Shown here: piece after piece, positions 1 through 64,000 of the stretch
Position numbering within the stretch: the stretch's first letter is position 1
Layout: the number at the start of each line of letters is the position of its first letter
Assembly (NCBI GenBank): GCA_030432235.1
Contig: JAUIHT010000001.1
Span: 620,001 to 684,000, forward strand
Length of the DNA: 64,000 bases
Direction of reading: 5' to 3'
From: Verrucomicrobiia bacterium
Lineage (GTDB): Bacteria; Verrucomicrobiota; Verrucomicrobiia; Opitutales; Cerasicoccaceae
Made by a program: the position numbers and the translations under genes
Notes under the pieces: model-generated
What the model was told of the DNA's origin: nothing
The model's database searches: none
The model's input: the letters and a program-made list of their open reading frames with translations, nothing else

Positions 1-1
1 T

Positions 2-1366
2 GATGGGTTGCCCGATGGCGAGCTCACTTCCCTATGGACCTTGAAAGATGGCCCCGGTGGTGTTGCCCCGGTTATTGCGGATGCTTCCGAGCTTAGCACG
101 ACAGTGACCTTCAGTGAGGCAGGCGTGTATACCTTTCGTTTGACCGCCACTGATACCGCTACGGAGCGCAGTGATGAGGTTCGCATTACAGTCCGGCTTG
201 ATGGCGGGCCCCTCGGCGGCGAAGTTGTCTTCAGCCAGGATTTCGATGATTCGGCTGACTTGGCGGACTATATTGAGCCCACCACGCCCAGCATCGGCCA
301 GTTCGACGATATCAGTGCGGATGGGGACGGTGGTACGTGGTCGATAGTCGGAGGGCGTTTCAGCCATGTGCGTGACGGCAGCACGGGTGGGGCCGGGTTT
401 CAGCGTTTCATTGGCCTCGGCGAAGGAATAACGTTTTTGCGAATGGAGTTCTCCCTGTCCGTCGAGAACACCACGAATACACAGGATATCGCCAGCTTTC
501 TGGTGGGGGACTGGAGTTCTCCCATACCGAACGACAGTGGCGGCAGCAACACCCAGAAGGCCTTTACGCTGACCATCAAGGGACGAGGGGAGGGGACGTA
601 CTATCTGCGTATCTACTACGATGGTGGTTCGACTGATACCGTGGATATGGCGACCAGTTCTACACCGATATCCGTGATTTGGTACGCCAATATGACTGGT
701 GAGGAGCAGACTTACAACGGCGTCGATGGCTTCGGTCATACGCTGGCCAACAATGCCGCCGATCTTTGGGTGGATGGCTCCCTTGTACTGCACGATGTAC
801 CTCGGAACCCCAAGCACACCGCAACCCAGATCAGGGCCTTTCGCTTTAACTCGGAGAGCAACCAGCCGGTGACCCTTACTTTTGACGACATGATGCTTTA
901 CGATCAGTCGGTAACACTGAACCCCGGAACGCCCTTTGCCCAGTGGCTTAACGGGCGGTTCTCCGCTGCCGAGCTTGCCGATGCAGACATTTCGGGCCCT
1001 GACGCCGATCCGGACGGTGATGGGCGCGTCAATCTGTTGGAATACTACGAAGATGGTAATCCGAAGGGGGCTCCCAATCACCGGGAGCCTCCCATTCGCG
1101 TTTTGGACGGGGGAGGGCTCTACTTGAAGCGTCGTGCGGTCAAGTCCGATCTGACGGTTGAACTGTGGTCCAGCACCAATTTGACCCATTGGGAGCTACT
1201 GGCTACCAGCACAGATGGTGCTGCCTTCAGCAGCTCCGGGTTGGTTGCCTTGCAAATCATTGATGACGACGGGGACCCTGCCAGTGTTCAGATTCAGGAT
1301 CCACGGACAGACCAAAACGATGCGCCTCCGCTTTTTTATCAGTTACGCATCAGCAACAGCCTTTAA
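2..1366 (+). CDS. Secreted PKD/LamG-like multidomain protein, 3' fragment
   Basis: The reading frame is already open at base 2, so this is the C-terminal part of a longer protein whose start lies before the window; the TTG at 8 is just the first start-like codon. Residues 1-65 look like the end of a PKD/Ig-like beta-sandwich (a D.ATDTATERSDEVRITV strand pattern). Residues ~75-300 resemble a LamG/concanavalin-like jelly roll beginning 'VVFSQDFDD'. Around residue 330 a calcium-loop-like stretch 'DADPDGDGRVNLLEYY' follows, as in thrombospondin type-3 or EF-hand-like linkers. The last ~100 residues form a beta-rich tail ('LWSSTNLTHWELL') that is common at the end of verrucomicrobial exoproteins. 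No catalytic domain is visible in the fragment. It is probably an extracellular carbohydrate-binding or sulfatase/hydrolase-associated protein. Confidence 0.7.
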   Translation, partial: DGLPDGELTSLWTLKDGPGGVAPVIADASELSTTVTFSEAGVYTFRLTATDTATERSDEVRITVRLDGGPLGGEVVFSQDFDDSADLADYIEPTTPSIGQFDDISADGDGGTWSIVGGRFSHVRDGSTGGAGFQRFIGLGEGITFLRMEFSLSVENTTNTQDIASFLVGDWSSPIPNDSGGSNTQKAFTLTIKGRGEGTYYLRIYYDGGSTDTVDMATSSTPISVIWYANMTGEEQTYNGVDGFGHTLANNAADLWVDGSLVLHDVPRNPKHTATQIRAFRFNSESNQPVTLTFDDMMLYDQSVTLNPGTPFAQWLNGRFSAAELADADISGPDADPDGDGRVNLLEYYEDGNPKGAPNHREPPIRVLDGGGLYLKRRAVKSDLTVELWSSTNLTHWELLATSTDGAAFSSSGLVALQIIDDDGDPASVQIQDPRTDQNDAPPLFYQLRISNSL

Positions 1367-1391
1367 CGAGGATTTCGACAGACTATATTAA

Positions 1392-1455
1392 TGCTAAAAT
1401 TGGCCGTTGACGACGGGAACTGATTGCTATAACGTTGTAGTGAATTGCTAAAATT
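1392..1455. repeat. Direct repeat TGCTAAAATT
   Basis: TGCTAAAATT occurs at 1392-1401 and again at 1446-1455, 54 bp apart, in the A/T-rich gap before the PEP-CTERM gene at 1492. It may be chance in such a region or part of a promoter. Confidence 0.3.
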
Positions 1456-1491
1456 ACCCTACCCAAATCTCGAACTTTAAAAGAACTACCC

Positions 1492-2400
1492 ATGATTATG
1501 ATGCACCCTACACACCCACTCACACGCGCTTTGAGCATAAAGACTTTGGCTGCCTTTTCGCTGACTTGCGCCCTGTTTACTGCCACCTCTCCGCAGGCGG
1601 AGGCGGTTTTACTCGCTTATGACGGATTTGGCGTCGGCGGTAGCGGTTATACCGACAACGCCGCTATTAACGGTCAGGGGCATGGTACCGGCTGGAGTGA
1701 AACCTGGTCGGCGGGTGTTGATTATGTGACCAAGGCCGGAAGTATTGCACCTTCAAATGTGCAAAGTGAGGATGGATTGGTGTCCTTCGGCAATGTAAGT
1801 AGTACCGAGTCTATTGGGCGGGTTTATGATGCCAATTTCAGTACCAACGGGGGTGGTGATTATTCCGAAGGCTGGGCGAGCTGGGTGGTTCAACGTAACA
1901 ATACGCGTGATTTTAAGTTGAATCCATTTGCGAACGCGAATACCGGCAATGGTCAGTATATGGGTATACATGCGCTCAATGGAAGTAACACCCTTTATGC
2001 TGAGATTCGTTATGCCGGCAGTGCCTCTATCGAACAGGGAACCTCCTTTGAGATGACAACGAGCACGACTTACTTTATGGTGGCTCAGGCACTCGTTGGC
2101 GCAGGTCCTACCCCGGATGTGTTCAATGTCTGGATAATCGATGCCAGCGCTTATGACGGTACCATTTCTGAAACCCCGACCATTACGGTTTCCTATGATA
2201 TGGAACAGACCTATACGGCCATGTCTATGACTAACCAAAACCCTCTGGGTGAAGTGGATGCGGTGCTTTTTGATGAGTTTCGCTTGGGAACTACGTTTAG
2301 CGATGTCTCGGGCGTACCCGAGCCGTCCACCTACGCAGTGATTTTTGGGCTAGCGGCGGGCATGCTGGCGCTGTATCGCCAGCGCCGGCGTGACCGCTAG
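1492..2400 (+). CDS. PEP-CTERM sorting-domain protein
   Basis: A 302-residue exported protein. It has a signal peptide (residues ~1-38, hydrophobic core 'TLAAFSLTCALFTATS', ending near AEA) and a canonical PEP-CTERM tail: 'VPEPSTY', a hydrophobic helix (FGLAAGMLALY) and a basic end (RQRRRDR). The body starts 'LLAYDGFGVGGSGYTDN' and looks like a single LamG-like beta-sandwich. In the known PEP-CTERM/exosortase system the tail is recognised and cleaved by a membrane exosortase, leaving a surface or exopolysaccharide-associated protein; no exosortase gene lies in this window. The start is ambiguous among ATG codons at 1492, 1498 and 1501. A LamG-like gene follows on the same strand. Substrate unknown; carbohydrate binding is an inference from the fold. 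Confidence 0.85.
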   Translation: MIMMHPTHPLTRALSIKTLAAFSLTCALFTATSPQAEAVLLAYDGFGVGGSGYTDNAAINGQGHGTGWSETWSAGVDYVTKAGSIAPSNVQSEDGLVSFGNVSSTESIGRVYDANFSTNGGGDYSEGWASWVVQRNNTRDFKLNPFANANTGNGQYMGIHALNGSNTLYAEIRYAGSASIEQGTSFEMTTSTTYFMVAQALVGAGPTPDVFNVWIIDASAYDGTISETPTITVSYDMEQTYTAMSMTNQNPLGEVDAVLFDEFRLGTTFSDVSGVPEPSTYAVIFGLAAGMLALYRQRRRDR

Positions 2401-2463
2401 GACCAGAGTCCTGCTTCGAATCCTGCCTGGTACTTGAAATTCAGAATCGTCTTTTCGCCTGTG

Positions 2464-2498
2464 GGCTCATCTTCTTCAAGGTGAGCCTGCTTTGTTTT
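2464..2498 (+). terminator. Candidate terminator hairpin
   Basis: GGCTCA (2464-2469) pairs with TGAGCC (2482-2487) across a 12-nt loop, followed by T-rich TTTGTTTT. It lies after the PEP-CTERM gene and directly before the ATG at 2503, so it could separate the two genes or mask the start region of the second. Confidence 0.4.
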
Positions 2499-2502
2499 CG
2501 AC

Positions 2503-3279
2503 ATGAGTAACAACCTGCCGCAGTCGTATATCCTGGACTCCTGTTCTCCCGAGGTTTTTCCGGGTCTGGTGTCTTTCTGGCGCTTCTCTCATGGCGGTGA
2601 AGTGTTCAGTGCCGAACAAGGGGAAGCTTACCGGCTGCAATCCCAATCGGGTGCCTTGACTCATATCGAGGATGACACTGCACCACTGGGTGGCAATGCG
2701 CTAAGGCTCGATTATGGGCAGTGGCTGAGCATTCCGCGATCCGAGTGTCCCTTGCTGGATATCCATGGCGCGGAGGGGCATCTGACCGTCGTGGCCTGGT
2801 TAAAGCGTGATCCAAGGCCACGTGACGAGTGCGAGTTCATCGCCGGACAATGGAACGAGAGTAACCGGGGGCGTCAGTACGGGCTTTTTCTGAATATTCG
2901 GGTCTGGGGCGGTCATGATCAAATCTGTGGGCATTTGTCTCATGTGGGTGGTGCGACCCCTGGCTACAAGTATTGCATTGATGGCGCTATGGGAGCTACC
3001 CCGGTAGCACGAGACGAATGGTCGGTTGTAGCCATGAGCTACGATGGCGTCCAGGGCTACGTCTGGCTCAACGGCTTGTTGGATGCTCGCCCCGGCCTGA
3101 ATCCTTATTCGCTGTCAGGCGGCTTGTTCGATGGAGGGCCCAAAGGGTCGGACTTCACCGTGGGAGCGGTGGACCGTAGCGGAGAGATTGGCAACTTTTT
3201 TTGTGGCTGGTTGGCGGGGCTGGCAGTCTACAATCGCGCTTTGACGCCAGCTGAGATTTTCGCGCTGTCGAAGTTGTAG
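2503..3279 (+). CDS. LamG-like (concanavalin A-like) domain protein
   Basis: A 258-residue protein consisting almost entirely of one LamG/laminin-G-3-like jelly roll: an opening strand 'LVSFWRFSHGG', a central 'LTVVAWLKRD' strand, 'WSVVAMSYDGVQGYVWLNG' and the typical closing 'FCGWLAGLAVYNRALTPAEI'. Such domains bind glycans or pack beside catalytic domains. No signal peptide or anchor is visible at residues 1-20, which is odd for this fold; either export is non-classical or the protein is intracellular. It follows the PEP-CTERM gene by 102 bp and converges with the amino-sugar operon that ends at 3316. No catalytic residues can be assigned. Confidence 0.7.
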   Translation: MSNNLPQSYILDSCSPEVFPGLVSFWRFSHGGEVFSAEQGEAYRLQSQSGALTHIEDDTAPLGGNALRLDYGQWLSIPRSECPLLDIHGAEGHLTVVAWLKRDPRPRDECEFIAGQWNESNRGRQYGLFLNIRVWGGHDQICGHLSHVGGATPGYKYCIDGAMGATPVARDEWSVVAMSYDGVQGYVWLNGLLDARPGLNPYSLSGGLFDGGPKGSDFTVGAVDRSGEIGNFFCGWLAGLAVYNRALTPAEIFALSKL

Positions 3280-3315
3280 AATCGAGCGGTGGTCTCCTGT
3301 GGGTGTCGGGTATGC

Positions 3316-4170
3316 TTAGTGGAGCCCGCTTAATTGATCGCGAACGCTGTCCCGAAACTTCTCCACGAAGGCGAGGGTGAAGTCAACCGGGTCCAGATTG
3401 TCGTCCAGTATCAACGGAGTGAGGTCCAGAGCGTAGGCCACGCGGTCATGGGCGTCCACGGAGTGGGAGTCGAAAAAGGTGGCATTGGCCAGCCGACGGC
3501 CTTCCACGGCGAGGTCGTAGCGTTTGCCGCCGGAGATTTGCGAGTCGAAGACTCCGTTAAGTGCGGCAGCGAGATTGGGGTGCGCGCTGAGCGGCAGCAC
3601 TACCTTGTCCGCGTCGTCGAGCCAGTCGAGGCTGCGCCAAACCTCACAGCCGAGCAGCCGCTTTGGGCGCTCTTCGGGCGGCAGCTCGCGAATGGCTTCC
3701 AGGGTGGCGAGGAAAACTCCGATGTGCGTGGCGTGCTTGTCGGCGGGATTGTGGGTGTAAACCGTTTCCGGCTGCGTGGCCTCAAGGATGGCTTTGAGGT
3801 CGCCCGTCACCGCAGGACGAGCCGGTGCATTCTTGACCGAAGCGCTGGAGTGACCGAGCTGCGCGATGAAGCCGTATTGGCCGATGGTGGCGGCGGTGCG
3901 TTGCTCCTGCACGCGCAGGGCTTTCATCTGCTCGTCGGTGAATTCCGCGTAGGGACCAGTGCGCGCGCTACCGGCGCCGTCGGTACAGATGACGCCACCA
4001 AACCTGCGGTCCGTGCGTTGAAAGCACTCGAGGATGCCGTGCAGGGCCATGAACTCGAGGTCGTCCTGGTGCGCGCCGATGCCCAGATGGGTAGTACGCG
4101 CCAGGGCGGCGGAGGTCCCGGTCCGATCGGGGATGAAAAGGTCGGCGTTGGCTTGGGATAAGGTGTCCAT
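3316..4170 (-). CDS. PIG-L/LmbE family deacetylase
   Basis: A 284-residue zinc deacetylase of the PIG-L/LmbE family, which removes N-acetyl groups from GlcNAc-type sugars. The zinc motif is intact: H34-x-D36-D37-x-E39 in 'GAHQDDLE', matching the family's (P)HPDD(E). The third ligand region 'THNPADKHATH' also has the expected histidines. There is no signal peptide, so a cytoplasmic role is expected. It is the last gene of a minus-strand operon, 12 bp after the ROK kinase and downstream of the NagB-LmbE fusion. This context suggests deacetylation of an N-acetylated amino sugar before or after phosphorylation, with deamination by the NagB domain. The exact substrate is inference. Confidence 0.85.
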   Translation of the reverse strand: MDTLSQANADLFIPDRTGTSAALARTTHLGIGAHQDDLEFMALHGILECFQRTDRRFGGVICTDGAGSARTGPYAEFTDEQMKALRVQEQRTAATIGQYGFIAQLGHSSASVKNAPARPAVTGDLKAILEATQPETVYTHNPADKHATHIGVFLATLEAIRELPPEERPKRLLGCEVWRSLDWLDDADKVVLPLSAHPNLAAALNGVFDSQISGGKRYDLAVEGRRLANATFFDSHSVDAHDRVAYALDLTPLILDDNLDPVDFTLAFVEKFRDSVRDQLSGLH

Positions 4171-4182
4171 GGCTCGTGCGTA

Positions 4183-5565
4183 CTAAAGGGCAGGCAGGCT
4201 GGCGGCGGCAATGGCCTGGCCGTGACGTTTCATTTTTTCGTCGGGCGTGCCGAGTTTTATCTTGGAGGCCAGCTCGGGGAATTCGTTGTCGAGGACGGTT
4301 TGTGCACGTTCCAGGATAATGCGCCCGCCTTCTCCAGAGCTGACTCGCCCGAGCAGGAGCAAGTGTTTGAAGTCGTAGAAATCGGCGTAGTGCGCGAGGC
4401 CGTAGCCCAGGTAGATGCCGATGCTTTCGTAGATGGCGGCGGCGCGTTCGTCTCCGGCTTTCATCTTGTCCTGCACCAGTTCGAGTTTTTCGGGTAATGG
4501 CAGCGCTTCCCCGGCCTCGATGCCGGAAGCCGGCAGCAGCCGTCCGACGGCCTGCTGGGAAAAATACTGTGCGCCGCAGCCGAGGTCGCCGCTCCATTCG
4601 TCGGCTGGCGCACCTTCGCGGTAATCGATAGGAGCGAAGGCCAGCTCGTTGAGCCAGCCGATGACCCGGCCTTGCGGATCGACATAGCCAACGGCTTCGC
4701 TGGTTCCCATGGAGAGGCCCAACACAGAGTTGTCGTTGAGCGACATCGAACCGGCCAACGCGGTGACGTCGCCGTCGTTGGCCACGACGAAGGGCACGCC
4801 ATCCCATTCCTTCTGTAGCTGGCGGAAAAGACTGCGGATGCTGCGGTTGAAGTCCTTCTTGGAAATGCCGCGGAAGAGGGAGGCGACGCGAGGCTCGCTG
4901 TTGATGTAGATACCCGCGGCGCTACCCCCGATGGCGTCCACACGTGGCAGGTGCGCGGCGGCGCGCTGAAGGCTGTCGCGGATGCCCTCGAGGTGGTAAT
5001 TGGGGTCGGCTTGAAAGTAAGGGTCCCATTTGATCTCTTCCGAGAAGACGACCTCGCCGTTGATGAGCGCGGCGCATTTACGGTCGCTGCCTCCCAGGTC
5101 GAACCCGATGCGGTAGCCGTCCATCTTTCGGGCCGGGTTTTCGGCTCCGTTCACCTGGCTGCAGTCAGGGAGTGTGCCTTCCTCGAAGCTCATGGGTTCG
5201 CCGAAGCAGGTCTTCCCCATGAAGTCGTAGTCGAAGGCGCGTTCGCCTTTGGGGCTGTAGATTGTTTTCAGGCGGGCCAGGATGTCCGGCGCACCGTCCA
5301 CCAGGATGCGGTTGCCGCCCCAGGCCCAGAGCAGGAACTTCACCAGGCGCTCCGCGTAGAGCTTGCTTTGCAAGGTGAAGCCGGGCTTTTCCGGGAGCAG
5401 GCGGGTCGTGAGCTTCCAGGCCTGCCCATCGGGTCGGCTGATGGTGAAGGTAACTTTGCGACCGTCCTTGAAGTCGTCTGCGAGGGAGCGGTACGCGTGG
5501 TTCCAGAGCGAGGCGGGAACGAAATCCGGGTCCAGAGGAGGACAGTATTGCGGGGACGCGTTCAT
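4183..5565 (-). CDS. ROK-family sugar kinase
   Basis: A 460-residue protein with a ROK/actin-like ATPase fold. The phosphate-1 loop is 'GFDLGGSDRKCAALINGE', and the catalytic-type Asp sits in 'FVVANDGDVTALA' with a following 'LGLSMGTSEAVGY' phosphate-2 loop. It lacks the usual ROK zinc-cysteine cluster. An extra N-terminal ~130 residues precede the kinase core. ROK kinases phosphorylate glucose, GlcNAc, ManNAc and similar sugars at O6. Between NagB-like and deacetylase genes the likely substrate is an amino sugar. I prefer the ATG at 5565 (MNASPQ) over the ATG at 5589, because the upstream 24 bases belong to the 76/77-bp repeat. The gap to the deacetylase is 12 bp. Confidence 0.85.
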   Translation of the reverse strand: MNASPQYCPPLDPDFVPASLWNHAYRSLADDFKDGRKVTFTISRPDGQAWKLTTRLLPEKPGFTLQSKLYAERLVKFLLWAWGGNRILVDGAPDILARLKTIYSPKGERAFDYDFMGKTCFGEPMSFEEGTLPDCSQVNGAENPARKMDGYRIGFDLGGSDRKCAALINGEVVFSEEIKWDPYFQADPNYHLEGIRDSLQRAAAHLPRVDAIGGSAAGIYINSEPRVASLFRGISKKDFNRSIRSLFRQLQKEWDGVPFVVANDGDVTALAGSMSLNDNSVLGLSMGTSEAVGYVDPQGRVIGWLNELAFAPIDYREGAPADEWSGDLGCGAQYFSQQAVGRLLPASGIEAGEALPLPEKLELVQDKMKAGDERAAAIYESIGIYLGYGLAHYADFYDFKHLLLLGRVSSGEGGRIILERAQTVLDNEFPELASKIKLGTPDEKMKRHGQAIAAASLPAL

Positions 5566-5571
5566 GGTTAC

Positions 5572-5744
5572 AGGTTCAGTATGTAACATTTAGAAGGTGA
5601 AGTATACCGATGGGATTGATGTGTTCGGGTGCGTAATCCGTTCTTAGATTTCCGGTATGTAACGTTTAAAAAATGTATCCGGGTTTGAGGGCGGGATGTG
5701 TTCAGGCGTCTAGTTCGTTTTCAGATTTCGGGTACGTAACGCTT
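5572..5744. repeat. Imperfect 76/77-bp tandem repeat, 2.3 copies
   Basis: Three copies of a block containing (on the minus strand) AARCGTTACRTACCSGAAATC lie at 5721-5744 (the last codons and stop of the nagB-like gene), 5644-5667 and, more degenerate, ~5570-5591 (at the kinase start). The period is 77 then 76 bp. Bases 5618-5667 match 5695-5744 at 39 of 50 positions. The middle copy still reads K-R-Y-I-P-E-I-stop, an echo of the gene's K-R-Y-V-P-E-I-stop. Confidence 0.8.
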
Positions 5745-7637
5745 AAAACCTTCGAGGGCCTCGTATTCGGCCAGGCCGAGGGCGTCGTAGACCTCGGCGG
5801 TGGCGCGATTGATCTGGCTGGCCAGGACCCAGGTGTTCTCGCTTTGCCGGGTGATGCCGGGTGACTGGCTGCGCTGGGTCTGGTGCTGGTAGATGCCGTT
5901 GATTTTGAAGACCAGCTCGTCGGGAGAGAGCGGCACGGCCATGTCGATTTCGTGAGTTTCCCATTCTGCGCCGGGGCCGCGATAGAGCCAGAACCAGCAT
6001 TCCTTCAGCCAGGGTGCGTCTTTGCATGCGTGCAGGGCGGCGACGAGAGTTTCAAAGCACAGGGCCGGCACCGAAAGCGGGTCGTGGCCCTGGCCGGTGG
6101 CGAAAATCTGGTGCGGCTTTACCTCGTTGAGGAGTTTCGCCAGGGCGTCGACGTCTTCCTGGCTGGTCTTGAAGCGGCGGTAGCGTCCCTTTTCGTAGAA
6201 GGGAAGGTCAAGGAAGCGCAGGCGGTCAGACGTGAGTTCGAGCAGGCGTGCTGAGGAACGGGCTTCGCCGCGGCGGATGAGGCCCTTGAACTGCCGGATG
6301 TCGGCGGTGTCCTCGCCAAAGAGGCCCTTTTCGTTGAGTTGCTGTTCGACCTTGCGCGCGTGGGTGACTTCGGCCTCGTCACGGAGGGATTCGCCGAGCT
6401 CGATAATGAGCTCGATGGAGCGGCGCGCGTCGGGGTCGGGCACGGCAAGGTTGCCGGAGGTCATGTAGGCCACGGTGACCTCATGCCCCTGGTTAGCCAG
6501 GCGGTGAATGGTACCGCCAAGGCAGAAGACGTCGTCGGTGGGCTCCGGGCTGAGGACGAGGCAGCGCTTGGGGAAGGGCGCGGCGCGCTCGGGGCGGTTG
6601 GTGTCGTCGGCCTTCGGTTTGCCGCCCGGCCAGCCGGTGATGGTGTGCTGGGTGGTGTTGAAGGTTTCGATGTTGAGGTCGTAGGCGGAACCCTTCTCGG
6701 TGAGGAGGTCGGCCATGCCGTTCTCGGTGTAGTCTTCGCCAGTCAGCTTGAGCAGCGGCTTTTTCGTTTTACCTGCGAGCCAGACCATGGACTTGCGGAC
6801 CATGGTCGGCGTCCATTCCACCGGGCCGACCAGCCAGGGGTGGCGCTGGCGGGTGAGGTGGCTGGCGGCGGCTTCGTCGATGCAGAAAACGCAGTCCGGA
6901 TGCTGCTGGAGGAAGCTGGCCGGGATGGTATCGGTGGGTTTGCCTTCGACGGTAGCGGCCAGGACCTCCGCTTTCGCTTCACCCCATGCTAGGAGGAAGA
7001 CCTTGCGCGCGTCGAGGATGGTGCCGACCCCCATGGTGATGGCGTGCCGGGGCACGTTCTCCTCGCCGAGGAAGTCCCGGGCGGCGTCACGGCGGGTCAG
7101 GCTGTCGAGGGTGACTAGGCGTGTGCGGGACTCGGGCCCCGAGCCAGGCTCGTTGAAGCCGATATGGCCGGTTCGTCCGATACCGAGGATCTGGATGTCA
7201 ATGCCGCCCGATGCCGCGATGAGCTCTTCGTAGGCCTGGCACGAAGCAAAGGCTTCCTCGCGCGGCGTTAACCCGTCGGGGACGTGGGTGTTTTCCGGCT
7301 TTAAGTCCACATGGTCGAAAAGCTGGTCCTGCATGAAGCGGCGGTAGCTTTCGGGGTGGTCACCGGAAAGGCCGTAATATTCGTCGAGGTTAAAGGTGAT
7401 GACACGTTCGAAGGAGAGGTCTTCCTCGCGGTGGCGGCGGATCAACTCCCGGTAGAGCCGTACCGGAGTTGAGCCCGTGGCCAGGCCGAGAACGGTGGGT
7501 TTGGCATCGGCGTTGCGCTCCTTTATCAGGGCGGTGATGGCGTCGGCCACAAACGTGCAAGCCTCGTCTGCGGAGGCCGAAATACGGGTCGGGATATGCT
7601 CGAGTTGGGAAAATTCGGAAGCGGGCGTGGCATTCAT
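5721..7637 (-). CDS. nagB: Glucosamine-6-phosphate deaminase-like protein fused to a degenerate LmbE domain
   Basis: A 638-residue fusion. Residues ~20-290 are a NagB/6-phosphogluconolactonase fold: sugar-phosphate loop 'LATGSTP' (52-58), D85 in 'TFNLDEYYG', and 'GIGRTGHIGFNEP' with H158 and E163. E. coli NagB has Asp where T156 sits; the T is probably typical of this fusion subfamily. Residues ~355-630 are PIG-L/LmbE-like. Here the zinc/catalytic motif HPDDD reads E365-P-T-D-D, and the second histidine site (DPHGTH in relatives, from memory) reads D519-P-L-S-V-P. The C-terminal domain has therefore lost its zinc ligands and base and is probably non-enzymatic. Similar fusions are known in Bacteroidetes and Verrucomicrobia. 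First gene of the operon, divergent from the AraC regulator. Confidence 0.85.
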   Translation of the reverse strand: MNATPASEFSQLEHIPTRISASADEACTFVADAITALIKERNADAKPTVLGLATGSTPVRLYRELIRRHREEDLSFERVITFNLDEYYGLSGDHPESYRRFMQDQLFDHVDLKPENTHVPDGLTPREEAFASCQAYEELIAASGGIDIQILGIGRTGHIGFNEPGSGPESRTRLVTLDSLTRRDAARDFLGEENVPRHAITMGVGTILDARKVFLLAWGEAKAEVLAATVEGKPTDTIPASFLQQHPDCVFCIDEAAASHLTRQRHPWLVGPVEWTPTMVRKSMVWLAGKTKKPLLKLTGEDYTENGMADLLTEKGSAYDLNIETFNTTQHTITGWPGGKPKADDTNRPERAAPFPKRCLVLSPEPTDDVFCLGGTIHRLANQGHEVTVAYMTSGNLAVPDPDARRSIELIIELGESLRDEAEVTHARKVEQQLNEKGLFGEDTADIRQFKGLIRRGEARSSARLLELTSDRLRFLDLPFYEKGRYRRFKTSQEDVDALAKLLNEVKPHQIFATGQGHDPLSVPALCFETLVAALHACKDAPWLKECWFWLYRGPGAEWETHEIDMAVPLSPDELVFKINGIYQHQTQRSQSPGITRQSENTWVLASQINRATAEVYDALGLAEYEALEGFKRYVPEI

Positions 7638-7686
7638 ATGACTACTATACCATTTCCTAAATAAGTTTTTATTGTCATTTTCGGAA

Positions 7687-7702
7687 AAATAATTGATTAT
7701 TT
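7687..7702. promoter_or_regulatory. AAATAAT-TG-ATTATTT palindrome, candidate operator
   Basis: A perfect 7-bp inverted repeat with a 2-bp centre lies in the 77-bp A/T-rich gap between the divergent nagB-like gene (start 7637) and the AraC gene (ATG 7715), 12 bp before that ATG. Its position suits autoregulation or control of the amino-sugar operon. A/T-richness makes chance palindromes more likely. Confidence 0.4.
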
Positions 7703-7714
7703 CGGCAATTGTTT

Positions 7715-8575
7715 ATGGGAGTAAATTTCCCCCAAAGCCTGTCATCGCCCCATAGCTACTACGAGGGGGTGGATTTGCCTACGCGGCCCATCAGCCGCAA
7801 CGTCGTGGTCTTCATGCGAAACGACCGCGCGTCACTGCAGCAGAAGCACTTTGCCAATCGCTCTCATCATCGCCATGTACTGATGCTGGTGCTGGATACT
7901 CCGGGCAGCGTGATTGTGGATGGGGTGGAGATGCCTCTGAAGAGGCACGAAGCCCTGCTGGTTCTGCCCTTTCAATTCCATCATTACATCAATTTGACCG
8001 AGGAGCATTTGCGCTGGCTCTTCGTAACCTTCGATCTGGCCGACGGTAGCGCGCCGCTCGAAACCGTAGGGCAGAGCGTGTTGCCGCAGGGGGAAGATAA
8101 TCTTGCCCTGTTTGGTCAGTTGACGGAACTGTGGCAAAAGCCGGCGTCGCGTGGGCAGGCCGAGCTCTTGACGGTACTCGACCACCTGCTCCTGCGATTG
8201 ACCCGGCAGGCACGCGGGGGTGGCCCCGCATCGAATCCGGAGAGCTCATGGATCGCCAAGGCGCAGGCGCTGGTGCTGGAGGCCATCGACGAGGGTTGGA
8301 CTCTCGAGACGGTGGCGCGGCGCATCGGCCTGTCCGAGCGTCAATTGCGCAACCGCTTCGAGGCGGAGACGGGCATATCCATTCGGCGTTATCGCGCCAA
8401 CTACCAGCTGCACCGGGCCACGGCGTTGATGCGTGATGCGCGGCTTTCCTTGTCGCAGGTGGCTGAGCTGACGGGCTTTAACTCCTCGGCTGCCTTTACC
8501 CGGTTTATCCGGCGCGAGACAGGCCACTCGCCTATGGCGCTACGCAAGAGTCAGCGCTCCACGATGCGGCAGTGA
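7715..8575 (+). CDS. AraC-family transcriptional regulator
   Basis: A 286-residue regulator. The N-terminal half is a cupin-like sensor domain ('DTPGSVIVDGVEMPLKRHEA', 'VLPFQFHHYI'). The C-terminal ~100 residues hold two helix-turn-helix units: 'TLETVARRIGLSERQLRNRF' and 'LSLSQVAELTGFNSSAAFTRF', followed by the family signature 'RRETGHSPMALRK'. It is transcribed away from the amino-sugar operon with only 77 bp between the starts, so control of that operon in response to a sugar ligand is the simplest reading. A TTG codon six bases upstream (7709) is an alternative start. Its end is 3 bp from the end of the convergent nucleotidyltransferase gene. Confidence 0.9.
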   Translation: MGVNFPQSLSSPHSYYEGVDLPTRPISRNVVVFMRNDRASLQQKHFANRSHHRHVLMLVLDTPGSVIVDGVEMPLKRHEALLVLPFQFHHYINLTEEHLRWLFVTFDLADGSAPLETVGQSVLPQGEDNLALFGQLTELWQKPASRGQAELLTVLDHLLLRLTRQARGGGPASNPESSWIAKAQALVLEAIDEGWTLETVARRIGLSERQLRNRFEAETGISIRRYRANYQLHRATALMRDARLSLSQVAELTGFNSSAAFTRFIRRETGHSPMALRKSQRSTMRQ

Positions 8576-8578
8576 CGA

Positions 8579-9457
8579 TTACCGGCGCAGTTTTTGCAGG
8601 CGCTCCTGCACGACCGCCTTGTCTTCGGGATACGTGACGCCGAACCATTCTCCCGTGGTGGGCAGCACTTCGCAGCGGGCTTTGCCTTCGCGGATGAGGT
8701 CATCGACGACGGTGGGGATGTAACACTCCGACTTCAGTTCGTTTCCTTTCTCCTTCAGGAAGCGGATGAATTGCTCTTCCAGAGGTTGGAAAAAGGCCGG
8801 CGTGAAACCCCAGAAGTTCATCGAGACGAGCGCTTCGCCGTCGATGGCTACCATGTCACCAGCCAGATTTTCGCCCTGGATGGTCCCTTCGACGTCTGCG
8901 CCGATGCCGGTGTGCTCCTCCACGTTTTCGAGGAACCCATCGCGCAGACGGCAGACGCCGCGGTTAACCGTGCCATGGTGCGAGAGGGTATTGCGCAACG
9001 GGTAGCCGACCATGCACATGTCCCCGGCGTTCGTGGGGTCCATCTCGCCTAGATAGTCGTGAATCCGCGGATAAGCGTCCGCGCCATAATAATCGTCGGC
9101 GTTGATGGCGACGAAGGGTTCGCTGATAAGTTCGCGTGCGGCGAGAATGGCGTGCGCGGTACCCCAGGGTTTGACACGGCCTTCGGGCACGGTGAAGCCG
9201 TCAGGCAGGTCTTCGAGTGCTTGGAAGGCATAGGTGATTTCAAACATGTCGGCGTAGCGGACGCCTACTTTTTCACGGAACACCTCTTCGAAATCGCGGC
9301 GGATGACAAAGACGATTTTGTCGAAACCGGCCGCGTGGGCGTCCTGCAGGGAGTAGTCGAGGAGCGTTTCGCCGTTGGGGCCCATGGGGTCGATTTGCTT
9401 GAGGCCGCCGTAGCGGCTGCCCATGCCGGCGGCAAGTACGAGAAGAGTCGTTTTCAT
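8579..9457 (-). CDS. Sugar nucleotidyltransferase (GT-A fold)
   Basis: A 292-residue NTP_transferase-family protein. The nucleotide loop 'LAAGMGSRYGGLKQ' (residues 8-21) matches the GxGxR...K pattern of RfbA/GlmU-type pyrophosphorylases. The metal-binding region is 'FVAINADDYYG', and a substrate loop 'GRVKPWGTAHAILAA' follows, as in nucleotidyltransferases of uncertain sugar specificity. It would activate a sugar-1-phosphate with an NTP for glycan synthesis or interconversion; the specific sugar cannot be read from sequence. The start ATG at 9457 is preceded by one arm of a long inverted repeat. Cytoplasmic; no clear operon partner (the sulfatase upstream ends 167 bp away). Confidence 0.85.
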   Translation of the reverse strand: MKTTLLVLAAGMGSRYGGLKQIDPMGPNGETLLDYSLQDAHAAGFDKIVFVIRRDFEEVFREKVGVRYADMFEITYAFQALEDLPDGFTVPEGRVKPWGTAHAILAARELISEPFVAINADDYYGADAYPRIHDYLGEMDPTNAGDMCMVGYPLRNTLSHHGTVNRGVCRLRDGFLENVEEHTGIGADVEGTIQGENLAGDMVAIDGEALVSMNFWGFTPAFFQPLEEQFIRFLKEKGNELKSECYIPTVVDDLIREGKARCEVLPTTGEWFGVTYPEDKAVVQERLQKLRR

Positions 9458-9468
9458 GATCGAGAATG

Positions 9469-9561
9469 ATTCAGGGTGAAAACGTCTTTGCTTCCACCGG
9501 ACCTGAGGTCAACGCGAGACGGGGAACAAGGCAAGCCTGAGCGTTAATTTTCGCCCTGAAT
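9469..9561. repeat. Long-range 14-bp inverted repeat before the nucleotidyltransferase start
   Basis: ATTCAGGGTGAAAA (9469-9482) and TTTTCGCCCTGAAT (9548-9561) are complementary with one G-U-type mismatch and 65 bases between them. The proximal arm lies 11 bases upstream of the minus-strand ATG at 9457, so an mRNA stem could affect ribosome access. Confidence 0.55.
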
Positions 9562-9624
9562 CAGGCACGCGCGGAACGATGCGTCCGCCGGACCGTTGTC
9601 GCCATCGGCTTCTAGTAGCCAAGG

Positions 9625-11169
9625 CTAGGCGCCCCAGACGCGCGGCATGCGGTAGGGCTCCTTTTCCATTTCAGCGACCAGCGCCTGCTGGAGCAGCTCG
9701 GTACGAATCTCCGCCATCTCCGGATCATGCCACTTGTTGATGCGCTCCTCGGGATCCGTTTCGAGATCGTAGAGCTCGCCTTCGACGGGGTTGTTCCAGA
9801 TAGCCAGCTTGTAGCGTTGGGTGACGTAGATGCGCATGTTCAGCTTGGTAGGCTGGTGGCGGAATTCCACGCTGATGATCTTACGGGCTTCCTCGTCGTC
9901 GCCTTGCCAGATGGGTAGCTGGGACTTGCCTGCCATACTGCCGGGAGTAGGCAGCCCGGCGGCGTCCAGGAAGCTCGGCGTGAGATCGACCAGATTTTGC
10001 AGGTCGTTGGACACCTTGTCCGCCGGCACCTTGCCGGGCCATTTGACGAGGAAAGGCACGCGTATGCCGTCCTCAAAGGAGAACGGTCCCTTGGCCACCA
10101 GGCCGTGATGCCCGTGGTAGTGACCGTGATCCGAGGTAAAGACAATCAGGGTGTCTTCCTCCAGGCCCAGGTCTGCCAGTTTCTGCAGGAGCTTTCCGAC
10201 ATAGTGGTCGAGCATGCTGACCATGCCGTAGTAGATGGCGATGTCTTTGCGCAGCTTCGCCTCAACGATCTGGTGATGGTGGACACCGTGGTTGGAAGAA
10301 CCTGCCGGCTCCTTCCATTCCTCAAAAGTGGCGTTCGGGTCCTGGGTGCGGCGTACGAGCTCAGGCCAGGTGTCGATATGGTCCAGCCCTTGTGGTGGTA
10401 TCTCGATGTCGTCGGGATTATACATCGAGGCCCAGGGCTCGGGCACCAGATAGGATGGGTGCGGATCGAAATAGCTGGCCCAGAGGAAGAAGGGCTGGTC
10501 GGCATCCTTGAGGTGCTTGAGGCGTTTTTCCGCGCGCTCGGTAATCCAGGTATTGTAGTGGTACTCCTCCGGGATATTCCAGGTGTGCTCTTGCGCGGGG
10601 ATGTTGCCGGTGGGCTCACTGAACCAGTCGCGCCAGTTAGTGGCGCCTTTTTCCTCCATCCAGATGGCGTAGTGTTGGCCTACGTGCGACTCGTCGGTGT
10701 GGTTGCGTGCCAGCTCGACGTGGTTGAAGCCGTAAAAAGGCCCGTTGAAGCGCCGCCAGAAATCCAAATCCTGCATAATGGGGTAGGATTCCAGCGAGGG
10801 GTATTCTTCGGTCGATTTCAGCGGTTGAAAATGGGCCTTGCCAATGAGTGAGCAGTCATAGCCGTGAGGAGTAAGCGAGTCACCGATAGTCGGGACATCC
10901 TCAGGCAATTTGGAGCCCAGCGTATAAGCGCCGTGCTGGCTCGGGTAGAGCCCCGTGATGATCGAGGCGCGGGTCGGCGTGCAGGTCGGGTTTGGGCAAT
11001 AGGCGCGATCGAATCGTGTGCCTTCCCGGGCCAGGCGGTCCAGGTTGGGAGTTTGCAGTTGCGGAGTATGCATCCCCAGGGCTTGCCAATGCTGCTGGTC
11101 GCTGGTGATGAGAAGGATATTCGTTTTTTTCGATTTCACGGAACTGGGTTTTCTTTGCGCGTTCATCAT
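9625..11169 (-). CDS. Sulfatase (formylglycine, CTPTR type)
   Basis: A 515-residue type I sulfatase (alkaline phosphatase superfamily). Residues ~17-25 'NILLITSDQQ' carry the first metal ligands (D24, Q25). The formylglycine motif is C63-T-P-T-R67 followed by 'ASIITGLYPSQHG', matching CxPxR-(x4)-TG. The second metal site is in 'DTLIVFTSDHGHYHGHHG'. No signal peptide is visible with this start (MMNAQRKPSS...), which suggests a cytoplasmic enzyme acting on imported sulfated oligosaccharides or monosaccharides. The frame is open upstream to 11289, but that segment is not sulfatase-like. Activity needs a formylglycine-generating or anSME maturase encoded elsewhere. Substrate unknown. Confidence 0.9.
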   Translation of the reverse strand: MMNAQRKPSSVKSKKTNILLITSDQQHWQALGMHTPQLQTPNLDRLAREGTRFDRAYCPNPTCTPTRASIITGLYPSQHGAYTLGSKLPEDVPTIGDSLTPHGYDCSLIGKAHFQPLKSTEEYPSLESYPIMQDLDFWRRFNGPFYGFNHVELARNHTDESHVGQHYAIWMEEKGATNWRDWFSEPTGNIPAQEHTWNIPEEYHYNTWITERAEKRLKHLKDADQPFFLWASYFDPHPSYLVPEPWASMYNPDDIEIPPQGLDHIDTWPELVRRTQDPNATFEEWKEPAGSSNHGVHHHQIVEAKLRKDIAIYYGMVSMLDHYVGKLLQKLADLGLEEDTLIVFTSDHGHYHGHHGLVAKGPFSFEDGIRVPFLVKWPGKVPADKVSNDLQNLVDLTPSFLDAAGLPTPGSMAGKSQLPIWQGDDEEARKIISVEFRHQPTKLNMRIYVTQRYKLAIWNNPVEGELYDLETDPEERINKWHDPEMAEIRTELLQQALVAEMEKEPYRMPRVWGA

Positions 11170-11192
11170 GAACGCACCTGCTGGATGGACTG

Positions 11193-11218
11193 CTCCGGTG
11201 CTTCCCGCCATGCCGGAG
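11193..11218. other. Small inverted repeat upstream of the sulfatase
   Basis: CTCCGG (11193-11198) and CCGGAG (11213-11218) flank a 14-nt loop, 24 bp before the sulfatase start. It is weak and could be an operator or a leader hairpin. Confidence 0.25.
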
Positions 11219-11356
11219 TGCAAGGAATTGCTCGGTGGCGCAGCGAACCGGAACCTCCATTGATATGCTGTTCCAGGCTTTCCATACAAGCCTTTACCGC
11301 TTTGGGCATAGGTGATGGACGCGATTCAGTAAGCCCGCGTTAGTGGCCGACGTCTG

Positions 11357-11375
11357 TGCGGAGTAGATATCCGCA
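11357..11375 (-). terminator. Candidate hairpin after the aldo/keto reductase operon
   Basis: TGCGGA-N7-TCCGCA lies 15 bp past the stop of the aldo/keto reductase gene (minus strand). There is no T-tract, so intrinsic termination is uncertain. The rest of the 220-bp gap shows no clear gene. Confidence 0.3.
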
Positions 11376-11389
11376 ATCCTGGCGGGGTC

Positions 11390-12388
11390 CTAGAGCCTGG
11401 TTCTTCCCTGATAAATCAAAGGATGAACGATGCCGATGTCGTCGATGGCCTGCTTAAGCTCGGAGGGTAATTCGCCCTGGCAGACGGAGCGGATGTTGTC
11501 CTCAACGACCTCGAGGCCGGAGAAGCCAACCACGATGGAGTGAAGACGCTTTTCCGAGAGCAGCCAGCGCATGCTCAGTTCGGCCAGGCCCAGGCCTGAC
11601 TGCTGCCAGATATCCAGATAGGAGAAATAGGCCTGGTGAAAAGTGTCGTCCATCCATTCGGGCGGCTCTTCGCGCCATTCCCACTGGGGGACGGCGGCCC
11701 AACCTTTCAGCAGGGCGGCGCCCAGAACAACACCCAACTGCTTCTCTTCCGTTATGGGAAAGAGATAACGGGCGGCATTGCGCAGGATAGGATTGAACTG
11801 ATGCGCGGTCATGAGCGAATCCACCTCAATGTGCTCGAGCATTCGGGCGGTTCTTCGCGCGTCCTTGGCGGTTAGGCCGATGAAGCGGGTTTTGCCGGAT
11901 TCTTTTGCCTGCTTGAGAAACTGAACGACCGGGGCATCGGCAAAGGCGTAATATTCGTCATCGTGGATGAGTTCGCCGCCGTGGTCCATGCCTTCCTTAT
12001 CGGTGATATCATAATCCAGCCACCACTTCCTGAAGTCGGCCTCGTGGATTTGAATGATGTCAACGTGATCTGTCTGGAGTCGCTGCAGAGAGCCTTCGAA
12101 CTGCTTCATCAGGCCTTCCGCGTTGCGGTGGTCACGCGGGTCGTCGGTGTAGCCGACCTTGGTGGCGAGGACTATCTGGTCCCGCTTGCCTTTGAGCGCG
12201 GCGCCCAGCATCGACTCGTCGGTGCCGCGCCCGTAGTCGGCAGCGGTGTCGAAATAGTTGACGCCTGCATCGATGGCAAAGTCGACGCAACGGTTTACAT
12301 TTGTCTGTCCCTGCTGCGCCATGAAACAGGTTCCCAGGCCAAGTTCGCTGATGGCCAGATTGGTTTTTCCAAGAGTGCGGTGATTCAT
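11390..12388 (-). CDS. Aldo/keto reductase
   Basis: A 332-residue (alpha/beta)8 NAD(P)H-dependent oxidoreductase. The catalytic tetrad is visible: D47 and Y52 in 'YFDTAADYGRGTDE', K77 in 'LATKVGY' and H115 in 'IIQIHEAD'. The opening 'MNHRTLGKTNLAISELGLGT' is typical of the family. Insertions around residues 118-140 ('RKWWLDYDITDKEG') distinguish it from the shorter YajO-type enzymes. It lies 45 bp after the TIM-barrel gene and is probably the last gene of the cupin-UPF0261-TIM-barrel operon, so it may reduce or oxidise a sugar or sugar acid in that pathway. Substrate not assignable. Confidence 0.88.
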   Translation of the reverse strand: MNHRTLGKTNLAISELGLGTCFMAQQGQTNVNRCVDFAIDAGVNYFDTAADYGRGTDESMLGAALKGKRDQIVLATKVGYTDDPRDHRNAEGLMKQFEGSLQRLQTDHVDIIQIHEADFRKWWLDYDITDKEGMDHGGELIHDDEYYAFADAPVVQFLKQAKESGKTRFIGLTAKDARRTARMLEHIEVDSLMTAHQFNPILRNAARYLFPITEEKQLGVVLGAALLKGWAAVPQWEWREEPPEWMDDTFHQAYFSYLDIWQQSGLGLAELSMRWLLSEKRLHSIVVGFSGLEVVEDNIRSVCQGELPSELKQAIDDIGIVHPLIYQGRTRL

Positions 12389-12433
12389 GAGGGTAAAGTG
12401 TCGAGATAAGTTTACTGCCAGGTATGCTGGCGA

Positions 12434-13276
12434 TTATGCGGGATAATTCATCTTTGCAAAGCTCCGTATCTGCTCGGCGATAGCAACCTCGGTCGGCAGG
12501 CGTTCCATGGAGCTGGCGCCGTAAAAGCCATGAAGGTTTTTGCAGTTCTTGAGCATGTATGCGGCATCGTCCGGCATGGCGATGGGGCCGCCGTGGCAGA
12601 GCACGATGACATCGTCTCTCATGCCCAGGCAGGTGTCGACGATGGCCTGCACGTCCCCAACAGATTGCTCCAACGTTTTGGAGGTTTGTGCGCCAATGGT
12701 GCCGCTGGTAGTCAGGCCCATATGGGCGACAATGATGTCCGCGCCGGCTTCGACCATGAGCTTTGCCTCGTCGGTATTGAAGACGTAAGGGGTCGTTAGC
12801 ATGTCCATCTCGCGTGCCAGGCGGACGATTTCGACCTCCTTGTCGTAGCCCATGCCGGTCTCCTCGAGGTTGCAGCGAAAGTTGCCGTCAATGAGGCCGA
12901 CGGTAGGGAAGTTCTGTATGCCAGCAAAGCCAAGCTCTTTGAGTTCGCCGAGGAATTTCTCCGGCATCATGAACGGGTCGGTGCCGTTGACGCCGGCCAG
13001 TACGGGCGTGTGTTCAACTACGGTGAGAACCTCGTAGGCCATTTCCTTGACGATTTCGTTGGCGTTGCCGTAGGCCAGCAGGCCGGACAACGAGCCGCGT
13101 CCGGCCATACGGTAGCGGCCCGAGTTATAGATGACGATGAGGTCGATGCCGCCGGCTTCCTCGCATTTGGCAGACAGGCCGGTGCCGGCGCCTCCGCCGA
13201 TGATAGGCTTCCCGCTGGTGATTTTGGCGCGGAGCTGTTTGAGGATTTGGCTGCGTGAAGTCGGGGGTTTTTTCAT
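12434..13276 (-). CDS. Phosphoenolpyruvate hydrolase-like TIM-barrel protein (Tm-1 C-terminal half homolog)
   Basis: A 280-residue TIM barrel of the phosphoenolpyruvate hydrolase/Tm-1 C-terminal family. Conserved features include '[35 protein letters not shown]' (quoted in part: [11 protein letters not shown]), '[12 protein letters not shown]', '[16 protein letters not shown]' and a terminal '[11 protein letters not shown]' phosphate-loop-like segment. I set the start at ATG 13276, because its ATGA overlaps the stop of the UPF0261 gene, which suggests translational coupling. In plants and fungi this domain is fused behind a UPF0261 domain (tomato Tm-1); here the halves are separate adjacent genes. 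The physiological reaction is not established, although structural similarity to PEP hydrolase/mutase-type enzymes is known for the family. Confidence 0.85.
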
Positions 13277-14487
13277 GATGAAATCAGGGAGCGGTATTCT
13301 TGTGCAATAAAGTCTGAAAACTCGGGATCGTTGATGTTGCAGGGCAGTCGCACGATGCGGTGTGTGTCGGTCTGTACAAAAAGCTTTTCCAGCTCTTCGA
13401 ACAGGGCGTTGTCCGCCACCGGATCCCAAAATGGCTGGTCCGGCGCATCAAGCAGGGATACGCCGCCTTCAGGGATCACAACAGTCAGTGGTCCGACGGC
13501 TTGGTTGAGCTTGTGAGCCATCCATTGGGCGAAGGCGCGGTTTTCCTCTGGCGTCGTGCGCATCAGCGTCACACTGGCATTATGGACATGTAATTTGCGG
13601 GTGCTAAATTGCTCCGGGACGGTGTCCATGGCACCGAAGTTGACCATGTCCAGCGCGCCCAGGCTAAGGATGCAGGGAGTAGGGGATTGGGCCAGGTAAT
13701 CGAAGCGCTCGGGGCCCGCGCGAAAAACGCCCCCGACGACTTCGTCAGCGACCTCGGTGGTGGTTAGGTCCAGCACGACATCGATCATGCCGCTACGTGT
13801 CAGGTGTTCCATGGCGCGTCCGCCTGTACCGGTGGCATGAAAGACCAGGCATTCACGGCCATCGGCCTCAAGGGTTTCACGCACCCGCGAGACGCAGGGG
13901 GTGGTTACGCCAAACATGGTGATGCCAACGGCGGGTTTTGTGTTTTCCACCTCCTGGGCGTGGTTGACCATTCCCGCGATGGCGTGAGCGGCATTGCCTA
14001 GTATCTTCCTGGAGATCGCGTTTAGTCCGGAGATGTCGATGACTGAGTTGAACATGGCGATGTCGGTGATGCCGACATACGGCTCCGTATTGCCGCTGGC
14101 GACTGTGGAGACCAGCGCTTTGGGCATCCCGATAGGAAGAGCTCGCAGGGCGGGGGAAATCAAGGAGGTGCCGCCCGTGCCGCCAAGACCGATGGCGCCG
14201 CCGACTTTTCCGGCTTCGTGCTGGGCCAGCATGTAAATACGCAGTGCCTCGGACATGGCGATGATCGCCTGCCCGCGATCTTCATGCTCCATGACCGCGC
14301 TTGCGCCATCCGGATGATGCTTTGCTACCGTCTCACGTGTGACGTCGGCTGCTTCCTGGGGCTGCCCGGACGTTCCTGCGTCAACGATGACTGCCGAGCC
14401 CTCGCTGGCCCGTATCTGCTCAGCCACAAAGGAAAGCTCCTTCCCCTTCGTGTCCATCGTTCCGATGATGAAGACGGGCTTATTCAT
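13273..14487 (-). CDS. UPF0261 / Tm-1-like ATP-binding domain protein
   Basis: A 404-residue member of UPF0261, homologous to the N-terminal half of tomato Tm-1, whose structures show a two-lobed, nucleotide-binding fold. Recognisable segments are '[22 protein letters not shown]' at the start (family signature GTxDTKG), '[23 protein letters not shown]' and '[20 protein letters not shown]'. Cytoplasmic. It overlaps the TIM-barrel gene by four bases and follows the cupin gene by 17 bp, so all three are probably co-transcribed. The enzymatic role in bacteria is unknown. The neighbouring cupin and aldo/keto reductase suggest metabolism of an unusual sugar or sugar acid (inference). Confidence 0.88.
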
Positions 14488-14504
14488 GGAAAATCGAGTG
14501 GATG

Positions 14505-14879
14505 CTATTCTCCAATCGTCTCGCGATTGGCGGAGGTAAAAACGATAAGCAGCAGGGCGTTACTGTCGCCGGTATTCACTGCCTGGTGCCAGACATTGGC
14601 CGGGATGGTGACGGTGTCGCCGACGGACATCTCCTTGGTGCCATCATTGGCTGCTGTGTGACGAATACGCCCTTCCAGCACGACCAGGATTTCCGCGCAG
14701 TTCGGATGATAGTGGCGTGGATTGCTCTCACCGGGATTCAGTAGGCAGCGCCCAACGGTAACTTCGTCGGAGTTGCCAAGCTCCGCGCTGGCGTACCAAG
14801 TTAGCTCTCCCCATTCGAAAGGCATGATGGAGGCGTTTTCGCGCGGTAGGATTTGGATATCTTCTGATGTGATTGACAT
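14505..14879 (-). CDS. Small cupin-domain protein
   Basis: A 124-residue single cupin. The metal-binding motif 1 is 'HYHPNCAEILVVLEGR' (H-x-H-x5-E), and motif 2 includes 'VTIPANVWHQAVNTG' with the final histidine. Such proteins are isomerases, epimerases or dioxygenase-like enzymes acting on sugars and small acids. I chose ATG 14879; a TTG three codons upstream (14888) is also open. It is the first gene of the operon with UPF0261 (17-bp gap) and the TIM barrel, and its upstream gap contains the palindrome at 14979-14997. The substrate cannot be assigned. Confidence 0.85.
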   Translation of the reverse strand: MSITSEDIQILPRENASIMPFEWGELTWYASAELGNSDEVTVGRCLLNPGESNPRHYHPNCAEILVVLEGRIRHTAANDGTKEMSVGDTVTIPANVWHQAVNTGDSNALLLIVFTSANRETIGE

Positions 14880-14978
14880 GGGTAACAAACGTAGGTTTTG
14901 GCGGGAGGTTTGTACGGCCAGATGGTTTTGAGTTTCATTGGGGCAGGCTTTCTAGTCTTAGTCAAATATATTTCATAT

Positions 14979-14997
14979 AATTCAAGTAGTTTGAATT
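14979..14997. promoter_or_regulatory. AATTCAA-N5-TTGAATT palindrome, candidate operator
   Basis: A perfect 7-bp inverted repeat with a 5-bp spacer sits in the A/T-rich 130-bp gap between the XRE-cupin regulator (ends 15010) and the cupin gene (starts 14879). It lies about 100 bp upstream of the operon's first codon. The adjacent regulator is the obvious candidate binder. Confidence 0.45.
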
Positions 14998-15009
14998 TTG
15001 GGCTAAAAA

Positions 15010-15576
15010 TTATGCACGCTTTTTGCGTGTGGCGGGTCTTTGGGCAAAAATGGCCAGGTATTCCACCTTTGCGGTAATGGGCTCCAGGTCGTGGTCCTCC
15101 TCTGCATTGAAATACAGGCTGTCGCCGGGACCGAGTGTTTTTGTTTCTTCTCCTATCTGGTAGCTCATCTTGCCCTTGAGCACGTAGATAAACTCCTCTC
15201 CGCTATGAGACATGACGCCTGCTTTCACTTTGCCCTTCTCGGCCACGAAGAGGATGGGTTGCATGATTTTATCGGCTCTTTCCGCTGCCAGCAAATGGAA
15301 GCCGTACCCTTTGTCGGTGGTCGTGAGGGCTTGCTTGGAAAGCTTGGACGCCTGGGTGAGCGAGGTTGCGCTGGCCTGGTCATCAGTGAACAGCTGATTG
15401 AGGCTGACTCCCAAGGCCTGGGCTATTTTTTCCAGCGTCGCCACGGGTGGGTTTACTTTCCCGGATTCGATTTTAGAGAGCAGGCTGACGGTGAACCCGC
15501 AACGGTCGGAGATTTCTTTTAGGGTACGGCTTTGTCGGCGTCGGAGGCTGCGAATTCGGCTGGAGATCTTTTTCAT
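15010..15576 (-). CDS. XRE-family regulator with C-terminal cupin sensor
   Basis: A 188-residue regulator with the well-known HTH_3 plus cupin_2 architecture. The helix-turn-helix spans residues ~8-62 ('TLKEISDRCGFTVSLLSKIE', 'PPVATLEKIAQALGVSLNQLF'). The cupin spans ~110-180 ('GVMSHSGEEFIYVLKGKMSY', 'LGPGDSLYFNAEEDHDL'), which would bind a small ligand. Family members usually repress or activate a neighbouring catabolic or detoxification operon. ATG 15576 gives the normal length; a GTG 11 codons upstream (15609) is the alternative. It lies immediately upstream of and codirectional with the cupin/UPF0261 operon. Confidence 0.88.
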   Translation of the reverse strand: MKKISSRIRSLRRRQSRTLKEISDRCGFTVSLLSKIESGKVNPPVATLEKIAQALGVSLNQLFTDDQASATSLTQASKLSKQALTTTDKGYGFHLLAAERADKIMQPILFVAEKGKVKAGVMSHSGEEFIYVLKGKMSYQIGEETKTLGPGDSLYFNAEEDHDLEPITAKVEYLAIFAQRPATRKKRA

Positions 15577-15745
15577 GTGCTCGGTTAAAGTATCTTTTGT
15601 AGACGTCACTCAATACAAAACACCCTTACTTTGGTGGGAGGAAGCGGCTGCCTTGTACTGATTGCGTGGCGGCAAGCAATTTAGCCAGAGGGTTTTCCGC
15701 TTGGCGGTTATTTTTTATTCCAGAGGAAAAATCTACTTGCCAAAC

Positions 15746-15757
15746 ATGTAAGTACAT
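15746..15757. promoter_or_regulatory. ATGTA-AG-TACAT palindrome, candidate AraR-like operator
   Basis: A perfect inverted repeat 21 bp before the ATG of the GntR-LacI regulator. Its core resembles the TGTACGTACA centre of Bacillus AraR operators, and AraR has the same GntR-plus-LacI architecture. Autoregulation is the likely role. Confidence 0.45.
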
Positions 15758-15778
15758 ATAAGCATATAGGGACATAAC

Positions 15779-16975
15779 ATGAATTTTGAAGGTACCATAG
15801 AACTGGATCGCTCGTTATCCACTCCCCTTTACCAGCAGGTTGCCGATTGGATTTCGGGCCGCATCGAAGAAGAGGGTATCGCCCCTGGCACGATGTTGCC
15901 GGCAGTGCAGAGCCTGTGCGAGATGGCCGGTGGCGTCAGCCATTTGACCGTGCGCCAGGGGATTACCCAATTGGTTAAGATGGGGGTTCTCTACAGTGTA
16001 AAGGGGAAGGGCGTCTTTGTGGCCGAGCGGAGCACCTCCTCGAAGACTCGCCGCGGGACGGTGGCGTTTATCTGCTCCGCCCTTGACCAGGGCTTTGCGC
16101 ACCAAATTGTCCTCGGGGCCGAAAAGACGCTGCGCCAGCAAGGATACGATTTGATGCTGTGCAACAGTGAGTACAGCGCATCCTGGGAAGCTGAGTACCT
16201 GCGGCGCGCACATGCTTCAGGAGCCGATGGCGTGTTGCTCATGCCCTTCATGCCGCCGGGCAACAAGGAGCTGATAGAATCTATCATCGGCGATCGTGTC
16301 CGGCCCATGCCGATTGTTTGTGTGGACCGCGGATTTAAGAATCAGGACATCCCGGTGGTCGGGGTGGACAACTATCGTGCGGCTCACGAAGCGGTTAGCT
16401 ATCTGCTGTCGTTGGGGCACCGGCGAATCGGGTTCATCGTCAATGCACTGCACCTCATCAAGCAGATTGAGGCGATTGAACTGCGCTTCGAAGGTTATCG
16501 CAAGGCACTCGACGATTACGGTATCAAGTACGACCCCGAACTGGTCCAGGAGATTGGCGCCACGATGGCCATGCTCAAGCCGGAGGACGTGGGCATGGAG
16601 CATTACGGCTATCAGGCCATGCACAAGCTCCTCATGCTGAAAAATCGACCCAGTGCGGTATTCCTGCTCTGGGACGAGCTGGCCCCCGGTGCCGTTGCGG
16701 CCATTCGCAATCATGGCTTGGGCGTGCCTGAAGATATTTCTCTGGTCGGTTTCAACGACGATATGCTTTCGCGGCTTATGACCCCCGCACTGACCACGGT
16801 GGCGCAACCCGCATCGCAGATTGGTCAGGATGCGGCCAATCTCGTGATCAACCTGATCGAGAAAAAGCAAGTCAGCGTCTCTCGGCTGGCGCTGCCCACC
16901 AAACTAATTTGTCGCGGAACCTCCGCACTCAAGGAAGAGCAGTCCAAGTCAAAGAAGAATGCCTCTTTGGCCTGA
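15779..16975 (+). CDS. GntR-LacI hybrid (AraR-type) transcriptional regulator
   Basis: A 398-residue regulator with an N-terminal GntR winged helix (residues ~10-78: 'TPLYQQVADWISGRI', 'GVSHLTVRQGITQLVKMGVL', wing 'VKGKGVFVAE') joined to a LacI/periplasmic-binding-protein-like sensor (residues ~92-385: 'GTVAFICSALDQGFAHQIV', 'VGVDNYRAAHEAVSYLLSLG', 'PEDISLVGFNDDML'). This is the AraR architecture, in which a sugar releases the protein from DNA. The ATG at 15779 is preceded by a palindrome. It is followed by a PEP-CTERM-like gene and by the GH50-, GH127- and GH38-type genes, which it probably controls. Confidence 0.9.
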   Translation: MNFEGTIELDRSLSTPLYQQVADWISGRIEEEGIAPGTMLPAVQSLCEMAGGVSHLTVRQGITQLVKMGVLYSVKGKGVFVAERSTSSKTRRGTVAFICSALDQGFAHQIVLGAEKTLRQQGYDLMLCNSEYSASWEAEYLRRAHASGADGVLLMPFMPPGNKELIESIIGDRVRPMPIVCVDRGFKNQDIPVVGVDNYRAAHEAVSYLLSLGHRRIGFIVNALHLIKQIEAIELRFEGYRKALDDYGIKYDPELVQEIGATMAMLKPEDVGMEHYGYQAMHKLLMLKNRPSAVFLLWDELAPGAVAAIRNHGLGVPEDISLVGFNDDMLSRLMTPALTTVAQPASQIGQDAANLVINLIEKKQVSVSRLALPTKLICRGTSALKEEQSKSKKNASLA

Positions 16976-17019
16976 TTGCCTTCAGACAATCAAACATCAA
17001 CAAGTAGTTACCTATAACA

Positions 17020-17676
17020 ATGAAAACTGCCCCTAAAATGAAGCATATGCTCGGTATCGGCCTTCTTGCTGCAGGCCTTTGCCTTCCGCTGAAAGGACAA
17101 ACAGTCAACGATCTCGGGTCGAGCCTGGGAACGTTTAATTTTGATTTCGGGGCAGGCTCCGGTACCGGCTCGACACCCCACTATGCCAGTAGCAATGTTT
17201 CATTCATTGACAGCTCCGATTTCTACGGCGCCCGGGTTCGTTTCAACCAGTTCAATACCGCGACGGTAACCTACGCCTTCGAGTCCGATAATCTGATTAC
17301 GGATTTTTCCTACAGCTTCTATGAAGTATCGGAGCCCGGATTCGTGAACTCACTGGTGAACTTGGTGATCGAAGCCAGTACGGATAACTCTAACTGGGAT
17401 ACGGTTGCCACCTACGCGGCCGGCTCGGGCATTACCGAGATACCGGTTGATTCCTACGAGCTGCCCGTGTCCAGCAGTACGCTCTACATTCGGCTTTCGC
17501 GAGGCGTTCGCTGGGGCGGTGATGCGGGGCCTATTCAGTGGCAGCTTTGGCAGGGCATGGGCGATTCGGAGTCCACCCCATGGACCTTTACGACGGTGCC
17601 TGAGCAATCAACGACTGCCGGTGTTGTCAGTGTGATTGCCTTGCTGGCAGTTATAGCATACAAGAGAAAGCGTTAA
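17020..17676 (+). CDS. PEP-CTERM-like surface protein (VPEQ variant)
   Basis: A 218-residue exported protein with signal peptide 'MLGIGLLAAGLCLPLKGQ' and a tripartite C-terminal sorting tail: 'TTVPEQSTTAG', a hydrophobic helix 'VVSVIALLAVIAY' and 'KRKR'. The third motif position is Gln rather than Pro. The body is a beta-rich domain ('FNFDFGAGSGTGSTPHYASS', 'LVIEASTDNSNWDTVATYAA') resembling F5/8 or jelly-roll folds that bind glycans. It starts 45 bp after the regulator and is followed by a hairpin, then by the GH50-like gene. The role as a surface glycan-binding protein for this module is inference. Confidence 0.75.
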   Translation: MKTAPKMKHMLGIGLLAAGLCLPLKGQTVNDLGSSLGTFNFDFGAGSGTGSTPHYASSNVSFIDSSDFYGARVRFNQFNTATVTYAFESDNLITDFSYSFYEVSEPGFVNSLVNLVIEASTDNSNWDTVATYAAGSGITEIPVDSYELPVSSSTLYIRLSRGVRWGGDAGPIQWQLWQGMGDSESTPWTFTTVPEQSTTAGVVSVIALLAVIAYKRKR

Positions 17677-17711
17677 GCCCCTTTAATTTCGTTGTTTCCT
17701 AGGCCGTCCGA

Positions 17712-17742
17712 CTGCCGCTTTTAGGCTCACTAAAAGTGGCGG
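17712..17742 (+). terminator. 13-bp stem hairpin between the PEP-CTERM-like and GH50-like genes
   Basis: CTGCCGCTTTTAG (17712-17724) pairs with CTAAAAGTGGCGG (17730-17742), with two G-U pairs and a 5-nt loop. No T-tract follows, so it may be an mRNA-stabilising hairpin or partial terminator that lets the surface-protein gene be expressed above the enzymes. Confidence 0.5.
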
Positions 17743-17782
17743 GGGAGGGTGCCGTGCCCAAAAATATTCAGGATTACGTACT

Positions 17783-19828
17783 ATGTCTCGAATTTTAACG
17801 TATACTATTGCCTGCTTGCTTCCGGCAGTTCTCGTAGCCGCAGAGCACCGGATAGATGACGGCTGGTATCTTGCTGATTCTCCGCCGTCGGGAGAGTCCC
17901 GTCAGGAGCCGATTCCGTTCGCTGAAGGTGCGATGACTGCTCCGGATATTGCTCCGCAGGTATGGGCCGGGGATGGCAAAGGCTCGGTGCGTATCAAGGT
18001 GGTGTTCGACCTGGGGCGTGATGTGCCGCTAAGCCGGATTGTGGCACGGACACAGTACCCTTCGGAATACTTCAACACGCATTATTTTTATGTCGAAGGG
18101 CGCGCCTCCGATCAGGAGCACTATCGCACATTACACCCCATCGGCGTGGACACGACCGAGCCGTGGGAGGAAATTGAAATCGAGCTGGATAATGTGCCAG
18201 TGCGCTATGTGCGTTTTGTTTTTGGGCGTCACCATACCTGGTTGAAGACGGGTATTACCAAGGCGGAGTTTTATACGTCTGATACCGGGCTTGCGCCAGC
18301 CGAACTCAGTGAGGACCTGGGTGCCGAACTTGATCGCGAGACTGTCATGGTCGACACTTACGGCCAGTTTATCGACGAAGATTGGCCCGGAAAGATCCAG
18401 TCCGATGCCGACCTCAGGAGGGATCGGGAGCTGGAGCGTTCCGGCCTCGGCCAAGCGGGAGGCTATTCCGGTCAATACGATATGTATGGCGGCTTCCTGG
18501 ATAAGTTCGATTTGGAGGCGACCGGCTTTTTCCGCTTGGAGAAGGTGGACGGAGTTTGGTGGTTTGTGACCCCGCTGGGACATCCGTACTTCATGAACGG
18601 AATCAGCGCCATCACCCCCTTTGAGTGGGGATACTCCACAGGTTTATACGGCAAGAACGGTTCGCCCAGAAAAGTCTTTGAGGAATTGCCAGATCGCCAG
18701 AAGTTCCAGAAGGCATACTTTGAAATGTCGGGCAACCCTCGGGTCAGTTTCCTGCTGGCTAATCTGGAGCGCAAGTATGGCGAAGATTTCTACCCGCAGT
18801 GGGTGGAGGTCATGAAAGAGCGCGTTACGGATTGGGGCTTCAATGCCAACGGCAAGTGGCATCGGTCCAAGCTGCTCAACCTGCCCTATATTACTGTCAT
18901 TGAGCCGAAGGGTCTCGATCGGATCCGTTGGGCCGTGAATCCTTTCCAGGATAACTTTGCCACAAAGGTCGAAAATGAAACGAAGGACTTCCTGAACGGG
19001 AGCAAGGACGATCCGTACCTTATCGGTCATACATTCGAAAACGAAAAGGGATGGACCAAGGATATTGTCCGCGATGTTTTGCGGGATAAGAGCGGAAACC
19101 AACCGGCCAAAGCTGCCTTTCTGGAGATGATCCTGAAAGAGATGGATGGCAACGAAGCTCGGTTTAAAGAATCCACAGGCCTGACATTTTCCAAACTGGA
19201 TGATCTGCTCGCTCAGGATCTCTCGAGTAACAAGGCCCTTGTGCCTTACTATGAACCCTTCATCACGTTCGCTTCGAAGACGTATTACCAGACGGTTAAC
19301 GGGATTATCAGGAAGTACGACCCCAACCATCTATTTCTCGGTTCGTCGCTGACCCCTAAGTGGCAGAGTAGCCCGGAATGGGAGCTGGGTGCGATCGGGT
19401 ATGTGGATGCCTTGAGCTTCGACTTGTATTTTAAGACTACCGACTGGCTTGAGCCGTACTTGAGCCACGACATTCCAATATTGCTACTGGAGTACGGCTT
19501 TACCGTAACCGGACGGGGCATGGGTTATTTTTATGCAAACTACCCGTCACAGCGAGAGCGCGGTATCGGGTATCGGAAGCTCATGGAGGAGTATGCCTCC
19601 ATCCCTCAGTTCGTGGGCGCCTGCTGGTTTCTGGTTTATGATCAGCCGGTGACTGGTCGCGGCTCCTATGGGGGTGGGGAATCGTTCAACTTTGGTTTTC
19701 TCAACCAGCAGGACCAGCCCTACCAGGAGTTCATTGACGAGGTCAAGAAGACCACCGGCCGGCTGTATGAGATTCATGCAGGATTAATTGAACCATTTCA
19801 TGGAGGCGTTTCATGGCTCAAGAATTAG
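17783..19828 (+). CDS. GH50-like (beta-agarase-type) glycoside hydrolase
   Basis: A 681-residue secreted enzyme with signal peptide ending near 'AVLVAAEH'. Residues ~25-170 are an F5/8- or CBM-like beta domain; residues ~245-660 are a clan GH-A barrel. 'KVDGVWWFVTPLGHPYFMNG' is the hallmark start of agarase-type barrels. The likely acid/base is E421 in 'GHTFENEKGW' (NE motif) and the likely nucleophile is E570 in 'ILLLEYGFT'. GH50 enzymes cut agarose, but related verrucomicrobial branches have no known substrate, so a galactan is likely rather than certain. Its 3' end overlaps the pseudopilin gene by 16 bp, and the pseudopilin's ribosome site GGAGG (19802-19806) lies inside this gene. Confidence 0.8.
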   Translation: MSRILTYTIACLLPAVLVAAEHRIDDGWYLADSPPSGESRQEPIPFAEGAMTAPDIAPQVWAGDGKGSVRIKVVFDLGRDVPLSRIVARTQYPSEYFNTHYFYVEGRASDQEHYRTLHPIGVDTTEPWEEIEIELDNVPVRYVRFVFGRHHTWLKTGITKAEFYTSDTGLAPAELSEDLGAELDRETVMVDTYGQFIDEDWPGKIQSDADLRRDRELERSGLGQAGGYSGQYDMYGGFLDKFDLEATGFFRLEKVDGVWWFVTPLGHPYFMNGISAITPFEWGYSTGLYGKNGSPRKVFEELPDRQKFQKAYFEMSGNPRVSFLLANLERKYGEDFYPQWVEVMKERVTDWGFNANGKWHRSKLLNLPYITVIEPKGLDRIRWAVNPFQDNFATKVENETKDFLNGSKDDPYLIGHTFENEKGWTKDIVRDVLRDKSGNQPAKAAFLEMILKEMDGNEARFKESTGLTFSKLDDLLAQDLSSNKALVPYYEPFITFASKTYYQTVNGIIRKYDPNHLFLGSSLTPKWQSSPEWELGAIGYVDALSFDLYFKTTDWLEPYLSHDIPILLLEYGFTVTGRGMGYFYANYPSQRERGIGYRKLMEEYASIPQFVGACWFLVYDQPVTGRGSYGGGESFNFGFLNQQDQPYQEFIDEVKKTTGRLYEIHAGLIEPFHGGVSWLKN

Positions 19829-20484
19829 ATTTTATTCCGGTTAGCGGACCGGCAGTACGGCGAGGATTCACCTTGGTGGAGCTATTGTCCGTGATAGCTA
19901 TCGTCGCCGTGCTGTTTACTATCCTGATTCCAGTATTGTCGAGTATCCGTGCGACCTCGCAGGTCACCGGCTGCACCAGTAACCTGAGGAACTGCCATGC
20001 CGCGATACAGCTCTATGTAAACGAGCATGGTGCCTACCCGAGGCCGTTTACGTCCACCGGCTCCTACCAGACCAGTTGGTGGCAGCGGCTAGCCAAGGAG
20101 GGCTACTTTGCGCAGGTGGTCGAAGGGAGTAACCAGAAAACGGAAACGTTGGCCCGGGCTTGCCTTGGATGCCCCGCGGTAAGGGATGAGCTGAATGACA
20201 GTATTAAGGTTACCTACTCGATGAATAACCATCTCTCCGAAAAGACCCCGGAGACGGTCCGGCATTTTTCGTCCTGCATGCTGTTGATTGATGGATGGCG
20301 TCAGAGCAATGGAGCCTATAGCCCGGCGATTTGGAACGGAGGTCCTGCTCCTGAACATCCTCATACGGGTAGTACGAATATCCTTTTCGTCGATGGCAGA
20401 GTCGAAGCGGTTCCGACGAAGGAAGTGCCCTACAAGGCGCAGGACAGCATTTCTGCTGAAGAGGTGTCCCGGTTTTGGAACTAG
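19813..20484 (+). CDS. Prepilin-type H-X9-DG protein (pseudopilin-like)
   Basis: A 223-residue protein with a class III prepilin leader: 'AVRRG|FTLVELL' (cleavage after G18, Glu at +5) and a hydrophobic helix through residue ~42. The C-terminal part carries the H-x9-DG motif ('HTGSTNILFVDG'), a signature of the large DUF1559-like pseudopilin groups of Planctomycetes, Lentisphaerae and Verrucomicrobia. The leader peptidase PilD/GspO would process it; assembly into a type II secretion-like pseudopilus or single surface fibre is inferred. The start is set by GGAGG six bases upstream. It overlaps the GH50-like gene by 16 bp, implying coupled expression with that enzyme. Confidence 0.88.
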   Translation: MAQELDFIPVSGPAVRRGFTLVELLSVIAIVAVLFTILIPVLSSIRATSQVTGCTSNLRNCHAAIQLYVNEHGAYPRPFTSTGSYQTSWWQRLAKEGYFAQVVEGSNQKTETLARACLGCPAVRDELNDSIKVTYSMNNHLSEKTPETVRHFSSCMLLIDGWRQSNGAYSPAIWNGGPAPEHPHTGSTNILFVDGRVEAVPTKEVPYKAQDSISAEEVSRFWN

Positions 20485-20524
20485 TGGAAAAGGCGTCACC
20501 AGGAATCTTTAGAGTCGTTCAAAT

Positions 20525-22240
20525 ATGATATTTTCTTTTGAGAAAGCCTTTCAGGCCGGAGTGTCACACATCAACTCGATGGTTTCGCCGGAAGGCTACA
20601 CGTACTTCGATGTATTTCGTACCTCGCCCGCGGAGGCAGTCATGGATTGGCCGGATTTCGTGGATTTGCCAGCTCGCTATCTTGAAGCGGCCGTCATGCT
20701 GCGGCCTTTCGGAAGCTGTCCTTGTGAAAAGAACCTGCGTGATTGGCTCTGGAAGCATATTGCCGAGGATGGGTTGGCCTACCGGCCTGATTCGCCCATT
20801 TCACGGCCGGATGCCGAGCTTTTTGATCAAAGCCGTTTGCTGTACACACTCGTATCCTGCCTGCAGAAGACTCCTGGTGACGCGGTTGTGGAGAAGGCTT
20901 TGCGTGGACTGTGTGACGGCTTAATCAAGATTTCCACACGCGACGGTGACATCAGCTATATCAGCCAGATTGGTGTTTACTATGGTGGGACGCTCATTCG
21001 CCCACTGGCTCAGGCTGGGTTCTTACTGAGGGAAAAGCGCTATCTGGTTTTTGCGCGGAGATTGGCAAAAGGGATCCTCAGCTCGGAGGAGTACTTCGGG
21101 GCGGATGGCTCCTTCAAGGGGCATGTGCATGGTCACATGGCGACCGTGGCGGGCTTTATCGTTCTGGCTCTCCATGATCAGGACGATGCCATGCTCAAGC
21201 GGGCTGTCGGTATCTTCGACTATGCCAAAAGCATCAGTACGCAACATGGCTTCGTCCCGGAGTTGGCACAACGCGAGGACGCGCTCGTGGCCTGCGAGAC
21301 TTGCGCCTTGATGGACTACCTGGATGTCGCGTTGCTGCTTGCCCGCTACGTCGACGCGGGAATGTGGAGCCTGGTTGAAAAAGCAACGCGCAATCACCTG
21401 GCGCGTAGTCAGGTGGGTGATACTTCCTGGCTCGACTGTAATGATGCTGCCGAGAACGAGGAAGGGATTCTTCGTCGTAACTTGAATTCTTCCCTGGTCG
21501 GGTCGTTTGCGGGCTGGAGCGCTCCGCATGCGCTGTTGGCCTACGAAGAGGTTTTTTGGCCCGAGTGGGTACGGACGGAGGAAATGAAACCGCGCTATAT
21601 GAATAAGGTGCGGGCGATTCAGAATTGTTGCGCGGGTGGCGGGCTCCGGGCCTTGCATCAGGTCTGGAGCAATGTGGTCACCAAGGAGGGTGGTGGACTG
21701 AATGTAAATCTGCTTTTCTCCAAGGAAACGAAGGATGTGCGCGTCGAAAGTGCCTTGCCCGCGGACGCGCATGTTAAGATTACGCTCAAGAAGCCAGCCG
21801 CCTTCCTGCGTGTGCGGATTCCGGACCGTTGCCGGGTTGATTCACTGGCGCTTAGCCTGAATGGCGAGCCTTGTCATAGCACGAAGATTGTTCACGGCTT
21901 TATTGAGATGCATAGCCCGGCCGCTGGGGATGTGATTGAGCTGAGCTTAGAGCTGTTGACCGAAGTGGAAACCTTCAGTCTCAGTAATCCGGGTCATCAG
22001 TCCTATCAGTTTGAGGCGGATTGGCTGGGTGAAACCGTTACTGAGATTCGAACCGATCCCGGGAACCCGACGAGCGGATATTCGCGCATATTGAAAGCCC
22101 CTGTTCTGGTCTTCTATGGAATGGATGCGCCGGGAATGATGTACGGGCATGTGCCGCCTCCTGCTTTTACCGAGTCACCTCCAGCACCGGCGATGGATGA
22201 TGGGATTATTGATTGGTATTCACTGGATGCACTGCGTTGA
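20525..22240 (+). CDS. GH127-like glycoside hydrolase (beta-L-arabinofuranosidase family)
   Basis: A 571-residue (alpha/alpha)6-toroid protein. The zinc-cysteine motif of GH127/GH146 enzymes is recognisable: E258-x-C260 in 'ACETCALMDYLDVALLLARY' and C368-C369 in 'QNCCAGGGLRALHQVW'. In the characterised HypBA1 the equivalent Glu, Cys, Cys, Cys bind zinc, and one Cys is the nucleophile. The C-terminal ~180 residues form beta-sandwich domains ('FLRVRIPDRCRVDSLALSLNGE'). No signal peptide is seen, so a cytoplasmic enzyme is expected. It lies 40 bp after the pseudopilin and 45 bp before the GH38 gene. The specific sugar removed is unknown, because the family has several activities. Confidence 0.75.
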   Translation: MIFSFEKAFQAGVSHINSMVSPEGYTYFDVFRTSPAEAVMDWPDFVDLPARYLEAAVMLRPFGSCPCEKNLRDWLWKHIAEDGLAYRPDSPISRPDAELFDQSRLLYTLVSCLQKTPGDAVVEKALRGLCDGLIKISTRDGDISYISQIGVYYGGTLIRPLAQAGFLLREKRYLVFARRLAKGILSSEEYFGADGSFKGHVHGHMATVAGFIVLALHDQDDAMLKRAVGIFDYAKSISTQHGFVPELAQREDALVACETCALMDYLDVALLLARYVDAGMWSLVEKATRNHLARSQVGDTSWLDCNDAAENEEGILRRNLNSSLVGSFAGWSAPHALLAYEEVFWPEWVRTEEMKPRYMNKVRAIQNCCAGGGLRALHQVWSNVVTKEGGGLNVNLLFSKETKDVRVESALPADAHVKITLKKPAAFLRVRIPDRCRVDSLALSLNGEPCHSTKIVHGFIEMHSPAAGDVIELSLELLTEVETFSLSNPGHQSYQFEADWLGETVTEIRTDPGNPTSGYSRILKAPVLVFYGMDAPGMMYGHVPPPAFTESPPAPAMDDGIIDWYSLDALR

Positions 22241-22285
22241 AGCCGAGCCACAATAGCCCTCGTTACGTGTAACCAAGCTTCCCTC

Positions 22286-25200
22286 ATGCCTGTAAATACC
22301 ATCGACTCGTTTGAGGCCCTGATTTTGCACATTCAGGAGTCTATTTATCAGCCGGTGGCGCCCTTTGACGTTACGGTTTGGTCTAGTGATGAGCCACGTA
22401 CGTTCGCGGATCGAAAAACCGGCCAGGAGCGAGCCGTCAGTCTGGGGGAATCCTGGGCAAGCAAGCTATTCGATTGTGCCTGGATGCGATTCAGCGCTTC
22501 CCTGCCCAAGGAAATTGACCGCTCCTGCCTCGTGGCAAGGATTGATGTCAACGGCGAGTTGTGTCTGGTTGACGGCCAGGGAACGCCTCTTCGTGGCCTA
22601 ACCTGTATAAAGTCCACTTTTGATGCGACTCTGGGTGCACCGGGTAAAACCGTTTTCCGCCTTGAACCGAATCTGATTCAGGATGGAAGCGTCGAACTCT
22701 GGGCGGATGCTGGCCTGAATGACCTGTTCGGCTTTCTCAAGGATAATGGCCGCCTCGTTCTGGCGGAAGTTGCACTGGTACGTGAAGATTTGCGCCAACT
22801 TTACTATGACCTTGAGACACTGCATGACTATGTCTCGAACGATGAGCCAGTCGAGGCGGATTACCAGGGAATCCAGCGATGCATAGCAGAGACTTCTGAC
22901 AACCTGAATGTTGCTGATTCACAAAGTGTGGCCGAGGCCCGTGATTTACTGAAACCGTGGTTTGCATCTGAGCAGAAATCACCACTCAAGGTACATGCCA
23001 TTGGTCATGCCCACCTGGATTTGGCATGGTTATGGCCTATTCGGGAAACTGTGCGCAAAGGCGCCAGAACTTTTGCGACCGCATTGTACAACCTTGAGCG
23101 CTACCCACACTACCAGTTTGCTTGTAGCCAGCCGCAACTTTTTCAATGGATAAAGGAAAGCTATCCGACGCTTTACAAGAAGGTTAAGGACGCTGTGAAA
23201 TCAGGGCGTATCGAGCCCTTGGGTACTTTTTGGGTGGAGCCGGATTGCAGTATGCCCAGTGGTGAGTCGTTCGTTCGCCAAATTCTGTATGGTGCACGCT
23301 TTTTTCGGGAGGAGTTCGGCGTGGTTCCCGATTTCTGCTGGCAGCCGGATGTCTTTGGCTATCATGGACAGCTGCCCCAGATTCTGCGACGTAGCGGGCA
23401 CCGCTATTTCATGACGCAGAAGCTTTCATGGAATGTCGTAAACCGCTTTGATCATCACTCGTTTTTTTGGGAGGGTGTCGATGGCACTCGGATACTGACG
23501 CATATGCTCCCGGAGGAGACTTATAACAGCCCGGCGGCCGCCCGGTCTCTCCATAAGATAGGCAGTGAGTATGCGGAACGGGAGGTTTCGAATCATGCGC
23601 TCATGGTCTATGGGATAGGTGACGGTGGTGGCGGTCCCGACGCGGAGCACCTGGAGAGGTTGCGGCGTGTTCCCGGATTGCCCAGATTGCCGGAAGTTGA
23701 GTTCGGAATGGTGTCGGAATTTTTCAAGGTCTGGAGCCGGGACCAAAATCAATTCCCTACCTGGACGGGTGAGCTTTACCTGGAGCGTCATCAGGGCACG
23801 CTGACTACTCAGGCCGAAACCAAGCGCCTTAACCGTATGGCGGAAGTTGCGCTTCGTGAGCTTGAGTGGGCTGCCTATTTATCGAGTGACTGGCCGGGTG
23901 GGGCTCTCGATGAGCTTTGGAAGGAAGTGTTGCTCTACCAGTTTCATGATGTGCTGCCGGGCACATCCATCAAGCGTGTCTATGATGAGTGCTATGAACG
24001 CTATCATGATATACTCCGGAAGCTGGAAGAACTCATTGAGGTTCGTTATCGCAAAGTGGCGCAAGCAATGATGCCGTCTGCGGGGACGGTTATCTTTAAC
24101 TCGCTTTCCTGGCCGCGCACGGAATGGTTGCAGTCGGCTGACAGATGGCGACGTGTTCGTATTCCCGCAGCAGGATGTTTGGGTATGGGTGCCTTTCAAG
24201 TCGAGGACGCACACGAAGATCTTCAGGCCAGCCCCGAACGATTGGAGAATGAGCACCTCTGTGTTCGCTTTGATCGCGAGGGTTATATGGCTTCAGTTGT
24301 CGATAAGCAGAGTGGACGCGAGTACTTGGCCGATACGTCACGGGCAAATGATTTTGTCATTATTGAAGACACTGGAAACGCATGGGACTTTGAAACTAAT
24401 CATGAGTCCAAGGATGTTTGGGGCTATTTGCGGCGCAGGATCGAACGTCCTCGCTTGACTGGTTCGAAGGCTACTCTGAACGGTCCTTTTGCCGAGCTTC
24501 GACAAACGTGGTCATTGCGTGATTCCACTATCAGCCAGACCATTCGCTTGGCGTCAGGGTCGAGCCAGGTGGAGTTTGATACCGAGGTCGATTGGCAGGA
24601 GACCGCAGCCATGCTCCGTGTACGATTCCCGGTGGCGGTTCAGGCAGAGAATGCGCTCTATGAGATTCCGTTTGGGCACATAGCCAGGAGTACACGAGAG
24701 GATACGTTGGTGCAGCGCGCTCAGATCGAAGTGGCGGCATTGCAGTGGGTGGATTTATCTGAGGAGACGCATGGGGTGGCACTTTACAACGATAGTAAAC
24801 ACGGCTTCCGCATTAAGCAGAACGTTATCGATATGGCTTTGATCCGTAGCGTTCCTTATCCCGGTGCTCCGCTCATCAATAAGGACGATGTAGACGAGTC
24901 GAGTGTGGGGGAATACACGGATTTGGGCTCTCACCGCTTTCGCTATGCGTTCAGGCCTTATGAGGGGCCATGCAATACTGCCCGCAACACGGCCGAGGCT
25001 AGAATGTTTAACACGCCCTTGCGCGTTATCCGGCAGGAGAAGGCTTCAGGGGCAGAATCTTTTGCGGATATTACCAAGGGAGTCCCGATGCTCCAGCACC
25101 CCGCCATTGAGCTTGCCGCAATCAAGCGCACGGAGAATGGGGAAGGTTGGGCTATGCGCTTGATAAATGTATCCGGAGAGGCAGTTACCTTGCCTCCGCC

Positions 25201-25312
25201 GGATGGTGATTGGATTGAGGCTGACTTAAATGAGCAACCTGCCTCAGGAAAAATACCTGTGCGTGCCCTTAACTTTAGACCTTTAGAAATAAAGACTCTG
25301 ATAAACAGCTAA
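22286..25312 (+). CDS. GH38 alpha-mannosidase
   Basis: A 1008-residue class II alpha-mannosidase, which removes alpha-linked mannose by a retaining zinc-dependent mechanism. The zinc ligands are H241-A-H243-L-D245 in 'IGHAHLDLAWLWP', and the nucleophile is D355 in 'CWQPDVFGYHGQLPQIL'. Domain order: N-terminal beta domain (1-230), catalytic barrel (235-500), three-helix bundle with 'HDVLPGTSIKRVYDE' (a further conserved zinc-linked histidine, ~560), then the long beta-sandwich (620-1005). The length fits the family. No signal peptide is visible, so it acts in the cytoplasm. It is the last gene of the GntR-LacI module. Confidence 0.92.
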   Translation: MPVNTIDSFEALILHIQESIYQPVAPFDVTVWSSDEPRTFADRKTGQERAVSLGESWASKLFDCAWMRFSASLPKEIDRSCLVARIDVNGELCLVDGQGTPLRGLTCIKSTFDATLGAPGKTVFRLEPNLIQDGSVELWADAGLNDLFGFLKDNGRLVLAEVALVREDLRQLYYDLETLHDYVSNDEPVEADYQGIQRCIAETSDNLNVADSQSVAEARDLLKPWFASEQKSPLKVHAIGHAHLDLAWLWPIRETVRKGARTFATALYNLERYPHYQFACSQPQLFQWIKESYPTLYKKVKDAVKSGRIEPLGTFWVEPDCSMPSGESFVRQILYGARFFREEFGVVPDFCWQPDVFGYHGQLPQILRRSGHRYFMTQKLSWNVVNRFDHHSFFWEGVDGTRILTHMLPEETYNSPAAARSLHKIGSEYAEREVSNHALMVYGIGDGGGGPDAEHLERLRRVPGLPRLPEVEFGMVSEFFKVWSRDQNQFPTWTGELYLERHQGTLTTQAETKRLNRMAEVALRELEWAAYLSSDWPGGALDELWKEVLLYQFHDVLPGTSIKRVYDECYERYHDILRKLEELIEVRYRKVAQAMMPSAGTVIFNSLSWPRTEWLQSADRWRRVRIPAAGCLGMGAFQVEDAHEDLQASPERLENEHLCVRFDREGYMASVVDKQSGREYLADTSRANDFVIIEDTGNAWDFETNHESKDVWGYLRRRIERPRLTGSKATLNGPFAELRQTWSLRDSTISQTIRLASGSSQVEFDTEVDWQETAAMLRVRFPVAVQAENALYEIPFGHIARSTREDTLVQRAQIEVAALQWVDLSEETHGVALYNDSKHGFRIKQNVIDMALIRSVPYPGAPLINKDDVDESSVGEYTDLGSHRFRYAFRPYEGPCNTARNTAEARMFNTPLRVIRQEKASGAESFADITKGVPMLQHPAIELAAIKRTENGEGWAMRLINVSGEAVTLPPPDGDWIEADLNEQPASGKIPVRALNFRPLEIKTLINS

Positions 25313-25446
25313 CATTAGGTGCGCCATGTGGCTATAGTCTGTGAACCCTAACGAAAGGAGCCGAGTCAGTTGATCAATACCCCGGTAGTGGAAAGATGGG
25401 ATGAGGGGAAATAACAACTAGATATTAACCCTATATTAATAAGAAA

Positions 25447-27033
25447 ATGAATAAGACAATTGCTATGTTAGCCCTATTGGTTGGTGCGCTGTCGCCTGCC
25501 ATAGTTTCTGCCCAGTCCATACCTGATGATTACATCACTGATGCGATGCTCAAGCAGTCAGGCGATCATATTTTGCCAAGGCTTGATTCTCTGATAAACA
25601 ACAGAGAATACTATATCCCCGATTTGATATGTGATGGGACTGACGAGGTGGATAAGCTGAACGATGCCATCGAGTATTGTTATAATAATGGTATTACGAC
25701 CCTTGTGCTTCCGCCTAGGGGAGTCATTGGGATTTCGGAGCCTATTGTCTGGCTGCCCGGGATAAACATTATCTCAAATTCATCTCCTGGATTTTACAAT
25801 GGCCTGGAATGGTTTAGCGATACGAATGATATCAGTAATGGAACGATACGTATTCGAGCGATTAGTACGTTTGCCGATGCGATGATAAAGTACAACAACA
25901 CTGGTCTAACCAATGAGCTCGGAGGGCTTTTGGAAGGGGTTTTGCTTGATTGTAATCAGAAGGCCAAATATGGCATATGGATCGGTAGCCCTTCACTAAA
26001 AGAATCAGCACTGGAGGTTAATCGTGTTTCTATTCAGGGGGCTACGGGCGACGGCATCTATATACAGAATACACTGGTCGTTAAGCTAAGGAACCTGAAT
26101 ATTTCCTCATGTAATGGCTGGGCTCTGAATGGGGCATATGGCTTTTCTGATTCGATTGTTGAAAATGTCTATTTTCATACCTGCAATGCGGGTGGAGTTC
26201 GTCTGGGGCCTGGTTCTGTCTATGTGCAGTTTTCCGGAGGCAAAGTTGAGGATAATTATGGGCCTGCGTTTTATTTGGATGGAACAGCGAGCTCCGTTAA
26301 AGCGGACATATCTTGTATTATTCACAATAATCATGGGAGAGCTGTTCATGCTGTTAATGGTGCGTATGCCATTGTGCGTGGGAAAAATATTGTGGGAAAT
26401 TGCCAGGCATTATCCGGCTCAAACTCAATCAGCGTATTTGCGGACACCGGTGCGACCATCCATGTCTATAATACACAGATATCCGGAAGTGAGTATGCTC
26501 TAGGCTCGGCAAACAGCGGCTCTATATTTGCGTCCAACAATGACTTAACCGGAGATACAGCAGCTACCTACTCAATCAGTGGAAAGGTGACCAACAACCG
26601 TATGAATGGGGTTTCACAAAGAATAAATCCCGGTGCTGTTATGCAGTCGGATACGATACCGGCTAATGGATCTAGGACATTTTCCTTTCCGGATTTTCTG
26701 TCTACGGTTGGCGGATATACCAGGCTCGGGGTATATGAGTTGATTGTCAGCACAGTGCAGTATGGTCAGGCTCCTGGGGCAGGCATCAGTGCCGTGTATT
26801 TGCTAAACTATGGCAGTGCAGGCTCATCGTATGGTGTCGGACTGCGGGAAGTGCTTCCGATAAATAATACGGGATGGATCTCTGGAGTTTCGGTGGCACT
26901 GCAGGGTGATCATACCACCTTGGATGTGACTGTGAATGCCGGTCCGTCGATGGGGGCCGTAAGTGGCAATACCTGGGTGAATGTCCAATTGGTGGATAAG
27001 GGCGTCAACGGGTATCGGTACAATACCGATTGA
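25447..27033 (+). CDS. Secreted right-handed beta-helix (pectate-lyase-like) protein
   Basis: A 528-residue protein with signal peptide 'MLALLVGALSPAIVSAQS'. It opens with the Pectate_lyase_3-like nucleotide 'DLICDGTDEVDKLNDAIEYC' and 'TTLVLPPRGVIGISEPI', then has ~10 beta-helix turns up to residue ~390 ('GDGIYIQNTLVVKLRNLNIS', 'GGVRLGPGSVYVQFSGG'). A C-terminal beta domain starts near residue 400 ('SDTIPANGSRTFSFPDF') and resembles tail-spike or receptor-binding ends. No catalytic residues can be assigned; a polysaccharide lyase or depolymerase role is likely. The gene is visibly more A/T-rich than the GH38 gene upstream and the LacI gene downstream, a hint of separate origin. It ends 36 bp before a strong inverted repeat. 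Confidence 0.72.
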   Translation: MNKTIAMLALLVGALSPAIVSAQSIPDDYITDAMLKQSGDHILPRLDSLINNREYYIPDLICDGTDEVDKLNDAIEYCYNNGITTLVLPPRGVIGISEPIVWLPGINIISNSSPGFYNGLEWFSDTNDISNGTIRIRAISTFADAMIKYNNTGLTNELGGLLEGVLLDCNQKAKYGIWIGSPSLKESALEVNRVSIQGATGDGIYIQNTLVVKLRNLNISSCNGWALNGAYGFSDSIVENVYFHTCNAGGVRLGPGSVYVQFSGGKVEDNYGPAFYLDGTASSVKADISCIIHNNHGRAVHAVNGAYAIVRGKNIVGNCQALSGSNSISVFADTGATIHVYNTQISGSEYALGSANSGSIFASNNDLTGDTAATYSISGKVTNNRMNGVSQRINPGAVMQSDTIPANGSRTFSFPDFLSTVGGYTRLGVYELIVSTVQYGQAPGAGISAVYLLNYGSAGSSYGVGLREVLPINNTGWISGVSVALQGDHTTLDVTVNAGPSMGAVSGNTWVNVQLVDKGVNGYRYNTD

Positions 27034-27068
27034 GCTGTAATGAAGTGAGGCCCGATAGAGTAATGTCA

Positions 27069-27125
27069 CAGCCCTGCGTGAGCCTGTCAGCAGTCACGAC
27101 TTATGGAGCTGCTCACGCGGGGCTG
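27069..27125. repeat. 15-bp inverted repeat after the beta-helix gene
   Basis: CAGCCCTGCGTGAGC (27069-27083) pairs with GCTCACGCGGGGCTG (27111-27125) with one G-U mismatch and a 27-nt loop. No T-tract follows. It may terminate the beta-helix transcript or act as an operator before the LacI gene (start 27236). Confidence 0.55.
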
Positions 27126-27235
27126 ATTGGCAGTCATGGGCCTTTATGGGTGGTACCAGCGAAAGTGGGATTCCGGCTGGAGATACTGTGTGCGGACGAT
27201 TGACAGTGTCAAGGGTCCCAACCATGTTACGAATC

Positions 27236-28264
27236 ATGGCCAGGCGTGTCACCCTCAAGGATATTGCGAAAGAGGCGAATGTGCATTTTACCACGGTCTC
27301 GCTTGCTCTAAAAAACGACCCGAGGCTTCCGCAAAAAACCAGAGACCGTCTTCAAAAGCTGGCCGGGAAGATGGGCTACGTGCCGGACGCGGCCATGAAG
27401 GCACTTTGTGTTTACCGTCAGGCAAACCGCCCGCATCCGATACGTAGCGCGCTGGCTTATTTGACCGATATGCCGAGAGCGCATCCGCTCAATAGCCACA
27501 TTTACACCAGTTCTAAAAAGAAGGCGTCGCAGATCGGCTATAACCTGACTGAGTTCAATCTCAGCGATCCCGGCACGAGTTTGAAGTCGTGCATGAGCAT
27601 CTGGCGGAATACGGGAATCAAGGGAGTGCTTGTTGGCCCCGTGGAGAATCCGAAGCCACTGGCCGAGGCGAGCTGGGACCGATGGGTGACGATGGCGATC
27701 GGCTATACGGTGGATAAACCTGAATTCAATCGCGTGGTTCCCGATCTGTTTCATAATCTGCTCGAGCATTTGAGTATCCTGCGGGAGCGAGATTACCAGC
27801 GGATCGGCCTGTTGCTGTATGGCAACTACAGCACAAAGATATACGGGATTTTGCACGGCGCCTACTTGTTGGAGCAGGCACGCCACGGCTCAGACCGAGT
27901 AACTGCCTATGTGCAGCAGGGCCCCAGTACGCCGAAGACAATGAAGGCCTGGATTAAGCAGAAGCGTTTAGACGCCCTGGTCGCGCCGTTGGAAGACTAC
28001 CTGGTCCTCAGAAAGACAGGCTTGAGGATTCCCGAGGACATCGGTTTTTCACTGCTGGCCTATAAGCCTTATGAGCCGGAGAACTCGCCGGAGTGTGCAG
28101 GCATGAACCTGACTTACGATGTGGTGGCGGCCAATGCGGTTTCCTACCTGGCCTCACAGCTACAGGAGAATGACTTTGGATTGCCGGAGCGGCCGAAGTG
28201 TCTCTTGGTTCCCGGCCGGTTCCACGAAGGTTCCACCATTCGCCCGACCCTGCAGCCGGCCTGA
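27236..28264 (+). CDS. LacI-family transcriptional regulator
   Basis: A 342-residue regulator. The LacI DNA-binding domain is residues 1-60: 'VTLKDIAKEANVHFTTVSLAL' and 'RDRLQKLAGKMGYVPDAAMKAL'. The sensor domain (65-335) begins 'IRSALAYLTDMP' and includes 'RIGLLLYGNYSTKIYG'. I prefer ATG 27236 (MARRVTLKD) over ATG 27224 and over the longer open frame from 27146. It is divergently oriented neither to the transporter operon nor to the beta-helix gene, but it sits between them; its stop is 3 bp from the stop of the convergent pseudopilin. It may control the beta-helix gene or the 29.2-39.3 kb genes. Confidence 0.88.
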   Translation: MARRVTLKDIAKEANVHFTTVSLALKNDPRLPQKTRDRLQKLAGKMGYVPDAAMKALCVYRQANRPHPIRSALAYLTDMPRAHPLNSHIYTSSKKKASQIGYNLTEFNLSDPGTSLKSCMSIWRNTGIKGVLVGPVENPKPLAEASWDRWVTMAIGYTVDKPEFNRVVPDLFHNLLEHLSILRERDYQRIGLLLYGNYSTKIYGILHGAYLLEQARHGSDRVTAYVQQGPSTPKTMKAWIKQKRLDALVAPLEDYLVLRKTGLRIPEDIGFSLLAYKPYEPENSPECAGMNLTYDVVAANAVSYLASQLQENDFGLPERPKCLLVPGRFHEGSTIRPTLQPA

Positions 28265-28267
28265 GGC

Positions 28268-28963
28268 TTACTTAACCAGTGACCACCACTCTTGTTTGTG
28301 CTGGAGCATTTCGTCCATGGTGTAGGCTCCGGTATGGCCATCGTAAAAGACCATGGTGGCTTTACCTCCATAACGATAAGCAATGGCGTGCTTGTTGTCA
28401 TTGATTTCTTCACCGGTATAACGCGTGGTGCCCCACGGGCCCGTAACCCAGTCCAGCGCATCGATAAAGGCGATGGTGTTGGCCGGATCCTCGAAACTGG
28501 CCATATTGACCTGGTAGGGAACTTCAGCATCGAACCAACCGCTCAACCCTAAAGTATTCATGGCGTAGGAGCGGTTATATTTACGATTACCTTCATCGTC
28601 GAGGACACCGGTATTGGGAGAGATAAGGTCCTGGGGCCATTCCGCTCCGCTAGGGATTTCGAGCAGCTCGCGATAGGGCTGATAGTCCAGCCACCTCTTT
28701 ATCTTTTCTGTCTCTGGATCGATTCGGCGTATAGGGATGAACTGGCCGTCATTATCCAATGCATAGAGGTTATTGGCGGTCTGGTATTGACGGAGAATGG
28801 ACAGGCTTTTCGCCATGGAGCCCTTGTCTCGCGCACCTTGCACGCTGAATAGTAGCACCGCCACCAGAAGGGCAAGCACCGACAGGGCCACCAGGGTTTC
28901 GATGAGACTGAAACCATGTCGGCAGGCGGGGTGGGCGCTCAATGTCCGGGTGGGGAGGGGCAT
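28268..28963 (-). CDS. Prepilin-type pseudopilin-like protein
   Basis: A 231-residue protein with a class III leader 'HPACRHG|FSLIETL' (cleavage after G17, Glu at +5) and a hydrophobic segment 'VALSVLALLVAVLLFSV'. The C-terminus carries a variant of the H-x9-DG motif in which the histidine is Tyr ('YGGKATMVFYDG'). The middle is conserved as in other verrucomicrobial prepilin-like proteins ('YNRSYAMNTLGLSGWFD'). It is convergent with the LacI gene (3-bp gap) and divergent from the PEP-CTERM-like gene at 29260, with a 296-bp gap holding a 31-bp palindrome. Probably processed by a prepilin peptidase encoded elsewhere and assembled in the periplasm. Confidence 0.87.
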   Translation of the reverse strand: MPLPTRTLSAHPACRHGFSLIETLVALSVLALLVAVLLFSVQGARDKGSMAKSLSILRQYQTANNLYALDNDGQFIPIRRIDPETEKIKRWLDYQPYRELLEIPSGAEWPQDLISPNTGVLDDEGNRKYNRSYAMNTLGLSGWFDAEVPYQVNMASFEDPANTIAFIDALDWVTGPWGTTRYTGEEINDNKHAIAYRYGGKATMVFYDGHTGAYTMDEMLQHKQEWWSLVK

Positions 28964-29259
28964 TTGGGTAACGGGGTGAGGAGGGGTATTTTCTTCTCAA
29001 ATATTTAGACTGAGGCAGGTGACTTAGCAATTTTTTAGTGATTCTAACAGTAGTATTATACTAATGTTAGAACGGTATTTGATTTGCTGAAATTAACCGC
29101 ATTCGGGAAAATGCGACGCGTAACACATATTAGTCTCTGGTGTGCGATTGAGCATTTGTTCAATGGCGCATTGTTACCGGGGCCAAGCGCGTACGCGGTT
29201 CGTCCTGTATCCAGAGTCGTACAGTCCCCACTTACTTCAACCAGAACCCATAATACCCT
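28964..29259. promoter_or_regulatory. 296-bp divergent intergenic region
   Basis: This A/T-rich gap between the divergent pseudopilin (start 28963) and PEP-CTERM-like (start 29260) genes holds no convincing gene. Its main feature is the 31-bp palindrome at 29042-29072. The bidirectional promoters must lie here. Confidence 0.6.
29042..29072. promoter_or_regulatory. 31-bp palindrome, candidate operator
   Basis: TTCTAACAGTAGTAT and ATACTAATGTTAGAA flank a single central T and are complementary at 14 of 15 positions. It lies 79 bp from the pseudopilin start and 188 bp from the PEP-CTERM-like start. It has no T-tract, which argues for an operator rather than a terminator. Confidence 0.55.
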
Positions 29260-30156
29260 ATGAATAGCCCAAAAAAACAAAGCATTAAACTACTACTTAC
29301 CATTCCTTTGCTAGCCGGTTTGGCAGCCGTTCAGGCGGACGTGGTGCTCGAGTTTGACAGCACCAGCTATGTGTCCGCGGATACGGATTTCCAGCGCAAG
29401 GCTCCCAAGGATACCAGTCCGAGCGGTCCTTATGTTTTGACCAACAGCTTCAGTGACTCCAGTGCGCTAAGCCCATCGTCGGGATACACTGGCCCTGTCT
29501 TCTACGGCGGCTACGATTTTACCAGCACGACGATCAATCCGCCGAACGGCATCTCCCGCCAGGAAGTCCGCAACAATTACCAGGGCACGGACCAGATTGT
29601 GATCAAGGCCACCAACTTCCCCGATACCTGGGAAGGCAGCGATTTGTCCCTGCATGCCGTTTACCTTTTCAAGCAGGTCGACTTTAACCCGGGTTATACC
29701 ACCGGCAACATCGGTTTGGACGGGCTTTCGGTAAGCTGGGGCAGTGTCGATATCTCGGCTACCTATGATCTGACAGGTTACTATCTCGTACAAAAGGACG
29801 ACACCTACTACCTGTCTCATACGACCTTTGACATGACCACGGACGGCATTGCTTCGCTTTCCGGCGCGAGTCTGGATTCCGAAACCTGGGCTGTCTACGA
29901 TCCGGCCACCAACCTGAATTTCGATCAATCCTCGGCCTCGTACAACAGTCTCACGCTCGAGAACATCACGTCGGTAGGTATCTACTACGAGGATGACCTG
30001 TGGGCTGGTGGGACCAACACATCAGCCTTCGACATCGGTATCAAGACTTTCGCCGCAGATGGCACCGTGATCCCCGAGTCGAGTCACGTATCGCTCCTGT
30101 TGGGACTGGCAGGCCTGCTGTGCTTCTGGCGATTCCGCTCGTGTAAGCGCTGCTAA
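29260..30156 (+). CDS. PEP-CTERM-like surface protein (IPES variant)
   Basis: A 298-residue exported protein. The signal peptide is 'LLLTIPLLAGLAAVQAD', and the C-terminal tail reads 'GTVIPESSHVS', then a hydrophobic helix (LLLGLAGLLCFWRF) and a basic end (RSCKRC). The third motif position is Ser instead of Pro. The body is one long beta-rich domain ('VVLEFDSTSYVSADTDF', 'DTWEGSDLSLHAVYLFKQVD') without recognised catalytic residues. It stands before the transporter-sulfatase-GH2 operon on the same strand and is the likely surface glycan-binding partner of that set. Function is inferred from position only. Confidence 0.72.
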   Translation: MNSPKKQSIKLLLTIPLLAGLAAVQADVVLEFDSTSYVSADTDFQRKAPKDTSPSGPYVLTNSFSDSSALSPSSGYTGPVFYGGYDFTSTTINPPNGISRQEVRNNYQGTDQIVIKATNFPDTWEGSDLSLHAVYLFKQVDFNPGYTTGNIGLDGLSVSWGSVDISATYDLTGYYLVQKDDTYYLSHTTFDMTTDGIASLSGASLDSETWAVYDPATNLNFDQSSASYNSLTLENITSVGIYYEDDLWAGGTNTSAFDIGIKTFAADGTVIPESSHVSLLLGLAGLLCFWRFRSCKRC

Positions 30157-30369
30157 CAGCCCCACACGTCTTTAATTCTTTTTCATTCTCTCGCAGGTCT
30201 GATGGGTTCTGGGCCTGCCGGGGTTTCGTGTGCCCACTGGGCATACCTGTGCCAACGATAGACATTATCATTCTAATAGATTTTCGGTTTGGGATACCAT
30301 CCCTGACGCCATTTGGAGGCGCTAGGATGTCCACCCAATTCACAGTTGCTTAGCCTTACAGTATTCACG

Positions 30370-31827
30370 GTGAAACCTCCCACCTTCGAAGACGATGCCA
30401 GCCCGGTGCGTGCCCCGCGTATTCCGGAGAGCGACCGCATTCCCCTCCTGTCCAAAGTGACCTTTGCGCTGGGCGGCAAGATGCAGTATCTCTCCACGGA
30501 CTTGACGCTCAAAGTCCTGTGGCTGCCGTTTTTCAATATCGGGCTGGGCATCAATCCCGCAATGTTGGGAGTAGGGCTCATGATTATGCGGGCCTGGGAT
30601 GCGGTCTCGGATCCCATCATGGGCAATATTTCCGATAACGCCCGTACCCGCTGGGGGCGCCGTCGCCCCTTCATTGCAGTGGGGGCAGTGTTAACCGGCT
30701 TGATCTATCCCTTCCTATGGAGACCGCCCGAGTCGTGGGGTTCGACCGGGATGCAGCTCTATCTGCTGGCTATGGGGTTGCTGTTTTTCACCGCCTTTAC
30801 CTGTTGGTCCATGCCGTATTTCGGCATGCAGTTGGAGTTGACACCGAACTATGACGAGCGTACGCGCTTGATGGCATGGACGGCGTTGTTCGGGAAAATC
30901 GTATCCCTGGCCGGCGGCTGGGTCATGGCTATCCTGGCCAGCTCCTGGTTTGCCAATCCCGAAACCGGTGAGCCGGACATCGTCAACGGCATGAGGACCT
31001 GCAGTTGGTTTATCGCGGCACTCATCATCATGATGGGTCTGCTCCCGGTTATCTTCGCACGCGAGCGCTACTATGTGTCGGAGACGAGCCATCAATCACG
31101 AGATCCGTTTTGGGCGAGTATCCGGGAGTCTTTCAACTGCCGTCCACTGTGGTATTTGATCGGCGTTTCGTTTTTTCTCGTACTCGGCAACGCCTCCATC
31201 GCCAGCCTGGGGCAGTACGTGAACATCTACTTTATCAACGATGGAAAACTGGCGGATGCCACCATCGTGGAGGGATGGAAGTTTACTGCCATGCTGACCT
31301 TTGGCATCATAACGATCCCCCTGTGGACATGGCTCAGTGAGCTCTTCGACAAAAAGCTCGTGGTCGCACTTCTGTTCGCGATGGGGATCTGCGGGCACCT
31401 GCTTTATGTCCGCTGCCTGGTTCCGGAGCTGCCTTACCTGCAATTGATTCCCGCCGTGATGGAGTCCGGCGCTCTGGCCGCCGTTTGGCTTTTCCTCCCC
31501 TCTATGAAGGCGGATGTGGCCGACTATGACGAGCTGCAGACCACGCGTCGGCGCGAGGGGGCGCTTAATGCCTTTTACTCCTGGTTCATTAAAGCAGCCA
31601 TGACCTGCGCCATGGGACTGGGGGGCGTGACCCTGCAATTGACCGGCTTCGACGTTGGCCTGGATCATCAAACTCCCGAGGTGCTGGCACGGATGAAGTG
31701 GACCTACATCCTACTGCCGGTCGCGATTTGGTGCACCGGGCTTTGCTTTATCCTACTCTACCCACTCAACCGCAAAGGCATGGCGGAAATCCGTCGGCAG
31801 CTCGAAGCCCGGCGTGGGAAACTATGA
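30370..31827 (+). CDS. GPH-family (MFS) sugar transporter
   Basis: A 485-residue, 12-helix sugar symporter of the glycoside-pentoside-hexuronide group. The signature loop 'RAWDAVSDPIMGNISDNART' and 'RWGRRRPFI' lies at residues ~74-101. These carriers import mono- or oligosaccharides with H+ or Na+. The start is uncertain: GTG 30370 gives a normal N-terminus, and a TTG at 30313 is also in frame. The stop codon overlaps the start of the following sulfatase (ATGA at 31824-31827). It heads a tight operon of two sulfatases and a GH2-like gene, so it probably imports oligosaccharides released from a sulfated glycan. Confidence 0.88.
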   Translation: MKPPTFEDDASPVRAPRIPESDRIPLLSKVTFALGGKMQYLSTDLTLKVLWLPFFNIGLGINPAMLGVGLMIMRAWDAVSDPIMGNISDNARTRWGRRRPFIAVGAVLTGLIYPFLWRPPESWGSTGMQLYLLAMGLLFFTAFTCWSMPYFGMQLELTPNYDERTRLMAWTALFGKIVSLAGGWVMAILASSWFANPETGEPDIVNGMRTCSWFIAALIIMMGLLPVIFARERYYVSETSHQSRDPFWASIRESFNCRPLWYLIGVSFFLVLGNASIASLGQYVNIYFINDGKLADATIVEGWKFTAMLTFGIITIPLWTWLSELFDKKLVVALLFAMGICGHLLYVRCLVPELPYLQLIPAVMESGALAAVWLFLPSMKADVADYDELQTTRRREGALNAFYSWFIKAAMTCAMGLGGVTLQLTGFDVGLDHQTPEVLARMKWTYILLPVAIWCTGLCFILLYPLNRKGMAEIRRQLEARRGKL

Positions 31828-33377
31828 TGCGCCTGCCTGCCCGTAATTTTTTGAATATGATGACTAAAAAAACGCACTTCGTATTTTTCAACCCGGACCA
31901 ATGGCGTGGTGACGTCATGGGCCACTTGGGCAATCCGGCCGCGTCCACTCCGGAGTTGGATAGATTGGCCGAAACCGATGCGGTCTCTTTCAGCCGGGCA
32001 TTCTGCCAGAATCCCGTTTGTACGCCCAGCCGTTGCAGCTTCATGACGGGTTGGTATCCGCATACACTCGGCAAGCGTTCGATGACGCATTTGCTGCGCC
32101 CTGACGAGCCCACCATGCTTCACCATCTCAAAGAGGCCGGCTGGCGCGTTTGGTGGGGTGGCAAAAACGATCTCACGCTGGATGTTGAAGGAGCCTGCCA
32201 CGTGCGCCACAAGGCCCGGCCTGCACATGAGAATTTGCACGTGGACGAATCCTGGCGTCCCTCGCCCGCGGATTTTTCCATGTTCGCGGGTAAGCGGGAT
32301 AAGCACCCGGGGGAAGACTGCTATCTGGATCAAGACTGGTGCCACGTGCTGGAGGCCGAACGGGTCATCGAGGCTTACGACGGCAAAGGGCCTCTCTGCC
32401 TGTACCTTGCGTTGCAATATCCACACCCTCCTTACGGTGTGGAAGAGCCGTACTTCAGTTCGATAGATCGGACGGCTTTGCCGCCACGTATCCGGGCCGA
32501 GGAGATTGGCCCGGGCAAGCCGGTCATGCAGGGGTTGATTCGGGAGCGACAGAATCTGGACGACCATGACGAGGCTTGGTGGGACGAATTGCGTGCTACC
32601 TATTACGGCATGTGTGCTCGGGTGGACGCCCAGGTGGGACGCATCGTGCGTGCTCTCAAGCGAGCCGGTTTGTATGATGACACCGCGTTGTTCTTTTTCT
32701 CAGACCACGGCGACTACACCGGTGATTATGGTTTGGTAGAGAAAGCTCAGAATCTGTTCGAAGACTGCCTGACCCGTGTTCCGTTCCTGCTAAAACCGCC
32801 CGCCTCACAAGATTGCCAGCCGGGTGTCCGTAAAGCTCTGGTGGAACTGGTCGACATCCCCGTGACCGTTTACGAGTTGGCGAACATCGAGCCGGCGTAT
32901 TCCAATTTCGGTCGTTCGCTGACGCACCTTCTGGCCAAGGACGAAACCCACCGGGATGCCGTTTTCTGCGAAGGTGGCCGTCTGGAAGGGGAGACGCATT
33001 GCGCCGAATCCAGCGCCGACGATCCGGCGTCGCTTTACTGGCCGCGTACTTACATTCAAAAGACCGACGATGTCGCGCACGGCAAGGCCATCATGTGTCG
33101 CACGGACCGCTTTAAATATATCTACCGCCTGAAAGAGCCCGACGAATTCTACGACTTGGTTCAGGACCCTAATGAGTGCCATAATATCATCGACACGCCT
33201 GCCTATGCCCCGCGCCTGGAGTCTTGCCGTCAACAGGTGCTGGATTTTCTGGCCAGAACCAGCGATATTGTGCCCTGGCAACAGGACCCACGCGACGTGA
33301 ACGCCAATACCGCATCGAGTTTATATCCGCAACCTGCATCAGTGGACCCCGCACCTTCACGGGTTGCTGAAGTCTAA
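31824..33377 (+). CDS. Sulfatase (CTPSR type), no signal peptide
   Basis: A 517-residue type I sulfatase. First metal site 'HFVFFNPDQWRGD' (D25, Q26); formylglycine motif C66-T-P-S-R70 followed by 'CSFMTGWYPHTLG'; second metal site 'DTALFFFSDHGDYTGDYG'. The start overlaps the transporter stop by four bases (ATGA), pointing to translational coupling; later ATGs at 31857 and 31860 are possible. No signal peptide is apparent, so it is likely cytoplasmic and acts on sulfated oligosaccharides brought in by the preceding transporter. The C-terminus ('RTDRFKYIYRLKEPDEFYDL') is typical for the family. Substrate unknown. Confidence 0.88.
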   Translation: MMRLPARNFLNMMTKKTHFVFFNPDQWRGDVMGHLGNPAASTPELDRLAETDAVSFSRAFCQNPVCTPSRCSFMTGWYPHTLGKRSMTHLLRPDEPTMLHHLKEAGWRVWWGGKNDLTLDVEGACHVRHKARPAHENLHVDESWRPSPADFSMFAGKRDKHPGEDCYLDQDWCHVLEAERVIEAYDGKGPLCLYLALQYPHPPYGVEEPYFSSIDRTALPPRIRAEEIGPGKPVMQGLIRERQNLDDHDEAWWDELRATYYGMCARVDAQVGRIVRALKRAGLYDDTALFFFSDHGDYTGDYGLVEKAQNLFEDCLTRVPFLLKPPASQDCQPGVRKALVELVDIPVTVYELANIEPAYSNFGRSLTHLLAKDETHRDAVFCEGGRLEGETHCAESSADDPASLYWPRTYIQKTDDVAHGKAIMCRTDRFKYIYRLKEPDEFYDLVQDPNECHNIIDTPAYAPRLESCRQQVLDFLARTSDIVPWQQDPRDVNANTASSLYPQPASVDPAPSRVAEV

Positions 33378-33391
33378 TAACCCCGAAATCC

Positions 33392-34891
33392 ATGACACGT
33401 CTTTTTCCCCTCTTGGCTCTAATGTTCCTGGTGTCCGTCCGGGCAGAGCAGCCGAATATCCTTTTCATCTCCATTGATGACTTGCGCAATTACGTGGGCT
33501 ACTTCCCGGACGAGCATCCTTCCGTGCACACCCCCAATATCGATCGCCTTTCGGCTGAGGGCGTTTCCTTTACCAGTGCCTACTGCCAGTCACCGATGTG
33601 CGCGGCTTCCCGCAACAGCCTCATGACGGGTCTGCTGCCGTCGACGACCGGGGCCTATGGATTTCAAAAGCGGCGTGAGATTCCCGCGATGAATGTGGCC
33701 ACGCTACCGGAGCATTTTCGGGAGAATGGCTACACTACCATCGGCACGGGCAAGCTGCACCACGGCAGTCCCAAGGAAGGTCACGGGCCGGACCCCGAGG
33801 AGTGGGACGAGTACTGGCCGTCCATCGAGAAGCCGCGCCTGAACATGCAGGGCGAATACGCAAAGAAATACCACCCCTGGGCCAACGTGAAATGGGGACC
33901 GACCGTCGAAGGCGACGAAGCACAGGCGGACCATGCCCATGCCGAATGGGCGGTGAAGCGCATCGAGGCGGGCCTGCCGCAGCCGTTCTTCCTGGGCGTT
34001 GGGTTTTACCGTCCGCACCTGCCCTGGAAGGTGCCGCAGGAATATTTCGATCATTATGCGCCTTCGGAAAAGCTTCCGCCCGTGCCTCGCAAGGAAGACG
34101 ACCTCGACGACGTTTCGCCGGCGGGTGAGTTCTTCACCCGTTACATTCACAAGGGGCGCTATATGATCGAGAAAAAGATCGAGGAGAAGGACTGGTATGA
34201 CGAGGCCCTGCAAGCTTACCTGGCCAGTGTCGAGTTCACCGACAAGCAGGTGGGTAAGGTCCTGGACGCCCTTGAGGCCAGCCCCTACGCCGATAATACG
34301 ATCATAGTGCTGTGGACCGACCACGGCTACAATCTGGGCGAAAAGAAGGCGTGGACAAAGTTCACCCTCTGGCGTGAGGCTGATCGCGTGCCGCTCATCA
34401 TTGTTGTGCCGGGTAAACTGGCCGGCCGGATCAGCGATGCCCCAGTGCAGTTGCTCGACCTGTACCCGACGCTGATTTCCTTGGCGGGCTTGCCGCAGCC
34501 GGAACATGCTCTGGAAGGGCGCGACATCAGCCCGCTGCTGGACAATCCGGATGGAGACTGGCCTTATGCGGCTCTAACCACCGCGGGCGAAAACAACCAC
34601 GCGGTTAGTACTTCCGAATGGCGCTACATTCGTTACTTCAATGGCGACGAGGAGCTTTACAACGTGAAGGAGGATCCCAACGAGTGGACCAATCTGGCCA
34701 ACGAGCCCGACCTCGCCCCGGTCAAGCAGGAGCTGGCGCAGTTTCTGCCTGAAACCAACGCTCCCAACGCCCCGGGAACCAGCCTCAACGCTTACTACGA
34801 TCGTGGCGCATGGGATATCGCCGAGGGCAAGCAGAAGGTGCTTCAGGCCGTAGAGCGGAACAAAAAAGATAACGACGAGGCGGAGGACTAA
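33392..34891 (+). CDS. Secreted iduronate-2-sulfatase-like sulfatase (CAASR type)
   Basis: A 499-residue sulfatase with signal peptide 'MTRLFPLLALMFLVSVRA'. Metal site D29-D30 in 'NILFISIDDLRNYVG'; the modification motif is C70-A-A-S-R74, a CxAxR rather than CxPxR form, followed by 'NSLMTGLLPSTTGAYGF'. 'GVGFYRPHLPW' and 'ELYNVKEDPNEWTNLA' are hallmarks of the iduronate-2-sulfatase-like group that is greatly expanded in Planctomycetes and Verrucomicrobia. It would desulfate polysaccharide outside the cytoplasm, in contrast to the leaderless sulfatase 14 bp upstream. The GH2-like gene begins 3 bp after its stop. Actual substrate is unknown. Confidence 0.88.
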   Translation: MTRLFPLLALMFLVSVRAEQPNILFISIDDLRNYVGYFPDEHPSVHTPNIDRLSAEGVSFTSAYCQSPMCAASRNSLMTGLLPSTTGAYGFQKRREIPAMNVATLPEHFRENGYTTIGTGKLHHGSPKEGHGPDPEEWDEYWPSIEKPRLNMQGEYAKKYHPWANVKWGPTVEGDEAQADHAHAEWAVKRIEAGLPQPFFLGVGFYRPHLPWKVPQEYFDHYAPSEKLPPVPRKEDDLDDVSPAGEFFTRYIHKGRYMIEKKIEEKDWYDEALQAYLASVEFTDKQVGKVLDALEASPYADNTIIVLWTDHGYNLGEKKAWTKFTLWREADRVPLIIVVPGKLAGRISDAPVQLLDLYPTLISLAGLPQPEHALEGRDISPLLDNPDGDWPYAALTTAGENNHAVSTSEWRYIRYFNGDEELYNVKEDPNEWTNLANEPDLAPVKQELAQFLPETNAPNAPGTSLNAYYDRGAWDIAEGKQKVLQAVERNKKDNDEAED

Positions 34892-34894
34892 TCC

Positions 34895-37800
34895 ATGATG
34901 ATAAGAAAGTACACGCACGTTATTCGATTCGCCGCCGCCTTGGGATTTGTTGCTGGGGGAATCTTTGGAGTAGGGCAGGCAGCCATGCCCGTCGGTAACG
35001 CTGAGCAGCCCGATGGCGTTATGCTCTACTGGGGGCAGGAGCCGGTGGAGGTGCAGACTAGGACCCGCGCGCAGCGTTGCCTGAACGGGCTTTGGCAGTT
35101 CATTCCAAGCAGCAGCAAAACCACGCCGGACCAGGGCTGGGGCTACATCTGGGTGCCCGGTGCCTGGAGTACGGTACTCTCAAAAATGCCGGGTGTGGTA
35201 GCGAGCGGAGAAGGTAAGGCATGGGGGGGCTTTAACACGAATAACCGCAGTCCAGGCGCGGCCAAGGTAAACTGTGCCTGGTATCGCCGCGTAATCACGA
35301 TCCCGGAGGATTGGGCAGGGCGGCGGCTCTTCCTCGACTTTGATCGGGTTTGCACCGACGCGGAGGTTTTCGTCAATGGAGCCAAGGCCGGGGATGTTCG
35401 CTGGCCGGGCGGTGAGGTTGAAATCACTAGCTTGGTCGATGGCCCCGGGGAGGCCGTCGTGGCCATGCGCGTGGTGTCCGTGCTGGACAAGACCGAGTTT
35501 ACTGAATTCATGGGCGATGCCGGTGATTTGACCATCAAGAAGACTATCAAACTCGACAACCGTGGTGTCACCGGTGACGTTTTTCTGCGCAGTTGCGACC
35601 CCGGACCCTACATCGACGATATTTTTATCCAGCCGTCCACGCGTGAGAAGCAACTCAAGGTGGATTTCTCCGTGCCGGAAGGCGAACTGCCGGAGTCGCT
35701 GGAGGTGGCTGTTGCCTGCGTCAACGCGGACGGTGAGGTGGAAAAAACCTATGCGACGACCCTTCCGGTAACTTCTCCGCAGCAGCGCGATTTTGAGATA
35801 GTGTTCGACTGGGAGGATCCCGCTCTTTGGGACTTCCTCCAACCTAACCTCTACACGCTGCACCTACGCGTTCGTGGCCCGGGGATGGACGACGAGATTG
35901 CGCAGGATTTCGGCTTCCGGGAATTCTGGATCGACGGACGCAAGTTCATGCTCAACGGCAAAGAGTTCCGCCTGCGTCCGCGCAATGCCATCCGTAATCA
36001 CCATGACCGCGAGATTGTCTCCGCCGAATGGATGGATGGCTCGATCGACGGCATGATATCACTGGGCGGCAATATTCAGGAATTTTGGCCTTGGGATCAC
36101 TACACTCGCGGTACGACGCGCATGCTCGATTTATGGTGTGAGCGCGCCGACCTCAAGGGCTGGCCCGTCATTGCCCCGTTGGGGAGCATGCGGCAGTTTG
36201 CCGACGAATGGGACAGCGCGGACCAGGAGCGGGAGGAATGGCTGCGGTTGACGGAGAGGGAGGTCAAGCAACTGCGTAACCACCCCAGCGTCATGATGTG
36301 GATTCACAGTCCCAATCGGCTGCCGCTCAAGTACGACCAGGACCCAACGGTGCTGGGCAATCGTGAACGCCTAACGCCCGCCGATGATGACCACTACATG
36401 AACCTGCTTCATAGCGCGCGTCAGGCCAACCAAGCCGTCCGCGACCTGGACCCGACGCGTCCGATTACCCTGCATCATGGTGCCGCCGCCGGCGATTACC
36501 ATACCATTAACAACTACCTGAGTTGGATTCCCCTGCAGGAGCAGGAGGAGTGGCTTTCGGAGTATATGGTCAGCGGAGACATGCCCTACCTGCCGGTCGA
36601 GTTCGGCTTCATTCCCCATATGGACAACCGCCGGGGCCGGAATGGATGGAAGGGCGCCCAGTCTTCGGAGTCACTCGTCACCGAGTACAGCGCGGTCAGT
36701 CTGGGGCCACGCGCGTTCCGTGAAGAGACCGAAGAGACCCGACGGGCCAATCCAGAGAACTTCAAGCGTGATCAGAAGTACGAGCAGTTTTTCCCGGCTT
36801 TGTCGCCAGCGATTGATGAGGTGAACTATCAGGCATCCAAGCGTGTCTTCCTGAGTTGGCGTACCATGGGCGCGCCCAGTACCCCGCTGCAATGGTATCT
36901 GGATTACTTTTGGGAAAAACCTAATGGCGGCCCCAAGACAAGGCCGAAGCAGATTAGCGGACCCTTTGAGCCAGGTCGGCGCGGGGCCTACGTGCCGACG
37001 CTGACCCCGTATAAGCTCTACTACCAGTGTGAGATGTCGATGGAACCGACCAAGGCAGCCGCTTATTTCGATGAAGCCTTCGCACCGGTGGCCGCCTGGA
37101 TTTGCGCCCCGCCGCAGGACGGTGACATTGCTGCCTTCACCGCCAAGGACCATCATTTCGCTGCTGGCGCAACGATAACGAAAAGCATCGCCCTGATAAA
37201 CGACACGCGCGCGACTCAGCCCTACACCTTCACTTGGCAGGCTTTCCTGGGAGACGAAGCTATTGCCTCTGGCGCCGGGGAGGGTGAGATTGAGAGCGCG
37301 CAGAATCTGTTTGTGCCTCTTGCTTTTGACGCGCCCGATATTGCCGAGGCCAAGGCGGACGGCCATATCGAACTCACCGCCACCATCGGCGGTCAGACTA
37401 AGACAGATCGCTTCGATTTCCGCCTTTATCGGCCTGCTCCTATGGTAAAGCAGCACCTGCTGATTTTCGACCCGGAGGGCAAGAGCCGCGCCATGCTGCA
37501 GGCGCTCGGTTACACGCTGTCGAATTGGGATGGAAAGCCCAGCGGGGAAACACTCGTCATCGGACGCGAGGCTTTGACCAGCGGAGTTACCCTGCCGGGC
37601 AATCTGGAAAACTACGTGAGTGACGGTGGGCGAGTCGTCATCCTGCAACAGCAGCCGCAGTGGTTGGAGCAGCACGGGTTCCGTGTCGGCGCCCATGTGT
37701 TGCGCCAGGTATTTCCGGTCGACAGCGTAGCGAACCGGCTTGGCGGTGTGGATGCGACAGATCTACGCGACTGGAGCGGGCATAGTAGCCTACGGCCCGT

Positions 37801-39265
37801 AGTCGGTGCCTCCATGGCCCAATCATCCACTTCCTATCCTCCGCATGGTTGGCATTGGAGTAACCGTGGCGGAGTCACGTCCGCACCTGTTGAAAAACCG
37901 CATGTGGGGAATTGGACGCCACTCCTGGAATGCGATTTCGGCAGCCTGTATTCGCCTTTGCTGAAAATGGACTATGGCGAGGGCGAGGTAATCCTGTGTC
38001 AGCTCGACCTCGAAGATCACGTGCAGACAGACCCGGCTGCCACCTTGGTTTGCCGTGGGATCATCAGTGCTGGTGCCGACGCTCCCGCTCCCGCGTTGGA
38101 GGGCAAGACGTACGTCAGTGCCTCGAGGCGTTGGAAGGATTTGCTCAAGGGCATGGGGCTGGAGTTTGTACCTTTGACCGGCAAGACCATCCCGGGGGAT
38201 TGCGGCCTGCTGGTGGTTGGCCCGGAGGCGTCGTTGGGAGAAAAACCCGTCCTGGATTTCGCTACATCTGGTGGACGCGTCTTGTCCTTGCCGGATTCGC
38301 CGCTTGAAGGTCCCAAGCAAACGGTCCCGGCTTATGGTGGTAGTCCGGAGGTTCCGGCCTGGTCGGAAAGCGCCGGACTGTCCGTCAGCGACTTGCATCT
38401 GCGTGCTCCGTTCGATATGGAGCTTTTTGTGCCGGACCAAAGCGGCGCCGTCGAAGTTGCGGCCAACGGCCTGCTGGCACGGCGTCAAGTCGGCGAGGGC
38501 GTAATTGTCTTTACCCGCTTTTACCCCGATGTCTTCAAGGCCGACAAGAAGACCTACTTCCGGATTACACGCTGGCGCAGCTACCGGGTGCTGTCTCAAC
38601 TACTTAGCAATCTCAGGGCAACGTTCAGGGGGGACGTCGCGTTGTTCCATACTTCGGAAGAGACCGCATCCTCGCCGGCGTCCATTAACCTGGCCGGTCC
38701 CTGGCGGGCCTGGAGGACCGCTACTCTGCCGACGGGTTCCGGCAACGCGAAGCCCAACGACCCGGGGATTAGCTCAAAGGCAAAGCGCATCATTTCCGGC
38801 GGTTCCATCCCAGGCGGCGAAGCGGTTGAGGTTCCGGCCTATCAGGAAAGCTACGGCGGGCCCTGGACGCAGTTCAACGGTGAAAGCGTTTTTCAGAAGG
38901 AGGTTATGATCCCCCGGGAATGGGTGGGTTCGGACCTCGTCCTTGAGCTGGGCATAATAGATGACTTTGATAATACTTACTTCAACGGCGTTGAGATTGG
39001 AAAAACCGATTCGAAGCATGAACGACCCTGGTCGCATGAGCGTCTTTACGTTGTCCCTGCCAACCTCGTTCGTGAAGGCGGCAACCGCATCACGGTTCGT
39101 GTGTTTGACAACTATGCCAACGGCGGGCTCCTGGGTAACAGTGGCGAGTTGTGGTTGAAGCCGCAAGACAGCGCCAAGCCGCCACTTTTCAACGGCTGGT
39201 ATTCCACGGATTACCGCGAGGACTTTTCATTGGGTGATGATCCTCACCGTTACTACCGCTGGTGA
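34895..39265 (+). CDS. Giant secreted GH2-like protein, acid/base residue apparently missing
   Basis: A 1456-residue exported protein (signal peptide 'LGFVAGGIFGVGQAA', with lead residues 1-12). Residues ~55-235 are a GH2 sugar-binding jelly roll ('CAWYRRVITIPEDWAGRRLF'), ~235-345 an Ig-like domain, ~345-610 the TIM barrel. The nucleophile-type residue is E569 in 'PYLPVEFGF'. The acid/base position, normally 'W..GNE' after 'NHPS', reads 'RNHPSVMMWIHSPNRLP' (461-477), with S-P-N where N-E is expected. Residues ~700-1250 hold beta-sandwich and glutamine-amidotransferase-like segments ('LENYVSDGGRVVILQQQ'), and ~1330-1440 a second GH2-type jelly roll. Last gene of the transporter operon. Confidence 0.8.
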   Translation: MMIRKYTHVIRFAAALGFVAGGIFGVGQAAMPVGNAEQPDGVMLYWGQEPVEVQTRTRAQRCLNGLWQFIPSSSKTTPDQGWGYIWVPGAWSTVLSKMPGVVASGEGKAWGGFNTNNRSPGAAKVNCAWYRRVITIPEDWAGRRLFLDFDRVCTDAEVFVNGAKAGDVRWPGGEVEITSLVDGPGEAVVAMRVVSVLDKTEFTEFMGDAGDLTIKKTIKLDNRGVTGDVFLRSCDPGPYIDDIFIQPSTREKQLKVDFSVPEGELPESLEVAVACVNADGEVEKTYATTLPVTSPQQRDFEIVFDWEDPALWDFLQPNLYTLHLRVRGPGMDDEIAQDFGFREFWIDGRKFMLNGKEFRLRPRNAIRNHHDREIVSAEWMDGSIDGMISLGGNIQEFWPWDHYTRGTTRMLDLWCERADLKGWPVIAPLGSMRQFADEWDSADQEREEWLRLTEREVKQLRNHPSVMMWIHSPNRLPLKYDQDPTVLGNRERLTPADDDHYMNLLHSARQANQAVRDLDPTRPITLHHGAAAGDYHTINNYLSWIPLQEQEEWLSEYMVSGDMPYLPVEFGFIPHMDNRRGRNGWKGAQSSESLVTEYSAVSLGPRAFREETEETRRANPENFKRDQKYEQFFPALSPAIDEVNYQASKRVFLSWRTMGAPSTPLQWYLDYFWEKPNGGPKTRPKQISGPFEPGRRGAYVPTLTPYKLYYQCEMSMEPTKAAAYFDEAFAPVAAWICAPPQDGDIAAFTAKDHHFAAGATITKSIALINDTRATQPYTFTWQAFLGDEAIASGAGEGEIESAQNLFVPLAFDAPDIAEAKADGHIELTATIGGQTKTDRFDFRLYRPAPMVKQHLLIFDPEGKSRAMLQALGYTLSNWDGKPSGETLVIGREALTSGVTLPGNLENYVSDGGRVVILQQQPQWLEQHGFRVGAHVLRQVFPVDSVANRLGGVDATDLRDWSGHSSLRPVVGASMAQSSTSYPPHGWHWSNRGGVTSAPVEKPHVGNWTPLLECDFGSLYSPLLKMDYGEGEVILCQLDLEDHVQTDPAATLVCRGIISAGADAPAPALEGKTYVSASRRWKDLLKGMGLEFVPLTGKTIPGDCGLLVVGPEASLGEKPVLDFATSGGRVLSLPDSPLEGPKQTVPAYGGSPEVPAWSESAGLSVSDLHLRAPFDMELFVPDQSGAVEVAANGLLARRQVGEGVIVFTRFYPDVFKADKKTYFRITRWRSYRVLSQLLSNLRATFRGDVALFHTSEETASSPASINLAGPWRAWRTATLPTGSGNAKPNDPGISSKAKRIISGGSIPGGEAVEVPAYQESYGGPWTQFNGESVFQKEVMIPREWVGSDLVLELGIIDDFDNTYFNGVEIGKTDSKHERPWSHERLYVVPANLVREGGNRITVRVFDNYANGGLLGNSGELWLKPQDSAKPPLFNGWYSTDYREDFSLGDDPHRYYRW

Positions 39266-39281
39266 TGGCAGCTCAGGGGCG

Positions 39282-39299
39282 GCCTGGAACTTTCCAGGC
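39282..39299. terminator. Hairpin between convergent genes
   Basis: GCCTGGAA-CT-TTCCAGGC is a perfect inverted repeat in the 55-bp gap between the GH2-like gene (plus) and the GH16 gene (minus). Its symmetry and position suggest a shared bidirectional terminator, although T-tracts are weak. Confidence 0.5.
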
Positions 39300-39320
39300 T
39301 GTCATACCTGTGATCGACTG

Positions 39321-41462
39321 TCACGGCTGCCGCAGATAAACACGGCTATAGTCCCATTCAAAAAACTTCCCGTCCATAGCACCAGCCGGGAGCGTGTGAT
39401 TGACACTGCTGACTTGGCGGTGCCCCCAGCCCGCATCGAAAATAAAGCTCATGTCGATAGGTTCCCCCGAAGAAGTACTGCCGTTGGTCCAAAAGGCGGT
39501 ACCCCGCTGAACCGGAATGCCATCTATATAGGAAACGAATGTGTTATCCGAGTAGTACGCCCAAGTCCAAGTATGCCATTGTGAGGCGTCGAAGTCAGTG
39601 ATGCCATAATGCTGCATCGCATTGCCCCAGTTCGAATGGTAATTCGTTTCCGAGGTGCCCCCAACCACGGATGAGTGCCAGTAACGGCCGTCATAGTTGG
39701 TATATCCGTTGCCATTATTATAGCCGAAACTCTCAACCAAATCCATCTCCGCACCGTTATTCCATTTGTTGCCGGCAGTCCATAGCGCGAACCAGAAATA
39801 GGGTGGGGGAACATAGCGCACACGTGTTTCCCAGAGCAAATCCAGTCCAAGTAACGAACCGCCGTTTGGCAAAGTCCATTTGGCCTGAAAAGAACCGTTG
39901 CCAACATTATGCTGCTGGGGATTTAGCAGAAGCGCGCCGTCGAGCGGCTTTAGGTAAGTGCGCATGGTGGAGCGAAAAAACTGCCGTACCGGCCCATCGG
40001 TATTCACTCCCTCAATGGGTTGATCCCCGATACCCCAAGGCAGATTGGTAAGAGCGTTGTCGGTATCCGGTGCAACGATGAGTGCGCCGTAGTTGGTTCC
40101 GTTGGCGATGGTACCAAACTGGTCATGATATTGAAAATGGGTATTCATATCGGCATAGTCACGGATGGTGCCGTTGCTTCCGAAATCCCAGTTTTTGACC
40201 AAGATGAATCCCTCCGCACCTTCGTAATGATAGGCCGGTGGCGGACCAACGGCGGGGCTTTGTAAGGTGCCTCCACCAACGGTTTGCTCTGAGACAGTCG
40301 TGTCTGCGGGCTCATCAAACACGGAATCGACGACCAATTTCCAAAAAAGACGCTCAGTTGGATTATGAAGCATGGGGGTAACCTGCACGTACTGCCTGGA
40401 GCCTGCGGTATCTACTACCGTTTCGATGGCTTGCGTTTCTCCGCCCTGCCAATCGGACAAATCCGTGGAGAATTCGGGTCGAAAAGACAAATCCGTTAGC
40501 GCCTCGTTTTTCCAGTAGTTGAATATGGGGTTGTCTCCCTGGTAATGCGCCTCCGGGCGACCATGCGTATCTGGCACGACAGGGGATAAACCGTAAGCCC
40601 GCTCGAGGGTATTGGGAAGACCATCGCCATCCGGATCCGCGTTACCGCTGCGCTGCTCTGCATCGCTGACGAACTCGTTTGCCCATGCCTCAAAAGGTGT
40701 GCGTGTATAGACCTCGATCGAAGGCAGCCAGCCGGACTGGTTTGTTGCGCTGATCGCTCGCAGTCTATATAGATAACGCTGGTCTGCCGATAATCCCTCG
40801 TCGGTATACGTCGTCGTATTTGGACTGGTCGAAAGTATGACGCGGGTGCCGTCCATCTGCTCGCGTTCGATTTCAAAGCCTGTTTCATCTTGTGACAGAT
40901 CGCTCCAGGAGAGGCTGATAGAGGTATCCTGAACGGTATGAGTCTGAAAATCTGCCGGCGCAGCAGGCCGAGGTGATTCTGTGCCTAAAACCTTCATTTC
41001 AGTAATGGATACCCAGATGTCGGAGTAGTCGTCAGCACCGGTCACTGTCAGCTTGATAAAGCGGGCACTGACGGGGCTGAAGCTGTCGTAGAGCGGTGCG
41101 TTTTGCGTGTTGTCACTTCGGTCGACCAAGGTGGAGTAGCTGCCCCCGTCAGGTCGGGACTCGATGATATACTGATAATCCCTTGAATAGAAGGTATGTA
41201 CTTCAACGGCATTTATCATGCGGTTGGCGCCCAGGTCCAGCTCTGCCCATTGCGGGAAACCATACGCCGACCAGCGAGTATCGATGTCGTCGTCGACCAG
41301 ACGTAAAGCGGGGTTACCGCCTTGCTGGCTGGAATACCCGACAATGCTGCCCAACGGGGCAAAATTGAGCAGCTCGTCCTGAGCTGATAGCAGCAGGGGA
41401 ACGCTTGTTTGAAGCACTACCAGAAGGCACTGTTTCAATGACAGCCTTTTGCGTAGGACCAT
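39321..41462 (-). CDS. Secreted GH16-family glycoside hydrolase with discoidin and FN3 modules
   Basis: A 713-residue exported enzyme. Domain order from this start: signal peptide ('CLLVVLQTSVPLLLSAQ'), discoidin/F5-8-type CBM (~25-155), fibronectin type III (~165-255), a thrombospondin-like calcium linker 'NADPDGDGLPNTLERAYGL' (~275), a beta domain (~290-400), then a GH16 jelly roll (~430-712). The GH16 catalytic motif ExDxxE is 'EMDLVE' at about residues 572-577. GH16 enzymes cut beta-1,3/1,4-glucans or galactans such as agarose, carrageenan and porphyran. The catalytic part is closely similar to that of the gene at 48581. ATG 41462 gives the better signal peptide; ATG 41486 is the alternative. 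Confidence 0.87.
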   Translation of the reverse strand: MVLRKRLSLKQCLLVVLQTSVPLLLSAQDELLNFAPLGSIVGYSSQQGGNPALRLVDDDIDTRWSAYGFPQWAELDLGANRMINAVEVHTFYSRDYQYIIESRPDGGSYSTLVDRSDNTQNAPLYDSFSPVSARFIKLTVTGADDYSDIWVSITEMKVLGTESPRPAAPADFQTHTVQDTSISLSWSDLSQDETGFEIEREQMDGTRVILSTSPNTTTYTDEGLSADQRYLYRLRAISATNQSGWLPSIEVYTRTPFEAWANEFVSDAEQRSGNADPDGDGLPNTLERAYGLSPVVPDTHGRPEAHYQGDNPIFNYWKNEALTDLSFRPEFSTDLSDWQGGETQAIETVVDTAGSRQYVQVTPMLHNPTERLFWKLVVDSVFDEPADTTVSEQTVGGGTLQSPAVGPPPAYHYEGAEGFILVKNWDFGSNGTIRDYADMNTHFQYHDQFGTIANGTNYGALIVAPDTDNALTNLPWGIGDQPIEGVNTDGPVRQFFRSTMRTYLKPLDGALLLNPQQHNVGNGSFQAKWTLPNGGSLLGLDLLWETRVRYVPPPYFWFALWTAGNKWNNGAEMDLVESFGYNNGNGYTNYDGRYWHSSVVGGTSETNYHSNWGNAMQHYGITDFDASQWHTWTWAYYSDNTFVSYIDGIPVQRGTAFWTNGSTSSGEPIDMSFIFDAGWGHRQVSSVNHTLPAGAMDGKFFEWDYSRVYLRQP

Positions 41463-41749
41463 GGGGTAACGTAAATGTGCGCACATAGAACGAGAGCAGC
41501 CATAGGGGTTAACTTCCTGAACAGAGGCTGGGCTGCTGTAAGCTGCTTGAAGGCAGTTTTAATAGTCCCTACTCCGAATACCGATACAATCGATAAATTG
41601 GGTAGATTTGGATTACAGTTGCCTTCGTCTCATCCAGAACTGCGGGCTTCGAATCCGGCAGATCACCATCTGGCAGGTGACCGACCTGGGATATGATGCG
41701 ACATGCCCAAGCAGCGGAGGGCTTCACCTTCGGAATAGGGGTTTAGCGG
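41463..41749. other. Gap of about 290 bp without a gene
   Basis: Between the GH16 start and the LacI stop, both on the minus strand. No open frame of note is seen. It must hold the GH16 promoter. A GGATTACAG at 41610 resembles only half of the 15-bp motif found at 43.8-51.9 kb. Confidence 0.5.
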
Positions 41750-42769
41750 TTAAACCCGCTTCTTTACCACTGTGGTGCCGTCCACCCAGGTGCCCTCAAT
41801 TGTAACCGATTTCGGCACTTTGGGAATGCCAAACGAATTGGTCTCCAGTTGTTCGACAATCAACTCGACCACTTTCGAGCCCACTTGATCTCTTGGCTGA
41901 CTTATGCCTGCTGCTGGAGCCTTCGTTTGCGTTAGGTCCAGGAAGACGAAAGCGATATCTTCAGGAACCTTGTAACCCAGCTCATTCAGGTATTCCAGAG
42001 GCTGGCTGCTGTTGCAGACAATGGAGTCGGGCTTGTTTTCTTTCACCCATTTCTCAAAGATGCCTTTGTCCCATGGGTCTATAATAAGGGGCGGTATCTT
42101 GATTTTGCCATAAGTCATATAGGCTTCCTTGAGATAGGCGGCCAACCATTGACCTTCGGTAAAATTTTCATCGAAGGAGTGATTGGTAAAGCCGATGCGT
42201 GAGTAGCCGAGAGAACGCAGCTTTTTTAAGGCAATAAGCATCCCATGATACTTTGAGTAGGCTACTGAGTGAAAGTGAGGGGAAAACAAGGTGTCTTGTA
42301 GCGATGCGATAGAGAAGTGGTCCCACTCCATATCCGGGTAATCCACTTCATCGAGAATGGTGGATAATATGATGCCTCGAATTCCACGGTTATAAAGAAT
42401 GCGGCTCAGTCGTTGAGGGCTTAGATTGGGTTGGTGCCCCCAGAAATACTCAATCTTGTAGCCCAATTCTTTGGCGCGCTGATGCATCCCACGCTCCTGG
42501 TCCCGGCCCAGCAGGTTGATACGATCTCCGGCTTCGGTATCCCACCAGTTGATGTAGCCGATGACTTCGGTATTTCTGTTCAGGCGCTTCTGTCGTAGCT
42601 TCCCCATGAGTGCGGAAACGAGAGGGTCGCGCTGGTAACCATGCTTCTGGGCAAGGTCCTGCACTCGGTCACGAACTAGCTTCGAAATCTTTGGGTCATT
42701 GCGCAGGGCTTTTGAAACCGTTGTGTGCGAGCATCCTGCAATTTCCGCAAGCTCACGAATTGTCATCAT
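41750..42769 (-). CDS. LacI-family transcriptional regulator
   Basis: A 339-residue regulator. Helix-turn-helix at the very N-terminus: 'TIRELAEIAGCSHTTVSKAL' (residues 3-22), hinge region 'RDRVQDLAQKHGYQRDPLVSAL'. The ligand-binding half begins 'TEVIGYINWWDTEAG' and includes 'RIGFTNHSF' and 'PEDIAFVFLDLTQ'. It lies between the GH16 gene and a PEP-CTERM gene, all on the minus strand. It probably controls carbohydrate genes nearby; whether it recognises the GGATTACTGGAATCC motif upstream is not known, because typical LacI operators have a central CG. Its start ATG is preceded by 67 bp and then by a strong terminator of the PEP-CTERM gene. Confidence 0.88.
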   Translation of the reverse strand: MMTIRELAEIAGCSHTTVSKALRNDPKISKLVRDRVQDLAQKHGYQRDPLVSALMGKLRQKRLNRNTEVIGYINWWDTEAGDRINLLGRDQERGMHQRAKELGYKIEYFWGHQPNLSPQRLSRILYNRGIRGIILSTILDEVDYPDMEWDHFSIASLQDTLFSPHFHSVAYSKYHGMLIALKKLRSLGYSRIGFTNHSFDENFTEGQWLAAYLKEAYMTYGKIKIPPLIIDPWDKGIFEKWVKENKPDSIVCNSSQPLEYLNELGYKVPEDIAFVFLDLTQTKAPAAGISQPRDQVGSKVVELIVEQLETNSFGIPKVPKSVTIEGTWVDGTTVVKKRV

Positions 42770-42836
42770 TTGTATCTATTTTCGTAATTATGCATGGTCA
42801 AGACCGATGAGGCAGACCACGGTCCGGGTAACTGTC

Positions 42837-42869
42837 AAAAAAAGCCCTTTCGAGGGCTTCGAAAGGGCT
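42837..42869 (-). terminator. Strong rho-independent terminator
   Basis: A perfect 11-bp stem (AGCCCTTTCGA / TCGAAAGGGCT) with a 5-nt loop, followed on the minus strand by seven T residues. It lies 26 bp past the stop of the PEP-CTERM gene at 42896 and separates it from the LacI gene. Confidence 0.92.
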
Positions 42870-42895
42870 GAAATAATGTTCGGTAAATTTATTCC

Positions 42896-43681
42896 TTAAG
42901 CGACGGTCTTCGCCTTTACTCTGCGACGAAGCAACCATGCGCCTACGAGTGCAAATGCACTGACAATCGCAGCCGTCTCGCCTGGCTCTGGCACCGCCGT
43001 GCCGATGACCTGAAATCCGGTCATAGTAGTATAGTTATTGACGTAATACATGGTAACGAGCTCCGAGGATGCGGAAAGCCCTTCATACAATACGTAGTTA
43101 CCGGAGGCATATGTGCTATTCGTGACGGAATTACTACGCGTATAACTGGTATATGCAGAGCTGGTGCCTGAGGAGTAATAGCGGGTGGCGCTGCTGGAGG
43201 TGGTGAACTCCTGCGTGCGGCTACCGGGGAATGACGTACCATTGGAATAGTAAACAACCAGGTCGTAGCTGCTGAAGGCCGCCAAGCCATCAATCTGGAA
43301 GGTGCTGTTGCCAAAGTTGGTGCCCAGTCCACCGCCGAACATATATGCCTGCGGCGTGTCATTGGGGCCAGTCGGACCGGCTGCTCCGACACCGGAAGCG
43401 GCAAATGAGGTCAGCGTTACCGGTGAGGCAGCCCCGGTGGAATCGATCAAGACGGCAGGACCACCGCTGGCGCCCGAAAAGTTGTTCCAGTTTACTGCAG
43501 CGTAGCCAGGCGCTCCAACGCTATCACCCGAGGCAAGTGTGTTGGTGTTATTGCCCTGGAAATTGACACTGACAATGGTTTGTGAGTAGGCAATACAGCT
43601 TGATAACAGTGCTGCGGACAGGAGCAGGACTTTGGGGGTCGTTGTGGGATAAATGCGGCTTAGCTTCATCTTGATTTTCAT
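42896..43681 (-). CDS. PEP-CTERM sorting-domain protein
   Basis: A 261-residue exported protein with signal peptide 'VLLLSAALLSSCIAYSQ' and a canonical tail 'TAVPEPGETAA' followed by a helix (IVSAFALVGAWLL) and 'RRRVKAK'. The body starts 'TIVSVNFQGNNTNTLASGD' and is rich in Ser, Thr, Gly and Tyr ('SSSATRYYSSGTSSAYTSYT'), as in many PEP-CTERM proteins thought to be surface or exopolysaccharide-associated. It is a single-gene unit closed by a strong terminator, and its start lies 87 bp from the first copy of the 15-bp motif. Function unknown. Confidence 0.87.
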   Translation of the reverse strand: MKIKMKLSRIYPTTTPKVLLLSAALLSSCIAYSQTIVSVNFQGNNTNTLASGDSVGAPGYAAVNWNNFSGASGGPAVLIDSTGAASPVTLTSFAASGVGAAGPTGPNDTPQAYMFGGGLGTNFGNSTFQIDGLAAFSSYDLVVYYSNGTSFPGSRTQEFTTSSSATRYYSSGTSSAYTSYTRSNSVTNSTYASGNYVLYEGLSASSELVTMYYVNNYTTMTGFQVIGTAVPEPGETAAIVSAFALVGAWLLRRRVKAKTVA

Positions 43682-43767
43682 GGGGTGAATCTAGGGTTAA
43701 TGATTTTCACTATTGAAATCGTGCCCTTATGCTGTCGGCTCGGTTATAAAGTTACGAGCGCATACTT

Positions 43768-43782
43768 GGATTCCAGTAATCC
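43768..43782 (-). promoter_or_regulatory. 15-bp motif GGATTACTGGAATCC, site 1
   Basis: On the minus strand the site reads GGATTACTGGAATCC, oriented toward the PEP-CTERM gene that starts 87 bp downstream. GGATT and AATCC form an inverted repeat around 5 bp. Confidence 0.6.
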
Positions 43783-43903
43783 TGCGCTGGTTTAGGCGAT
43801 TTTGGGTACTTCATTCGCAGTGATTCCAAGTATCTGGAGACCGTCCTATTGGAAACAGATAAGCGCTATAATATGGGTGACGAACCTAACGAGGGGGTTG
43901 GGC

Positions 43904-43918
43904 GGATTACTGGAATTC
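43904..43918 (+). promoter_or_regulatory. 15-bp motif, site 2 (GGATTACTGGAATTC)
   Basis: Matches site 1 at 14 of 15 positions and lies in plus orientation 231 bp before the Verru_Chthon A gene. The following AAG is also shared with site 1. Confidence 0.6.
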
Positions 43919-44149
43919 AAGCAGCGGATGGCATTTAGGGGAAACGGGGCATAGAGTATACTCCAACAAAATAATCGCCCCCCCATTTTAGCCTCGAAAA
44001 TTAGACCGCCAATCGTTTGCCCCTCTATTTTCCAGACAAAGGTATAGGTGCCTTTGGGTAACTGTTTGGTCCGCCAGGTCCGGTGCCGGTTGGTAATGAT
44101 TATTAATGTAACAAATTAAGAAAACAGTGATGTTTAGTGATGAGCGTGA

Positions 44150-47100
44150 ATGAGAGATGACCTACAACCCTTGAAAAGAAAAGGCTTTGCGCTCATTGCA
44201 GCCATCGCGCTCATCGGCTTTGTGTTGATGATCATCATCGCAATGGCGACTCTGGTTCAGGTTGAGCTACAGACCGCAGGCGTCAACCGTCATCAAGCCC
44301 AAGCCAGGAGCAATGCCCTTCTGGGGGCGCTTGTCGCCTTGGGGGAGCTTCAGGAACTGGCGGGCCCGGATACACGCGTTACGGCCACGGCGAGCGTCAT
44401 GAACTCCTCCCCGGATGAATTGGACGGCATGGCGGGTATGACTGAGGAAAAAACACATTGGACGGGGGTCTGGGATGTCGTACACGATGAATCAAGCGAT
44501 ACCTATTCGCCTCAACTGCTGTCCTTTTTAGTATCCGGAATGCCGGAGTCTTCCGGCGAGGTTCTGGACGCAGTAAAAGCGTACGACGAGGGCGACCCGG
44601 ATGACTATGCGTCCTTGCTGGGCACAGGCTCTGTTAGTAGCGGCGGGGAAGTACATGCTAAAAAAGTCCCAGTCGGCGACACTGGCAGCTTTGCCTATTG
44701 GGTCAGTGATGAGGGCGTGAAGACACGTATCAACCTGGTGCCAGATGACATTCAATATGCCAATAGTCTCCCGGCAAGTCGTATCAAAGTGGCGGCTCCG
44801 GAAGCTTCCCCGGGCAGTGTCGTCGACGGCCTTGAAGAATACCCGGACAAGGATGATTCCGTAGAGCTGCTGATCGACAATAGCGCTCTGCCGCTGGCCG
44901 CCTCCGGCCTCGATAGGGATAATGTAGCCAGTCGATACCATGACTTTACCTTGTACTCGCTCGGATTACAGACGAACACGGCACAGGGCGGCTTGAAAAA
45001 GGATCTGTCACTTGCTTTTGAGATGACCGATCAGGCTTTTAACGACGATGAATACTTTGCCGGCGTACTCGAGTCTTCATCGACGGAGTACCCCTTTCTG
45101 GACCACAAGTTTAGCTACGTTTACAACAAGCCATTCGACCCGGCAGATCCTGCGTCTAAAACCATCCGGGGGCCGACTTGGCATGTCTTGCGCAATTACT
45201 ACCGCCAATACTATGATGTGGCGACAGTAAGCGGGGCACCGGTCTATGATGCCCATGTTGACATGCCTCTACCCGAACATAATGACTGGTATGACTCGGG
45301 ATGGACCATCCCGGTTCTTTACTCTTTATACAGGAAGAGGCATGGAGACCCCATTACGACGGACGAGCCGGTTATTGAGAGCAACTGGTTGGGCCAGCCC
45401 CTGAATATTCGCCCGACGGAAGGTGCGGTCACTCCCATTGTCACCAGGGTACAAAATATTTTCAGTATGCGGGCAAGGCCGCTAACACAGACGGAGAAGG
45501 AGACATGGCCCCCGGGTGGGGCAGCATCCGGGCATACGCATCAGTTGCAGATTGTCTGGGACCCGATCGTGACAATCTGTAATCCCTATAACGTCAACCT
45601 GAAGTTTGAAGGCCTTATCCTTGAGATCGGCTTGTTGCCCATTAATGTCCATATTACCACGGCATATCCCACTTACCTCTTTGATAGCTTAGGAGTAACT
45701 CATCCGGGGGGCAGTGATTTGCCTACAGTAAGTAAGGAAGGCGGACTGGAACTTTATGCGCATAGCGCTCCTTTTCATCAAATTCTTGGGCATGCGTGGG
45801 ATGACACAAACGATTGGATATCCAGTACAGAAACCATCATCTTTAAAATTGGCGAGAAGTCGGGCCCAATTACAATGAAGCCAGGAGAGGTGCTTGTCTA
45901 CTCATTGGGTGGAAATAGCCCCATAACCTACCATGGGGACGGTGCAAAAACCGTAGAAGCAGTACCCGGGTTTGATGGTACCAGCGGCTTTGCCTTTGAT
46001 ACGGGCATTACCGGTTCTCCGAGTGAGGCGACCAAGCGGAACCTGGAGCTATCCATAGAAAGTTACAGCAAGGCGGAAGAGCATTCATCGCTTACCTATT
46101 TTCTGGTCGAGGACTGGTCCAAAATTCCTGAGGATAGTGGAGGTACTGGTTCTTCAAAGGATACACCGGGATCGGTTTACATGGGTAGCGCATGGCCGAG
46201 AGAGCCTCAGGAGGATGATTTCGGGCGTGTCCCCGAGGATGCGGGCGATGTTATCAAGCTTTCTTTTCAGGATCTGGGTACCGAAAAAGAAGTCATCGCT
46301 CAACTGGATTACTATATGAAAGCAAGCGATGTTACTCGTGAGTCGGTATCGCTGGGAATCTATAATAATCCACGTGCGCGTTCATTCACCACGCTCGGTA
46401 AAGACCCCGTTTACAAGACGTCTGATCCCTTGTGGGGCTACCGGCTGCATGAAGTCACCTCCATCATCGACCTGGCCAATGCCAGTACTGATAATCATGG
46501 CTATTGGGGAGAGTCGAATGCGAGTGGCACCTCCTATGTGTCATTATTTGAAGTCCCAACAGCTCCGCTTTCTTCGCTAGGGCAGCTCATGCATGCCAAT
46601 GTGTCATTCCGTGGCCACAACTCGATGTACACCGTGGGTACTTCCTATGCCTCGCCTTACATTCCCAAAGACGAATACTTTGTAGAGATTCCCCATTATA
46701 ATAAGTTCGGTTTTAAAACTGATGCTGTTGTGCCGGATATTGGCTATTTGATGAACGAAGCCCTATGGGATGGTTACTTCTTTTCAACGCTTACTCCGTC
46801 TTCCGATCTGCTTTATGGGGAGGATGGTGGTGTTGACAGTACGTTCACCGGGTACGTGCAGGAATTTGTCGAAGGAAGGCGCAAGCTGCCGAATCAACGC
46901 ATGGCCCTACTGGACGCCATCTCGTCCGATGAGTTGGCGGCACAAATGGTGGCAGGCGATCAGGTAAGTCCCAATGCATACAAGAGCATGGCTGGCTATG
47001 TCGGCGTACAAGGGGCGTTTAATGTCAACTCCACGTCGGTGGAGGCATGGAAAAGCATGCTTTCCAGCCTGCGTGATGAGGCAATGGTTTACTTTGATGC

Positions 47101-47779
47101 GGAGGGGACAGCTTATTTGGCCGAGGAAAACGACATACAGACACCGTTTGCCAAGTTCACGTTGCCAAACGGGACTCGCTCGGACGCATGGCGTGGCTAT
47201 TCGACACTCGATGATGGGCAGATTACCGAATTGGCGGAGAATATCGTAGCACTGATTCATGAGCGCGGGCCGTTTCCAACACTGGCTTCCTTTGTGAACC
47301 GCGAACTAGCCACAGGAGAGTCGGGACTGGCGGGAGTCATCGAGGCGGCCATACAATCATCGAGCAAAATAAACCAGGAATTCTATAGCGACGGGTTAGG
47401 AGCGGACCCGGATATTCTGCTCGAGAAGGAAAATATCAATCGCTATGGAACCAGTGCGAGCCTGCCTCAAGAAGTTGGCGTTGCGGGCTTCCTGACCCAG
47501 GCGGATATCCTGATGGCCATTGGCGGAATGATTAGTAATCGGTCTGACACCTTTGTTATTCGCTCTTATGGTGAAGTGTCGGACCCGCTGACTCAGCACA
47601 CGCAAGCAGAGGCCTGGCTGGAGATGGTTGTCCAACGTGTGGGCGTGCCCGTTGAGCCATCTTCGACCGACCCGCTTGCGCCAGAATATTTCACCCCTTT
47701 AGAGGATGAGAACGGCAACAGCTTGGGGCGCTCATTCCGGATTGTATCCATACGCTGGCTCAGCAAGGAGGAAGTATGA
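44150..47779 (+). CDS. Verru_Chthon cassette protein A-like prepilin-type protein
   Basis: A 1209-residue protein resembling Verru_Chthon cassette protein A (TIGR02600), a family seen only in Verrucomicrobia. Residues 1-33 are a prepilin-like leader and membrane helix: 'LKRKG|FALIAAIALIGFVLMII', without the Glu at +5, as in PilX/GspK-type minor pilins. The rest is a large extracytoplasmic domain with 'VTRVQNIFSMRARPLTQTEK', 'WDPIVTICNPYNVNLKFEGL' and 'GVQGAFNVNSTSVEAWK', segments that recur in the family. The usual partners B, C and D of the cassette are not adjacent. It overlaps the next gene by four bases (ATGA). A pilus-like secretion or adhesion role is likely, not proven. Confidence 0.8.
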   Translation: MRDDLQPLKRKGFALIAAIALIGFVLMIIIAMATLVQVELQTAGVNRHQAQARSNALLGALVALGELQELAGPDTRVTATASVMNSSPDELDGMAGMTEEKTHWTGVWDVVHDESSDTYSPQLLSFLVSGMPESSGEVLDAVKAYDEGDPDDYASLLGTGSVSSGGEVHAKKVPVGDTGSFAYWVSDEGVKTRINLVPDDIQYANSLPASRIKVAAPEASPGSVVDGLEEYPDKDDSVELLIDNSALPLAASGLDRDNVASRYHDFTLYSLGLQTNTAQGGLKKDLSLAFEMTDQAFNDDEYFAGVLESSSTEYPFLDHKFSYVYNKPFDPADPASKTIRGPTWHVLRNYYRQYYDVATVSGAPVYDAHVDMPLPEHNDWYDSGWTIPVLYSLYRKRHGDPITTDEPVIESNWLGQPLNIRPTEGAVTPIVTRVQNIFSMRARPLTQTEKETWPPGGAASGHTHQLQIVWDPIVTICNPYNVNLKFEGLILEIGLLPINVHITTAYPTYLFDSLGVTHPGGSDLPTVSKEGGLELYAHSAPFHQILGHAWDDTNDWISSTETIIFKIGEKSGPITMKPGEVLVYSLGGNSPITYHGDGAKTVEAVPGFDGTSGFAFDTGITGSPSEATKRNLELSIESYSKAEEHSSLTYFLVEDWSKIPEDSGGTGSSKDTPGSVYMGSAWPREPQEDDFGRVPEDAGDVIKLSFQDLGTEKEVIAQLDYYMKASDVTRESVSLGIYNNPRARSFTTLGKDPVYKTSDPLWGYRLHEVTSIIDLANASTDNHGYWGESNASGTSYVSLFEVPTAPLSSLGQLMHANVSFRGHNSMYTVGTSYASPYIPKDEYFVEIPHYNKFGFKTDAVVPDIGYLMNEALWDGYFFSTLTPSSDLLYGEDGGVDSTFTGYVQEFVEGRRKLPNQRMALLDAISSDELAAQMVAGDQVSPNAYKSMAGYVGVQGAFNVNSTSVEAWKSMLSSLRDEAMVYFDAEGTAYLAEENDIQTPFAKFTLPNGTRSDAWRGYSTLDDGQITELAENIVALIHERGPFPTLASFVNRELATGESGLAGVIEAAIQSSSKINQEFYSDGLGADPDILLEKENINRYGTSASLPQEVGVAGFLTQADILMAIGGMISNRSDTFVIRSYGEVSDPLTQHTQAEAWLEMVVQRVGVPVEPSSTDPLAPEYFTPLEDENGNSLGRSFRIVSIRWLSKEEV

Positions 47780-48447
47780 AAGCTTTAAAGTGCCTGGTCA
47801 TTATTTTTTGCTTTTCCGCGCTGACAGGATTTTCGCAAGAGGCAAATATTAGCATCCAGTTTACCACATTAAGCTGGGAGCGGATGAGGGGCGAAAAGCT
47901 CTTCTTTCAGTCGTATGGGCAAGAGCCGACTGAGATAACCCTAAGTCCTCGCCGTCGTTCTGAGGCCTATCGCTATGTTGGTCCCAGCCCTTTAGTATTC
48001 TTTAAAAAGGTTACTAATGCGGAAGGCGAGATCGTACAGATGCCTGTCACCAGTGTGGCAATTTCTCCGGAAAAGAATGATCAGTTGTTCCTGTTTGTGC
48101 GCTCTAGCGACGGGGCTCAGACCAAGATATACCCTATGGATGACAGCGAAAGCAATTTTCCGCCAGGGAGTGTTCGTTTTTTTAATATGACCAGTCGGAA
48201 CCTCGGGGTAATCTATGATGGTGAAAAAATCCCATTGCATCCCTATGAGATGAGGACCGCCTCTTCAAAGAATGAGTTTAAGCGGGTTAATTTGGCGATT
48301 CTGGCGATCCGAGATGAAGAGTTGAGAGACATCTACAATGCCCAATGGGGTCAGTCCAGCCATAGCCGCTACCTCATATTCATCAAAGATTCCGAGATGC
48401 GTATAGACGGTGTCGAAACCAAATCCATTGCGCAGCATTTTCGTTAA
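47776..48447 (+). CDS. Secreted protein of unknown function, coupled to Verru_Chthon A
   Basis: A 223-residue protein with a signal peptide ('CLVIIFCFSALTGFSQ') and no recognised domain. The mature part is beta-rich: 'ISIQFTTLSWERMRGEKLFF', 'VRFFNMTSRNLGVIYDGEKI'. The phrase 'PGSVRFFNMTSRNLGV' is like the inosculation-type beta-sandwich domains found beside prepilin-like proteins. Its ATG overlaps the Verru_Chthon A stop codon (ATGA, 47776-47779), so the two are translated together and may interact. I do not assign a function. Confidence 0.7.
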   Translation: MKALKCLVIIFCFSALTGFSQEANISIQFTTLSWERMRGEKLFFQSYGQEPTEITLSPRRRSEAYRYVGPSPLVFFKKVTNAEGEIVQMPVTSVAISPEKNDQLFLFVRSSDGAQTKIYPMDDSESNFPPGSVRFFNMTSRNLGVIYDGEKIPLHPYEMRTASSKNEFKRVNLAILAIRDEELRDIYNAQWGQSSHSRYLIFIKDSEMRIDGVETKSIAQHFR

Positions 48448-48519
48448 GCGACTGTTATGTGGCAGATACTGTTCCAATCAGAGCTTTCACACTTTATGAT
48501 CTCTTGTTTTGATGTTCGA

Positions 48520-48534
48520 TGGTTACTGGAATCC
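48520..48534 (+). promoter_or_regulatory. 15-bp motif, site 3 (TGGTTACTGGAATCC)
   Basis: Matches site 1 at 13 of 15 positions and lies in plus orientation 46 bp before the GH16 gene at 48581. Confidence 0.55.
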
Positions 48535-48580
48535 TTACGGCCTCTTGTAGGCATTGTCTGAACTTTTATTTCTCCTACTA

Positions 48581-50098
48581 ATGAAAACCCTAGTCATTAC
48601 TCCATTCGTCACCGCACTGGCATTGAGCACATCGCTGCTCGCAAGCAACCAAAACAAGATTGGTGTCGGAGACATCAACCAACCAGTCGATGGTCCCGCG
48701 CCCGCCTACGACTACGATGAAGCGAATATTGATGATTACGTTCTGGTTAAGAATTGGGATTTTGGTGGCAAGGGCACCATTGGAAACATTCAAGAAATGA
48801 GCGACGAGTTCCAATACCATGACCAGTTTGGAACGATTGCCAATGGCACCAAGTATGGGGCGTTTATTGTCGCTCCTGACCGCGAAAACGCTTTGAAGGG
48901 TCAGCCAATTGAGGGTGAAAACACAGACCGAAAAGTGAGGGAGTTTACCAGCGATAGCCTGAAAACTTACCTCGTTGGCCTGGATGGAGCCGAGGAAGTT
49001 CACCCCAAGAATAATAAAGCCGGTAACGGCTCGTTTCAGGCTAAATGGACTCTCCCCACGGGTGGCTCTCTCCTCGGGAAAGATTTAATTTGGGAAACCA
49101 GGGTTCGCTATGAAACGCCACCTTATTTCTGGTTCGCCATTTGGACTGCCGGCAACAAATGGAATCGAGGCGCCGAAATGGATCTGATAGAAAGTTTCGG
49201 CTGGGACAACGGTGGTGGCCGTACGAATTATGATGGCGATTATTGGCATTCGTCCGTTGTTGCCGGAAAAAATGGATTCGCTGAAACTAATTATCACAGG
49301 GATTGGATAGGGGCCATGAAGAGTTATGGCATTACCGATTTTGATGCCTCGGAGTACCATGTCTGGACCTGGGTCTATCGTGCCGATGACACCTTCACCG
49401 CTTTCGTGGATGGAATACCTGTACAGCGTGGCGCTACTCCCTGGACTCTTGGCGCCAAAATAAACGGGGAGCCTTTAGATATGAGCTTCATCTTCGACGG
49501 GTCCTGGGGGCATCGCGAAGTTTCGAGCGTAAACCATCCGCTGCTCGTAAGTGAACTCGAAGGAAAGTTTTATGAATGGGATTATAGCCGGGTTTATTTA
49601 CGTGATGCGACGGATTCAAAAAGCATCTATAGAACGGATCCGATCACGACACTGGACCTTTCTGACTCTGATGTTCAAATGGCCCTAAGCCCTCACCAAA
49701 ATGCAGAGGTGCGTGTGGAGACCGATTCTGAAGGGAAGGATTGCGTGCGCATCGTTTTCGAAAAGGGCAATTACCCGGGTATCGTTCTGGAGCCAGCGGG
49801 AGGCTTTGATTTATCCAAATACTCGGAAGTGGATGTTTTACTAACCAATACAGGAAGCAGCCGCGTTGGAATCACGGCCCGGTTGGACAATGAGGGCGAT
49901 TGGCAGCAAAAGCCTTATAGTGCTTCGGCCGTAAGCCTTAGCCCCGGTGAAACAAAAAATGTAACGATTGAGTTTGGTAAGACTTTTGGTAAGGCAGGGC
50001 ACAACCTGGACCCTAAGGCGGTAAAGCAATTCATGCTCTTCGCCAATACTCCGGATGCTCCAGGAAGCATATTGATCAGTTCTATAAATGCGAACTAG
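48581..50098 (+). CDS. Secreted GH16-family glycoside hydrolase with C-terminal CBM-like domain
   Basis: A 505-residue exported enzyme. Signal peptide 'FVTALALSTSLLASNQ'; GH16 jelly roll from ~35 to 340 with catalytic motif E199-M-D-L-I-E204 (ExDxxE), aromatic platform 'YFWFAIWTAGNKWN' and closing 'KFYEWDYSRVYLRD'. Residues ~350-500 are a beta-sandwich, probably a carbohydrate-binding module ('YSEVDVLLTNTGSSRVGITA'). It is a clear paralog of the GH16 at 39321, sharing 'VKNWDFG', 'FQYHDQFGTIANGT' and 'GNGSFQAKWTLP', but lacks that protein's N-terminal modules. ATG 48581 is chosen for the signal peptide; a TTG at 48554 is in frame. A 15-bp motif lies 46 bp upstream. Confidence 0.88.
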   Translation: MKTLVITPFVTALALSTSLLASNQNKIGVGDINQPVDGPAPAYDYDEANIDDYVLVKNWDFGGKGTIGNIQEMSDEFQYHDQFGTIANGTKYGAFIVAPDRENALKGQPIEGENTDRKVREFTSDSLKTYLVGLDGAEEVHPKNNKAGNGSFQAKWTLPTGGSLLGKDLIWETRVRYETPPYFWFAIWTAGNKWNRGAEMDLIESFGWDNGGGRTNYDGDYWHSSVVAGKNGFAETNYHRDWIGAMKSYGITDFDASEYHVWTWVYRADDTFTAFVDGIPVQRGATPWTLGAKINGEPLDMSFIFDGSWGHREVSSVNHPLLVSELEGKFYEWDYSRVYLRDATDSKSIYRTDPITTLDLSDSDVQMALSPHQNAEVRVETDSEGKDCVRIVFEKGNYPGIVLEPAGGFDLSKYSEVDVLLTNTGSSRVGITARLDNEGDWQQKPYSASAVSLSPGETKNVTIEFGKTFGKAGHNLDPKAVKQFMLFANTPDAPGSILISSINAN

Positions 50099-50119
50099 GA
50101 TACGGCTTCTGGTCATTTA

Positions 50120-51163
50120 TTAAATGGCTACCTCAGTGCGATGGACGCCCTTGGGGCGATACCCCAGGCATTCGGACAGGCCCAGAGTTTCTGCTATTAA
50201 AAACATGATGCTGAGCCACATTTCAGTGCCCATCAGGCTCGCCTGAGGGCCGCTTAAGTCGAAGTCAAAGCCCTTTTCATTTTTCCAATTGCTAATGATG
50301 GGGACGATAAGACTATGGCTCAGTTCTTTACGCTCTTCCAGTCGGTGGTCGGTCTGTTTGCCGCAGAGCCATAATGGATGTATGACGTCCAGCAGGTTGC
50401 AGGCATTCAGCTTCTCCAGTTTGAAAAATTCCGGATCGTTTGAATGTTCCAGCACGGTATCAAGAGCCTCCTCAGGATAGGGAAGCGGGTAGTCGAATTG
50501 GGCGTAAGTACCCCTCGTCAGGCGATAAAAGCCGTTAACCGGAAGCAGCCAGCGGGACTCGTTGTTTGATTTTCCCCACATGCCAGATGTCTGGCATATG
50601 TTGTTGTCCAGCCAGCGAATGATTTTATCGATTTTCGAATCCAAGCCGAAGTGCCTTTGGTTAATATAAAGGCACGAGACATAACAATCTATCCAATGGC
50701 CGGCTCCCCATGCATTAGTATTCCATGGTAATGATTCAAGAACTCCGGGCAGCTCGTCACTGGTGATCATGTAGTCTTGCGTGATTGGATACCTGGGGCT
50801 TTTTCCAAGACACTCCAATGAATAGGAGGTTATCATGGTGTCGTATCTGCAGAGTTTACGAATGTCCTGTTTGAAGTAGCTGTCACGGTCATGCAGGGGT
50901 GGGGTGAGGCCGGAGACCCTGTCTTGAAAGGCGGATAGTTTAGTAGCGATCTGCTCGAGCTCCAGACCTTCGGGGAAGGTGTCAAACATTGAGGCTATCT
51001 CAACAAGGTCGCACCAGGGCCGTATCGACTCAGCCTCTCCGGGAAGATTGGATACCTTGAAGCCACCTTCGCTGTTTTCGGTCGTATAATAGCGGAATAG
51101 TTCGGTAAGCTGACTTTTGACACGCTGGCCAAATTTCACCAGAGCCGCTTCGACGCTTTCCAT
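50120..51163 (-). CDS. Unknown protein, probably all-helical toroid
   Basis: A 347-residue protein without signal peptide. I do not recognise a named family. It is rich in predicted helices with aromatic-rich turns, e.g. 'NTNAWGAGHWIDCYVSCLYI', 'NNICQTSGMWGKSNNESRWL' and 'VNGFYRLTRGTYAQFDYPLP', a style like alpha/alpha-toroid enzymes (terpenoid-cyclase or glycosidase folds). Its ATG overlaps the acetyltransferase stop by one base (TAATG), so the two genes are translated together. They end convergently with the GH16 gene. A joint role in sugar modification is a guess from this coupling. Confidence 0.55.
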   Translation of the reverse strand: MESVEAALVKFGQRVKSQLTELFRYYTTENSEGGFKVSNLPGEAESIRPWCDLVEIASMFDTFPEGLELEQIATKLSAFQDRVSGLTPPLHDRDSYFKQDIRKLCRYDTMITSYSLECLGKSPRYPITQDYMITSDELPGVLESLPWNTNAWGAGHWIDCYVSCLYINQRHFGLDSKIDKIIRWLDNNICQTSGMWGKSNNESRWLLPVNGFYRLTRGTYAQFDYPLPYPEEALDTVLEHSNDPEFFKLEKLNACNLLDVIHPLWLCGKQTDHRLEERKELSHSLIVPIISNWKNEKGFDFDLSGPQASLMGTEMWLSIMFLIAETLGLSECLGYRPKGVHRTEVAI

Positions 51164-51762
51164 TAGAGTACCGAGGCTTCATTCGCAACCCGGCTGCGGA
51201 GCAGCTTTGCCGGATTGCCTCCCACTATCGCATAGGGTTCTACATCCTTTGTCACCACAGAGCCTGCAGCTATAATGCTATGGCTTCCTATCTGAATGCC
51301 ATCCAGTACTACCACGTGGCTGCCAATCCAGACATCATCGCCGATTCGTATGCCCTTTGAGCTGATGCCTTGCTTCCATACTGGCGTGGTAACATCGTCG
51401 AAGCAATGATTCATCGCCAGTATAGAAGTGTGCGCGCCTATCCTGACACCATCTCCCGTGATGACGTTGTCGCGGACGACTGTATAAGGGTTGATGGTGC
51501 AATTTGACCCCAGTTTAACGCTGCCTATGACGCACGCGTGAGCGGCAACATAACATTCATCTCCACACTCCAGGCTGTAATCATCAAAATTGATAATACC
51601 CGCCGTGGGTGAGATATAGCAGTCTGCGCCAAGTGTCACATTAGCGCTGGCTCTAAGGGTCTCTTGGTGGGTGAGCTGCGCAAGCCGCTCAACTTCATTT
51701 GCTTCTTGAAAGAGCCACGGGCAAAAATCGAACCGTAGGTTGCGAATACTATTTAGGCTCAT
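51163..51762 (-). CDS. Hexapeptide-repeat sugar O-acetyltransferase
   Basis: A 199-residue left-handed beta-helix acyltransferase of the LacA/maltose-O-acetyltransferase type. The hexapeptide ladder is clear in 'GSNCTINPYTVVRDNVITG', 'GVRIGAHTSILAMNH' (catalytic-type His in AMNH) and 'IRIGDDVWIGSHVVVLDGIQ', ending with the family signature 'AIVGGNPAKLLRSR'. Acetyl-CoA would donate an acetyl group to a sugar hydroxyl. The gene overlaps the unknown toroid gene by one base. Its start is 83 bp from site 4 of the 15-bp motif. Acetylation inside a catabolic locus could detoxify non-metabolisable sugars, as suggested for LacA, or decorate a surface glycan. Confidence 0.85.
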   Translation of the reverse strand: MSLNSIRNLRFDFCPWLFQEANEVERLAQLTHQETLRASANVTLGADCYISPTAGIINFDDYSLECGDECYVAAHACVIGSVKLGSNCTINPYTVVRDNVITGDGVRIGAHTSILAMNHCFDDVTTPVWKQGISSKGIRIGDDVWIGSHVVVLDGIQIGSHSIIAAGSVVTKDVEPYAIVGGNPAKLLRSRVANEASVL

Positions 51763-51845
51763 GAAATATTGGGAACTAAAGTCGAAAAAATAGAAGCAGC
51801 ATACTATTTAAAGGTCACCTTGTTGCTCGCCGCAATTGACTTGTG

Positions 51846-51860
51846 AGATTCCAGTAATCC
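51846..51860 (-). promoter_or_regulatory. 15-bp motif, site 4 (GGATTACTGGAATCT)
   Basis: On the minus strand it matches site 1 at 14 of 15 positions and faces the acetyltransferase gene starting at 51762. The remaining gap to the GH29 stop (51971) shows nothing further. Confidence 0.6.
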
Positions 51861-51970
51861 ACGCGTCTGCATCACTAAAACCGGGTGCTGGAGCAACTCC
51901 CGGCTTGGTGTCACCGAGGCTCGATTTCAGCTAAAGTGAGCTCGCAGGCCTGCTTTACATTTTTTTCGGC

Positions 51971-53233
51971 TCACCCCGGTATCCAGAAAGAGGTTTGTTG
52001 AACCAGGGGTTCCGGGTAGCCTTCGACTTCGATTTCAATAACGGTACCGAGAGGGTCGGGCAGGGGATCGACCAAGTCATGGAGAAAGAGTCGATCCTTT
52101 TCCTGTTGAAACGAAATCTCGCCGCCGCCATCCAGATAGCGGGCGCTAAGTACCCTGTTTTTAACTTCCGCAAGGCAGAGTGTTTTGCCTGGGCTGCATA
52201 TGACGATCAAATAGACCTTGTTGCCTCGCATCGTGAGCAGTCCCCAATTGTTCCATGAGAAGGGGCAGTGCTCCGTACCGTAAATGGACGCACCGTTTCG
52301 CTTCAGCCAATCGCCGGCCTGATGAAGCATTTTAGCAGACTCCTCCGGTACTGATCCATCTGCTTTAGGGCCGATGTTGAGGAGGAGGTTGCCTCCCTTA
52401 TTGGCCGTTTCACAGAGCATCTGGATTATGGAGGCAGCGTTTTTCCAATGATAATCCCCGGCGTGGTACCCCCAGTTACGGTTAAGTGTCATGCATGCCT
52501 CCCAGAGTTGTCCCTTGGGGCCAGGCTTGATAGCCTGCTCGCTGATATGAACATGGGAAGGCGGGCCGTTGCGCTCATTTATGAGAATGTCGGGCTGGAG
52601 CCGAAGCACCTCTTCGTTCACGACTTGGCTTTGCAGGTTGTTGGGGATACAGCCATCGTACCACAGGTAGTCGATCTTGCCATAGTCCTTCATGAGCTCG
52701 ATAAGTTGAGCCCGATAGAACTCGATGAAGCGCAGGCGTGCTTCCTCATCCCGCCAGTCGCTGTCGCCGGGCCAGTCCCGGTAGTAGGCGCCGGGATAGT
52801 CAGGGTGGAACCAGGAAGCGGGCGAATAGTAGAAACCTACCTTCAGGCCTGCGCTGCGAAAAGCCTCAACGAAGGGGCCAACAAGGTCTCGCTTGGGACC
52901 AAGTCTGCCGGCATGGAAATCGTCAGCTTTGGTAGGCCAGAGGGCAAAGCCGTCGTGATGGCGTGTCGTCAGTACGGCGTACCCCATGCCCGCATCTTTG
53001 GCCAGCGCAGCCCAGGCCGATGGGTCGTATTGCTCTGCGCGGAAGTTGTCCACGTACAGGCGAATGTACTCCTCTTTGGGAATTCTTTCACGGTTGGACA
53101 CCCACTCGCCGCGCGCGGCGGCAGAATAGGCGCCCCAGTGTATAAACATCCCATACCGGGCCTGATTGAACCAGGCATGGGATTTTGAAAGGCCGTCTGA
53201 CTTACTCAATTGGTTGTCATGGATGGAGCTCAT
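51971..53233 (-). CDS. GH29 alpha-L-fucosidase
   Basis: A 420-residue GH29 enzyme that removes alpha-linked L-fucose with retention. 'WFNQARYGMFIHWGAYSAAA' and 'LTTRHHDGFALWP' are the family hallmarks; the nucleophile is D193 in 'IDYLWYDGC', and 'NKGGNLLLNIGPKADGSVP' closes the barrel. The C-terminal ~90 residues are a short beta-sandwich. I place the start at ATG 53233, which removes ~98 unrelated N-terminal residues that belong to the overlapping end of the upstream gene. No signal peptide is seen, so the enzyme is probably cytoplasmic. It lies 29 bp after the beta-helix gene in the same operon. Confidence 0.92.
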   Translation of the reverse strand: MSSIHDNQLSKSDGLSKSHAWFNQARYGMFIHWGAYSAAARGEWVSNRERIPKEEYIRLYVDNFRAEQYDPSAWAALAKDAGMGYAVLTTRHHDGFALWPTKADDFHAGRLGPKRDLVGPFVEAFRSAGLKVGFYYSPASWFHPDYPGAYYRDWPGDSDWRDEEARLRFIEFYRAQLIELMKDYGKIDYLWYDGCIPNNLQSQVVNEEVLRLQPDILINERNGPPSHVHISEQAIKPGPKGQLWEACMTLNRNWGYHAGDYHWKNAASIIQMLCETANKGGNLLLNIGPKADGSVPEESAKMLHQAGDWLKRNGASIYGTEHCPFSWNNWGLLTMRGNKVYLIVICSPGKTLCLAEVKNRVLSARYLDGGGEISFQQEKDRLFLHDLVDPLPDPLGTVIEIEVEGYPEPLVQQTSFWIPG

Positions 53234-53262
53234 GGTCTCAACAGTTGTATCTAGAGAATGTG

Positions 53263-56200
53263 TTACTGAATTTGAAGATTCGTCAAAGAGAATGTAGCGC
53301 CGGTACTCGCATTGCCGGACGGGACTAACGCGACCATTTTCAGGAAGCCTCCATTGGCATTCAAATAATCGGTAAAGTTTTGAATCTGAGTAGCGGATTT
53401 TCCGCTCATCGCAAATGTAGCCGATACGGGTGTGCCGCTCGCGGTAAAATAGTCTCTCAAAGATTCCGTGGATGAGCCCGAGGTGGCGCTCAAACCGACA
53501 GACAGGCTGTTCGTGAATCCTGTACAAGTGTAGTCGAAGGTCAGTACCAGGCTGGAAACTTGTTGGGTGGTAATGGAGCCCGGGGTCCAGCCCATCTGCG
53601 CCGCGATATTGATATCGTCTGTAGTTATCCCACCAAAGTTCGTGTTGATGGAGGCCCCGGTTGTGTTGCTTAGCACGAGGCCCGGCTCGCTGCCTATGGC
53701 GTTTTGCTGGGCGGTAATCGTTATGTCGTAAGCCGTGTTGCCTTTGTAATAGAGCTTGTAGTCTGCAAAGGCTCCCGTGGGCTGGAGGGTGGATGTTAAA
53801 TACTGTCCTGAGCTACCGGAAAGAGTGAGGGTGTCGGAGCCACTACCGGTGACATTCAGGAAGTTTTCAGTCCAGGATAACGACAGGCTCAGCCATAGGT
53901 CGGCAATCGCGAGCGAGGCTCCAGTGCTGGTATAGCCGCTTGGCAAAAGTACCGTTACTTTAAGCAGTCCATTGTTGGCATTCAGTATATCCGCAAGATC
54001 CTGCAGATCGGTGTCAGATTCCAATGAGGCATAATAGGCTGCGGTTACCGGGCTGCTGGAAGGGGCGAAGCTGTCTTTGATTGTTTTGTTGCTGCTGCCA
54101 TCTGATGCGCTTAGCCCCACCGACATCCAGTTACTTGGAAAGCCGCTGTTACGGTAGTCGAAGAGTAGCACCAGGGCGCCGACTTGCTCCTTGGTGATGG
54201 AGCCCGGGCTCCAGCCCATGATGCTCGCAATGTCGATTTCCGAGGAAGTTATTCCCCCGAAGTTAGTGTTGATTGAAGTCCCGGCGTCATTGGAGAAAAC
54301 CAATCCGGACTTGCTGCCGACTGCGGAGGGCGTTGCTGTCAGGGAGACGTCATAAGCGGTGTTGCCTTTGTAATAGAGGACATAGTCGGTATCGCCGCCC
54401 GTGGGTTCCAGAAGGCTGGAACCGTACACGCCTGCTCCGCCGATCAATGAAATGCTATCCGAGCCTGTGCCGGTTACCTGGTCGAATGTATCGCGCCATT
54501 CGTACGTGACGCTGGGGACAAGGCCTCTCAACAGTGCCAGGTCATGCAGGCCGAGCTCACGCAGGTGATCAAGACCGGAGGCGATGGCCTCATAGTCGGG
54601 ACTGGTCAAAGTGGACGGAGTATCCGCAATGAGCGAGTAGGTGCCGGAGGCATTCAGCGTATTCAATACTTGGATGAGGTTGGCGCCGCTTCCCAGATTG
54701 ATGATTGGAGCAGCCACATTGAAGCGATCCAGCGCGAGGATTAGGTCGAAGGGATTTGTGCCCGTATGCGTGATTCTGGATGCAGCTGATTTTCTGTCAT
54801 TGTCGAACGATTGCGGGCCGTAGAACAGGCGCCCTTCATAGTCGTTGACGTACACTGCGGTGTTGTCACCCCAGGCATCGCGCTTAAAGCCCTGCAGGGT
54901 GACACGACCCGTCCAGGTGACATCGCCGTCTTCCATGTACAGGTTATTGAAGGTCTGCTCATTGTAGTAGTCGCTGATGACAAGGTCCTGGTTGTCGAGA
55001 ATGCTGATGTCGTATAGACCGGTATCGTCTTCCTCCAGCCAGAGGACGCCGCTATTGGCATAGAGGAATCCAAGGAAGCCTGTTTTGGGCTGAGTGTCGC
55101 CTAGAATGATCAACCGGCTGACAGGCACCCGATTGCCGAAAATGGTCGCGGGACCAGAATCCTGAACCGTAAGATGATCGTGCAGCTCTGTAATGTAAAC
55201 GGTCGCGCCGCTGGGCAACGTGTCCAGGACGACACCACCGGAATCACCGAGACGGAGGATTTCCGAGGGGGTGGTGTTATATTTTCGATGCCAGATTCCA
55301 TCGAGATTCAGTTTGCCCGGGCTGTCTGCGGTAACGGTCAACGTATTGGTCCCATTGGTCGTATCGGTGGTTTTGATAATGAAGTCTTTCAGGGTGATAT
55401 TACCGGGATTGTCCACTTCAAATACGTTATCGTTGTCCGCACCGTCCCAGCAGAGATGGGCCCAGTATCCGCCGCCCTCGATCGTGTAGTTGTTGCCTTC
55501 GACATCGAGCGTGGAGCTGATTTTATACGTGCCAATAGGCAGGTAAACGATGCTGTCGTTGTTGGCGCTTCGTGCGTCATCAATAGCCTGTTGGATGGCT
55601 GCGGTAGCATCGCTGCTGAAGTCGTTTGCGGCATTGTATGGTGACTGGGTTACGTCCAGGATTTGAGTGCCATCTGCAATAGGAGTGGAGTCCAGAAATA
55701 CATGCTCGGGGCTATCCAGCAGGGAAGTGAGCCCGACCTCAGGAGTTGCCGGCGCCACATCGACGACCAGGAGCTCGGCACTGCCTCCGTTGGCGCCGGT
55801 TTGAACCATGGAGCTTTGTGTGGAGAATCCATCGCAGCTATTGTTGGAGACAAGGAGGGTATGGGGTTCGTCCGAGCTATAGTTATGAATGTTAATCGGT
55901 GGATTGCTGTTCGGTGGATTTGTGAACTTGCAGTCGAAAATCATGTTCGAGGATTTATCCCCAAGGCGTATCGTTCCGCTGTAGACTCCAGTCCGCGTTT
56001 CCGTCCAGGAATCCACCCAACAGTCCTGGACGACGTGCTTGTAGCCGCCGCCGATATGAAGAGGCATGGCCAGAAAAGACTTGGAATTCGTGGAAATGCA
56101 GCGACGTACACGCAGATTGCCTCGGCTGGTGATATCGGTGTTGCTCGAGTTCTCGAACCGTGTGTCGTATATCATCTGGGAATTGTTATTCCCGGCATCG

Positions 56201-56916
56201 ATGGCGGTATCGCAGTCTTCGAAGTGGCTCGCTTCAACGATGTATTCGTAGTTGTTGTAGTAGGTGGAGCCAATTCTCAATCCGTATTCGCAATTATAGA
56301 ATAGGCAGTTCCAGATGTCTGCCTGGCCGCTCCACTCAAGATTCGAAGGATTGGAAAAGTTTAGGGCCGGACCGGTAAAGTTGAGAAACGCCTCGTTGAA
56401 ATGCTTTATCGGTGCTTCCGCGATGCCATAGGTACTGTTATGGGGTTCAAAGAGGAAAGCGCGCTCCGCGATGTCGCGGCCATCCCATTGCAGTCCAATG
56501 TAGCGGGCTTTGGAATTGCCCGTGGACATAAACATGGTGCCTCCGGTGGCGCCGTGCCATTCTAGTGTGGTATTGCTGCCACAGCCAATCAGGCCACGCC
56601 CGGATATGCCATAGGAACCAGTCGTCCAGGAGAGTGTGCTGGAAATTTTGTATGTGCCCGCCGGGAAGTATACCGTCATCCGGCTGCTGGAGGCTGAGGC
56701 CAGATCCAGGGCCTCCTGAATGGCTGCGGTGTCGTCCGTTGTACCGTCACCCACCGCGTGTGTGGTCAGGCTAGAGTCTGTTTTGACGTTTATCCAGTCG
56801 GAGCGCTCTGTACAACTCATAGGCGCAATAGTAACAGACTGCGCCTGAGATACTGAATATAAAATAGTAAAAAATAATATAATCAGGATCTGTTTGAGTA
56901 GGGTTGTTTTTTTCAT
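53263..56916 (-). CDS. Secreted double beta-helix protein with tandem C-terminal repeat domains
   Basis: A 1217-residue exported protein. Signal peptide 'ILIILFFTILYSVSQAQ' (start ATG 56916; the frame continues upstream but overlaps the esterase). Two Pectate_lyase_3-type modules follow: the first opens 'GDGTTDDTAAIQEALDLA' (~55), the second 'DATAAIQQAIDDARSANNDS' (~440), each with 'P.GTYKISSTL'. The C-terminal ~410 residues are two copies of a ~203-residue domain (54500-53890 and 53875-53266) sharing 'YYKGNTAYD', 'SINTNFGGIT' and 'MGWSPGSIT/MGWTPGSIT'. Polysaccharide-lyase or structural roles are possible; no catalytic residues can be assigned. It stands between the esterase and the fucosidase in one operon. 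Confidence 0.8.
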   Translation of the reverse strand: MKKTTLLKQILIILFFTILYSVSQAQSVTIAPMSCTERSDWINVKTDSSLTTHAVGDGTTDDTAAIQEALDLASASSSRMTVYFPAGTYKISSTLSWTTGSYGISGRGLIGCGSNTTLEWHGATGGTMFMSTGNSKARYIGLQWDGRDIAERAFLFEPHNSTYGIAEAPIKHFNEAFLNFTGPALNFSNPSNLEWSGQADIWNCLFYNCEYGLRIGSTYYNNYEYIVEASHFEDCDTAIDAGNNNSQMIYDTRFENSSNTDITSRGNLRVRRCISTNSKSFLAMPLHIGGGYKHVVQDCWVDSWTETRTGVYSGTIRLGDKSSNMIFDCKFTNPPNSNPPINIHNYSSDEPHTLLVSNNSCDGFSTQSSMVQTGANGGSAELLVVDVAPATPEVGLTSLLDSPEHVFLDSTPIADGTQILDVTQSPYNAANDFSSDATAAIQQAIDDARSANNDSIVYLPIGTYKISSTLDVEGNNYTIEGGGYWAHLCWDGADNDNVFEVDNPGNITLKDFIIKTTDTTNGTNTLTVTADSPGKLNLDGIWHRKYNTTPSEILRLGDSGGVVLDTLPSGATVYITELHDHLTVQDSGPATIFGNRVPVSRLIILGDTQPKTGFLGFLYANSGVLWLEEDDTGLYDISILDNQDLVISDYYNEQTFNNLYMEDGDVTWTGRVTLQGFKRDAWGDNTAVYVNDYEGRLFYGPQSFDNDRKSAASRITHTGTNPFDLILALDRFNVAAPIINLGSGANLIQVLNTLNASGTYSLIADTPSTLTSPDYEAIASGLDHLRELGLHDLALLRGLVPSVTYEWRDTFDQVTGTGSDSISLIGGAGVYGSSLLEPTGGDTDYVLYYKGNTAYDVSLTATPSAVGSKSGLVFSNDAGTSINTNFGGITSSEIDIASIMGWSPGSITKEQVGALVLLFDYRNSGFPSNWMSVGLSASDGSSNKTIKDSFAPSSSPVTAAYYASLESDTDLQDLADILNANNGLLKVTVLLPSGYTSTGASLAIADLWLSLSLSWTENFLNVTGSGSDTLTLSGSSGQYLTSTLQPTGAFADYKLYYKGNTAYDITITAQQNAIGSEPGLVLSNTTGASINTNFGGITTDDINIAAQMGWTPGSITTQQVSSLVLTFDYTCTGFTNSLSVGLSATSGSSTESLRDYFTASGTPVSATFAMSGKSATQIQNFTDYLNANGGFLKMVALVPSGNASTGATFSLTNLQIQ
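53266..54500 (-). repeat. Intragenic tandem repeat of a ~203-residue domain
   Basis: Copy 1 spans about 54500-53890 (opens W-R-D-T-F) and copy 2 about 53875-53266 (opens W-T-E-N-F). Shared segments include 'GSGSDTL'/'GTGSDSI', 'YYKGNTAYD', 'SINTNFGGIT', 'GSIT', 'SVGLSA' and 'STGA'. The units are diverged but clearly homologous over their length. Confidence 0.85.
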
Positions 56917-56950
56917 GGGGTATGTTTCGGGGTTAGGTACTGGGTGGTCG

Positions 56951-56971
56951 GTGGACTTATCAGGAGTCCAC
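56951..56971 (-). other. Hairpin across the esterase stop codon
   Basis: GTGGACT-N7-AGTCCAC forms a 7-bp stem whose loop contains the esterase stop codon (56960-56962). No T-tract follows, and the next gene starts 44 bp on, so it is more likely an mRNA-processing or stability element than a terminator. Confidence 0.35.
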
Positions 56972-58471
56972 GGGAGGGAAAAGGGGCTCTGTGAGATGGT
57001 AGGTAACGGTTGAAACGGTTGTGGGGACGCGGTCTTCCTCGACATCCGATATGAGGATGAACCAGTCCACATCTTGTTTCGCGATGTCCTTGGGAAGTGT
57101 TAGCTCGTAACGGCTTTTCAAGCCGTCCCCGCCCAGAGGTTGCGCCGTCTCGTCCAGTTTGATCCATTTGCGCTGCGGCCATTTTGTGGTGGGGGTGCTG
57201 TAGTAGAGCTCTGGTTCTTGCAGCTTGAGATCGCTGGCCGCGTCCACAGTGAATTCAATTTGGATGCTGCCGTTGAGCCTGGATGCAGGTTCGCCTTCGA
57301 TAGTGATGCTGGGCAGAGGCTTGCCTTCGCCTTTCAGGTAGTAATCGAAAAACGCCTCTTCCATTTGCAGGAATGAGCGCTTGCCAGGGATGTGAGAGCC
57401 GTCCGCATTTTGGGAGCCTCCCGGGGTGCGTGCCTGGTGGCTGGTATTCGGTGAAAACTGCAGGTTCTTGCTTTTTGCGCTCGTGATGGCCTGGTAAGTT
57501 TTGGTGACGGCGGGTGGCATAAACCAGCCATCGTTGGCCGCGGCTGCGATGTAGAAATGCGCTTTGATATTATCCGCCCGCCGGCCGGCATCCAGGTTGG
57601 TCAACCATATCTCGGCTCCATCCGGGTCTTGAAGAAAGCGGGACACCGGACTGTCCGGAGCGATGTACTTTTGAAAATCGGAATCCTCGTCGTAAAAGCC
57701 GCTACCCCATACGGAAAAGCCGGCCTCGACGCGGTCGCCGAGCAGCCCACAGAGCATGGTGGTGGAATAGCCGCCCCAGGATTCGCCGACGATACCGAGC
57801 TTCTTCGGATTCACTTCAGGCTGTGTCTTCAGGAGGGCGAAGGCCTTCAGGGCGGTGGCTTCGGCAGTATAAATCCAACTGGCCTTGGGCTCGGGTGTGA
57901 CCGTGAACCGCAGCGGAGTAAGCTCGTTGTAGGAAACAGAGCGCCACGTGCCGCTGGAAATAGTGCCCTTGTCTCCAGCGATTCCGGGAAGGTCGCAAGA
58001 AACCGCAACATAACCAGCTTTTGCCCAGGCGAGAGTGCGGTAATAGATGCCGCCAACCTGCGCGCTGCCACCACCGCCATGTAAGAGGAGAATACCGGGA
58101 AGCTCATGGTCGGGCTGGGCATTCTGAGGTATGGCAATGATGCAGAAAACCTCCGTGTCGTCATGATAGGCGCCGTCCAGGAAGACGGGAGCGGATTTAA
58201 ACGTTACAAACTCCAGCACAACTCCGTCTCTGACCTGCCTTCCGCCACGTATCTGATGCATGGTCTCGCCGTTGTTCTTGATGATGGTAGTCTCCTCGAC
58301 CGGTGTTGTCTGCGGTGCGATTCCTTGGTCAATGTCTTTGATCAAGGGCTCGAAGATGTCATTTGCTTTTGAAGCACAGAGCGGTAGGGGAGCGTGTAAT
58401 ACGAACAGGAAAGATACCAGGGTGAGGACTGCTTTTTGAGGGCTGCAAGCGCTTATCAGTGGGGAACTCAT
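56960..58471 (-). CDS. Secreted alpha/beta-hydrolase (acetyl xylan esterase-like)
   Basis: A 503-residue exported esterase. Signal peptide 'LTLVSFLFVLHAPLPLCAS'. The alpha/beta-hydrolase core has an oxyanion-type 'GILLLHGGGGSAQ' and the nucleophile S231 in 'GIVGESWGGYST'. Asp and His of the triad probably lie in 'YIAAAANDGWF' and 'SPNTSHQARTPGG'. The C-terminal ~100 residues form a beta domain. Related enzymes deacetylate xylan or other glycans (CE7- or acyl-peptidase-like). I chose ATG 58471; ATGs at 58504 and 58513 are also in frame. It heads the operon that continues with the double beta-helix protein and the GH29 fucosidase, which suggests de-esterification of the same glycan. Confidence 0.82.
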   Translation of the reverse strand: MSSPLISACSPQKAVLTLVSFLFVLHAPLPLCASKANDIFEPLIKDIDQGIAPQTTPVEETTIIKNNGETMHQIRGGRQVRDGVVLEFVTFKSAPVFLDGAYHDDTEVFCIIAIPQNAQPDHELPGILLLHGGGGSAQVGGIYYRTLAWAKAGYVAVSCDLPGIAGDKGTISSGTWRSVSYNELTPLRFTVTPEPKASWIYTAEATALKAFALLKTQPEVNPKKLGIVGESWGGYSTTMLCGLLGDRVEAGFSVWGSGFYDEDSDFQKYIAPDSPVSRFLQDPDGAEIWLTNLDAGRRADNIKAHFYIAAAANDGWFMPPAVTKTYQAITSAKSKNLQFSPNTSHQARTPGGSQNADGSHIPGKRSFLQMEEAFFDYYLKGEGKPLPSITIEGEPASRLNGSIQIEFTVDAASDLKLQEPELYYSTPTTKWPQRKWIKLDETAQPLGGDGLKSRYELTLPKDIAKQDVDWFILISDVEEDRVPTTVSTVTYHLTEPLFPPVDS

Positions 58472-58981
58472 TGATAAAGTTATTGAAGATTTATATGTAG
58501 GCATAATTTGCATAACACTTGTTTTGTCAATCCTGTAATCATAGAGGCTGGCTGCTTGCGGTAGTGATGCCCATGTGGACACGTACGTAAGTCATGAGCG
58601 GGGCACTGATAGAAGCTGCATTACGTTTATGCTTGCTGACGAATACGGGAATAAGGCTGGCTAAGATGGTTTCTCCTGATTTAGCCTCTTGGGGAGCCAG
58701 CTTAGTAACTGTGAGCATTTCATTGGGGTTAGTTGCCCCATAGCCACCACATTGATATCCCCAATGCTTACTGTCATGTACTGCGTAAATGGCACCATGC
58801 GCGTAGCGGGCGCGCTACTTTTCTCCGGTGAGAGGGCAATGTTTGCAGGGGCTGTCTACGCTCTCATAGCTGCTCATCGCGCAGTCGAATGCAGCAGATC
58901 ATTTTTCCTGAAATCATCATTGACTTGCATAAAGTTATGTGAGTTATTTAAAGAAGCAAAACAATAATATACCCTAAAAAT
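58472..58981. other. Divergent intergenic region of about 510 bp
   Basis: No convincing gene is seen between the esterase (minus) and the PEP-CTERM gene (plus); a 92-codon frame at 58689 has no family resemblance. An 8-bp inverted repeat, CATTGGGG (58721-58728) and CCCCAATG (58759-58766), lies inside. Promoters for both units must be here. Confidence 0.55.
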
Positions 58982-59962
58982 ATGAAAACACTCCGCTCCA
59001 AAACCTCATCCATCCTGTCTCGTACGCTTGTTGCTTTGAGCATGATTGCCTTGCCGGCTACTATGTCGGCTTCGACTATCTTTGAAGCGAACTTCAACGG
59101 CAGTGGCAGTGGCACCGGCGGCCCCAGCGATATCGTCCAGTATGGTGGCACCGGTTCGTTCGTTTCTAACACGGACTCCACCACGACGATCGAGTCCACC
59201 CCAACAATGGGCCAGGGAAACTTCGTGCAAGTTATCAATGGCGCCTCTACCGGCTTTCGTATCGGCAGGCTGGCAGACTTTACCCCGGCCAGTGCGGGTA
59301 ACTCATTCGCTGCCATGAATACGGTAGGTGCCAGCACGGTATCCCTGCATGGCGGCTTTGATTTCTTTACCCGCATTAACTCGGTCTCGTCCGGTTTTGA
59401 GTCTGTGCAAAACTGGTTCCGTCCTTTCGATGTTGGGTCTACTTCAGACGGTGGTATTCGGCTCATATTTAATACACTGGATAACAACAAGCTTCGACTT
59501 CAGGTTGGTACAGCCGCAGACGGTATATCAGGTGCTCAGGCCTCCAGTCTGGCATTTTTGGATGTCGACTATACCTTGTATTCCGGCAGTGAAGTGACGC
59601 ATCATATTGGAGCGACTTTTGAAACTAATGGCGGTACGGGTGAAGTTACCATGAAGGTTTTTGGCCAGCAGGGTACCGGCGCTATTGATACCTCAAGCGG
59701 AGAGCTGGGCAGCCTGACCTTCACCATTCACTCCAACGTGGTTACAGCGGGTTTGCCTAGCGGTACTTTTCAGATGCATACGGGTTGGTATGGTACGGCC
59801 AATAATGTCACCTCTGACATCGACTATGATGCGCTGCGCATGTATGACGCGATGCCCTCCAGTTTCTCCGCTATTCCCGAAACCAACGTGGCTTCCTTGC
59901 TGATGGGTATTACCGGTTTATTGGCTGGCGGGATTATCGTACGTCGTCGCAGGACGCGCTAA
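58982..59962 (+). CDS. PEP-CTERM-like surface protein (IPET variant)
   Basis: A 326-residue exported protein. Signal peptide 'LVALSMIALPATMSAS'; tail 'FSAIPETNVAS', helix (LLMGITGLLAGGIIV) and 'RRRRTR'. The third motif position is Thr. The body opens 'FEANFNGSGSGTGGPSDIV' and is a LamG-like beta-sandwich with 'NWFRPFDVGSTSDGGIRL'. It is homologous along its length to the tailless protein at 60772, which lies two genes downstream. It starts a unit with the pseudopilin (46 bp later) and the GH42-like gene. A surface glycan-binding role is inferred. Confidence 0.8.
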   Translation: MKTLRSKTSSILSRTLVALSMIALPATMSASTIFEANFNGSGSGTGGPSDIVQYGGTGSFVSNTDSTTTIESTPTMGQGNFVQVINGASTGFRIGRLADFTPASAGNSFAAMNTVGASTVSLHGGFDFFTRINSVSSGFESVQNWFRPFDVGSTSDGGIRLIFNTLDNNKLRLQVGTAADGISGAQASSLAFLDVDYTLYSGSEVTHHIGATFETNGGTGEVTMKVFGQQGTGAIDTSSGELGSLTFTIHSNVVTAGLPSGTFQMHTGWYGTANNVTSDIDYDALRMYDAMPSSFSAIPETNVASLLMGITGLLAGGIIVRRRRTR

Positions 59963-60008
59963 TTCCTTTCCGGCCATTTTCGCTGGATTGCCAAAGCGAG
60001 TTCTGATC

Positions 60009-60761
60009 ATGCGCACTATGCGACAGCGTGCCTATACCCTTATCGAGTTGTTGGCAGCGATTTCGATCATCGCCATACTGGCGGCTATCCTTTTTCCGCT
60101 GATTCGGGGGGTTATGGGAGAGACGAATCAGACCAAGTGCGGAGCCAATATGCGAAATATCGGTGTGTTGCTGATGGCTTATGCGGTCGATAACGGTAAG
60201 ACGGTGGTCGCTTTATCTACCAATGAAGACGGGCAGGATTGGCGACCCTGGGGGCAAATCCTGACTGAATACGACGGCAGCTATGCTGGTCTGCGAAACA
60301 AGGGAGAAGAGTCCGGAAGCTTCGGCATCTGGCTGTGCCCTGAAAATCATGAGCAGGAGTATGCGCCCATGGGACCGGATAGCCGCGAGGGACAGCGAGG
60401 CACCAGCTATTCAATCAACGGGTGGTCCAAGCCGGGGGACTACATGTTTAACATCGCCAATCGTTATACGAATAACGTCCCGATGACATTTGCTGACCCC
60501 GCCAGGCTTATCATGGTTTACGAAGGCACTTATTCGCGTGGAAACCTTGTCGATGGAGGTACCGGGTCGATCCCCGATTTATATCCCGGGGAAGGGTTGG
60601 TATCCGTCCGCTATGCCCATGATGGTGGTCTGAACATAGTCTACGCCGATGGGCATTTGGAATTTCATGAAGGCCCACTTGAAGCCCGGGGACGTCATCT
60701 CGGCGGCATTAACACCAAAGCCGCGTCTTTTTCGAACGGAGCCAGCTGGTTCGCAAATTGA
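60009..60761 (+). CDS. Prepilin-type H-X9-DG protein (pseudopilin-like)
   Basis: A 250-residue protein with a class III leader 'MRTMRQRA|YTLIELL'; the usual Gly before the cleavage site is Ala, which prepilin peptidases tolerate in some proteins, and Glu +5 is present. The hydrophobic helix is 'AAISIIAILAAILFPLI'. H-x9-DG is intact in 'HDGGLNIVYADGHLE'. ATG 60009 is chosen over the TTG at 59988, which lengthens the leader unusually. It is flanked by a PEP-CTERM protein (46 bp upstream) and its tailless paralog (10 bp downstream). Confidence 0.87.
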   Translation: MRTMRQRAYTLIELLAAISIIAILAAILFPLIRGVMGETNQTKCGANMRNIGVLLMAYAVDNGKTVVALSTNEDGQDWRPWGQILTEYDGSYAGLRNKGEESGSFGIWLCPENHEQEYAPMGPDSREGQRGTSYSINGWSKPGDYMFNIANRYTNNVPMTFADPARLIMVYEGTYSRGNLVDGGTGSIPDLYPGEGLVSVRYAHDGGLNIVYADGHLEFHEGPLEARGRHLGGINTKAASFSNGASWFAN

Positions 60762-60771
60762 TCCGATTAAT

Positions 60772-61674
60772 ATGACCCAAAAGAACAGAGCTATAGGCCA
60801 TCAAAATGATTCGCGATGGCTTGCCGCAGGCACGTTTGCGGTAATGTTAACATTTGCGGTGTCGCTGATGGCGGAACCAGTCTTCGTTGCCAATTTCAAC
60901 GGGTCAGGAGAGGGCACCGGCGGGCCTGAGGATCTGGTCCAACTAGGGGGAACAGGTATCCTGCGTTCGAACCAGATTGTAACGACTGCTATAGAGTCCG
61001 AGCCTGCGATGGGAGCCGGAAGTTATCTTAAAGTGACTACTCCGGACTGGCCTACGGTAGGCTTGGCTGACGCGGTTACTTTTACCCCTGCTTCGAAGGA
61101 ACATAGCTGGGCAGCCATGATGGATTTTACCTCCGGTAAAGTTACTATGGACGGTGCCTTCGATTTCTTTGTGCGGCCTGAGTCGACGGCTTCAGCTTAC
61201 GGCACAAATTGGTTTCGCCCTCTTGATATTGGCAATCCGTCCGGAGGGAATGTGCGGCTGGTGTTGAATACGATCGATGACGGTCGCCTGATGGTGAGCC
61301 TCATTTCAGGTCAGGGTGCATTCACCGTGGATGGCATCGAGCGCAACCAGGTGTTTGTCGCATTGGAATATCCTTTAACCGATGGCGCCGTATATCACTT
61401 GGGTGTCTCCTTCGCGACAAACGAGAAGTCCGGGGCAGTGACCATGTCGCTATTCATCCAAAGCGGTGATGGCCCCATGAAGGCTGATTACGCAAACGGC
61501 TCCAAGGAGTTCACCATCAACCCCGATGTCGTTGCCACTGGCCTGCCGTCAGGCAGCTTTAGCCTCAAGAGCGGAGTCTATGGCCCTGATTTGCCCACTC
61601 GAGTCATCGACTATGATTCATTCCGTTTATACGATTCCGTGCCGGATGTATTTCCTGGCATGGATGCGCATTGA
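60772..61674 (+). CDS. Secreted LamG-like protein, tailless paralog of the PEP-CTERM protein
   Basis: A 300-residue exported protein (signal peptide 'GTFAVMLTFAVSLMAEP'). It aligns along its length with the PEP-CTERM protein at 58982: 'VANFNGSGEGTGGPEDLVQL' versus 'EANFNGSGSGTGGPSDIVQY', and 'NWFRPLDIGNPSGGNVRL' versus 'NWFRPFDVGSTSDGGIRL'. It stops at 'DSVPDVFPGMDAH' with no sorting motif or hydrophobic helix, and the bases after the stop show no such tail in any frame. The true start is ATG 60772, 10 bp after the pseudopilin stop, although the frame stays open upstream. It is probably a freely secreted partner of the anchored paralog. Confidence 0.78.
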   Translation: MTQKNRAIGHQNDSRWLAAGTFAVMLTFAVSLMAEPVFVANFNGSGEGTGGPEDLVQLGGTGILRSNQIVTTAIESEPAMGAGSYLKVTTPDWPTVGLADAVTFTPASKEHSWAAMMDFTSGKVTMDGAFDFFVRPESTASAYGTNWFRPLDIGNPSGGNVRLVLNTIDDGRLMVSLISGQGAFTVDGIERNQVFVALEYPLTDGAVYHLGVSFATNEKSGAVTMSLFIQSGDGPMKADYANGSKEFTINPDVVATGLPSGSFSLKSGVYGPDLPTRVIDYDSFRLYDSVPDVFPGMDAH

Positions 61675-61725
61675 ATCTGTTAGGCGCGTTCCATGTTCAT
61701 CAAATTTCAATGCCTATTCTTTGAG

Positions 61726-64000
61726 ATGAAAGTACGTTTTTTATCCTTATCTGCGGTGCTCACCTTTTGGGGGTGGCAACAGGAAGCCCTGTGCATGCCC
61801 GGCGGCAGTTCGGAGGCAAGCGAGCTCTCCACAGGCATGATGAAGCGTCAATTCTTGGATGCCGAGTCACTGCGAGGCTACGGCGAGGTATCTGGTGTTG
61901 CTTACGAGAGCAATGATGGGTGTGTCCTGGAGATCACGTGCGAGGATGAAGCGCATGCCCGGTTGACACAAAGCAAGTATCTCTCGGACTTGGATGTTCT
62001 GCCTGGCGTGGCAGTGGAAGAGGTTAGTGTGGATGGCATACAAGCGGCCTTGCGCCATGCGGAAGGGCAGGGGTGGATAGCTGCGCTGCAGTCGGAAAAC
62101 CGAGTGGTGATTATTTCCGCATCGGAGCTAAATAGTCTGAAAGCGTTGATAGCTGACATTGCTGCTGGTAGCCCCGGACTTTGGTCCGGCGTGTCGCGGG
62201 CGACTGTCCCTATGTGGTTGGACCGTTGGGACCGCTATGGTTTCCGCTTTTATTACAGACCGTGGGAGCTGCCCAAGGGAGAGTCATTGACGACCTACGA
62301 TTTTGCGGAAGAGTTTTCTTTTGCGGAGCAAAGTGATCATGCCGGGATTATCCACTGGGCTAATTTTAACGACATTGATACCGCAGCGGGGCTGACCAAC
62401 GAGGTCTGGTGGAACTGGTCCAGTGACGGTGCAGTGGATAAAGGTCTGCCGGTAGGCTTGAATATCATGACGGGTGGTACCGGAAAGTCTTCGTTCTTTA
62501 ACGTGTTTCGCGACCAGGCTGCCAGCCATATGCCGCAATTTTCAGGTGGCTTTCACCGTGTGGCTTCCCCTTATTTGGGCGGTAATGGCATGCTCTCCTG
62601 GGGGGCGACGGATGCCAAGGACGCGGAGCTTGCGGTATTGCAGCAAATGGTCGAGACCTATGCGTCGAAGCCCAATCTGGTTACGGTGCTCGAGCCCCAT
62701 GGCGAAATCCGCCACGGCGTCCACAACTTCTTTCTGGAATACGGCCCGGTAGCGGATGCTTCTTACGTGAAATTTTTGCAGGAGCGCTATGCCTCCGTTG
62801 AGCAGCTTAACGATGCGTGGGGGACGAACTACACATCATGGAGCCAAGTACGCGTCCCGGAAATCGCATCATTCCTGGGCTGGGGAGATGAGGCTCTTGA
62901 TTTGTCGGGTGATTGGCGTATTCAGCACGAGGCATTCATTGAGGGCGATTCCTACACTGAAGAGGAATTGGAAACCAGGATGCGAACAAAGGTGGTGCCG
63001 ACTCAGGGTGCTCCGGAGGAATGGTTCACCGAGACTTTCGACGATTCTTCCTGGCCTGTTGTGACTGCGCCGGGCCACGACAGGACGCTCTTCCTGCCAC
63101 ATCGGCCAGCCGTTTATCGCCGCAGCTTTGATGTCAATCAAGATTGGCTCACGGCACATCCGAAAGCCTGGCTGTATGTGTGGGACATGAATTTCGGTAC
63201 CCACGATAAGGTCCAGGTCGTCCTCAACGGACAGCCTGTCAGCGAGACAAAAGTGCTGCACGTAACACCGCATTGGGTAGCCGTTGAAGTAGGGTCATTG
63301 CTACGCCCGACCGACAATCAGCTTAGTATTCGCCTGCCCAAAGGATACTTGGCTTACCGGGTTTACCTGTCACCGGATGAACCTTTGCAATACCCCGATC
63401 TCGGCCCTGGGTTAAACGCCCAGTGGGTGGACTTTATCGATTGGAATGCCGATATACGCGTTGATATGGTTCGTCGCGGTATGGAGATGATTCGTCAGGC
63501 GGCTCCGAACCAGCAGATTGTCCTGATGGCGCCGGACTACTACGCTGACGGAATCAAAGAGATGGCGAAACAGTATGGAGGCAATTTTCATAACACAGGC
63601 TACATGGGTGTCTTTTACGCGGACTATCTGCCGTCACTTATGAGAGGCGCCAATATGCCTTTCAGCTTGGAGCCCGGTAGCCCGGCGCCTGATTTGCAGG
63701 ATTTCAAAAAGAAGCTGGGGCTTTATAGCACCGAGGGCCTGCAAGGGCTGGATTACTATATCCACATTGGTAGCGTGATGTGGGACCCGAAAATCCGAAA
63801 TTATTTTCAAGATAATCTGCCGCTGGTTGATTTGATCGGAAAATACCACTCTCCGCGTGCCGAAGTCGCGGCTTTGTACGCGACGCGAAGCACCGGCTAT
63901 ACCGGCTATCCGTGGGGGCAGGATTCGAACACCAACCTGGCTTCGGGTTACTGGAAGTGGAACGTGCGTGCTTACCTGGATGATCGGTACGAGAGTGACG
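61726..64000 (+). CDS. Secreted GH42-like (beta-galactosidase-type) enzyme, 3' end outside the window
   Basis: An open frame of 758 codons without a stop, running off the end. Signal peptide 'MKVRFLSLSAVLTFWGWQQEA'. Residues ~170-405 form the first part of a clan GH-A barrel with the GH42-type phrase 'ERYASVEQLNDAWGTNYTSW'; the acid/base candidate lies in 'TVLEPHGEIRHG'. A jelly roll is inserted at ~400-560 ('VYRRSFDVNQDWLTAHPKAW', 'VQVVLNGQPV'). The barrel resumes at ~565 ('WVDFIDWNADIRVDMVRRGM'), with a nucleophile candidate in 'NMPFSLEPGS'. It is probably a galactosidase-type exoenzyme; the insert makes a standard GH42 unlikely. It follows the tailless LamG-like gene by 51 bp. Confidence 0.7.
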   Translation, partial: MKVRFLSLSAVLTFWGWQQEALCMPGGSSEASELSTGMMKRQFLDAESLRGYGEVSGVAYESNDGCVLEITCEDEAHARLTQSKYLSDLDVLPGVAVEEVSVDGIQAALRHAEGQGWIAALQSENRVVIISASELNSLKALIADIAAGSPGLWSGVSRATVPMWLDRWDRYGFRFYYRPWELPKGESLTTYDFAEEFSFAEQSDHAGIIHWANFNDIDTAAGLTNEVWWNWSSDGAVDKGLPVGLNIMTGGTGKSSFFNVFRDQAASHMPQFSGGFHRVASPYLGGNGMLSWGATDAKDAELAVLQQMVETYASKPNLVTVLEPHGEIRHGVHNFFLEYGPVADASYVKFLQERYASVEQLNDAWGTNYTSWSQVRVPEIASFLGWGDEALDLSGDWRIQHEAFIEGDSYTEEELETRMRTKVVPTQGAPEEWFTETFDDSSWPVVTAPGHDRTLFLPHRPAVYRRSFDVNQDWLTAHPKAWLYVWDMNFGTHDKVQVVLNGQPVSETKVLHVTPHWVAVEVGSLLRPTDNQLSIRLPKGYLAYRVYLSPDEPLQYPDLGPGLNAQWVDFIDWNADIRVDMVRRGMEMIRQAAPNQQIVLMAPDYYADGIKEMAKQYGGNFHNTGYMGVFYADYLPSLMRGANMPFSLEPGSPAPDLQDFKKKLGLYSTEGLQGLDYYIHIGSVMWDPKIRNYFQDNLPLVDLIGKYHSPRAEVAALYATRSTGYTGYPWGQDSNTNLASGYWKWNVRAYLDDRYESD

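Follow-up and report, generated by a model that had tools for sequence, protein, structure and literature searches.

The window, that is, the whole 64,000-nucleotide stretch of DNA analysed here, contains on its minus strand a reading frame for a protein of 1269 residues, P0001 (53263..57072), that ends in two head-to-tail copies of one module. Copy 1 (53884..54507, minus strand) covers P0001 residues 856-1063 (208 aa) and copy 2 (53266..53883, minus strand) residues 1064-1269 (206 aa); the stop codon (53263-53265, minus strand) lies directly after copy 2. The true start of P0001 is probably the ATG at 56916 (ORF residue 53), as it is followed by a stretch that looks by eye like a signal peptide, MKKTTLLKQILIILFFTILYSVSQAQ (56839..56916, minus strand). 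Between the signal region and the modules lies a double right-handed beta-helix (54508..56838, minus strand; residues 79-855) with two PF12708 matches and a GH55-like architecture. The modules start just past its predicted C-terminal helix (54526..54600, minus strand; residues 825-849, model residues 747-771).

The duplication at the C-terminus had been proposed in a first-pass annotation of the sequence, and our analysis confirms it. The two copies share 52% identity over 206 positions, with a local alignment score of 561, whereas 500 shuffles gave 45 +/- 8 and a maximum of 81, and the same pair occurs in a paralogue. The motifs named in that annotation were each located once per copy: YYKGNTAYD at P0001 residues 900 and 1108, SINTNFGGIT at 933 and 1141, and GSIT at 957 and 1165. 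Their spacing sets the period of the module at 208 residues, so that the earlier estimate of about 203 residues was slightly short, although its location (53266-54500) was right within 7 bases. The beta-helix said to precede the domain is also present, in the form of two Pect-lyase (PF12708) helices. At the DNA level, the copies are 55, 74 and 38% identical at the first, second and third codon positions, respectively. The difference between second and third positions indicates that selection acts at the protein level and, as the third positions are near the level of unrelated sequence, the tandem duplication appears to be old.

Genes that surround P0001 point to polysaccharide degradation. Downstream, a GH29 alpha-L-fucosidase is encoded at 51971..53233 (minus strand), with its start ATG at 53233, 29 bases past the stop codon of the module. 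Upstream, the stop of an alpha/beta-hydrolase gene (esterase-like; 56960..58582, minus strand; both Pfam scores just below the cut-offs) lies 43 bases before the likely P0001 start. A hexapeptide-repeat protein and an unnamed 347-residue protein are encoded further downstream on the same strand. Two sulfatases, a GH2 protein and a protein with F5/8-type C and fn3 domains are found on the opposite strand or further off, and a GH38 protein, a third sulfatase, a beta-helix protein and an MFS sugar transporter lie further off. An exported-looking protein (58982..59962, plus strand) has by eye a PEP-CTERM-like C-terminus. Another secreted-looking protein (48554..50098, plus strand) contains an EMDLIE stretch that we take to resemble a GH16 active site; searches of Pfam, NCBIfam and PDB sequences gave it no match within the limits applied.

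A double beta-helix on a GH55-like plan

The part of P0001 that carries the modules was modelled from the P0001 sequence and seven relatives (pLDDT 78.7, pTM 0.86). The model has two tandem right-handed beta-helices with a linker, a feature of GH55 that P0001 shares with the beta-1,3-glucanases PcLam55A (3eqn), CtLam55 (5m5z) and MnLam55A (8jhh). The best Foldseek match was 3eqn (E 1.2e-8), and the best PDB sequence-profile matches were likewise GH55 (1.9e-21 and 4.6e-20). GH55 chains align across both helices, over 506-527 residues with Z 16.2-17.5 (5m5z: Z 17.5 over 527 residues; 3eqn: Z 17.4 over 516), whereas the other aligned proteins among those shown cover about 260-320 residues, single-helix proteins reaching Z 19.6 over about 300.

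P0001 differs from GH55 in catalytic spacing. According to PMC10637969, GH55 enzymes have a Glu, then, 22-23 residues on, the general-acid Glu, and a Tyr three residues further. The pattern E-x(18-28)-E-x2-Y, a test of spacing made without structure superposition, is not found in the 784 residues of P0001 that were scanned, and the E-x22-E-xx-Y spacing of GH55 is thus absent. The pattern does match four of the seven other rows of the alignment, and P0002, the paralogue, once, at no common aligned place in the second helix. The polar residues invariant in the GH55-like group include E219, N273, Y275, D313, R323 and R324, and also D693, N694, D701, Y703 and E705. Given the GH55-like architecture and the absent spacing, we describe the helix part as built on a GH55-like plan and do not class it as GH55; the double-beta-helix proteins that share this combination are possibly an unclassified enzyme family. 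Records from Verrucomicrobiota, Planctomycetota, Lentisphaerota and Armatimonadota include members of the double-beta-helix group.

Distribution of the module and the slot that it occupies

The paralogue P0002, encoded elsewhere in the same genome, is 48% identical to P0001 over its whole length and has the same layout of signal region, double beta-helix and tandem module pair. With w for the P0001 copies and p for those of P0002, the identities are 52% for w1-w2, 41% for w1-p1, 39% for w1-p2, 44% for w2-p1, 43% for w2-p2 and 35% for p1-p2. Motifs conserved in the module include YYxGNTxYD and MGWxPGxI. The tree of the four copies, which bears on the order of tandem and gene duplication, has a support of 57% and long branches. 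P0002 lies at a contig end in a stretch of 46% G+C (C9:104000-114022), while two other stretches of that contig have 53-58% and the window 55%; tetranucleotide use differs too. The stretch may be an island of recent acquisition or a join made during assembly.

Profile searches of other exoproteins, suggested in the first-pass annotation, found the module convincingly on P0001 and P0002 only, that is, on two of the six PF12708 reading frames of their own genome. A profile of the four modules was run against overlapping samples from the family, order, class and phylum and matched 1 of 10, 2 of 273, 4 of 384 and 4 of 387 genomes, respectively; beyond the own genome, none of these samples held a convincing copy, and the remaining matches were weak and judged to be chance. 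One of these (G396, 7.3e-4) fell on a reading frame that we presume to be MurB-like. Others fell in a reading frame of 53 residues (G734, 0.004), on 38 residues within a long protein (G694, 0.007) or in frames with one (G639, 0.005) or three (G232, 0.007) internal stops. Two matches (G443 and G517, 0.0025) to 40-42 residues of a small secreted protein were rejected in the same way; the stretch, at model positions 37-78, is the sole weak match that could be a remote beta-sandwich relative. Single pattern scans, which require close matches and may let distant copies escape, gave 60 pattern matches in the species-genome collection and 108 in viral contigs, none of them confirmed. No copy was found in plasmids and phages by tblastn, nor in any of the genomes of seven double-helix relatives (0/7, a set without a positive control).

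We then compared what follows the double helix in related proteins. Eighty loci were kept. Of eight that were read over their whole length, seven went into the comparison; L026 was left out, since its match spans a smaller share of the query and its C-terminal end does not resemble the rest. These seven relatives from named records, and one from the same family (G003), were aligned or placed in a tree with the helix part of P0001. Among the ten double-helix proteins compared (P0001, P0002, L014 and L019-L025), the module pair under study follows the helix in two, P0001 and P0002. The position is empty in four (L014, L020, L021 and L025), and it is unreadable in two, at a contig end in L022 and because the frame ends early in L024. 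The remaining two carry another unnamed module, A4, in one copy (L019) or two (L023). In the helix tree, P0001 and P0002 are sisters, joined by L019 and then L020, an order with full support; the placement of L023, which has a long branch, is uncertain.

A4 and a related module, A6, are 185-225 aa long and occur in one to three copies at the C-termini of beta-helix proteins (L019:3280-3975, L023:8224-9540 and, on the minus strand, L102:1366-3420). A4 had no convincing match in Pfam or PDB, and is related to the triple repeat that ends another beta-helix-like protein in G009 (hhalign 1.6e-9). A4 thus sits in the same place after the double helix as the module under study, yet a sequence relation between them is undetectable: hhalign gave P = 0.41 against A4 and P = 0.29 against A6, while the positive control, A4 against A6 with equally small alignments, reached 1.6e-9. 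Unrelated modules at one junction of related proteins are what accessory binding modules would produce, and on the sequences compared the site directly after the double helix behaves as an add-on slot. Such swapping is a clear case of add-on domain exchange.

A partial structure for an unnamed module

The first-pass annotation considered the domain unnamed, and the searches bear this out. In Pfam, neither module had a family at E up to 5, nor did that part of P0001 at E up to 1; NCBIfam matches to P0001 were confined to the helices; and PDB sequence searches gave nothing convincing, the four-module profile reaching 0.28 at best. No description of the module is apparent in the titles and abstract openings of the papers that our literature searches listed. 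The strong match to a known carbohydrate-binding module (CBM) or adhesion family that would have spoken against a new domain did not appear, in searches that include a model confident for half of the module only. The modules of P0001 and P0002 are probably the founding members of a small, CBM-like orphan family with a narrow known distribution.

The structure prediction proposed earlier was partly successful. An AlphaFold model built from the two window copies has a mean pLDDT of 57.5. Residues 85-208, with block-of-ten averages of 56-91, form a predicted beta-sandwich with one longer helix. Confidence falls below 50 in residues 1-84, the part with the whole of one of the two best-conserved motifs and most of the second, and no ligand-binding residue could be placed on reliable structure. 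Foldseek gave no match at E 0.001. With a second aligner, the confident half aligned with CBM15 (1gny: Z 5.9, rmsd 3.2, 110 residues), a porphyran-binding CBM (8xmz: Z 5.9, rmsd 3.3, 95 residues), CBM22 (4xup: Z 5.6, rmsd 3.8, 106 residues), CBM29 (1w8w: Z 5.5, rmsd 2.8, 89 residues) and CBM6 (1uy0: Z 5.3, rmsd 3.3, 93 residues). These values are non-specific, as Z below 8 may reflect merely a common arrangement, and the same list has folds that do not bind glycans in the range of the CBMs: Cry11, which heads it (Z 6.4), reelin, MAM domains and latent TGF-beta. The CBM-like alignments of the model therefore support a fold class and not a function. Beyond the Z of 5-6 to the partial model, the module resembles these beta-sandwich CBMs in its enzyme-like carrier and its tandem arrangement. 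It differs from them in having no sequence family match and, at about 208 aa, is longer than the aligned chains (1gny 153, 8xmz 137, 1w8w 140, 1uy0 130).

Possible functions of the tandem module

On balance, we lean towards the tandem being a pair of accessory, non-catalytic beta-sandwich domains that bind polysaccharide, on a secreted double-beta-helix enzyme that degrades it. Carbohydrate binding is plausible because the partial beta-sandwich is near many CBMs, the slot is swappable and the neighbouring genes are those of polysaccharide degradation. The pair is kept in the paralogue and absent from relatives that retain the catalytic part. In the mechanism that we propose, the signal peptide would export P0001 and the double beta-helix would hold a catalytic cleft. 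Binding of the modules to this polysaccharide, or to a glycan closely associated with it, would keep the cleft near an insoluble or gel-forming substrate, and two linked copies would raise avidity.

The earlier annotation had proposed carbohydrate binding or surface attachment; the first has become a plausible prediction, and the second gained no specific support, with neither an anchor nor a sorting signal in sight. A C-terminal domain that retains the protein at the cell surface or guides its export is, in our estimate, unlikely. The module does form the extreme C-terminus of both proteins and is found only on exported-looking ones, and terminal beta-sandwich domains act in sorting in other systems. 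However, a sorting domain would be expected on many exoproteins, and the restriction of the module to two proteins of its genome, together with the lack of an anchor, makes attachment less likely. P0001 and P0002 end a few residues past the last strand of the module, with no PEP-CTERM or type IX sorting features and no transmembrane tail, although a PEP-CTERM-like end is seen in the neighbour noted above; P0001 has no NCBIfam sorting-domain match, and sister enzymes lack the module or carry another. A role in stabilising or assembling the double beta-helix, as a structural cap or an oligomerisation domain, would account for the position directly after the C-terminal helix, and terminal domains of beta-helix tailspikes trimerise. 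Yet nothing is added after the helix in four relatives whose C-terminus can be read, and capping needs no pair of near-full-length repeats, so we regard this role as improbable, a little more so than attachment.

Common ancestry with A4 and A6, with the sequence diverged beyond recognition, would explain the shared position, similar size and tandem copies, but the hhalign values given above, set against that of the control, and a search of nine genomes that found no A4 match in the own genome leave it a rather slim prospect. We give very little credence to an independent catalytic domain of unspecified activity. Its 208 residues have several conserved polar positions; however, D41 and D53 are the sole invariant acidic positions in the four sequences known, no acidic cluster is evident and the modelled half has a fold class that binding domains typically show.

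If the tandem is a pair of polysaccharide-binding domains, its ligand may be suggested by the gene neighbourhood. GH29-sulfatase clusters in Verrucomicrobiota target sulfated fucose polymers, according to the account of these clusters in PMC8857213, and by analogy the substrate would be a sulfated fucose-containing polysaccharide. The same paper reports that the genomes studied there have no laminarin loci, which, though it says nothing on the genome analysed here, fits a substrate other than that of GH55. A more ambitious version, which we offer only tentatively, is that the tandem is the first pair of a new CBM family for sulfated fucose-containing algal polysaccharide, on a new enzyme family that combines the GH55 architecture with another active site (E219 in helix 1; D693, D701, Y703 and E705 in helix 2). 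If its ligand is an algal glycan with sulfate or fucose, the module would provide a new binding reagent and a substrate clue for an uncharacterised enzyme group. Taken by itself, the domain is rare and of an ordinary kind, and its interest lies mainly in its combination with the unclassified GH55-like carrier group.

A large prepilin-like ORF and a small exported-looking ORF lie near each of the two module genes (window 44150..48447, plus strand; P0002 locus L004 384..4459, minus strand). The prepilin-like ORF at the P0002 locus weakly resembles Verru_Chthon cassette protein A (TIGR02600, E 0.002, far under the cut-off).
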